From Bdellovibrionia bacterium (GTDB lineage: Bacteria; Bdellovibrionota; Bdellovibrionia; Bdellovibrionales; UBA1609): a stretch of 34,422 nt of DNA. Position numbers and translations under genes: made by a program. The stretch covers positions 1 through 34,422 of the forward strand of contig JAUILT010000029.1 in NCBI GenBank assembly GCA_030432925.1. The letters are read 5' to 3'. Under the pieces are notes generated by a model, which saw only the letters and a list, made by a program, of their open reading frames with translations, had not been told where the DNA came from and searched no databases. How positions within the stretch are numbered: position 1 is the first letter of the stretch; every line of letters starts with the position of its first letter. Positions 1 to 34,422 of this stretch are shown one piece after another.

Positions 1-174
1 GCCAAGTTTATGAATCAATATGCCAAGCGCTATAAAAATCAGGATTTTTCCTGGCCCGAGGGAACATACCCCGTCACCCTCAGAGAGCGAGAGCTACAGC
101 GCCTATTACCTGAACAAGACACATCCAAAATGGCCCCTGTAGAGATTATTCTTCGCTCTTCAGATGAGTGGTGA
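1..174 (+). CDS. C-terminal fragment of an unidentified protein, cut by the left edge
   Basis: Frame 1 is open from the first base to a TGA at 172-174 and gives 57 residues, so the start lies outside the window. The peptide is rich in basic and polar residues and contains WPEGT followed by VTLRERELQRLL. The run of aromatic residue, KR, WP and then a leucine-rich helix weakly recalls the C-terminal half of IS66-type TnpB accessory proteins. Too little is visible to claim that, and no inverted repeat or second transposase frame follows. No terminator-like hairpin is evident in the 283 bp after the stop. Function not assigned. Confidence 0.5.
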   Translation, partial: AKFMNQYAKRYKNQDFSWPEGTYPVTLRERELQRLLPEQDTSKMAPVEIILRSSDEW

Positions 175-457
175 CGGACACCTCACCATTTAGAAATATC
201 AAACATTTTTTAACTTCAGAGACTTTTTACAAAAAATAAAATGGAAAGACTTATAGGGCCTCGGTAATTCTTCCACTCAATGAAAAAAAGAAGAAGAAAG
301 AAAATATATAGGTATAGAGACACAAATGCGCCCAAGCCGCCCTTTTTTGTCACTCAAATCCCATCTATTTTACCTGAAGCCCTACACCTAGGCCCATCAC
401 TTTGAGTCCAACGAAATACACCTCCTACTAAAAACCCGGCATCAAACCTGCAAACCT

Positions 458-1312
458 ATGGGCGTGATGAAAGTAAGGAAATACACACATTTATCTCTAG
501 CATTAGTATTTTTTATGGCACTCTTTCCTGATGTGGCACAGCCCCAAGGTGCGTCTTCATTAAAGAGAGATGAACTCTTGGGATTAAAGTCTGATTCAAA
601 ATGGCATGGATCGATCAGTATGAACACTTCTAAAAATCAAGACCAATACTCTGATAGTTTCTTGTCTTCTCAACTTCAGCTCAGTTATGAATTCATGCGA
701 TCAACTGAATTTTACTCTGAAATCCTCTATCGTCGACCCTTTACTTCTACTGAAGAAAAAGTCCATAGATATGGGTTTGAGGATTTAATTTTTGGCTTTA
801 ATCAACTTTTGTTCTCAAATCAGTATGGAGAGAAAGACACAGTATCGACAAACATTTCTGGCTTTGTTGAGGGATCACTTCCATCTTCGGATTCCTCCCG
901 CAGAGCTTCGTTACAAGGGACCGCCTCTGGCGGATTGACTTCCAATACGGTATGGAAGAAATTTATTTTTAGTACTCATCACGGATTTACATATAACTTC
1001 TACAAATATGAAACTGCCGATGACTTTGGTACAGCCTACAATTCTCCCTATATGATAAGTAACGGTGCTTCAATCACTTGGAGAATTACCAATCGATGGA
1101 ATTGGACCAATGCCTACAGCCTGTACTATTTGAAAAACTTTGCAAATACAGAAAACAATATTCAGGCCATCGCAAGTTCTGTGTCCTACGCCTTAAGTCG
1201 GAATTTTACAATGTCAGCATTTTTTAGCTGGAAAGACAATGTTAAGACAAACAATGCATTGTTTGACGATGACACTACCTATAGTGGAGCAGGTATTCGA
1301 TATGTATTTTAA
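458..1312 (+). CDS. outer-membrane beta-barrel protein, uncharacterised
   Basis: A 284-residue protein. It has a signal peptide: basic KVRKY, a hydrophobic core around residues 11-23 (LSLALVFFMALF), and a likely cut near Ala27. The rest shows alternating polar/hydrophobic strands rich in Tyr, Phe, Trp, Ser and Asn (for example SFLSSQLQLSYEF and the Trp-rich stretch ITWRITNRWNW). It ends in GAGIRYVF, with the C-terminal Phe typical of BAM-assembled porin-like proteins. I estimate roughly 10-12 strands, so it probably sits in the outer membrane as a small barrel. The first ATG at 458 lacks a clear ribosome-binding site, and ATG 467 (three codons later) is equally possible. The next gene starts 16 bp after the stop with its own good site, so the two are probably co-transcribed. 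No family could be named, so substrate or channel function is unknown. Confidence 0.75.
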   Translation: MGVMKVRKYTHLSLALVFFMALFPDVAQPQGASSLKRDELLGLKSDSKWHGSISMNTSKNQDQYSDSFLSSQLQLSYEFMRSTEFYSEILYRRPFTSTEEKVHRYGFEDLIFGFNQLLFSNQYGEKDTVSTNISGFVEGSLPSSDSSRRASLQGTASGGLTSNTVWKKFIFSTHHGFTYNFYKYETADDFGTAYNSPYMISNGASITWRITNRWNWTNAYSLYYLKNFANTENNIQAIASSVSYALSRNFTMSAFFSWKDNVKTNNALFDDDTTYSGAGIRYVF

Positions 1313-1328
1313 AAGAAGAGGAAAAAAG

Positions 1329-4300
1329 ATGAATTTAATTAATACTACACTCATCACTATTTTGGGGTTTACTCTTTTGATCGGGTGCACGAAACCTCGT
1401 TCCAAGAAAGACGACCAGTTTGCTGATCCAAATGTCGTTGGGAAATCCATAAGTAATTATGACAACCAAATATTTCATCTAACTACGGGCAAGGTTCGAT
1501 ATGAAGTATCCAGGAGTTCTGCAGATACTTTTATCAATGAAACGGAAAGCAACAGCTTTGTCGACTATCCCGTAGTAGATTACACCGTGAACTACGCCAA
1601 AGGCATGCCAAATCTGCTCGGAGAAAATGTACGATTTCGAGGGATACCGGGTGGTCATAAATACGAAATTCGAACAACCATTGTTCACGACAAACTCTGG
1701 GTAAACAAGGTTGGGTCTCGAAATGAAATTCCAACAGACGAATTAACCTTAGCGACACAACTAGATGATAACAGATACATGGTTCCTCTAGTTTCCTATG
1801 ATGTATCGTTCTTTAGAAGAGAACTGGTTAAAAATGCCGATAATGAGGACTCTAATATATTTGGCTATGTACCGGTACTCCCTGAAGATAGAGAGTTAGC
1901 TACCCACATCCACATCAATGAAATGAGCGGCGTACTCACTGAGCCACTCACAAAGACTGATAGTTTTAAAGTTAACTTTTTTGACGGAGAATGGTTTTAC
2001 GCACGAACAGTTGTAGAAGCACAAAATAATTCCGGCCATGTCTGGCAAGTGGGAACTTCTCGGAGTGGTCTTGACTCAAACTTGAGACCAGCAACTCGCG
2101 TTAAATTTCTGAAAACTGCCAACAGCCTCCAAGTCGTTAATGTCAACGTTGATGAGCGCCTTTTAAGTGAAAAAAATAGTACTGATAATGAGTTAGAATT
2201 TGACCAAGTTATGTCTATACCCGCAGAGCTTTTCGATTACCGACAGGTGGTCAACGACAAAGGAATATTGCAGCCAGAAGAAGAAAAACATAGCGAACGA
2301 AAGGTCCAAGATCGCGAATGGATAAAATTAGAGTTTGAAAATGCGTTTACATTAAATGATATTTTTGCCACACAATTAGCCTCTCTTTTTGAGGGCTCTA
2401 GAAAATTAACAGACCTGCGTGTTGCAGATGATTTTTGGAGTTTTACAGTTTTGGCTAAAGATTCAGGTGCTAAAATCCGCTATTCTTTCTATAAAGTCGA
2501 TAAAGCACTTGATAAGGACTATCACCCTAGAAACTTTATTGTGGATGATAGAGACTACTTTGGCCTTTTTGCTACACAAAAGTCATTCATTAGAAACTAT
2601 GAACAGTACACTGAAGAAGACTTAGAAAAATATCTATTTCTTCAGAGATTTAACCCTAAAAACAAAGTTATTGAATTTCATATGTCTCATGGGATGGCTC
2701 AGTCTAAAATTGCAAAAGAGCTGGCAAAAGAGGCTTTATCGTACTGGGATAAGGCATTTGAACTGGCTGGAACCGGCATAACCGTCCGCCTCAATCAGGA
2801 AAAAACAGTCGACCTCGGAGACCTCAGGTACAATGTTTTAAATATTATCGATCGAGTTGCCTCTGGGAACCTTAATAACGGAGGGCTGCTCTTTGGTGTA
2901 GGGCCTTCAATTTCAGACCCAAAAACAGGCCAAATAGTCAGTGTATCCAACACACTCCACGTAGATAGTTTTAGAGACATTGCCGTGAGAGATATTAGAA
3001 ATTATATTCTTGATAAGGTTGGTGCTCTCAAAAGAGTACAAAATGATGTTATTCAAAACTTCAGCTCTCCCGTTCCCGCCAGAACGACCTATCAGATCTC
3101 ACCTGAACTGGCTATGATCAGTCAAATGCTAGATCCCAATACTCAAAAAATGGTGCCCACTGAAATACCTGTAAATTCTAGCTTTAACCCCCGTGGCATT
3201 GAAATGCATAAAATTGAGTTTGATACTGATCGCCTAGATCCTCTATCCAAGTACTACTTAGAGAAAATGTCAGGAATCCCGATAAATAGTATGAGCGATT
3301 ACGTCAATGCGTACCGAACGTATGGCAAACAACTTGTAACCTCAGGCTTACTGATGTCAAAAAGATCTGAATTAAATGACTTTCTAAATACTGAAAATAG
3401 AAACTCATACCAAAAAATTCGCACGAGATGCCCTGAAATAACTGAATTCGCTGAAGCGCTGACGGAAATTCCTAAAGACTCTTCTCAGTCAAACCCTTTA
3501 GTGCTATCCTGTGCAAATAAAATTATCAAGGATTTAGCCTTATCTACTCTAGTTCATGAACTAGGACATAACTTTGGTTTAGCTCATAACTTTTCCTCTT
3601 CAAACGACAAAGAAAACTTCTGGACGCCGACTGAGGTTGAGAATGTCTATGGTCTTAACCTCGAAGAAAGAAACCTTAATGCCGATTCACTTAGCACCGC
3701 GAGTATCATGGAGTACATGCCATCGAATAGAGATCAAATGATTGTCCCTGGAAAATATGATATTGCAGCTCTTCGCTATGCTTATACAGGTCAAATTGTT
3801 CGAAAGTCTAGTGGACTTCCCGAGAGGATTCCCGATTTAAATAAATCTCTAGAAGAAAACTTTGGCCGACAACTAAAAGACATACAAACGTTTCGGTACT
3901 GTGATGACTTTGATGCTGATGTAAAACACGACCCTCTTTGTCTAAGGCAGGACTTTGGAATAACTCCAGAAGAAATCGCCCGCAACTTAATTGCCGAATA
4001 TTATGAATCCCTCATTTATGGAAGTTACCGATATGGTCGCGATCAGTTGTCCCCCGGTATATTCAAGGGCGCAAGTAGAATGACAAGGGTTCTTGTACCA
4101 CTAAGACGCTTTTATGATGAGTGGCGTTTTCATTTAGCTGATTTCATGGCTGATGGAAACCTCTACTTGAGCCAGGTTAGTGAAGAGAAGCTCCATGAAA
4201 CCATATTAGCAATGCAGGAATCTGACAAATACAACGATATATATCAAAAATGGTATCCGGCACGAGAAATCATCACGCAGTTCTTTTTGGATATTGTCAC

Positions 4301-5663
4301 GCTTCCTAATCATTACTGTCTGGGAATCACGGATAACAACCAAGTTGTTCCTGTTGAGTTGGATGAGGTGATTGACCAAATCAAACGTTTTAATACCAGT
4401 GAGGAAGTTATAAGTTGCAATGATGATGTCGTAAAGGCGACCTTGAAAAGTAAGTACCACGCTAATTATATTTTGGAGTTTGGCTTTTCACCAGAGGACC
4501 GCTGGTTCTCATTGCGAGCAAAAGATGAAAATAGACCACTGGATTATTCAGGCGTTAGGATGGACAAAGTATTTGCAGAGATTGTGATGGGACTAAGAGC
4601 TCCCATCTCTATCTCTCACACCAACCGTGGTTTTTTTCCGAACATGTTTGATGAGCCAGGTTATAGGGCTTTGGTTGGCCAAACCTTAATCTCACGAGTT
4701 ACAAAAGGCGCTGATTTAAGCAGAGGTATAATTATGCGATTACAGCAACTTTTAAAAGAAAGAACACCCGGCATTCAGGAATTCAGTATTTCTGAAATGA
4801 TGGAATCAGATAAACTCACAGGTGAAGAAAAGAATTTACTCAATGCCGTTGTATTACAATTAAAGAACTCAACCAATGGACAACCCAATGTTCAACCAGA
4901 GCTTCGCTTTAAAAAATATAAACGAGAGAGCGAGATTGCACTTGAACAGTATAAAAATTTTGTGATGGCACAGATCGTTCCTGGAGAACAGTATGAATCC
5001 CGTATTCGCCTATCCCCTTTTAGAGCTAGTGAAACATCTGATCCTAGTTATTTGAATCAACAAGGTCTTCTTAAAGCAAGGCTACCTAATGGAAGTTACA
5101 TCACTGCCTTCCCTGATCAAAACCCAGTAGCTGCTTATCTCATTGAGTCTTTCTCCAATGTAAGTACTAAACTGGGACTAGTTCATTTGAGCCCAAAAGA
5201 TTTTGATACAGCAGCAAAGCGAATTGAAGAACTTAAGCATCTTCTTCCAAAGGGTGAAACCGATTTGTTTACTATTGAATCTTTAGCCACCTTATTGGAG
5301 ACCACTGATCTTGGGCTTGCTGCCGTACTCCAAAGTCAGAACCTTACTCCTGGTGCAAGAAATATAATCCAAACAGTTTTTGAAGTAGAGATCGGAATAT
5401 ACTCTGGTCAGCTCGGTCAAAGCTTATCTCAGTTCCGACAATCATTACAACAGACTAAGAGTGAAGAGGTTGAAAAGAAATACCGCGAATTTATCAGCCA
5501 GGATTTGAGTAAAGATTATGCCCAGAACGGGATTAAAATTCCTACTTTAAAAACTTTAAAGGGGCGCTTGGAGAGTCTAAGGCTCAACTCTTCTGAAGCA
5601 ATTGAAAATCAAGATGAGTTTGAGGCTAAAAGAGACCTATTGCTCAGGATACTCACAGAATAA
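1329..5663 (+). CDS. very large lipoprotein zinc metalloprotease (Met-zincin / DUF4953-like)
   Basis: A 1444-residue protein. The ATG at 1329 is preferred over longer in-frame starts because an AGAGG site precedes it and it yields a lipoprotein signal ending in LLIGC. The zinc site HELGHNFGLAH spans residues 743-753 (HExxHxxGxxH), with SIMEYMP (Met at 794) as the Met-turn and YDIAALRYAY shortly after. These three together are characteristic of the Met-zincin domain (PF16313) of DUF5117/DUF4953 zinc-dependent proteases. The 740 residues before the site and about 600 after it have no motif I recognise. The protein is predicted to be lipid-anchored, in the periplasm or on the cell surface. It probably shares a transcript with the beta-barrel gene upstream and ends at a strong terminator. 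Family assignment is firm from the motifs; substrate is unknown, and nutrient scavenging or prey/host protein digestion is inference. Confidence 0.85.
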   Translation: MNLINTTLITILGFTLLIGCTKPRSKKDDQFADPNVVGKSISNYDNQIFHLTTGKVRYEVSRSSADTFINETESNSFVDYPVVDYTVNYAKGMPNLLGENVRFRGIPGGHKYEIRTTIVHDKLWVNKVGSRNEIPTDELTLATQLDDNRYMVPLVSYDVSFFRRELVKNADNEDSNIFGYVPVLPEDRELATHIHINEMSGVLTEPLTKTDSFKVNFFDGEWFYARTVVEAQNNSGHVWQVGTSRSGLDSNLRPATRVKFLKTANSLQVVNVNVDERLLSEKNSTDNELEFDQVMSIPAELFDYRQVVNDKGILQPEEEKHSERKVQDREWIKLEFENAFTLNDIFATQLASLFEGSRKLTDLRVADDFWSFTVLAKDSGAKIRYSFYKVDKALDKDYHPRNFIVDDRDYFGLFATQKSFIRNYEQYTEEDLEKYLFLQRFNPKNKVIEFHMSHGMAQSKIAKELAKEALSYWDKAFELAGTGITVRLNQEKTVDLGDLRYNVLNIIDRVASGNLNNGGLLFGVGPSISDPKTGQIVSVSNTLHVDSFRDIAVRDIRNYILDKVGALKRVQNDVIQNFSSPVPARTTYQISPELAMISQMLDPNTQKMVPTEIPVNSSFNPRGIEMHKIEFDTDRLDPLSKYYLEKMSGIPINSMSDYVNAYRTYGKQLVTSGLLMSKRSELNDFLNTENRNSYQKIRTRCPEITEFAEALTEIPKDSSQSNPLVLSCANKIIKDLALSTLVHELGHNFGLAHNFSSSNDKENFWTPTEVENVYGLNLEERNLNADSLSTASIMEYMPSNRDQMIVPGKYDIAALRYAYTGQIVRKSSGLPERIPDLNKSLEENFGRQLKDIQTFRYCDDFDADVKHDPLCLRQDFGITPEEIARNLIAEYYESLIYGSYRYGRDQLSPGIFKGASRMTRVLVPLRRFYDEWRFHLADFMADGNLYLSQVSEEKLHETILAMQESDKYNDIYQKWYPAREIITQFFLDIVTLPNHYCLGITDNNQVVPVELDEVIDQIKRFNTSEEVISCNDDVVKATLKSKYHANYILEFGFSPEDRWFSLRAKDENRPLDYSGVRMDKVFAEIVMGLRAPISISHTNRGFFPNMFDEPGYRALVGQTLISRVTKGADLSRGIIMRLQQLLKERTPGIQEFSISEMMESDKLTGEEKNLLNAVVLQLKNSTNGQPNVQPELRFKKYKRESEIALEQYKNFVMAQIVPGEQYESRIRLSPFRASETSDPSYLNQQGLLKARLPNGSYITAFPDQNPVAAYLIESFSNVSTKLGLVHLSPKDFDTAAKRIEELKHLLPKGETDLFTIESLATLLETTDLGLAAVLQSQNLTPGARNIIQTVFEVEIGIYSGQLGQSLSQFRQSLQQTKSEEVEKKYREFISQDLSKDYAQNGIKIPTLKTLKGRLESLRLNSSEAIENQDEFEAKRDLLLRILTE

Positions 5664-5694
5664 GTCTCACCTAATACCTGATAAAGTACTTTAC

Positions 5695-5722
5695 AAGGGC
5701 GCGACATTTTGCGCCCTTTTTT
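5695..5722 (+). terminator. Rho-independent terminator after the metalloprotease gene
   Basis: An 8-bp perfect stem (AAGGGCGC, 5695-5702, with GCGCCCTT, 5711-5718) around an 8-base loop. It runs into a T tract to 5722 and lies 32 bp after the protease stop codon. Confidence 0.9.
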
Positions 5723-5793
5723 CTGCCCCCCCTCTCAATTGAACCAGTTTATGCCTACAAATAGGTATATTCTTTGCAAGGTTTTAATTTACT

Positions 5794-6807
5794 ATGCCTA
5801 ATACTTTACTTATAAAAAATATTGTCTTAGTTATCGGCGCTGCCCTTGTAGGTATATCCCCCCTGTTCTCTCTTGCAAATGAGCAAAGCCTTATAAGAAA
5901 CTCCAAAAGCCGACTCTGGCTACTTGAAGAAATCAAATCTCATTTATCTGAAGATAAAAATGTGGCTTTCCGAAACCAACTCCAAAACGACAACTTTGTT
6001 GTTCAACAACTTCTTAATGGAGACATTGAGGCCTTAGGGTGTGTGCAACACGCCACCAGCAATATGAACGCGATGATGTTTTTTGGAGCTAACGCCAACT
6101 CTGAGGAAAAACGTAATTCCACCAATCACTTCTTTAACTTGCAGATCATGGAAAGGTTCAAAGGGGCGGCCTGGCCCATCTTCACTGATTTTGTCCGAAC
6201 TGGATCTGTGGAAAATATCATATTTGAAACTAACTATCAAAACTCCATACCCGATGAAAACAGGTGCCACTCCCTTCAGGCCCTCTCTGAGAAAAAAGAG
6301 CGAGAAATGACACCACAGGAACATGATGATTGGATTCACTGTGCAAAAGCCTGTGATCATGTGTGGAAAGTGATCGAAGAGCAAGAGCGCCCAGTGACAG
6401 AAAGCGAACAGCGATTACTCAAATATTGTGATCGGAGTACCCTGGGGTTGATCTCAGAAAGGGCGGCCATGTATCGTCAGATAGGTGGTTTTTTGGAGGT
6501 CCACTTTGCTGAAGACGAATGTCAATTCCCAGGTAATGGTACCATTAGCTGTGGCCACCGAAGGGACGTCAACCTTGGAGGGCTGCCTGTAAATGGAGTC
6601 GATGTTCTTGGCAAACAAGAGGTGAGCTTTACTGATTCTAGTTTTACTCGCAAATACTGGCTGAGTCTTGATTTCTTTATAAAAGATAAAAACGGCCATG
6701 GCACACGTCGGTATCCGATTCTGTTGGAATACAATGTCAATGAATCCCTTCTTCAACCTGATGGCACCAGCATAGAAAGCATGGACGAATGTCAGCCACT
6801 GGGGTAG
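5794..6807 (+). CDS. secreted cysteine-containing protein of unknown function
   Basis: A 337-residue protein with a classic signal peptide: Lys8, a hydrophobic core over about residues 9-25, and cleavage after SLA (Ala28). The mature part contains eight cysteines, including HCAKACDH in the middle and ECQFPGNGTISCGH near residues 240-255. This suggests disulfide-stabilised folding in the periplasm or outside the cell. I recognise no domain. The ATG follows an AAGG only at a wide spacing, so the start is moderately secure; no better alternative preserves the signal peptide. The ceramidase-like gene begins 10 bp after the stop, so the two are probably translated from one mRNA. The context hints at a shared role at the envelope, which is inference only. 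Confidence 0.75.
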   Translation: MPNTLLIKNIVLVIGAALVGISPLFSLANEQSLIRNSKSRLWLLEEIKSHLSEDKNVAFRNQLQNDNFVVQQLLNGDIEALGCVQHATSNMNAMMFFGANANSEEKRNSTNHFFNLQIMERFKGAAWPIFTDFVRTGSVENIIFETNYQNSIPDENRCHSLQALSEKKEREMTPQEHDDWIHCAKACDHVWKVIEEQERPVTESEQRLLKYCDRSTLGLISERAAMYRQIGGFLEVHFAEDECQFPGNGTISCGHRRDVNLGGLPVNGVDVLGKQEVSFTDSSFTRKYWLSLDFFIKDKNGHGTRRYPILLEYNVNESLLQPDGTSIESMDECQPLG

Positions 6808-6817
6808 CCTTCCCCAC

Positions 6818-7531
6818 GTGTATACCAAATCTCAGAGTGGCTTATTTCAATTTATCGACATCTACTGTGAACGCACGGACTTCCTGTTCTGGGCAGAGCC
6901 CGCCAATGCCATCACCAACGTTTTTTTATTTCTGGCAGGCGTGTACGGTCTACTTCTTCTTAAAGATTTGAGTCACCCAACCCAGAAAAAATGGATGATG
7001 ATCCTCAGTGGAAATGCCATGCTGATCGGTATTGGCAGCTTCTTGTTTCACACACTGGCCAATCGCTGGTCCATGCTCGCTGACGTGGTTCCAATATCCA
7101 TATTTATGCTGTTGTTCTTGGTCTGGGCTTTGAGATTCCTTCTAAACCTTCCCCGATCAGGAATTGCCACAGCCGTTGTGGGCTTCATAGCCATTGGATG
7201 GGCCCTTAAAAAACTGCTTCCCGTAGACTTCATGAATGGATCGGCCACTTACCTTCACGCACTGGCAGCCCTGATGATTGTGGGCCATCTGATCCGCACC
7301 ACCCACAGGCCGATAGCTAGGCTTTTCAAACTGGCCATCGGGATCTTCACTCTATCCCTGACCTTTCGATCCATGGACATCGCTGTCTGTGAGATCTTCC
7401 CCCTGGGGACTCATTTTCTGTGGCACACTCTGAATGGCTGCCTGCTAGCTATCTGCCTGAAAGTCATTGCCAAAGCTGAAAAGCCCCGCCTGCCGATAGA
7501 GCCTGATCTTCGCAGTCCCTCAGCAGACTGA
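6818..7531 (+). CDS. ceramidase-like CREST-family integral membrane hydrolase
   Basis: A 237-residue protein with about seven hydrophobic segments. Its motifs match the alkaline ceramidase (aPHC, PF05875) branch of the CREST superfamily. YCE near residue 17 and WAEPANAITN at 25-34 match the N-terminal acidic signature. GSFLFH gives Ser74 and His78 (S-x3-H), Asp89 lies 11 residues after His78, and HFLWH gives His199 and His203 (H-x3-H). These spacings equal those of the zinc-site residues S77, H81, D92, H217 and H221 known from human ACER3. The expected reaction is amide hydrolysis of ceramide or another N-acyl lipid in the membrane. The GTG at 6818 is the only start that keeps the N-terminal signature; its ribosome site is weak, so coupling to the upstream gene is likely. 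Sphingolipids are reported from some Bdellovibrio-group bacteria, which fits, but the substrate is not shown by sequence. Confidence 0.82.
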   Translation: MYTKSQSGLFQFIDIYCERTDFLFWAEPANAITNVFLFLAGVYGLLLLKDLSHPTQKKWMMILSGNAMLIGIGSFLFHTLANRWSMLADVVPISIFMLLFLVWALRFLLNLPRSGIATAVVGFIAIGWALKKLLPVDFMNGSATYLHALAALMIVGHLIRTTHRPIARLFKLAIGIFTLSLTFRSMDIAVCEIFPLGTHFLWHTLNGCLLAICLKVIAKAEKPRLPIEPDLRSPSAD

Positions 7532-7570
7532 AGCGGACCTCCTATTTGCCTATAAATCATGCATTTTTTG

Positions 7571-7599
7571 GTGTCATTTTGACACTTATATGGTATATT
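7571..7599 (+). promoter_or_regulatory. predicted promoter with palindromic operator, upstream of the histidine kinase
   Basis: The -35-like GTGTCA (7571-7576, 4/6 match) is followed after 17 bases by TATATT (7594-7599, 5/6), preceded by TGG as an extended -10. GTGTCA is also the left arm of a perfect inverted repeat, GTGTCA-TTT-TGACAC (7571-7585), a shape suited to a dimeric regulator. Transcription would start near 7606. Confidence 0.4.
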
Positions 7600-7669
7600 G
7601 TCTCAGGTTGAGACATCCGCTCACGGACGGGTTGGAGGTCGCAAGACATATCTTGAAGGAGTCCGTAAG

Positions 7670-9514
7670 TTGTCGATATTTCATAAAAAAAAAGCCTGGC
7701 ACCCATGGATTTTTAGAGCTCTTCGAATGGCTTTTGCCATGGCCGTGGCTTTTGTGATCTGCCAGGTTCGTCTCGATTACATTGAAGCCCTCACTTACGA
7801 TTTTCGCCTCGCTTACAAACCTATATCTCCCACTTCAGGACACGTGGAGACCATATTTATCGATAAAAGCTCAATGAATGAGCTTCAAGGGGAACCAGAT
7901 GCCAATGATCATGCACGGTTTCTCGAGCAACTGGCCAAAGCCCAACCACGAGCTGTGGTTTATGCTTTTAACCCTGAAGAAATTGATGGCACCGCTGAAG
8001 AACTGAAAAACTTTGCTATGACGTCAGAGATATTGCCCGCATTTTACTATGCGGCCAACCTACTGCCAAAACCCGGACACGAAAATATGCTGAAACTATC
8101 TCCGCCTCTAGAGAATATTCCTGTGTATCCGGCACCTAAAACTGCAGACCTTAATATCTTTGCAAAAGATGGCGTGACACGAAGGTTTATTTTTAGTTTT
8201 GACGGACAGCCTGTATTGCACCCACTACTGGCAAGAAGTTACAACGGCCTCCAATTTGAAGAGGACTATAGAGGAGTTTTTGATTTTTATGATACCAAAC
8301 AAGCCTACATAGACTTCAGGCCTACAGGAACTTATAAACCCACTAGTTTTTATGACGTCATGAATGAAAAAGTGGACCTTTCTCAATATAGCGACAAAGT
8401 GATTTTTGTCGGAAAAGACTCACTAGAAACGTCTAAGCACTATATCAAAACTCCATTCTCTCGTGCTCTTGCTGCCATGACCAATGCCGAAATGCATGCC
8501 AACATTCTGGACACATTGATTCTGAACCGATCTCCCAAGTTGTCGAGTGCTGTTCAAAATTATGTACTAACAGCTCTCATCAGTATTCTAACTGTATTTG
8601 TGGTGTTAACTCTAAGACCCACACATGGCCTTTTGATTCTCGGGGCGACCGTCTTTGGCTTTGCCCTCATTTGCCACTTGTTATTTATAACGCTGGGAGT
8701 GTGGATAGAAATGGCACATCCTCTTCTGGCCATTTTTATCTGTTACTACTTCTTTATCCCCTATCGCCTTATCATTGAAAATAGAAGAAGCTGGGAGTAC
8801 TACCAACGCAATAAGCTTCTGACTCAGGTAGAAGAGTTGAAGTCTAACTTCCTTCGAATGATGTCTCATGACTTAAAAACTCCACTGGCAAGAATTCAAG
8901 GAATGCTTGAAATCATCCTGCGCAAAAAAGAAAACCTAAGTAACGAACAAAGGCGCGCTCTTCGTACTATTGAAGACTCCACTTTTGAACTTTCCGAGTT
9001 TATAGGGTCTATTTTGAATCTAGGTCGAATAGAGAGTAAAGAGATCAAACTGAATCTCAAAAGTAAAGATATCAACTCACTGATGAACCAAGTGGTAAAA
9101 AAGTGCGACTACTTAGCAGAGCGAAAAGGCATAAAAATCATTACAGAGTTAGAGCCCATGTTTGCCGTTAGGGCCGACGAGGACCTTATCAAACAGGTTT
9201 TTACCAACCTTGTGGAAAATGCCATTAAATATAGCCCCAACAATACCAAAATTCTAGTTTCCACAGAGGAGCAGAATGGAAAAATTGTTGTTCAGGTGGC
9301 TGACCAGGGAAGAGGCATTGCCCAACAGGATCTTCCCAATGTTTTTACCAAGTTTTATCGAACCAAGGACGTCGTAGCCTCGGATGTAGGTGGATCAGGC
9401 CTTGGGCTGTATCTGGCTAAATATTTTGTTGAACTTCATGAGGGTAAGATTGATGTCGACAGTGACCTTGGCAAAGGGTCTACATTCACAGTCCGTCTAC
9501 CGTTGGATCACTAA
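7670..9514 (+). CDS. CHASE2-domain sensor histidine kinase
   Basis: A 614-residue membrane kinase. Order of domains: TM helix (about 17-33), a CHASE2-type extracytoplasmic sensor (about 34-298), three closely spaced TM helices (about 299-367), then HisKA and HATPase. His400 in SHDLKTPLAR is the phosphorylated residue. Asn517 (VENAIKYSP), DQGRGI and GGSGLGL (574-580) form the ATP site. The start is taken at TTG 7670 because GAAGGAG lies 8 bases upstream. The longer frame from TTG 7598 has no ribosome site, overlaps the predicted -10 box and would add 24 residues. The partner response-regulator gene starts 13 bp after the stop, so this is a cognate two-component pair. CHASE2 ligands are generally unknown, so the signal cannot be named. 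Confidence 0.9.
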   Translation: MSIFHKKKAWHPWIFRALRMAFAMAVAFVICQVRLDYIEALTYDFRLAYKPISPTSGHVETIFIDKSSMNELQGEPDANDHARFLEQLAKAQPRAVVYAFNPEEIDGTAEELKNFAMTSEILPAFYYAANLLPKPGHENMLKLSPPLENIPVYPAPKTADLNIFAKDGVTRRFIFSFDGQPVLHPLLARSYNGLQFEEDYRGVFDFYDTKQAYIDFRPTGTYKPTSFYDVMNEKVDLSQYSDKVIFVGKDSLETSKHYIKTPFSRALAAMTNAEMHANILDTLILNRSPKLSSAVQNYVLTALISILTVFVVLTLRPTHGLLILGATVFGFALICHLLFITLGVWIEMAHPLLAIFICYYFFIPYRLIIENRRSWEYYQRNKLLTQVEELKSNFLRMMSHDLKTPLARIQGMLEIILRKKENLSNEQRRALRTIEDSTFELSEFIGSILNLGRIESKEIKLNLKSKDINSLMNQVVKKCDYLAERKGIKIITELEPMFAVRADEDLIKQVFTNLVENAIKYSPNNTKILVSTEEQNGKIVVQVADQGRGIAQQDLPNVFTKFYRTKDVVASDVGGSGLGLYLAKYFVELHEGKIDVDSDLGKGSTFTVRLPLDH

Positions 9515-9527
9515 AAGGAGAAAAAAG

Positions 9528-11024
9528 ATGTTTAAGGTTTTGGTTGTTGACGACGATTCTGGTTTAAGACTTTCTGTTAAAAACACACTATCCTCCACTG
9601 GAAAATTTAATGTAGAAGAAGCCTTTGACGGGGTTGACGCTGTTGAGAAAGTCAAAAGTAGTAACTATAAAATAGTTTTACTCGATGTAGATATGCCCAG
9701 AATGACAGGTCTTGAAGCTCTAAAAGCTATCAAAAAGCATGACCCTTCTATTATTGTTCTTATTCTCACGGCCTATGCCAATATCAACGATGCTGTAAAG
9801 GCCGTAAAGGAAGGAGCTTATAATTACGTTCAAAAGCCTGTAAAAGGAGACGAGCTCGTCGCCATGGTTGAAAAGGCTATTTATGCCTACAGCATGATCT
9901 CTGATGCTGCAGCCTCAGCTCCCATGCTGAAGGAAAGTGACCGCAAAATTATTGGAAACACCTCACAAATGGTCAAAGTATTCAATGTGATCAGTAGGCT
10001 ATCCAAAGTAGATACCCCTGTATTGATTCGCGGAGCCTCTGGAACTGGTAAGGAGCTTGTCGCTCGAGCCATTCACCACAACTCCTCTTTTAAAGATGGT
10101 AAATTTGTTGCTATCAACTGTTCTGCCATCCCTGAAAATTTGTTTGAAAGTGAACTTTTCGGACATGAAAAAGGGGCCTTCACTGGTGCAGACCAAAGAA
10201 AGATTGGCAAGTTTCAGTTTGCTGAAGGCGGTACACTATTTTTGGATGAACTGGGCGATATGCCTGTCCTCATGCAGGTGAAGCTGCTTCGTGTTCTGCA
10301 GGAAAAAGTTTTTTCTCCTATAGGAAGCCATCGTGAAATTGAATCGAATGTCCGTGTCATTGCGGCCACGAATCGCCCACTGGAGGACATGATCAAGACG
10401 GGAACATTCCGTGAAGATCTTTATTACCGTTTGAATGTGATGCCTATCTTTTTACCCTCTCTTTACGAAAGAAAAGAGGACATTCCAAGGCTTGTGGATC
10501 TGTTTATTCAAAAGTTCAACAAAAACCAAGGGAAAAGTATTACAGGCATTCAACCAGAGGCCCTCTCTGTACTTCAAAAACATGACTGGCCAGGAAACAT
10601 TCGTGAACTAGAGAATATTATTGAGCATGCCTTTATTCTTGAGGAGAGTGGCCAGATCAGCCTTTCGTCTTTACCTGAACCTATTTTGATGTCTGCTGGC
10701 GTGGACATAGATTCACTGATTATCGAAAAACCAGCTCCAAAAGCTGCAGCCACTGGTATAAAAGATATGGCGTCCTCCACCACAGACTCTCCCATTGAGC
10801 TGGGTATCAACAAGGACAGTGGCGAAGAGATGGTGAAGATTCATGGTGATCAGCTGGATTTTAATAAACACAAAGAGGCTTTTGAGCGGGAGTTTATCAT
10901 CAAAGCTTTACAGACCTTTAAGGGACGCATCAACCAGACAGCTCTGCATGCCAATATCCCAAAAAAGACTTTATTGAGGAAAATCGAAAAGTACGGAATC
11001 AACGCTCGGGACTACGTAGAATAA
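9528..11024 (+). CDS. NtrC-family sigma-54-dependent response regulator
   Basis: A 498-residue protein starting at ATG 9528, seven bases after AAGGAG; the longer in-frame extension inside the kinase gene is not used. The receiver domain has the acidic cluster Asp8-Asp10, phospho-acceptor Asp53 (LLDVDMP), Thr81 and Lys103. The AAA+ domain has Walker A GASGTGKE (169-176), the sigma-54-contacting GAFTGA loop (216-221) and Walker B LFLDELGDMP. A linker of about 50 residues rich in Ala, Ser, Thr and Asp leads to a Fis-type helix-turn-helix (NQTALHANIPKKTLLRKIEKYGI region) at the C-terminus. It should activate sigma-54 promoters when phosphorylated by the kinase encoded just upstream. Targets are unknown; I found no convincing -24/-12 promoter in this window. 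Confidence 0.93.
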   Translation: MFKVLVVDDDSGLRLSVKNTLSSTGKFNVEEAFDGVDAVEKVKSSNYKIVLLDVDMPRMTGLEALKAIKKHDPSIIVLILTAYANINDAVKAVKEGAYNYVQKPVKGDELVAMVEKAIYAYSMISDAAASAPMLKESDRKIIGNTSQMVKVFNVISRLSKVDTPVLIRGASGTGKELVARAIHHNSSFKDGKFVAINCSAIPENLFESELFGHEKGAFTGADQRKIGKFQFAEGGTLFLDELGDMPVLMQVKLLRVLQEKVFSPIGSHREIESNVRVIAATNRPLEDMIKTGTFREDLYYRLNVMPIFLPSLYERKEDIPRLVDLFIQKFNKNQGKSITGIQPEALSVLQKHDWPGNIRELENIIEHAFILEESGQISLSSLPEPILMSAGVDIDSLIIEKPAPKAAATGIKDMASSTTDSPIELGINKDSGEEMVKIHGDQLDFNKHKEAFEREFIIKALQTFKGRINQTALHANIPKKTLLRKIEKYGINARDYVE

Positions 11025-11156
11025 TTGACACGTTTAAATTTTCTGATTTTTGCAGAGTGCCAAGCAGTGTCGATTTTGAGTGCACTTTGGAGAACTGAAT
11101 TTTTCAGATTCATGTAACTTTGTGGAAAACCCTGTTGAAAAAATGTGGCTTCCCTG

Positions 11157-11185
11157 TTGATAACTCTTGCAGTCAACAATACATT
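11157..11185 (+). promoter_or_regulatory. possible sigma-70 promoter for the Pro-rich RHH-like gene
   Basis: TTGATA (11157-11162), 17 bases, TACATT (11180-11185), giving 5/6 and 4/6 matches to consensus. It lies about 90 bp before the start codon, in an AT-rich 250-bp gap that otherwise holds nothing I can identify. Confidence 0.3.
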
Positions 11186-11274
11186 TTCATTTTTTTTGGT
11201 TATTGAAATTCATAAAATGTTTTTTCACTTTTTCGTTTGATGTGGCTTCTCACTGACATTACATTTTTCTCCTC

Positions 11275-11889
11275 ATGACAGGAACAGGATTGCCTCCACA
11301 GGCCTACACAAAAGAAACATTGGCGAAAGCCTACGAATGGGTAAAGAGCCAACCTGGTGATATTCGCCGAGCAGCCACATCGTCAGATACTCTTGTGGGC
11401 CTCTACCTCAGTGCTCAAAGAAGAAGGCAAGAAGGCTTTGACAGCTTTTATGACAGAAACCGTTCGCAGAAAACAACAGATTCTACACCGGTTTCAGGAG
11501 AAGAGTTTAAAAAGGAGTTAAAAAACCTGGCTATTGGATTGAACGAGTTTGTCGATGACAGGGAGGCTTCTAGAATACCGCCCTCCCCGTTAACAGCGCC
11601 GCCCCCCCAGGTGACACTCTCGCCGCCCCCTCACGCCCACCCAACAGCCACCCATGGGGCCACTACGATCACCCAGCCCCAGCCCAACTCACTCCGGTTT
11701 TCGGGGGAGGTCCAAAAGACCTCCTCCCGACAGACCACCTCCTCAGTCATTGAAGACCTCGATCCAGTGAGCCAGCAGCGCCTGGCAACGATCAAAACTT
11801 CACTGAATCTAAGTTCGGAGACAGAAGCCCTCCGCATGTTGATCGCCCTGGGTTTTGAAAAGATAAAAGGAGTCTTGCCCTCTTCCTAA
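11275..11889 (+). CDS. unknown protein with Pro-rich linker and ribbon-helix-helix-like C-terminus
   Basis: A 204-residue protein with no signal peptide. Three parts are visible. Residues 1-105 are charged and mostly helical (YTKETLAKAYEWVKSQPG and LVGLYLSAQRRRQEG). Residues about 102-145 are a low-complexity linker of Pro, Thr, His and Ala, coded by GC-rich DNA that includes seven consecutive C (11602-11608). Residues about 160-204 read LDPVSQQRLATIKTSLNLSS then ETEALRMLIALGFEKI, which resembles a ribbon-helix-helix (CopG/MetJ-type) DNA-binding unit with one strand and two helices. The ATG lacks a Shine-Dalgarno site. Neighbours are a two-component system upstream and ileS downstream, with no obvious functional link. 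A DNA-binding role is inference; I cannot name the family. Confidence 0.65.
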   Translation: MTGTGLPPQAYTKETLAKAYEWVKSQPGDIRRAATSSDTLVGLYLSAQRRRQEGFDSFYDRNRSQKTTDSTPVSGEEFKKELKNLAIGLNEFVDDREASRIPPSPLTAPPPQVTLSPPPHAHPTATHGATTITQPQPNSLRFSGEVQKTSSRQTTSSVIEDLDPVSQQRLATIKTSLNLSSETEALRMLIALGFEKIKGVLPSS

Positions 11890-11927
11890 GAGAAGTCCTT
11901 GCCTCCTCCTGCCTCTATGAGCTTTGC

Positions 11928-11956
11928 TTGACTATCGCGGTCCGTCTTTCTACAGT
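11928..11956 (+). promoter_or_regulatory. predicted promoter of the ileS-lspA operon
   Basis: TTGACT (11928-11933, 5/6), a 17-base spacer and TACAGT (11951-11956, 4/6). Transcription would begin near 11963, directly at the foot of the long hairpin, leaving a leader of about 107 bases before the ileS start codon. Confidence 0.45.
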
Positions 11957-11964
11957 CAGCAGCG

Positions 11965-12040
11965 AGAAGCGGTCTCAAAAATACCACCGGCTACGAAGCT
12001 AGTCGGCTTCGTAGCCGGTGGTATTTTTGAGACCACTTCT
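11965..12040 (+). repeat. 29-bp perfect inverted repeat (leader hairpin) before ileS
   Basis: The left arm 11971-11999 and right arm 12006-12034 are exact reverse complements over 29 bp, separated by the six bases TAGTCG. One mismatch (C11970/A12035) and five further pairs (AGAAG 11965-11969 with CTTCT 12036-12040) extend the stem to 35 positions. No T tract follows, so it is not an ordinary terminator. It also lacks the features of a T-box leader: there is no specifier stem, and the antiterminator would have no room. It occupies the predicted 5' end of the ileS mRNA and stops 17 bases before the ribosome-binding site. It could be an mRNA-stabilising or translation-tuning hairpin, a protein-binding site, or a small palindromic repeat element inserted in the gap. 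Confidence 0.9.
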
Positions 12041-12069
12041 GAAAAACCCATACCCATAGAGGCGTTGCC

Positions 12070-14832
12070 GTGTCGGATCTCACCGAAAAATACAAACAGA
12101 CCATCTTGCTTCCAAAAACAGATTTTCCTATGAAAGCCAACATGACTCAAAACGAACCGGCGCGTATTGAATGGTGGAAGAAAAATGACATTCACGAAAA
12201 GATGGTGAGTTCCAATACTGACAAAGGGCCCTTCTGTATGCCGGATGGTCCTCCTTATGCCAACGGCGATCTTCACCTGGGTCACGTGCTGAATAAGATG
12301 CTCAAGGATATGGTGATCAAGTCCCGCAACATGCTGGGTTACCGTGCCCCGTTGATTCCTGGTTGGGATTGCCATGGGCTTCCTATTGAACTGAAAGTCA
12401 CATCCCGTCTTGGCGAAAAAAGAAAATCTATGACCGACACTGAGGTTCGCGATGAGTGCCGTAAAGAGGCCATGAAATGGGTGGAGGCCCAGAAAGAACA
12501 GTTCATCCGTCTTGGAATTTTCGCACGCTGGTCAGCCCCCTGGTTGACACTGCAGCCGGAGTATGAGGCTGAAGAAGTGCGTCTTCTAGGTAAAATTTTG
12601 GACAACGGCATTTTATTTCGAGGCGAAAAACCAGTGTATTGGGACACCCAGCTGCAAACAGCACTCGCCGCTGCAGAAGTGGAGTACCAAGATCACAGAA
12701 GCCCTTCCATTTATGTGAAATTCAATGTGGAAAAGGGTCTGGAAAAACTGGGTCACCCCACTCAACCAACCTCCTTTGTGATCTGGACAACAACTCCATG
12801 GACACTGCCTGCTAACTTTGGAATCTGCCTGAATGCCAACTTTGAGTACGGTGTGTATGAGTTGGATGGTGAGAATATTATTATTGCCAAAGAGCTTCAG
12901 AAGGCTTTTGAGGCAGATACAGAGAAAGTCCTCACTCTGAAAACCACAGTGATGGGAAAAGATCTGGAAGGCATGCTGGCCCGGCACCCATTTCTAGACC
13001 GTGAATCCAAAGTGATTCTAGGAGACCACGTGACTCTAGAAGCCGGAACCGGATGTGTTCACACGGCCCCTGGTCACGGTATTGACGATTACAATGTGGG
13101 AACCCGTTATGATCTGCCGGTTTACAGTCCCGTAGATGGTGAAGGAAAGTTCACTGCTGATGTGGATTTTCTCGAGGGCATCAGCATTTGGGATGCCAAT
13201 AAAACCATCGGGCAAAAGCTAGAGGAGTCCGGCCACCTGATAGCCCTGAAATTTATCAAACACAGTTATCCCCATGGTCCCCGCTCAAAATCGCCATTGA
13301 TTTTTAGAGCCACGCCCCAGTGGTTTATCCGCATGGACGACGAAAGTTATGGCCTTCGCAAAAAAGCTCTTGAAAAAGTGGAGTCAGACATTCGCTTTGT
13401 ACCTGACTGGGGCCAGCAACGATTGAGAGCCATGATCACCAACGGACCTGACTGGTGTGTCTCCCGTCAAAGAGCCTGGGGAGTTCCCATTCCTGTGCTC
13501 TATTGTGAAGACTGTGGTGAAGCGCTTATGGATTCTGAGTTTCTCAATGAAGTGGCTGACAAAATGGAAAAGTCTGGAAAAGGAATTGAAGCCTATTTCA
13601 CCGCTGAAGACAAAGAGCTCGCTGGAGATAGAAGATGTGAGTCCTGTGGAAATCAGAATTTTAAAAAGGGCACCGACATTCTAGATGTGTGGTTTGACAG
13701 TGGCGTTTGTCATGCCGCTGTTCAGAGAAAACACCCTGACCAGGCATTTCCTGCTGACATTTATCTTGAAGGCAGCGACCAACACAGAGGTTGGTTTCAA
13801 ACCAGTCTGACATCCTCTATTGCCGCTACCGGTGAGGCCCCCTTTAAGGCCCTGGTCACCCACGGCTTTGTCAACGATGCCAAAGGAAAGAAAATGTCCA
13901 AATCCCTGGGCAACGGAATGGACCCTGCCGATGTCATCAAGAAAAGTGGGGCTGAAACTTTACGTCTTTGGGCTGCCCATGAAGACTATGGCCAGGACGT
14001 CACTGTTGGTGATGAAATGCTGAAAAGAATCAATGAAGCCTACAGACGCTTTCGAAACACCTTTCGGTTTATGCTGGGAAACCTGGATGACTTTGATCCT
14101 CAAAAAGACATGGTCAATTTCAAGGATATGCCGGAACTGGATCAATGGGCCCTGGTCCGACTCAACAATCTCACCTCCAAATGCCTGGACCACTACGAAA
14201 ACTACCTGTTTTTCAAAGTGTTCCACGCTCTGAACAATTTTTTTGTGGTGGATTTGTCCGCGACCTACCTAGATATTCTCAAAGACCGTCTGTACACATG
14301 GAAAAAAGATGGGCCCGAAAGGCGGTCCTCTCAGACGGTGATTTACCACTTGGTGGATTCCCTATCCCGATTGATGGCCCCCATGGCTTCATTTCTGGCA
14401 GAAGAGGCCTACGAACATTTCAAAGGAAAATCCAAAGAGTCTGTATTTATGGAGACTTTCCCTGCCATCAACAAGGATTGGACGGATACCAAGCTAGAGC
14501 AGAAATTTGAGACTCTTCTTGAAGTCCGGTCTGTCGTCTCCAAGGAACTAGAAGACTTAAGAAAAAACAAAACCATTGGCTCCAGCCTAGATGGCGATAT
14601 AACTATCACAGCCCCCGAAGCGACACATAAAACCCTGGAGTCCTATGAGGCCCACCTCAAAGAGCTATTTATTGTCTCCAAAGTCCGTCTTCAAAAAGGA
14701 GACGAGCTGCGCGTAGAGGCAAAAAAAGCCTCCGGAGAAAAATGTGTGCGTTGCTGGAATTATTCTGATGTAATAGGAGAGAAGGCAGATCTTCCTGGAA
14801 TCTGCCCCAAATGTGTGAGGGCTTTTGAATGA
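12070..14832 (+). CDS. ileS: isoleucyl-tRNA synthetase
   Basis: A 920-residue class I synthetase that charges tRNA-Ile. The HIGH signature appears as HLGH at 69-72, inside GPPYANGDLHLGH. The KMSKS loop is at 608-612. An editing domain with the conserved TTTPWTLPAN lies near residue 240. The anticodon-binding region follows KMSKS, and the C-terminal zinc finger uses Cys892, Cys895, Cys912 and Cys915. A second pair of CxxC motifs (YCEDCG and RCESCG) flanks the mid-section at about residues 478-525, as in other bacterial IleRS. Length is normal for the family. The GTG at 12070 is supported by AGAGG seven bases upstream. lspA overlaps the stop by ATGA, so the two are co-transcribed. Control probably involves the long leader hairpin. 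Confidence 0.98.
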   Translation: MSDLTEKYKQTILLPKTDFPMKANMTQNEPARIEWWKKNDIHEKMVSSNTDKGPFCMPDGPPYANGDLHLGHVLNKMLKDMVIKSRNMLGYRAPLIPGWDCHGLPIELKVTSRLGEKRKSMTDTEVRDECRKEAMKWVEAQKEQFIRLGIFARWSAPWLTLQPEYEAEEVRLLGKILDNGILFRGEKPVYWDTQLQTALAAAEVEYQDHRSPSIYVKFNVEKGLEKLGHPTQPTSFVIWTTTPWTLPANFGICLNANFEYGVYELDGENIIIAKELQKAFEADTEKVLTLKTTVMGKDLEGMLARHPFLDRESKVILGDHVTLEAGTGCVHTAPGHGIDDYNVGTRYDLPVYSPVDGEGKFTADVDFLEGISIWDANKTIGQKLEESGHLIALKFIKHSYPHGPRSKSPLIFRATPQWFIRMDDESYGLRKKALEKVESDIRFVPDWGQQRLRAMITNGPDWCVSRQRAWGVPIPVLYCEDCGEALMDSEFLNEVADKMEKSGKGIEAYFTAEDKELAGDRRCESCGNQNFKKGTDILDVWFDSGVCHAAVQRKHPDQAFPADIYLEGSDQHRGWFQTSLTSSIAATGEAPFKALVTHGFVNDAKGKKMSKSLGNGMDPADVIKKSGAETLRLWAAHEDYGQDVTVGDEMLKRINEAYRRFRNTFRFMLGNLDDFDPQKDMVNFKDMPELDQWALVRLNNLTSKCLDHYENYLFFKVFHALNNFFVVDLSATYLDILKDRLYTWKKDGPERRSSQTVIYHLVDSLSRLMAPMASFLAEEAYEHFKGKSKESVFMETFPAINKDWTDTKLEQKFETLLEVRSVVSKELEDLRKNKTIGSSLDGDITITAPEATHKTLESYEAHLKELFIVSKVRLQKGDELRVEAKKASGEKCVRCWNYSDVIGEKADLPGICPKCVRAFE

Positions 14833-15335
14833 AGATCAAAAGAAAATATCTGATCCTATTAGCCCTTTCAGGAGCCATCGTTGCCCTAGACCAGGCCCTC
14901 AAAATGTATATTCACACAGATTTCCGGTTGGGGGAGTCTGCCATTGTGATTCAAGACTTCTTTAATATTACCTATGTACGTAACCCCGGCGCAGCCTTTG
15001 GTTTTTTGAGAGATGCCCCGGAGTCCTTCCGAAGCCTTTTCTTTCTTTCTGTACCTCCAACAGTCATGTTGATCATTCTTGCCATGTTGTACTCCACTCC
15101 TGATACTGACAAGCTACAAACTTTTGCTCTATCATGTGTCTTTGGAGGAGCCATTGGCAATTATATTGATCGTGTCCGTTTTGGATATGTGGTGGATTTT
15201 TTAGACTTTCACCTTAAAAGTGTCTACACCTATCCAGCCTTTAATGTGGCAGATATAGCGATTGTCACTGGTGTTGGATTTATTCTCCTGCAAATATTCA
15301 AAGAATGGAAACAGGGCCAGCCCCCCTCAAATTGA
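14829..15335 (+). CDS. lspA: lipoprotein signal peptidase (signal peptidase II)
   Basis: A 168-residue inner-membrane aspartic protease that removes signal peptides from diacylglyceryl-modified prolipoproteins. It has four hydrophobic segments. The conserved blocks are present: DQALK (21-25), RNPGAAFGF (51-59), GGAIGNYIDR (106-115), then YVVDF and AFNVAD, which supply the catalytic pair Asp123 and Asp142. Length is typical. The ATG lies inside the last codons of ileS (ATGA overlap at 14829-14832), giving translational coupling; ileS-lspA is a widespread gene pair. Several lipoproteins in this window carry lipoboxes it would process. No clear terminator follows. Confidence 0.97.
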   Translation: MKIKRKYLILLALSGAIVALDQALKMYIHTDFRLGESAIVIQDFFNITYVRNPGAAFGFLRDAPESFRSLFFLSVPPTVMLIILAMLYSTPDTDKLQTFALSCVFGGAIGNYIDRVRFGYVVDFLDFHLKSVYTYPAFNVADIAIVTGVGFILLQIFKEWKQGQPPSN

Positions 15336-15472
15336 CTGCTTTTTTTTCATCTCAGTGCCTTTTTGGGGCCGAATTTTGGCATCGGGGCTTATTTTTATTT
15401 CATATCAAAATAAGAAGGACTTGGCTGGCACAATGTATGTATTGCTTAAGGGTGAGAAAAGGAGATGAGAAC

Positions 15473-16198
15473 ATGAAAAAGTCTCTCTTTTTCGCCACCC
15501 TGGCCCTTCTCTTTGGAGTCGCCGTTGGGTGTGGCGAAAGCAATAAGAGCGCAGCCCCACCACCAACACCGCCCCCATGCACTGGGCCCGACTGTGCTCA
15601 CACCTGTGGCAGCAATGAATTTTGGGATACAGTTTCTCAAAGTTGCGTCATCTCTACTGTTGATAACTTTCAGCTCTCTGATGACAGTTTATCCATCACT
15701 GACGGAAAGATCTGGGCCGAGTTTCTAGAGGCCTACACGAACAGTGTGTCTGCCGGATTCTGGTGCCGTGATAACGAAAATGATGGTATTTCTTATCGAG
15801 TAGGAGCTCAAAACTGCAATACTTATGACTATAACCGCACTCTCTTAATGAATATCAGCAGTCTAGTCATTGCCGAAAATGATACCACTCAGGCCAACTT
15901 AATACTGACAGCTCGATCTGGATACTGGAGTCAGGTTGTTGGAATTTACCTGCCCATTGCAACGGGAACCGTAACTGCAAAACGGTATGGTGAAACAGTA
16001 GGAGATCAGATAATTCCCGATGTCGGCTTTCAACTGTCCATGACTTTACAAGGGCCCAATGGACCTAAAATGTTTTTCCTGAGAGGTGACCGCATTGATT
16101 TAACTGATAACTCTGGACTGCAAGTGAAGCTTTATTTTGGTGATCCTGGAAACATATTTAGCAAACAATTCGCCAAAGCCACCCTTTACCTATACTAG
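15473..16198 (+). CDS. small lipoprotein of unknown function with Pro/Cys-rich N-terminus
   Basis: A 241-residue protein from ATG 15473, eight bases after AAAAGGAG; a longer in-frame extension lacks a ribosome site and would bury the signal peptide. The signal ends in AVGC with Cys20 as the lipidation site. Next come a Pro-rich spacer (PPPTPPP) and a short cysteine cluster (CTGPDC, HTCGSNEFWD, QSCV) that looks like a small disulfide module. The remaining 180 residues appear beta-rich (SGYWSQVVGIYLPIATGTVTA) and end in ATLYLY. The protein is expected on the outer membrane, but no domain is recognised. It is followed by a terminator, so it is probably a single-gene unit. Confidence 0.82.
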   Translation: MKKSLFFATLALLFGVAVGCGESNKSAAPPPTPPPCTGPDCAHTCGSNEFWDTVSQSCVISTVDNFQLSDDSLSITDGKIWAEFLEAYTNSVSAGFWCRDNENDGISYRVGAQNCNTYDYNRTLLMNISSLVIAENDTTQANLILTARSGYWSQVVGIYLPIATGTVTAKRYGETVGDQIIPDVGFQLSMTLQGPNGPKMFFLRGDRIDLTDNSGLQVKLYFGDPGNIFSKQFAKATLYLY

Positions 16199-16270
16199 AA
16201 TTTAAGAATCATGGGTCAGGATCCCCCCCTAAGCCTGGCCGGTGAGATGACACCCCCAATACCCCCTACT

Positions 16271-16302
16271 GGCGACTCTCTCCCCCGAGGTCGCCTTTTT
16301 TT
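16271..16302 (+). terminator. Rho-independent terminator after the lipoprotein gene
   Basis: GGCGAC (16271-16276) pairs with GTCGCC (16290-16295). An inner CTC/GAG extension has a one-base bulge, and a run of seven T follows. Confidence 0.85.
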
Positions 16303-16375
16303 CTGCTCTACTCGCTGAAAATCCCGGCATTTTGCAGAAATTTACTGTTTTTTTACATTTTTACTTGTTTAAGCA

Positions 16376-16405
16376 TTGACCAGTGGTGGGTTTGAACGTT
16401 TCAAT
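16376..16405 (+). promoter_or_regulatory. possible promoter of the HU-family gene
   Basis: TTGACC (16376-16381), an 18-base spacer and TTCAAT (16400-16405), about 50 bp before the start codon. A small palindrome, TTGAA-CGT-TTCAA (16392-16404), overlaps the -10 box. The match is weak. Confidence 0.3.
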
Positions 16406-16455
16406 TTTGGTATTGAATAACAACAACCATGATTTTCCAACAGGGAGAAACAAGT

Positions 16456-16731
16456 ATGAACAAAGCCCAATTGATCGAAAAGATCGCCACAGACTGCGAT
16501 ATGACAAAAGCTCAAACGGAAAGAATGCTCGATACAACTATCGACACTATCAGAAAAGCCGTTAAAAAAGGGGACGAAGTCAAGCTGGTTGGTTTTGGAA
16601 CTTTCACGAAAGCTAAAAGAAAAGCCAGAACAGGAAGAAACCCTCAAACTGGTAAAGCTATAAAAATTCCTGCAGCATGGTACCCCAAGTTCCGTCCAGG
16701 TTCTGAGTTCAAATCTTTGTTGAGAAAATAA
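16456..16731 (+). CDS. HU-family nucleoid DNA-binding protein
   Basis: A 91-residue protein starting at ATG 16456, eight bases after AGGGAG; nine extra in-frame codons upstream have no ribosome site. It has the HU/IHF layout: helices from MNKAQLIEKIA to residue 40, the VGFGTF strand turn, and the DNA-binding arm GRNPQTGKAIKIPAA. The residues after the arm read WYPKFRPG where most HU proteins have K/R-V-P-A/K-F, so the arm base is slightly unusual. HU bends and compacts DNA as a dimer. The gene is probably monocistronic, flanked by a terminator on each side. Sequence alone cannot tell an HU homodimer from an IHF-like subunit, but the arm favours HU. Confidence 0.95.
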   Translation: MNKAQLIEKIATDCDMTKAQTERMLDTTIDTIRKAVKKGDEVKLVGFGTFTKAKRKARTGRNPQTGKAIKIPAAWYPKFRPGSEFKSLLRK

Positions 16732-16751
16732 AAGTTTCTCAATTGTATTTG

Positions 16752-16786
16752 AAAAAGGTCAATTCTCAACGAATTGGCCTTTTTTT
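16752..16786 (+). terminator. Rho-independent terminator after the HU-family gene
   Basis: A 13-position stem (16752-16764 with 16772-16784, one G-T wobble) around CTCAACG, with an A tract on the left and a T tract on the right. It ends only 29 bp before the pfkA start codon. Confidence 0.93.
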
Positions 16787-16815
16787 ATTCCACTTATAGA
16801 ACTATTCTCTTTGTT

Positions 16816-17796
16816 ATGAACACATCTATTAAAAAACTAGCGGTTTATACAAGTGGGGGAGATGCTCCAGGCATGAATGCCGCTATTCGCTCTGTTGTCA
16901 GAAGTAGTATTGAACAAAATATTGAAGTTATCGGGATTTTCCGCGGCTACTTGGGAATGGTCGATGGAGATATGACCTCCCTTCAAACAAGCTCTGTGGC
17001 CAATATACTCCAGCGAGGAGGGACCATTCTCAAATCCGGTCGCAGTAAGGAGTTCCTTAGGCCTGAAGTTCGTAAAATAGCTTTTGAACATCTACAAAAA
17101 GCTGCCATTGATGCCCTGGTTTGCATCGGTGGCGATGGCTCTTTGAGAGGAGCCATTGCAATGCACAGGGAGTTTGGCATCCCCGTCGTCGGAGTTCCAG
17201 GAACGATAGACAATGATATTGCTGGAACTGATTTTACTGTAGGCTTTGATACCGCAGTCAACACCGCACTAGAGGCTATTGACAGAATCAGGGATACAGC
17301 AGCCAGTCACAACCGCTTGTTTATTGTTGAGGTTATGGGACGAGACTCTGGGTTTATTGCCACATGGGTCGGCCTTGCTGGCGGTGCAGAAGAAGTATTT
17401 ATTCCAGAAAATCCCACTTCTGTAGACCAAGCCATTCAAAGAATTCAAAGGGGAATGGCTCGAGGGAAAACAAGCTCCATCCTGATTGCTGCCGAAGGGC
17501 AGAAACCTGGACGTGCCTATGACTTGGCTGAGAACATCAGAAAGAAAGCCGGCTTTGAAGCCAAGGTCTGTATTCTAGGACATATCCAAAGAGGAGGGCA
17601 CCCAACAGCCGCCGACAGAGTCCTCGCTAGTCAATTAGGATCTGCAGCCATTCGAGTCTTACTGCAAGGACAAAAAGATGTCATGGTGGGAGTTCAAAAT
17701 CAGAAAGTTGTGTATGAACCCCTAGAAAATTGTCTGAATCAAAAAAAGTTGGTCCATCAGAACCTGTTGAGTTTGATTGATACTCTTTCAAAATAA
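16816..17796 (+). CDS. pfkA: ATP-dependent 6-phosphofructokinase
   Basis: A 326-residue glycolytic enzyme converting fructose 6-phosphate to fructose 1,6-bisphosphate. Motifs: TSGGDAPGMNAAIR (12-25), GGDGS (105-109), PGTIDNDI (128-135, catalytic Asp132), EVMGRDSGFIA and GHIQRGGHPTAADR. Gly108 in GGDGS and Gly129 in PGTIDND are the residues seen in ATP-using enzymes; pyrophosphate-using relatives carry Asp and Lys there. Length matches E. coli PfkA (320). ATG 16816 is the first start that fits the family N-terminus. It has no Shine-Dalgarno site and lies just after the HU terminator, so the leader must be very short or expression must depend on read-through. Confidence 0.97.
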   Translation: MNTSIKKLAVYTSGGDAPGMNAAIRSVVRSSIEQNIEVIGIFRGYLGMVDGDMTSLQTSSVANILQRGGTILKSGRSKEFLRPEVRKIAFEHLQKAAIDALVCIGGDGSLRGAIAMHREFGIPVVGVPGTIDNDIAGTDFTVGFDTAVNTALEAIDRIRDTAASHNRLFIVEVMGRDSGFIATWVGLAGGAEEVFIPENPTSVDQAIQRIQRGMARGKTSSILIAAEGQKPGRAYDLAENIRKKAGFEAKVCILGHIQRGGHPTAADRVLASQLGSAAIRVLLQGQKDVMVGVQNQKVVYEPLENCLNQKKLVHQNLLSLIDTLSK

Positions 17797-17814
17797 ACAA
17801 GGGTCTTGTGATGT

Positions 17815-17861
17815 TTGACCCCTTTGCCAAGACTTGCTAAAAGTAACCGGTATTTATACCG
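17815..17861 (+). promoter_or_regulatory. possible promoter with palindrome at the predicted start site, upstream of the substrate-binding lipoprotein
   Basis: TTGACC (17815-17820), 17 bases, TAAAAG (17838-17843). A perfect inverted repeat, CGGTAT-TT-ATACCG (17848-17861), falls on the expected transcription start, where a repressor could act. No T tract follows, so it is unlikely to be the pfkA terminator. Confidence 0.35.
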
Positions 17862-17909
17862 ATCCAGTTTGAATTTTTCAGGATTTTTGGGATTGAGTTG
17901 GAGATAACC

Positions 17910-19055
17910 TTGAGATGTGTCATTGCCTTTTTCGCTGCAGGATTATCAATTTTAGCTGTATTTGGGTGCACAGATAATAATAGCGGCAAAGATAAACTCG
18001 AAAACACAACTATTAAGGTGGCCTTTTTGGGGTCACTCACAGGAAATACTTCGAGCTTTTCAAAAAACACTCTTTTGGGTGTTGAAATGGCTCTAAAAGA
18101 GGCCCGTCAAAACGGACTCAATATTGAATTGATTATCAAAAATAATGCAGGCCGAGCAGAAAAAGCCATTGAAAATATGAAAGCCATTGTTAAAGACAAC
18201 GAAATTTATGCCGTATTGGGCGAAGTTTCCTCTACAATGAGTCTCACAGTAGCGCCGATTGCCCAGCAAGCGGGCCTTCCCATGATCACTCCCACTTCAA
18301 CAAATCCAAGAGTGACTGAAGTTGGAAATTATATTTTTCGTATTTGTTTTATCGACCCTTTTCAAGGGTTTGTTATGGCCAAGTTTGCCCGTGAACACCT
18401 AAACCTCAATAAAGTAGCTGTTTTAAAAGATCGTCAGTCTGACTACAGTAAGGGCCTTGCAGAGTTTTTTACAAATACCTTCAAAAAACTTGAAGGAGAC
18501 GTGGTCATGGATGAGGTTTATAAATCCGGAGATAGAGACTTTCGAGTTCAACTGGAGCAAATTCGAAAGTTCCAGCCTGAAGCTATTTTTCTCCCTGGGT
18601 ACTACAGAGATGTTGCCATGATTGCGCGTCAAGCAAGAAAGATGGGAATACAAGCTCAACTGCTCGGTGGTGATGGATGGGACTCCGACAAACTTTTTGA
18701 GATTGGACGGGATGCTGTCAATGGAGGCTACTTTTCGAATCATTTTGCTTTGGAAAAAAATGACGAGCCAGCACAAAGGTTTATCCAAGCCTTTCGCGAA
18801 CAGTACCAACGAAACCCAGACGGGCTAGCAGCTAGAGGTTATGATGCCACAAAGATCTTAATTCATGCCTTAAAGTCCTCAAAAATCTTAAGCCGCGAAG
18901 GTCTGCGGGAACAGCTCGCAGAGATCAAAAACTTCCCTGGAGTGACTGGTCCAACCAGTATTAACCAAAATAGAAACGCTGAAAAGCCTGCTGTTGTGGT
19001 GAAGGTCGAAGGCCCCATGAATCGCTATATCACCACTATCTCTCCCACAAACTGA
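17910..19055 (+). CDS. ABC-type amino-acid (LivJ-like) substrate-binding lipoprotein, orphan
   Basis: A 381-residue type I periplasmic binding protein. The TTG at 17910 is preferred because GGAG lies six bases upstream; TTG 17898, four codons earlier, has a poorer site. The signal ends in VFGC (Cys20), so the protein should be lipid-anchored, unusual for soluble binding proteins of Gram-negative bacteria. The mature part starts with IKVAFLGSLTG and continues with the fold's hallmarks: GVEMALKEAR, VLGEVSSTMSLTVAPIAQQ, PMITPTSTNPRVT, FRICFIDPFQG and DGLAARGYDATKIL. These match the Leu/Ile/Val-binding (Peripla_BP_6) group. No permease or ATPase gene lies nearby, so it either serves a transporter encoded elsewhere or acts as a sensor. 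Ligand specificity cannot be read from the sequence. Confidence 0.9.
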   Translation: MRCVIAFFAAGLSILAVFGCTDNNSGKDKLENTTIKVAFLGSLTGNTSSFSKNTLLGVEMALKEARQNGLNIELIIKNNAGRAEKAIENMKAIVKDNEIYAVLGEVSSTMSLTVAPIAQQAGLPMITPTSTNPRVTEVGNYIFRICFIDPFQGFVMAKFAREHLNLNKVAVLKDRQSDYSKGLAEFFTNTFKKLEGDVVMDEVYKSGDRDFRVQLEQIRKFQPEAIFLPGYYRDVAMIARQARKMGIQAQLLGGDGWDSDKLFEIGRDAVNGGYFSNHFALEKNDEPAQRFIQAFREQYQRNPDGLAARGYDATKILIHALKSSKILSREGLREQLAEIKNFPGVTGPTSINQNRNAEKPAVVVKVEGPMNRYITTISPTN

Positions 19056-19149
19056 CAAGACTTTAGACAATGAGGTCATTTTTACTAGGTGTCCGATAAC
19101 AGCTCAGCTAAATTTGTAGAACCTTAACATTTTTGGTAGGTTGAGAGAA

Positions 19150-19644
19150 ATGTATGTGAACTCATTGTATCCCATTGTCTGTTTGCAGATTTTTCTGCTG
19201 ACTCTGTCTTTTTACAGTCAGGCACAAGAGCCTTTTATTCAAAATATTTCTTCCAATAAGTTGTCTTATAGAGTTCATGCAAAAGAGTGTCGCTCTTTGG
19301 ATACTTCTTATTTTGGGTGGTCCAAAAAAGATTTAATTTGTGTACAAACCTTGGAACACAGTGCTCCCGAGTCTATTTCACACTTTGTTACTGTCATCAG
19401 AAACAATACCTCTACTCACTATTTTCTCGCTGACCCGGTCTACTCAGAGTATGACGGAGGTGAAGAAGCAGCAGCTGTGGAGTACCCCTCAATGACCTAC
19501 TTATTAATCAGCTTGGACTCCGAAAGGGTTGGAGTGGGTTCCATTGAGTTTGTGTTCAAAACTGTCAGAGATCTAGAAAACTTTGATATTCACTTTATCA
19601 CTGGTATAACTCCAGAACGATTACTCTTTGTCAGTGATATATAA
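19150..19644 (+). CDS. small secreted protein of unknown function
   Basis: A 164-residue protein. ATG 19150 is preferred because TAGG lies nine bases upstream; the TTG at 19141 is too close to that site. A signal peptide covers roughly residues 1-26 (hydrophobic IVCLQIFLLTLSF, likely cut after SQAQ). The mature part is about 135 residues with only one cysteine and looks mixed alpha/beta; no domain recognised. The gene follows the substrate-binding lipoprotein by 94 bp and could share its transcript. It ends inside the first base of the downstream hairpin. Function unknown. Confidence 0.65.
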   Translation: MYVNSLYPIVCLQIFLLTLSFYSQAQEPFIQNISSNKLSYRVHAKECRSLDTSYFGWSKKDLICVQTLEHSAPESISHFVTVIRNNTSTHYFLADPVYSEYDGGEEAAAVEYPSMTYLLISLDSERVGVGSIEFVFKTVRDLENFDIHFITGITPERLLFVSDI

Positions 19645-19698
19645 TACCGATCCGGAAAGAACCCGGATCGGTATAAACCTCCGATAGGCTTCGGAGGT
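19644..19698. terminator. two back-to-back hairpins between convergent transcripts
   Basis: Hairpin 1: ATACCGATCCGG (19644-19655) pairs perfectly over 12 bp with 19663-19674, loop AAAGAAC. Hairpin 2: ACCTCCGA (19677-19684) pairs over 8 bp with TCGGAGGT (19691-19698), loop TAGGCT. They lie between the plus-strand secreted protein and the end of flgE on the minus strand. Neither has a good T tract, so termination may rely on Rho or on stalling, or the stems may protect the 3' ends of both mRNAs. Confidence 0.6.
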
Positions 19699-19720
19699 CT
19701 CTAAGGTCGACTTTTATCTA

Positions 19721-21007
19721 TTACCTCTTCAAGTTAATCACTTCAGCCAGTAATTCATCTGTTGTCGTAATGGTTTTAGCGTTGGCCTGAAAAGCTCTTT
19801 GGTTTTGAATCAAGCTCACAAACTGACTGGCCATATCTACGGTAGATCGTTCCAGAGATTTAGCAAAGATCTTACCTCGACCGGCTTTATTAGGAGCCCC
19901 CACTGCGGGAGCTCCAGAATCACGAGCTTCTTTTAAACGATTGTTTCCAACCTTAAAGAGCGCCTCTGGGTTTTCAAATTTTGCCAGCGCAATTTGAGCT
20001 AGATCTTGAGTTTCCCCATTGCTGTAAAGAGCCGTCAGTACACCTTCATCATTAAATGATAAGTTATTAATGGTACCAGCAGCGCTTCCATCTTGCCCCC
20101 AGGAGATCAAATCGGAGTCCTTACCATATTGTTTAGTTCCATCCAGTCCCTCACCCTGATCTGTAGTGATGGAGTCACCAAAATCAATTTTGATCTGTTG
20201 ATTTTGAAGGGCACCACCGGCAAAGTTAAATGCACTGTTCGTCATCTCTTCAGTGTCCAGCTTTCCATCTACGGTAAAGGCAATCTTTCCTTTGGTCACT
20301 TCGGCCATTTGGCCTTCCTGACCACCAGTCACCTCCTTACCGTCAACCATCCCCGTATACTCCCAAGTACGATCTGCTGTTTTTGTAAAAAACATTGTCA
20401 TCAGGTGCTTATTCCCTTGAGAATCATAAACTTCAATCCCCGTAGAATAGTGTGAGGAATCATAAGGCTTACTCGGATCCCACTGCTTGATTGTTTGAAT
20501 CCGAGAGTCTAAATTAAGATCCATGCGGATTTCTTTGGTGGCTTTTGCAGGAATCAAAGCCCTTGGAAATTTAATATCGGCGACTTTGTTAAGAATTTTC
20601 CCCTCTTCATCCGCTTGAAACCCCTGAACTCTTTGGTTGTCATTGGTCACCAAATAGCCTTCTCGATCAAAATGAAAAGATCCGTCTCTGGAGTAAGACT
20701 CGCCATCAGAGCCTCTTAGCATAAAGTATCCATCTCCCGAGATAGCTAAGTCTGTGGCTTTTTCAGTGGCATCCACATTCCCTTGCACCAGAATCGGATT
20801 CACGGCACCAATCTTAACCCCTCGTCCAATCTGGTTTCCTCCGAGAATTCCTTTTAAGCTCTTTGCAATGATATCCTGAAATTCTGCCCGGCTGGCTTTA
20901 AACCCAACCGTGTTGGAGTTGGCGATGTTGTCCCCAATCACTCCAAGCGCCTCTCCCTGTGCACTCAAACCGGATACACCGGTATAAAGGGATGATAATA
21001 CTCCCAT
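19721..21007 (-). CDS. flgE: flagellar hook protein FlgE
   Basis: A 428-residue hook subunit. The start is ATG 21007 (MGVLSSLYTGVSGL), six bases after GGAGG; the longer frame adds seven residues without support. The N-terminal rod-type motif reads LSAQGEALGVIGDNIANSNTVGFKASR. The C-terminal D0 helix ends DMASQFVSLIQNQRAFQANAKTITTTDELLAEVINLKR. Between them lie the variable surface domains (about residues 150-350). FlgE polymerises under the FlgD cap to form the extracellular universal joint. It is the last gene of the operon and is separated from the preceding gene by 94 bp containing a hairpin. Confidence 0.96.
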   Translation of the reverse strand: MGVLSSLYTGVSGLSAQGEALGVIGDNIANSNTVGFKASRAEFQDIIAKSLKGILGGNQIGRGVKIGAVNPILVQGNVDATEKATDLAISGDGYFMLRGSDGESYSRDGSFHFDREGYLVTNDNQRVQGFQADEEGKILNKVADIKFPRALIPAKATKEIRMDLNLDSRIQTIKQWDPSKPYDSSHYSTGIEVYDSQGNKHLMTMFFTKTADRTWEYTGMVDGKEVTGGQEGQMAEVTKGKIAFTVDGKLDTEEMTNSAFNFAGGALQNQQIKIDFGDSITTDQGEGLDGTKQYGKDSDLISWGQDGSAAGTINNLSFNDEGVLTALYSNGETQDLAQIALAKFENPEALFKVGNNRLKEARDSGAPAVGAPNKAGRGKIFAKSLERSTVDMASQFVSLIQNQRAFQANAKTITTTDELLAEVINLKR

Positions 21008-21057
21008 AAGAAACCTCCATGTTTCCACCGCTTCAATCAGTCAGCGGGTTATTTGGA

Positions 21058-21084
21058 GGGGCCTCCTCAAAGAGGTCCAGCCCC
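21058..21084 (-). other. imperfect hairpin in the gap before flgE
   Basis: GGGGC/GCCCC (21058-21062 with 21080-21084) encloses CCTC/GAGG (21065-21068 with 21072-21075) around a three-base loop. There is no T tract on the minus strand. It may act as an mRNA processing or stability element that sets flgE apart from the upstream genes. Confidence 0.4.
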
Positions 21085-21101
21085 AGATTTTTAAAAAACT
21101 C

Positions 21102-21530
21102 TTAAATGACGACTGTACTATCTATGTTTGTAAATACGTTCTCCTTTAATGCTTGAGAATCCATCACGGTTACAACTTTATTGTTTTTCACGCTCACAAT
21201 CAGTGCTGCATTATCAGCCAGCACTAGAGTTTCTTTAGCTCCCTTAGCGCGAGCCTTTTCTATGGCGGAATTTAATTTTTGCATCTGTTCTGGTCCAAAA
21301 TGAACACCCCGACTCCTCATTCGATCCACAGCATGGCTGGAAAAGGTCAGAGCCCCTTGGACTCCTCCCTCCAGCCCTTGAGGAGATATTATCGGCTTTT
21401 TCAGTTGATCCAGAGTTTCCCTAAAGCTGGGGCCATGATCAACTCCAGGGTTTTCCCTGGAGACCGATGTCGACCCTGTTGTTCCGACACCAGCAATGAC
21501 TTTATTAAATGGAACTCCCTGAATACTCAT
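21102..21530 (-). CDS. flagellar operon protein, TIGR02530 family
   Basis: A 142-residue protein. Residues about 60-142 match the TIGR02530 'flagellar operon protein' signature: FSSHAVDRMRSRG, LNSAIEKARAKGAKETLVLADNAALIVSVKNNKVVTVMD region, and the closing LKENVFTNIDSTVVI. The first 55 residues are flexible and rich in Gly, Ser and Pro. The family sits next to flgD/flgE in many bacteria, including Firmicutes, and is thought to help hook assembly; its exact role is not established. The ATG lies three bases after the flgD stop (TAG AAG ATG), so it is coupled to flgD translation. No signal peptide, so it is cytoplasmic or exported by the flagellar apparatus. Confidence 0.88.
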   Translation of the reverse strand: MSIQGVPFNKVIAGVGTTGSTSVSRENPGVDHGPSFRETLDQLKKPIISPQGLEGGVQGALTFSSHAVDRMRSRGVHFGPEQMQKLNSAIEKARAKGAKETLVLADNAALIVSVKNNKVVTVMDSQALKENVFTNIDSTVVI

Positions 21531-21533
21531 CTT

Positions 21534-22532
21534 CTATAATCCCGCATCAATTCCATCTTTTTCCAACTGTGACTGCATACCCCGTGACATGGCAACGGAC
21601 TGCAGCCCATTGGGATTGACAACTTTTTCTTCTTTGGCCTCAGGTTTAACTTGAGGTTTCCTCATTTTATCTGGTGCGACTTTCGCTTCATCCGAAATTG
21701 CTTTTAAGGCTTCATTTTTTGCTGGGGCCAACTTAGGATCTACAATCTGCTTTACATCAGAAAGAGCCACTTTTTTATTTCCCAACATCAGTACTGGACC
21801 ACTCGCTGTAAAGTTAACTCCGGTAATAGTTCCCTCTTGCTTCATTTCTGCCATCAGCTTGGCCCCACTGGAAGAGATGGCATCTACCTCCACTGTGTAA
21901 TCACCTTTGGGCGCCTTGGTTCCATCTTCAAGAACTCCATTCCAAGAAACAATGTTCTCTCCCTCTTTAAGTCCATTGAGAGTCAACTTGCGAATCAAGT
22001 TGCCTTGAGCATCACGAATTTTTAACTCTGTGGAGTTTGGAGCTCCCATAAGTCGAAACTTGATGTCATGGACTTCTGACTCTTCTGTTCTCGCCACTTT
22101 TGAACCATCCACGCTGATGGATTTGCCAATCAAATTCAATGCTTCAAAATTTTGACCCGGTTTGGCTTCTTTTCTCAGAGAGTCAATTCCATCAGCAATA
22201 TTTGTTAGTTTCTCTAGAGACGTAAATTGTGCCAACTGCGCTGCCATTTCATGGCTCTTCAGTGGTGTTGTTGGATCCTGGTTTTTCATCTGAGTCAAAA
22301 GCAGCTTCAAGAAGGCATCTTTGTCCATCTGAGAGTTACCAACAGTCCGTAGTTTTTTAACAGGATCTACCCAATTGGGGTCAGACACCTTATTCAAAAC
22401 CTCACCCAGATTTTGATCTCCAAAAAACTTTTGCCTGTCTTCAGCGCTGACAGTATTTTTTTTATCTGGCTTAAAGTCAGTCTGCTGTTGAGAGTCCGAC
22501 CATGTCTGCGTTCCGCCTTTGATATTAATCAT
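21534..22532 (-). CDS. flgD: flagellar hook-capping/assembly protein FlgD, with long tails
   Basis: A 332-residue protein. The conserved FlgD N-terminal region starts late, at about residue 69: MDKDAFLKLLLTQMKNQDP followed by HEMAAQLAQFTSLEKLTNI. The core then continues with the Ig-like/tudor part (DAQGNLIRKL, GENIVSWNG, APKGDYTVEV). FlgD forms the cap under which FlgE polymerises. Most FlgD proteins are about 220-240 residues; this one has about 65 extra residues in front and a charged Lys/Glu/Pro tail of about 85 residues behind. The start is supported by GAGG a few bases upstream. It lies 12 bp after fliK and runs into the TIGR02530 gene. Confidence 0.94.
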   Translation of the reverse strand: MINIKGGTQTWSDSQQQTDFKPDKKNTVSAEDRQKFFGDQNLGEVLNKVSDPNWVDPVKKLRTVGNSQMDKDAFLKLLLTQMKNQDPTTPLKSHEMAAQLAQFTSLEKLTNIADGIDSLRKEAKPGQNFEALNLIGKSISVDGSKVARTEESEVHDIKFRLMGAPNSTELKIRDAQGNLIRKLTLNGLKEGENIVSWNGVLEDGTKAPKGDYTVEVDAISSSGAKLMAEMKQEGTITGVNFTASGPVLMLGNKKVALSDVKQIVDPKLAPAKNEALKAISDEAKVAPDKMRKPQVKPEAKEEKVVNPNGLQSVAMSRGMQSQLEKDGIDAGL

Positions 22533-22544
22533 TCAGCCTCTTCC

Positions 22545-24491
22545 TTATGCCACCAAGTCCAGTCTTCGACTGGAGGATTTCTTTTTTCCACTTTGAATCT
22601 GAGTCAGCTCATCCTGAGGTCCGCCCTCATTGGGGTGCCCAGTGACTTTTCCAGCAGGAATGTCAAAAAAGTTCTGTCTCCAAGATTGGTTTTGATGACG
22701 GAACTGCTCCATAAAGTTTTGCGCGGACTGCCTTTGTGCCTCATCGTGTGCGTGATCAAACTGTTTAGCAATCTCACCAGAAAAATCCACTTTCACATTG
22801 TCTACATTTAACTTATGAGAAGCCAAATTAGCTTTCAGATCACCTAGGCCCTTTTCAAGAATCTTTTTGGCCTCGTTACTTTCCGTCACCATCTCAACGG
22901 AGACCTGGCCATCTTGAACGGCCACCTTCAGGTTCACCTGCCCCATACCTTCAGGGTTAAGAGCCACTTTCATTTCTCCGCCGCCCTTTTTCACCAGAAG
23001 GTTGGCATGGGTCACTACATCTTTGACATTCTGTGCCTGCTCTGCCTCAGTAGGCTGACTGGTGACCATAAAGGGGGAGGATTTTGCCGTTGATGCCTGA
23101 CTCCCGGAGCCGGTCGCAGAAGCTGCAGCTTCAGATTTCACGTGAAACTCCATACCATCGGCCTCAGCCAGGTCTCCAGCATCCAGCATTTCTTGTAGAG
23201 CCTCATTGGAGGAGCCCTCCGACTGCTGAAATGAGTTCTCCGTGAGATTTTGCCGCTGCCCATCGGCTGCTGCTGCCCCGGGCATCAACCATTCCATTCC
23301 AGAGCCCAAAGAGTTTTGGCCAGTATCTGAGACCAGCATTGGCATTTGAGATGCCGGAGTCACCGGAGTATTCAGTCCATAGGCATTCTTTCCGATAGAG
23401 CTTTTCCCGGCAGAAATCATCTTTTCAATATCAGCGGCATTGAACTGTGACCTTTCTGAGACCGGGCTCCACTCCTGTCCCAACTCCACTCCACTTTTAT
23501 CCACAAACGAAGGTTGCTGAGTCATTGCGATCCTATTAAGAAGCTCTTCCGGACCCCGCATTTGCGGTGTCATCGAACCAGGCGCAGAAGCTCCATTTTG
23601 TCCGACAGCTGTCATTTGTGAAGTGGCCTCCCTTCCCACTGCTGCAGCTGCAGCTCCCGCACCAACAGCCCAAAACTCAGGGGAAACCTTTTGATTCTGA
23701 TTTTGCTGATACTCCTTCGCCACCGGTTGCACTGAAGTCTGGGGTTGAGTGAAGAACTGCTGATTCATTGTGGCCAGACCTTTTTGTAACCTCTCCCGCC
23801 TCATTTGGTTCTGACTCATCACTGACAAAGACAGCTCCCTGTCTGTGGCTTTCAGGTAATCTGCAATGGACTGAGCACTCGACTGTGTCAACATTTCATC
23901 AAAGAATGTTCTGGCCGTCTGTTGCTGTTGAACATCGAGGTTCAAAAATGAAATGATCTTGTCTACATTCTGCTCTGGAGGAGCCGCCAGCTCCTCCAGG
24001 CTTAACCTCTGAAAAGCCTCAACAATTTCAGAAGGCTCAATACCTAGCTTTGTTTCCATCTTCTGCATGAAAGATTGTATCGCAGCTCGTCTTGTCAACG
24101 AATCCACAGTCGCACTTTTTGGCGATACCGCCACCAGTTCACCATTATTTTCAAATTGTGACTGAATCTGTTCGTCAACGAGCGGATCACTTGTTTGCAG
24201 TCCGGCCTGATGTGGCTGAGTTCTCGAAATAGACTGTACTGGTTTTCTGTAGGGTTGATGAGCCACTGGAAATTTTTGAGTTCGAACAAGATCTTGTTTC
24301 TGATTCAAGCCACTTTGATCAGCCTGAGATGAATACTGACTCTGTTTTTCGGAGTTCTCTGAAATTTGGTTTAAAGTATTTTTGAATTTATCCGATGGTT
24401 GATTCGAAAGCTGGGAGTTGTCCCCTGCAACCGGAAGCTTGTCGGCGCTTGAAGGGCTTGCTAGATTTTGGTTCAACCCCAACAAATTCAT
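22545..24491 (-). CDS. fliK: flagellar hook-length control protein FliK
   Basis: A 648-residue protein. The Flg_hook C-terminal domain (PF02120) is clear at about 500-575: GGGEMKVALNPEGMGQVNLKV and then VEMVTESNEAKKILEKGLGDLK. The preceding 480 residues are low-complexity, rich in Gln, Ser and Ala, with a helical stretch at about 115-245, as expected for the secreted molecular-ruler part. FliK measures hook length and switches export specificity through FlhB. It is longer than E. coli FliK (375 residues), which could imply a longer hook, though that is inference. The MotE-like stop and the fliK start are three bases apart (TGA ATA ATG). Confidence 0.92.
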   Translation of the reverse strand: MNLLGLNQNLASPSSADKLPVAGDNSQLSNQPSDKFKNTLNQISENSEKQSQYSSQADQSGLNQKQDLVRTQKFPVAHQPYRKPVQSISRTQPHQAGLQTSDPLVDEQIQSQFENNGELVAVSPKSATVDSLTRRAAIQSFMQKMETKLGIEPSEIVEAFQRLSLEELAAPPEQNVDKIISFLNLDVQQQQTARTFFDEMLTQSSAQSIADYLKATDRELSLSVMSQNQMRRERLQKGLATMNQQFFTQPQTSVQPVAKEYQQNQNQKVSPEFWAVGAGAAAAAVGREATSQMTAVGQNGASAPGSMTPQMRGPEELLNRIAMTQQPSFVDKSGVELGQEWSPVSERSQFNAADIEKMISAGKSSIGKNAYGLNTPVTPASQMPMLVSDTGQNSLGSGMEWLMPGAAAADGQRQNLTENSFQQSEGSSNEALQEMLDAGDLAEADGMEFHVKSEAAASATGSGSQASTAKSSPFMVTSQPTEAEQAQNVKDVVTHANLLVKKGGGEMKVALNPEGMGQVNLKVAVQDGQVSVEMVTESNEAKKILEKGLGDLKANLASHKLNVDNVKVDFSGEIAKQFDHAHDEAQRQSAQNFMEQFRHQNQSWRQNFFDIPAGKVTGHPNEGGPQDELTQIQSGKKKSSSRRLDLVA

Positions 24492-24494
24492 TAT

Positions 24495-25358
24495 TCAGTC
24501 CTTGATATATCCTGCAAATTTCTCTGAAAGCTTTCTGGCCTTCTTGGGTTCAATCATATTAAGAATCGCAGCAGCACTTCTCTTCTTCATATTCGACAAA
24601 ACTCCAACGGCAAGGTCCTCATTAATGTTCGCAATAATTTCTGCGGCCTGAGCTGGTTTCATATTCGAATAAAACTCCACAAGTTTCTGTATCTTCTCCT
24701 GATCCACTTCAACGCGGTCTTTCAGGACTCCTGCTATATCTCTTCGCACTTTCTCCAAATACTGAATCCGTGCCTCTATCTCCACCTTCTGTTTATTCAA
24801 TTCCTGTTCCAACTCCTCTAGCTCTATTTCACGCAGGTCCAGTTGCTTTTTTCGCTCATTTAACTTAGCGAAATAACTAATGTCTTTTACTTCTTCCTGA
24901 TCCTTACCAGGTTTTTTGCTCTTCTCGACTTGCTTCTGGTCTGGGGAAGAATCTTCCTTCTCTGCCTCTGACTCCATGGAGGATTTTTCCTGGTCAGCAG
25001 CACTGGCCTGACCCATTATTTTAAACTCTATCTTATTCCACCATACATTGATTTCATCTGGATACATGAAGACCAATGTCGAGAGCACCATAAAAAATAA
25101 TGCCACAACTCCCCCTCCCACAGAGGCTCCTGCTCCCGAGGTTTTTCTAACAGAAGCTTTATATCGTGGCTTTCTCTCAGGCCTTGGATGATCTTTCATA
25201 TTAAAAATCTTTCGAAGTTCTTTTTCCGAATAATCACTCAATTCTTTTTTTCCAGACTTTGATCTACTTATTTTTTTTATTTTCTTGGGAGCTTCTTTAA
25301 ATTCGCCTGCATTTTTGCGTGCCTGTTTAAAAAAACTATCATAACTGGAGGACTTCAT
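24495..25358 (-). CDS. MotE/YlxF-like flagellar protein with long cytoplasmic N-terminus
   Basis: A 287-residue bitopic membrane protein. Residues 1-81 are strongly basic (SRSKSGKKELSDYSEKELRK), followed by one TM helix at 82-99, a charged linker, a coiled coil at about 165-215 (ELEELEQELNKQKVEIEAR) and a C-terminal MgtE_N-like helical domain (about 221-287, NMKPAQAAEIIANINEDLA). This is the architecture of MotE, the periplasmic stator chaperone of MotC in Sinorhizobium, and of Bacillus YlxF, which holds the same place between fliJ and fliK. The cytoplasmic extension before the TM helix is unusually long. The start overlaps the fliJ stop (ATGA, 25355-25358) and has GGAG six bases upstream. 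Confidence 0.85.
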   Translation of the reverse strand: MKSSSYDSFFKQARKNAGEFKEAPKKIKKISRSKSGKKELSDYSEKELRKIFNMKDHPRPERKPRYKASVRKTSGAGASVGGGVVALFFMVLSTLVFMYPDEINVWWNKIEFKIMGQASAADQEKSSMESEAEKEDSSPDQKQVEKSKKPGKDQEEVKDISYFAKLNERKKQLDLREIELEELEQELNKQKVEIEARIQYLEKVRRDIAGVLKDRVEVDQEKIQKLVEFYSNMKPAQAAEIIANINEDLAVGVLSNMKKRSAAAILNMIEPKKARKLSEKFAGYIKD

Positions 25359-25804
25359 GATCTGCTCCTTTTAAATCTCATCGTAACAAGATCATCTACC
25401 TGCTTGGCTTCCTTGATCTTCTTTCTCTTTAAAAATTCCTGTTTTTTTCTCTCTTTTAATTTTTTTAAAACCTCGCAATCCTGAGTCGCAGAGATCAGCT
25501 CTTCTCTTTTTTGTTCGGCGGCACTCATCAACTCCCGAGCTTCTTGACGCTTTCTCTCAATTATTATCTTTTGGCCCACAAGAAATTCATTGGCTGATAT
25601 AAACACCGCTGACTGATGACTCACTCCAGCTTTTTCAGAGTTAGATATCGTCTGTCGTGACTGATCTACCTGGTTATACATTTTCTGAATCTCCTCCAGG
25701 CACTCATTCACTCTGTTTTGAGACTGCATCCAAACTCTTTGTGCCTCACCCTTTAAAGTTTCCCGGTGCTTAAGTAGTGTCTCTAGGCGAAATCGAAACC
25801 TCAT
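25355..25804 (-). CDS. fliJ: flagellar export chaperone/ATPase stalk FliJ
   Basis: A 149-residue, almost wholly helical coiled-coil protein starting MRFRFRLETLLKHRE, the typical FliJ opening, with heptad-like Glu/Lys/Arg/Gln throughout and a very basic end (KLKERKKQEFLKRKK). FliJ inserts into the FliI hexamer and couples it to FlhA in type III export. Family members are about 145-150 residues. Its ATG shares one base with the fliI stop (TAATG). Identity rests on this opening and on its place right after fliI. Confidence 0.9.
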   Translation of the reverse strand: MRFRFRLETLLKHRETLKGEAQRVWMQSQNRVNECLEEIQKMYNQVDQSRQTISNSEKAGVSHQSAVFISANEFLVGQKIIIERKRQEARELMSAAEQKREELISATQDCEVLKKLKERKKQEFLKRKKIKEAKQVDDLVTMRFKRSRS

Positions 25805-27144
25805 TATTCAGGCTCCTGTTCCGGCATCTGAAACATAGAGGCCATTCCCTGAAATGCCTGATCTAACGATGATGATTCTTCAATGTCTTGCCTAAGAAAT
25901 CCTTCAATCATCTCGTGCAACTGAATGGCTTGGTCAATTTTAGGATTAGACCCTTGTCTGTAAGCTCCTATATTAATGAGATCTTCGGCCTCTCGATAAA
26001 CCGCAATATTAGAACGAATGATACTTGCAAGATCATAGTGCTGCCTATGAATTACATTTCTCATCACCCGGCTTGTGCTTTGAAGTACATCTATAGCCGG
26101 AAAGTGTCCTTTGTTCGCCAGCTTTCGATCAAGAACCAAGTGGCCATCTACAATAGAACGAACAGCATCTCCGATAGGGTCATCCATGTCATCCCCTTCA
26201 ACAAGGACTGTGAATAACCCGGTGATACTACCTCCCTCATCAAATGTACCCGCTCGCTCCAAAAGTTTAGGAAGCATGGAAAATACGCTAGGAGTATATC
26301 CTTTGGAGGCCGGAGGCTCTCCGGCGTTCAATCCAATTTCTCGCTGAGCCATTGCAAAACGAGTCACGGAATCCATCATAAACAAAACGTCCTTGCCCTT
26401 GGAGGAAAAATATTGAGCAATCGTTGCTGCCACAAAGGCCCCTCGCATTCTCAACAGTGGACTTTGGTCGGAAGTAGCACAAATAATCACAGATTTTTTT
26501 AAGCCTTCCTCACCCAAAGTGTGTTCAATAAATTCTCTCACTTCACGGCCACGCTCACCAATCAAGGCTATTACGTTCACATCTGCAGAACTGGATCGAG
26601 CCATCATACCCAAAAGAACCGATTTACCAACACCGGAACCAGCCATAATACCTATTCTCTGTCCTTTACCAACAGTGGTCAGACCATCAATACTTCTCAC
26701 ACCCAAACTGAGTGCCTGATCAATAGGTGGACGACTCATAGGTCCTGGGATTTCATCATAAATAGACATTTCGTCCTGACAATCAAGATTCGACAGACCA
26801 TCTATTTGCTGGCCCATACCATTAATGACTCGACCGAGCAGCTCCTCTCCAACACGAACTGCAGCATGATATCGTAAAAGTACAATTCTTGAACCCATAC
26901 CCACACCATGCATTTCACCCAGTGGCATTAAAAGGACATGCTTATCTCTAAAACCAACAACTTCAGCAAGAAACCTGCGTTTTCCAACCATAGCATGAAT
27001 TTCACAGATAGAGCCCACGCAGGCTCCTGGAACAAACCCCTGAATTAAAAACCCTGTGACATGGGTCACTTTACCCACATCCAGAGTTAAGTTGGCAGAA
27101 TCAAATGCCTTGCTGTATCGGTTTAAATCAAGAATCAATTCCAA
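25804..27144 (-). CDS. fliI: flagellum-specific export ATPase FliI
   Basis: A 446-residue ATPase of the F1-beta/type III secretion family, energising flagellar protein export with FliH and FliJ. Walker A is AGSGVGKS (168-175, Lys174), then GERGREVREF, Walker B with MMDSVTRFAMAQRE, and the GEPPASKGYTPSVFSMLPKLLERAG signature region. Length is normal. The start codon is TTG at 27144, read on the minus strand as TTG-GAA-TTG, with only a loosely placed GGAG upstream. No in-frame ATG occurs before residue 52, which would delete part of the N-terminal beta-barrel. Two bases separate it from the fliH stop. Confidence 0.97.
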   Translation of the reverse strand: MELILDLNRYSKAFDSANLTLDVGKVTHVTGFLIQGFVPGACVGSICEIHAMVGKRRFLAEVVGFRDKHVLLMPLGEMHGVGMGSRIVLLRYHAAVRVGEELLGRVINGMGQQIDGLSNLDCQDEMSIYDEIPGPMSRPPIDQALSLGVRSIDGLTTVGKGQRIGIMAGSGVGKSVLLGMMARSSSADVNVIALIGERGREVREFIEHTLGEEGLKKSVIICATSDQSPLLRMRGAFVAATIAQYFSSKGKDVLFMMDSVTRFAMAQREIGLNAGEPPASKGYTPSVFSMLPKLLERAGTFDEGGSITGLFTVLVEGDDMDDPIGDAVRSIVDGHLVLDRKLANKGHFPAIDVLQSTSRVMRNVIHRQHYDLASIIRSNIAVYREAEDLINIGAYRQGSNPKIDQAIQLHEMIEGFLRQDIEESSSLDQAFQGMASMFQMPEQEPE

Positions 27145-27146
27145 AT

Positions 27147-27956
27147 CTACTCTTCTCCGCTTTCACCTTTTCCACTGTCATCCGATTCATGATCAGCCGT
27201 GCTCTTGATCTTGGGCAGTCTGTTGACAATCACATCCCAGGCCTTAGAAATCCTCTGCCGAACAGTGGCATCAATGGACCCAGAGTTGGTTTCTACTTGA
27301 CACCCTCCTCGCACAATTCCATCAGAACTTTCTAGCTTGAGCCTTTCAAGAAAATCAAAATTTCTACCTGTTTTTTCTTTGTAGCTCTCAACAAATATCA
27401 TGTCTTCTGGAGAAATCTTCACCGTGACCTGGTCTTCAGCCTGAATCTCATTCACCACCTTTTTCATGACTTCAATAATCATTCCCTCATCTTCTTGAAC
27501 AGCCTTCATGGTGATTTTCGAGGCAATTTCATGGATCATTGTCATAAAAGTCACTTCATTTTCATCTAGCAACCGACTTTTAATACTCTCAAAACCTTCC
27601 AACAGCTCAGCCATTTTTTGGATTTGATCCTCAAATTCGGCTTTTCTTTCTTCAAAAGCTTTTGCTGTTCCTTCAATAAGACCCAGCTCATAGGCTTCTG
27701 CGTAGGCTTTTTCTTCAACATTTTTAAGTCGATCCAGGGCCATTTCTTCAATTTTATTTTCTATGGATTTTCGTTGAAGTTCGCTGATTCCTACCTGATC
27801 TGCAACCAGCTCACTAATTTTAAAATCAGAGGTCGATTCCCCTTGCGAAGACACAAAACTCTCAGCCGAATGAGTGACCACTGCTGGAAACTCTTTTGGT
27901 ATATAGTCCAGGACTATAGACTCACTATCATTTTTTCTGATAACTTCTCTTGCCAT
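27147..27956 (-). CDS. fliH: flagellar assembly protein FliH
   Basis: A 269-residue regulator of the export ATPase. It has a variable charged N-terminal region, the A/G-spaced helix AYAEAYELGLIEGTAKAFEER (about 84-104) that mimics the ATP-synthase b-subunit stalk, and a C-terminal domain (about 140-240) with VTVKISPEDM and RGGCQVETNSGSIDATVRQRI. These are hallmarks of FliH/YscL. The ATG has an AAGG only two bases away and a GGGAG twelve away, so initiation may be weak or depend on the hairpin upstream. It lies 52 bp after fliG, the widest gap within the export-gene block. Confidence 0.93.
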   Translation of the reverse strand: MAREVIRKNDSESIVLDYIPKEFPAVVTHSAESFVSSQGESTSDFKISELVADQVGISELQRKSIENKIEEMALDRLKNVEEKAYAEAYELGLIEGTAKAFEERKAEFEDQIQKMAELLEGFESIKSRLLDENEVTFMTMIHEIASKITMKAVQEDEGMIIEVMKKVVNEIQAEDQVTVKISPEDMIFVESYKEKTGRNFDFLERLKLESSDGIVRGGCQVETNSGSIDATVRQRISKAWDVIVNRLPKIKSTADHESDDSGKGESGEE

Positions 27957-27973
27957 ATCCTTATGTCACTCCC

Positions 27974-27990
27974 AGGCTCATCATGAGCCT
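27974..27990 (-). other. perfect short hairpin between fliG and fliH
   Basis: AGGCTCA (27974-27980) pairs perfectly with TGAGCCT (27984-27990) around three bases. On the transcribed strand the T-rich run comes before, not after, the stem, so it is not a terminator for the operon. It lies just upstream of the fliH ribosome-binding region. Confidence 0.45.
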
Positions 27991-28008
27991 TCAAAAAATT
28001 ATCAAATT

Positions 28009-29049
28009 TTATACTAACGCGTCTTCTGACCCTCCTCGAGCAATCAGAATTTTTCCTTCTTGCTCCAGGCGCCTTGCTACATTGACAATTTCTACCTGTG
28101 CAGATTCTACATCAGACAACCGAGATGGTCCCATATTGGACAAGTCATCTTTAAGCAATTGTGCTGCTCGTTGAGAGATGTTTTTGAAAATTTTCTGACG
28201 AATCTCTTCGTTGGCTGTTTTCAGTGCCAAAAGCAGCTTATCATTGGCGACTTCCTTAAGAAGGGTCTGGATACCTCGGTCGTCAATTTTGATAATGTCT
28301 TCAAAAACAAACATAAGTTTGCGAATTTCTTCAGCCAGAATCGGATCTTTCTCCTCAATCCGAGACATAATCGCTGTTTCTGTATTTTTGTCCATGACGT
28401 TCAGCATTTCTGCCACCGGCTGAACCCCTCCTAAAGAGGCTTGCTCCACAGTTCCTATGGTAGAAAGCTCTTGCTTTAAAACACGGTCCACTTCTGAAAT
28501 CAGCTCAGGAGCCACGTGATCCAAGTTACTCAATCGCAAAACTACTTCTGCCTGAAGGCTTTCAGGAAGTCGCTTTAAAACTTCCCCTTTTTTCTCCGGC
28601 TCCAAGTGAGCTAAAATAACAGAAATTGTCTGAGGATGTTCGTTCAAAAGAAAGTTAGAAAGAGACTTTGCATCGACAATTTCAAGACTTTCCAGATTTC
28701 TCTGAGCCGGTGAGGTTGCACTCAAGTGACCTAAAATTCCACGCGCTCTTTCTTCTCCTACGGAGTCCATTACTGTCTCTTTACTAGTTACTTTGTCAGA
28801 AAAAATATAATCTTCAGATTCACTGATTGACTCGTAGTACTCCTCTAACACTTTTTTGGTGATTTCTACAGGGACAATGCGATACTTCTGCATAGTTCCT
28901 AAAAGCTTTCGAATATCGCCGTCATCAATATGTTTGAATAACAACTTGGCAGCATCTGCCCCTAAATAATTAATGAGTATGGCCGCCTTTTCAAACCCTC
29001 TCAATTCTTCAAAATTGATATTTTCAATTTTTTGAAGCCTTAGTGACAT
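28009..29049 (-). CDS. fliG: flagellar motor switch/rotor protein FliG
   Basis: A 346-residue rotor protein linking the MS ring to the C ring. The FliF-binding N-terminal domain starts at FEKAAILINYLG, the middle-domain EHPQ motif is at 137-140, and the C-terminal torque domain ends the protein. The charged residues that act on the stator align with E. coli at a constant offset: Lys277, Arg294 (SQRAA), Asp301 and Asp302 (KDDL) and Arg310 (GPSRLSDVE). All are conserved, so the motor should work by the standard mechanism. The ATG abuts the fliF stop (TAA ATG) and has a perfect AGGAGG nine bases upstream, promising strong translation. Confidence 0.98.
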   Translation of the reverse strand: MSLRLQKIENINFEELRGFEKAAILINYLGADAAKLLFKHIDDGDIRKLLGTMQKYRIVPVEITKKVLEEYYESISESEDYIFSDKVTSKETVMDSVGEERARGILGHLSATSPAQRNLESLEIVDAKSLSNFLLNEHPQTISVILAHLEPEKKGEVLKRLPESLQAEVVLRLSNLDHVAPELISEVDRVLKQELSTIGTVEQASLGGVQPVAEMLNVMDKNTETAIMSRIEEKDPILAEEIRKLMFVFEDIIKIDDRGIQTLLKEVANDKLLLALKTANEEIRQKIFKNISQRAAQLLKDDLSNMGPSRLSDVESAQVEIVNVARRLEQEGKILIARGGSEDALV

Positions 29050-30696
29050 TTACATATCCCTCCTGGACAGCCAGAGACTGAAGGCCCCGGCAGCCTTTTC
29101 TTCATCATTTTCCATTAATGACATTATTCTTTCCTTTAATAACTCACTCTCTGCTTTATCGGGGTCAATAGACTCCTCAAGTACAGGAAGGGCTCCCGAC
29201 ATTCCTGGCAAAGAATTATCCACAGACTGCAGCTCTTCCAGCTCCTCAATTGTTCTTGGCAGCATATCTTCCACACTATCTTGAAATGAATCTGTCACCC
29301 ATCGCATAAACGGTCGAACCACAATGATAAAAAACAGCGCCAAGCTGAACCCTAACAGCGACCATTTAAATAGAGAGTTAACTAATTTTTTTCTCTCTAA
29401 AGTCGTCAATAGTTTTTCGGCTTCACTAAAGTCTTCTTTTTCAAACCTTATGTTCTCTATTGTAACAGAATCCCCACGCTGATCGCTAAAACCAATGGCG
29501 TTCTTCACAATCGTCTCATATTTAGTCAGCTCTTCTGGAGACCTGGGTGTCCAGTTCTCTGTGGTTCCATCCTTACCTTCTTGAAAAAGAGTTTTACCGT
29601 CAACAAGCACTGCCACACTGATTTTTTCAATAGCACCTGCACCCTTTCGGATATTACGTACCGTTTTGGGAACTTCATAGTTTTGAGAACGAAGCTCTTT
29701 TTTGACGTTCTGTTGAAACCCGATCTGTCCCTGATCTTCAGCTCCAGGAAGATTGGCCCGTGCTCCTGGAATTCCTCCAGGGTTCGACCGTCTACCATCC
29801 AGTAATTCCTCTTCTGTCTGTTGACTTTTAAGGGCTGTGGCATCTGGGTTGACCTGCTCCTCACGAGTTACAACGTGCCTTGGGTCCAGTTGAGCATTTA
29901 CTTTTGCAATGACTTTTCCAGCACCTACCACTTTAGACAGCATTCCCTCAATGCGTTCTTCCAGTTGCCCTTCCACTCTTCGCTGCACATCCAAAAGCTC
30001 AGCCGTCATGACTCCTTCTTCAGAATAATGCTTACTTAACACCTTTCCTCGAGAATCCACAACGGTCACATTTTCAGGGGTTAGGTGCTCCACGCTTGAA
30101 GAGACCAAATAGGTCATACCCCGTACCTGATCCGGAGTCAGGTGTTTCCCTGGTTGAAGTTCCACAACTACAGATGCTGTTGTTTCTCCCTGTTCTTCAA
30201 GAAAAGTTTTCTTTGGCGGCATAGCCAGAATCACTTTAGAATGTCTGACAGCGTCCAAAGTATTAATAGCCCGAATTAATTCTCCCTGAAGAGCTCTTTG
30301 ATAGGTGATTCTCTGAGCATAGGAGGTCACCCCAAAATCCTGCTTTTCAAATAGCTCAAGCCCAACCTGTCCAACTTCTGCAGAGCCCACTTCAGTCATG
30401 ATAGCCATTTGCGTGGAGTGCAGTAGTTCTTTGGGTACCGTTATAGATGTCCCATCATCGGCCATCTTGAAGGGAATATTTTTCTTTTGCAGTTGATCTA
30501 TAACTATTGCCAGCTGGTCCGGAGGAACGTTTCTAAAAAGCACCTCATGGTTAGCACCTGATAGCATCAAAGAGACAATAACAACTGTGGCAAGAAATAC
30601 CACAGCCGAGCCAATAATTGAAACCCTTTTAACAGGTGTGAGAGTTTTATAAAACTCTCTGAACTGCACCACAAGATTTCCAAATAATTTATCCAA
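29050..30696 (-). CDS. fliF: flagellar MS-ring protein FliF
   Basis: A 548-residue membrane protein with two TM helices (about 25-47 and 442-462). It contains the YscJ/FliF ring-building region (SGANHEVLFRNVPPDQLAIVIDQL, SYAQRITYQRALQGELIRAI, TASVVVELQPG) and the C-terminal cytoplasmic tail that binds FliG (ends AAGAFSLWLSRRDM). Length is normal. It forms the 34-mer-type ring that starts basal-body assembly. The start is TTG 30696, five bases after GGGGGAG; no ATG start competes near the family N-terminus. Confidence 0.97.
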   Translation of the reverse strand: MDKLFGNLVVQFREFYKTLTPVKRVSIIGSAVVFLATVVIVSLMLSGANHEVLFRNVPPDQLAIVIDQLQKKNIPFKMADDGTSITVPKELLHSTQMAIMTEVGSAEVGQVGLELFEKQDFGVTSYAQRITYQRALQGELIRAINTLDAVRHSKVILAMPPKKTFLEEQGETTASVVVELQPGKHLTPDQVRGMTYLVSSSVEHLTPENVTVVDSRGKVLSKHYSEEGVMTAELLDVQRRVEGQLEERIEGMLSKVVGAGKVIAKVNAQLDPRHVVTREEQVNPDATALKSQQTEEELLDGRRSNPGGIPGARANLPGAEDQGQIGFQQNVKKELRSQNYEVPKTVRNIRKGAGAIEKISVAVLVDGKTLFQEGKDGTTENWTPRSPEELTKYETIVKNAIGFSDQRGDSVTIENIRFEKEDFSEAEKLLTTLERKKLVNSLFKWSLLGFSLALFFIIVVRPFMRWVTDSFQDSVEDMLPRTIEELEELQSVDNSLPGMSGALPVLEESIDPDKAESELLKERIMSLMENDEEKAAGAFSLWLSRRDM

Positions 30697-30747
30697 CGAA
30701 ACTCCCCCTGTTGACTAGTACTCGCTACTCTCAATCAAATAATAAAT

Positions 30748-31080
30748 TCACACCTGCATCTTCATAATTTCTTGATAGGCATCGATGATTTTATTTCTCA
30801 CCTGCACCATCAATTTTAAAGCCACGTCGGCTTTCTCTGCGGCAATCATCACATCAGGAATACTTTTGGCTTTTCCTGTTGCAAGGTCCTCCATTTTTTT
30901 ATCCGCTACCTTCTGAAGAGTATTCACTTGGTTAACAGCTTCATTCAAAGTATCTGCAAATGATTTACCTTTGACTTCTGGGCCCAGCATTTCTGCTTTC
31001 ATCTTTGAGGTCTTGAACTGACTGGTTGTCTGACCAGTATCAATAAGCCCCTCTGCGGATCTGACTGTTAAATTACTCAT
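30748..31080 (-). CDS. fliE: flagellar hook-basal body protein FliE
   Basis: A 110-residue rod-MS-ring adaptor. The conserved C-terminal half reads SFADTLNEAVNQVNTLQ, then DVMIAAEKADVALKLMVQVRNKIIDAYQEIMKMQV, which is diagnostic for FliE. Length is typical. The ATG at 31080 has GGAAGGG close upstream. It lies 23 bp after flgC and 51 bp before fliF. Confidence 0.96.
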   Translation of the reverse strand: MSNLTVRSAEGLIDTGQTTSQFKTSKMKAEMLGPEVKGKSFADTLNEAVNQVNTLQKVADKKMEDLATGKAKSIPDVMIAAEKADVALKLMVQVRNKIIDAYQEIMKMQV

Positions 31081-31103
31081 GCCACCCTTCCTTTATTAAA
31101 GGA

Positions 31104-31541
31104 TTATCTTCCAATCTCTAATGCACCCATTGCCATATCCTTTGTGGCTTGCATGGCCGAAACATTGGCTTCATAGGAGCGTGTTGCTTGAATCATATTT
31201 GTCATTTCTTCCATCAGATTAATATTGGGGTAGGCCACATACCCATCATCGTTAGCATCTGGATGATCTGGCTCGTACTTCAACATAGGTGCTTTTCTGT
31301 CTACTAGGACATCTGTAACCTGAACTCTTTGGGATTTCTGATCTGGAGCACTCGTCAAAATCTCTCCAAAATTACGAGCATCAGGCATGGCTTCGAACAC
31401 CACATCTTTACGGCGATATGGCCCCCCTTCAGGAGTTCTAGTAGTATTCACATTAGCAATATTACTGGATATGGTGTTCATACGCAGACGGTTTGCTGTC
31501 AACCCACTTGCTGATATTCTCATTCCTGTTGAAAAATCCAT
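31104..31541 (-). CDS. flgC: flagellar proximal rod protein FlgC
   Basis: A 145-residue rod protein. The N-terminal motif MRISASGLTANRLRMNTISSNIANVNTTRTPEGGPYRRK region and the C-terminal NLMEEMTNMIQATRSYEANVSAMQATKDMA are the FlgC signatures. It stacks on FlgB in the periplasmic rod. The ATG overlaps the flgB stop by one base (TAATG), so the two are translationally coupled. Confidence 0.97.
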   Translation of the reverse strand: MDFSTGMRISASGLTANRLRMNTISSNIANVNTTRTPEGGPYRRKDVVFEAMPDARNFGEILTSAPDQKSQRVQVTDVLVDRKAPMLKYEPDHPDANDDGYVAYPNINLMEEMTNMIQATRSYEANVSAMQATKDMAMGALEIGR

Positions 31542-31954
31542 TATCTGGTCCCTTCCGTCGCGGCGTACTTCATCGCCCCCAGTTTTTTATTAATGAGTTG
31601 AAGTGCAGCTCTATATAGAATTGTATTTTCAGAAAGATTCGCCATTTCTCTTTCTAAATCCACAGTATTCCCATCGTTCGTTAGATTAATTTCTGGGTTG
31701 TCATAAACATCGGCCCTCACTCGGCCAATGGCACCCTGACCGATCAAAAAGTGATCCTTGTCAGAAATGTGCTGACGCCCCAGGCCCTCATGATCAATAG
31801 CCCTAGACAATGCCTCTTCAAAGTCTACCCGTTGAGCTTTATAGCCGGGAGTCTCAGCATTGGCGATATTTGAAGCCGTAATATTTTGCCTCAACAGCCT
31901 CAAATTTGCTGATGCTGCCAATGCATCTGTCGTCTTGTCAAAGATCTTGCTCAT
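31541..31954 (-). CDS. flgB: flagellar proximal rod protein FlgB
   Basis: A 137-residue rod protein. The N-terminal block LRLLRQNITASNIANAETPGYKAQRVDFEEAL and the C-terminal DLEREMANLSENTILYRAALQLINKK identify it. The ATG overlaps the stop of the sigma-54 activator gene (ATGA, 31951-31954). The regulator and the first rod gene are therefore on one mRNA and coupled in translation. Confidence 0.97.
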   Translation of the reverse strand: MSKIFDKTTDALAASANLRLLRQNITASNIANAETPGYKAQRVDFEEALSRAIDHEGLGRQHISDKDHFLIGQGAIGRVRADVYDNPEINLTNDGNTVDLEREMANLSENTILYRAALQLINKKLGAMKYAATEGTR

Positions 31955-32901
31955 TGTGCATGCACCTGTTTGTATTCATTAATTTTATTTCTCAAAGTCC
32001 GGATGCTGATTCCCAAAAGCTGGGCCGCCTTGGTTCTATTTTGTCCAGTAAAATCCAACGTTTTAAGGATAAGTAACTTTTCAGCTTCTGACACTGTCAT
32101 ACCGGGTTTGATTCCTCTCTCTTCTCGGGATCTTCCATAGTCTTTAATTGAAATCTCATTATCTCGAATGATTGGTGATTGAGACAACAGCACCGTTCTT
32201 TCAACCACGTTCTGCAACTCTCTGACGTTTCCAGGCCAATCCCAATGAAGTAGTTTCTTCATTGCTTCAGACGAAAGACTCTTTGGCTCGATTCCATTTT
32301 CAGCAGAAGACATTTCTACAAATAGACGTGACAAAAGTTCTATATCTTTAACGCGCTTTCTCAGTGGGGGGATCTCCAATGGAATCACATTCAACCGGTA
32401 AAACAAATCCTCTCTAAACTCACCCTTTTCCACCATTTCATGCAGACTTTTATTCGTTGTGGCTACCAGACGGACATTGACTTTAACAGGTGCCTGCCCC
32501 CCAAGCCTCTCCACTTCACCCTCTTGAATCACACGCAAAAGCTTTGCCTGCAATAACAGAGGCATTTCTGAAATCTCATCCAGTAAAAAAGTGGATTCAT
32601 TGGCCAATTCAAATTTTCCGAGCTTGCGTTGATCCGCCCCCGTAAAGGCTCCCTTTTCATATCCAAATAACTCACTTTCAAGAAGTCCTTCAGGAACTGC
32701 TGCGCAGTTTAAAGCCACAAAAGCTTTATTTGACCGGTTGCTTTTAGCATGGATATACCGAGCCAAAAGCTCTTTACCAGTTCCGCTTTCACCGTTGATC
32801 AGTATCGTGGCCCTACTACCTGCGACACTTTCTGCCATTTGCAACACATGTTGCATTTTTGTATCCGCAGTATGTATGACTGAAAAATCTCTTCCTGCCA
32901 C
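31951..32901 (-). CDS. receiver-less sigma-54 activator, FlrC/FlbD-like flagellar regulator
   Basis: A 316-residue protein consisting of an AAA+ sigma-54 interaction domain and a Fis-type helix-turn-helix only; no receiver or other input domain precedes it. Walker A is GESGTGKE (37-44), the GAFTGA loop is 84-89, Walker B is FLLDE (105-109), candidate Arg fingers are Arg163 and Arg169 (FREDLFYRLNV), and the HTH is about 285-308 (NRTKAAQLLGISIRTLRNKI). Before Walker B the usual Gly-Gly is replaced by Glu-Ser (NESTFLLDEISEMP), which is odd. The start is GTG 32901, six bases after AGGAG; that site overlaps the stop of the upstream TPR gene. Coupling to flgB points to control of flagellar sigma-54 promoters. 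How it is switched on is unknown. Confidence 0.9.
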   Translation of the reverse strand: MAGRDFSVIHTADTKMQHVLQMAESVAGSRATILINGESGTGKELLARYIHAKSNRSNKAFVALNCAAVPEGLLESELFGYEKGAFTGADQRKLGKFELANESTFLLDEISEMPLLLQAKLLRVIQEGEVERLGGQAPVKVNVRLVATTNKSLHEMVEKGEFREDLFYRLNVIPLEIPPLRKRVKDIELLSRLFVEMSSAENGIEPKSLSSEAMKKLLHWDWPGNVRELQNVVERTVLLSQSPIIRDNEISIKDYGRSREERGIKPGMTVSEAEKLLILKTLDFTGQNRTKAAQLLGISIRTLRNKINEYKQVHAQ

Positions 32902-32910
32902 AAGTGACTC

Positions 32911-34422
32911 CTATTGCTTGTCCGACATTGCCGGAATTCTGTTTATGTATCTTCTGTAATCATTTTGCCATTCAGCATCTCTCAAACGTTCATCGGCTAA
33001 CTTTCTGAACATGGGTTGGGATTCAGAATCAATCTTTTCCCAAATTTTCTCAGCCCCTTTAAGATCTCCTTTATCAAATAAAAGCCGACCAGCTTTGTAA
33101 CGAATGGAGGCCAAGGGTCTTTTGTCTTCATACCCTTTAAGTAGGTTTAAATAAGTTTCCACTGCAGCAATGGATTTGCCCTGTTTTTCAAGAATTCCTG
33201 CTTTGGTCTGAAGGGTTTCTGCCCATAAGTCATCATTCTTAAGTGACTCCTGCTTTTGCATGGCTTCAATCTTGTCAATGGACTGAATGGCATCCACCAA
33301 CTCACCGGTTTTCTCCCGCAATGAAGCCAACCTCAAAATAACAGGAGCCACAAGCTCTGGCTGCCCCTTCCAATCCTCCTCCAGTACAGCAAGATATTTT
33401 TTAGCAGAACTTAGAAGTCCTCGTTCTTCAGCCACGTCGGCTTGAGCTTGCACAAGCTCAATTTTTTCTTGCTCACTGCGAAGTTGATCACTGTCTATAT
33501 TTCTGAGCAGTGACTGAGCCTCCTTAAACTCACGCATCTCCAGATGAGTTTTTGCCACACGAAGACGAATTTCATCTAACGTTGGAATATGTTCTGTCAC
33601 ACGTCGCTCACGATCTTCACTGGTTCCCTTAATGGTATTCAGCTTTTTCAAGGTATTCTCATAAATTTTCTGAGCCTCTGAGAACACGCCTGCCTGCTCA
33701 TAGGACCTTCCAAGAAAATAGGGAATGTCCATTCTTTCTAAATTTCTCAACCAGGTCTCTTTATAATTTTCGTTGAACTCCAGGGCTGCCAGAAAGTCCT
33801 CACTCTCTACCTTTTGCTTAAGAACCTCTGCAATGCTCCCTAGAATCTTCTTTTTAAAAAACTGAAGGTCTGTACTCGTTGGATTTCTCTGATAGTAAGT
33901 GATCAGCAGGTTCATTGCCCGCTTGTGCTCTTCTCTTTTATCAAACCCATCAGCCATCATCAGTGTCACAAACTCCCTGATCCTCGGAAGATTCGAATCC
34001 TCTGCGATTTTTCCGATTTCAGCTAGAGCCTTGCCCAGCTCCTTCTCCTTCATGCCCTTCATTCTCTGACTCAACATTCGAACTCTGGCCACTTTAGCTC
34101 CGGGATTGTCTCGGTATCTAAAATAAGATTCCAAATAAGCCCCCATGACATCCCTTCTATCTGCACCCAAAATGTCTAAATTCTCACCAATTCGGGTCAT
34201 CGCATAACCGCCATGGGAGTGGGATGGAAAGCGACTGAGAAACTCCACATAATGGTTTAAAGCCTTCTTATAATTCCCCATCCAAAAATGAGCTTCTGCC
34301 ATATTATAGTGAGCATTCGGAAACTGACTTTCATATTCTGGGTAGACTTTTAATGCCGCTTCGTAGGCATTCACGGCCTCTTTGTAATCTCTTTTCTGAA
34401 AGTGAACATCACCAATTCTAAA
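32911..34422 (-). CDS. TPR-repeat protein at the head of the flagellar operon, 5' end outside the window
   Basis: The frame stays open to the right edge of the window, so the 503 visible residues are a C-terminal part and the start is missing. Internal GTG or ATG codons are not needed as starts. Tetratricopeptide-like helical pairs recur throughout: AHYNMAEAHFWMGNYKKALNHY, the segment around PYFLGRSYEQAGVFSEAQKIY, RLRVAKTHLEMREFKEAQSL, and AGILEKQGKSIAAVETYLNLL with IRYKAGRLLFDKGDLKGAEKIW near the end. It has no membrane segment in the visible part. The stop is 9 bp before the activator's GTG, so the two genes are coupled. TPR proteins act as interaction scaffolds, so a role as partner or modulator of the receiver-less activator is possible but unproven. 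Confidence 0.85.
   Translation of the reverse strand, partial: FRIGDVHFQKRDYKEAVNAYEAALKVYPEYESQFPNAHYNMAEAHFWMGNYKKALNHYVEFLSRFPSHSHGGYAMTRIGENLDILGADRRDVMGAYLESYFRYRDNPGAKVARVRMLSQRMKGMKEKELGKALAEIGKIAEDSNLPRIREFVTLMMADGFDKREEHKRAMNLLITYYQRNPTSTDLQFFKKKILGSIAEVLKQKVESEDFLAALEFNENYKETWLRNLERMDIPYFLGRSYEQAGVFSEAQKIYENTLKKLNTIKGTSEDRERRVTEHIPTLDEIRLRVAKTHLEMREFKEAQSLLRNIDSDQLRSEQEKIELVQAQADVAEERGLLSSAKKYLAVLEEDWKGQPELVAPVILRLASLREKTGELVDAIQSIDKIEAMQKQESLKNDDLWAETLQTKAGILEKQGKSIAAVETYLNLLKGYEDKRPLASIRYKAGRLLFDKGDLKGAEKIWEKIDSESQPMFRKLADERLRDAEWQNDYRRYINRIPAMSDKQ

Follow-up and report, generated by a model that had tools for sequence, protein, structure and literature searches.

A perfect hairpin in an ileS leader is very probably a short non-autonomous element of the IS5 family

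Introduction

The closest described elements are insertion sequences of the IS5 family (NCBIfam NF033580, transpos_IS5_3; Pfam PF13340 and PF01609), of which the copy on the Leptospira weilii plasmid pLiSL17 ends in TTAGAACCCATCTCAAAAA...TTTTTGAGATGGGTTCTAA, is flanked by TA and has the terminal layout TAGAA-NNNN-TCTCAAAAA; in elements of this type the transposase gene runs into the terminal repeat. The element in the ileS leader described here shares that end layout, related copies share the TA flanks, and its tips are likewise found at the ends of transposase genes. It differs in being only 76 bp long with no coding capacity, and in the letters of its tips (GCGGTCTC as against CCCATCTC).

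Other families of small repeats offer partial parallels. A Correia copy in Neisseria lies downstream of the mtrCDE promoter, and the transcript forms a long duplex which is cut by RNase III (PMC10969869). The ileS element also sits immediately downstream of a promoter, where a long duplex transcript cleaved by RNase III is a prediction only; its terminal sequence is unrelated, and Correia copies have promoter and IHF sites. The SPRITE, RUP and BOX elements of Streptococcus pneumoniae are small dispersed repeats, the first of them terminator-like (PMC10969869); the resemblance is one of small dispersed form, since sequence and host are unrelated. The REP/REPIN palindromes associated with RAYT are short, dispersed and intergenic as well, whereas the ends and target of the ileS element fit an IS5-type DDE transposase. 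A literature search on IS5 MITEs as palindromes or hairpins, and on MITEs or REPs of Bdellovibrio, returned nothing specific.

Results and Discussion

The hairpin in the ileS leader

The window, by which we mean the whole 34,422-nt stretch of DNA analysed, contains ileS, encoding isoleucyl-tRNA synthetase (12070-14832, forward strand, GTG start). In its leader, two perfectly matching arms of 29 bp (11971-11999 and 12006-12034) enclose a 6-nt loop and extend to 11965-11999 and 12006-12040 with 34 of 35 positions paired, exactly as the initial annotation had described them. We refer to the resulting 76-bp palindrome of two 35-nt arms and a 6-nt loop (11965-12040, no strand assigned) as family A. 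It begins with a left terminal inverted repeat of IS5-family type, AGAAGCGGTCTCAAAAATA (11965-11983, forward strand), and ends with the right one, AGAAGTGGTCTCAAAAATA (12022-12040, read on the minus strand), for which other copies have T at the same position. Between the two lies an inner stem-loop, CCACCGGCTACGAAGC-TAGTCG-GCTTCGTAGCCGGTGG (11984-12021), set between AAAAATA and TATTTTT; its core CCACCGGCTACGAAGC taken by itself has 21 exact matches among viral contigs. The flanks are GA on the left (11964-11965) and TG on the right (12040-12041), at the places where related elements carry a TA target duplication. At 76 bp the element is non-coding and holds no transposase gene, and MITEs are generally shorter than about 600 bp and without one.

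Such pairing had been said not to arise by chance. After this hairpin, the longest perfect stem in the window measures 12 bp, and none above 10 bp appeared in 20 mononucleotide shuffles of the same sequence. Folded as RNA, the leader reaches -66.4 kcal/mol, where shuffled sequences average -24.6 (z -12.4). From the 3' edge of the hairpin it is approximately 18 nt to a GAGG-type ribosome site and 29 nt to the GTG start.

The ileS promoter and the leaders of relatives

The promoter proposed previously, TTGACT-17-TACAGT, is present at 11928-11956 on the forward strand, with a predicted RNA start near 11963, and comparison with relatives backs it: a promoter of the form TTGACN-N16-18-TANNNT recurs near the ileS start codon in many of 29 relatives, at a distance from the start similar to that in the window once 76 bp are removed. 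From promoter to GTG there are 113 nt in the window; subtracting the element leaves 37 nt, and the congener G001 has 39-41 nt. The congeners have diverged too far for the empty site to be matched base by base. Because removal of the 76 bp restores the promoter spacing, the element appears to have entered near +3 of the ileS transcript as predicted, and the comparison with relatives supports placing the stem in the 5' UTR of ileS.

The hairpin itself is absent from all 29 related ileS leaders, including those of the two congeners, and the longest perfect stem found in them is 7 bp; no relative conserves the stem. Together with the restored spacing, these 29 leaders amount to empty sites, though not base-exact ones. 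The gene upstream (11275-11889, forward strand) stops 75 bp ahead of the hairpin and is syntenic with ileS in both congeners. Upstream of its own ileS promoter, the congener G001 carries another palindrome, imperfect and unlike this one, ATTCCGTATTC...GAATACGGAAT (L084).

Copies of the element in the genome

Other copies of the 76 bp were sought in the assembly from which the window comes (G000; 3.04 Mb in 172 contigs, about 96% complete), and the copy numbers given here derive from sequence searches. A second full palindrome of 76 bp is found on contig C105 (36305-36380), with 93% identity over 74 bp. These two are the only full copies known in the assembly; a third, on C106, is truncated and has lost most of one arm, and some 15 tip copies occur elsewhere. 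With up to 2 mismatches allowed, the 18-nt tip AGAAGYGGTCTCAAAAAT matches the assembly 21 times and the reversed control does so twice; no excess of this tip was seen in 39 relatives, again including both congeners. Half copies on C22, C33 and C171 have about 40 bp (TAGAAGCGGTCTCAAAAATACCACCGTAGCGAGAGGCTGA) in common before they diverge. The element is therefore dispersed, as MITEs are, and this is the result that the initial annotation had named as counting against control specific to ileS.

On C105 the palindrome separates two convergent genes, the left of which takes its stop codon from the TAG tip, and the flanks are TA/TA, unlike the GA/TG at ileS. A rough ORF analysis places many half copies, too, at the 3' ends of genes or in the gap between converging ones (C106, C171, C114, C138, C67), and in this the ileS copy stands apart, sitting between a promoter and its gene. 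One base pair is changed on both arms between copies, being G-C in C153 and T-A in C105, a double difference that fits selection, recent insertion or hairpin-templated repair.

Terminal repeats in other organisms

The distribution of the tips was followed by scanning for AGAAGYGGTCTCAAAAATA in a single genome from each species. The 19-mer tip is found at 31 loci from many phyla, where by our own estimate about 4 would be expected by chance, and many of these loci are near contig ends, which is where unassembled insertion-sequence copies typically fall. In 27 of 32 tip sites the preceding base is T, giving TA. Where tips are paired they enclose elements of 57-196 bp, mostly with TA on both sides; a TA/TA duplication is thus seen at the C105 copy and at most paired-tip elements elsewhere, as opposed to GA/TG at ileS.

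The same tips also bound transposase sequences. One locus (L160) is a 374-bp deletion derivative with both tips and TA flanks, inside which remains the N-terminal region of an IS5 transposase (54% identity to a Leptospira transposase, E 3e-20). At five further loci (L143, L168, L161, L144, L159) the tip forms the 3' end of a gene for an IS5-type transposase, and in contigs of Candidatus Binatia/Binatota and two others the transposase stop codon falls within the repeat (...RQYF*, TATTTTTGA). The terminal repeats of the ileS element therefore match the ends of insertion sequences. In the Bdellovibrionales MAG ND5_Bin_65 there are folded MITEs of 177-196 bp with the same or variant tips (L157, L150, L167 and L148, the last with AAAAGCGGTCGC). 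Three of them (L157, L150 and L167; 177-179 bp) share tips, TA flanks and a folded interior with the window element, and the interior beside one tip (CCGTAGCGAGGCTGA) resembles the half copies on C22, C33 and C171; they are more than twice the length of the window copy, which has little beyond its arms. The ND5_Bin_65 MITEs are probably longer relatives of it.

Searches of G000 for an IS5-type transposase with family A ends (AGAAGCGGTCTC) found none in this approximately 96% complete assembly, and none of its four PF01609 remnants has such ends. A mobilizing transposase in the same genome is expected for active MITEs and is not strictly required. Transposase neighbors in Deinococcus and Rhodothermus showed no clear matching ends. 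Two other sources of transposase were considered and rejected: for an IS630/Tc1 origin, G000 has a single DDE_3 gene, with neither family A nor family B (described below) ends around it, and for a REP/REPIN-RAYT system it has one Y1 transposase match, below the curated cut-off.

Origin of the hairpin

Since the same tips bound MITEs, an IS5 remnant and the ends of IS5 genes, the window element reads as an IS5-type MITE reduced to little beyond its arms. Its dispersed copies, its IS5-type ends, the TA flanks of related elements and its absence from the ileS leaders of relatives all argue for insertion, and we consider it very probable that the hairpin is a 76-bp non-autonomous MITE of the IS5 family which transposed, in the lineage of this species, to a point shortly after the conserved ileS promoter. 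Its origin as a very short subfamily of known IS5-type MITEs is well supported. Transposase would have been supplied in trans, with the element inserting at a TA-like site. Weighing against this reading are the GA/TG flanks at ileS, where the TA duplication is not intact, the failure of the searches to find an IS5-type transposase with these ends in G000, the small number of full copies, of which two are known, and a divergence of the congeners that prevents a base-exact comparison. Of the two readings offered initially, the palindromic repeat or insertion thus stands on its copies, its ends and its absence from relatives, and the new synthetase control falls, the stem being unconserved and the C105 copy lying at unrelated genes.

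Possible effects on the ileS transcript

The initial annotation denied the element the form of a terminator and of a T-box, and only the second point holds. An Rfam scan gave no T-box match at E values up to 1 and no other leader family; what it did return were generic hairpin models (miRNA models, psRNA14), all below threshold. However, the GC-rich core CCACCGGCTACGAAGC-6-GCTTCGTAGCCGGTGG has A5 and T5 runs on its sides, so that a GC-rich stem is followed by a T-run on both strands, which is the form of a bidirectional intrinsic terminator; a d'Aubenton-Carafa-type score is positive for each strand.

With a palindrome this close to perfect, any transcript across the element would fold into a 30-bp hairpin, which at ileS would start some 2-3 nt past the predicted +1 and leave the ribosome site free. 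The core of A-run, stem and T-run would be expected to terminate transcription intrinsically, in part and in both directions. The long duplex in the RNA would be a likely substrate for RNase III, by the precedent of Correia at mtrCDE. If ileS is essential and TTGACT-17-TACAGT is its promoter, some read-through at the hairpin has to occur. Given its position and form, a regulatory role of the hairpin at ileS is possible.

One such role would be co-option, whereby ileS expression is now governed by the 5' hairpin of its mRNA, acting as a stability cap, an attenuator or an RNase III switch, with arms kept perfect by selection. Consistent with this are the position, at the predicted +1 of a gene that is presumably essential, the terminator-like core, the retention of 34 of 35 arm pairs while both TA flanks have changed, and the pair that differs on both sides between C153 and C105. 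Yet perfect arms need no selection: recent insertion, or hairpin-templated homogenization between the arms, would yield the same pairing. Near-perfect arms are also seen at C105, where the copy separates convergent genes, and nothing similar is found in any other ileS leader of the family. We hold co-option to be very unlikely, and give no better prospects to the proposal that an IS5-type MITE captured at +1 has become the working 5' control hairpin of ileS in this species (terminator or RNase III switch), with arms identical via either selection or hairpin-templated repair. The presence of the element can be explained without any gain for the control of ileS.

The hairpin might alternatively be an ordinary intrinsic terminator of the host, belonging to the upstream gene and unusually long by chance. 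Its terminator form on both strands, the end of that gene 75 bp before it and the convergent genes around the copy on C105 would suit this, but the hairpin lies downstream of the conserved ileS promoter, shares its sequence with other loci and has the ends of a mobile element, and we rate the explanation as very unlikely. The element may terminate transcription; its origin is other than a host terminator. A new leader control of an aminoacyl-tRNA synthetase, conserved in the lineage, is hardly credible: it has the placement between promoter and ribosome site in its favor and is refuted by the 29 leaders that lack the stem, besides the copies at unrelated loci and the want of a T-box or other Rfam leader family. 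A fold-back chimera from assembly or amplification, of which a perfect inverted repeat in an assembly fragmented into 172 contigs would be a typical signature, is exceedingly improbable in view of the conserved gene order in the flanks, an independent second copy differing at several positions, and tips that match insertion-sequence ends of other organisms.

With the IS5-type MITE as the preferred reading, a candidate new class of synthetase leader is removed and is replaced by a mobile element whose ends are common to several phyla. The locus suggests that the promoter of a gene presumed to be essential can be followed directly by a 30-bp hairpin with full pairing, and it provides a natural test of how far a 5' hairpin or terminator is tolerated in a transcript.

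Other palindromic families

At least two further families of palindromic repeats are present in this genome and unseen in congeners, which makes the lineage useful for following the birth and decay of MITEs. Family B, a second MITE family with TAGTGTCGTAACCAATAAA ends, has 27 end matches in G000 and no excess in the congeners; several of its members are palindromic elements of 165 bp whose ends are identical, and one has been reduced to about 62 bp (copies at C106:3659-3823, C120:31613-31777 and 43865-44029, C147:13302-13466, C167:29010-29174 and C118:689-750, among others). At two junctions (C67:12270-12303 and C171:953-1003; L059 and L114) the end of a family B element directly adjoins a family A tip, with a TA in common, resembling the insertion of one element at the margin of the other. 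The third family, GATCCGG-YTTGAATTTT-CCGGATC with a conserved loop, has 15 copies in G000 (on C95, C149, C30, C130, C161, C4, C27 and others) and none in two congeners. Within the window, a perfect 12-bp hairpin at 19644-19674, ATACCGATCCGG-7-CCGGATCGGTAT, has the stem of this third family and a different loop.
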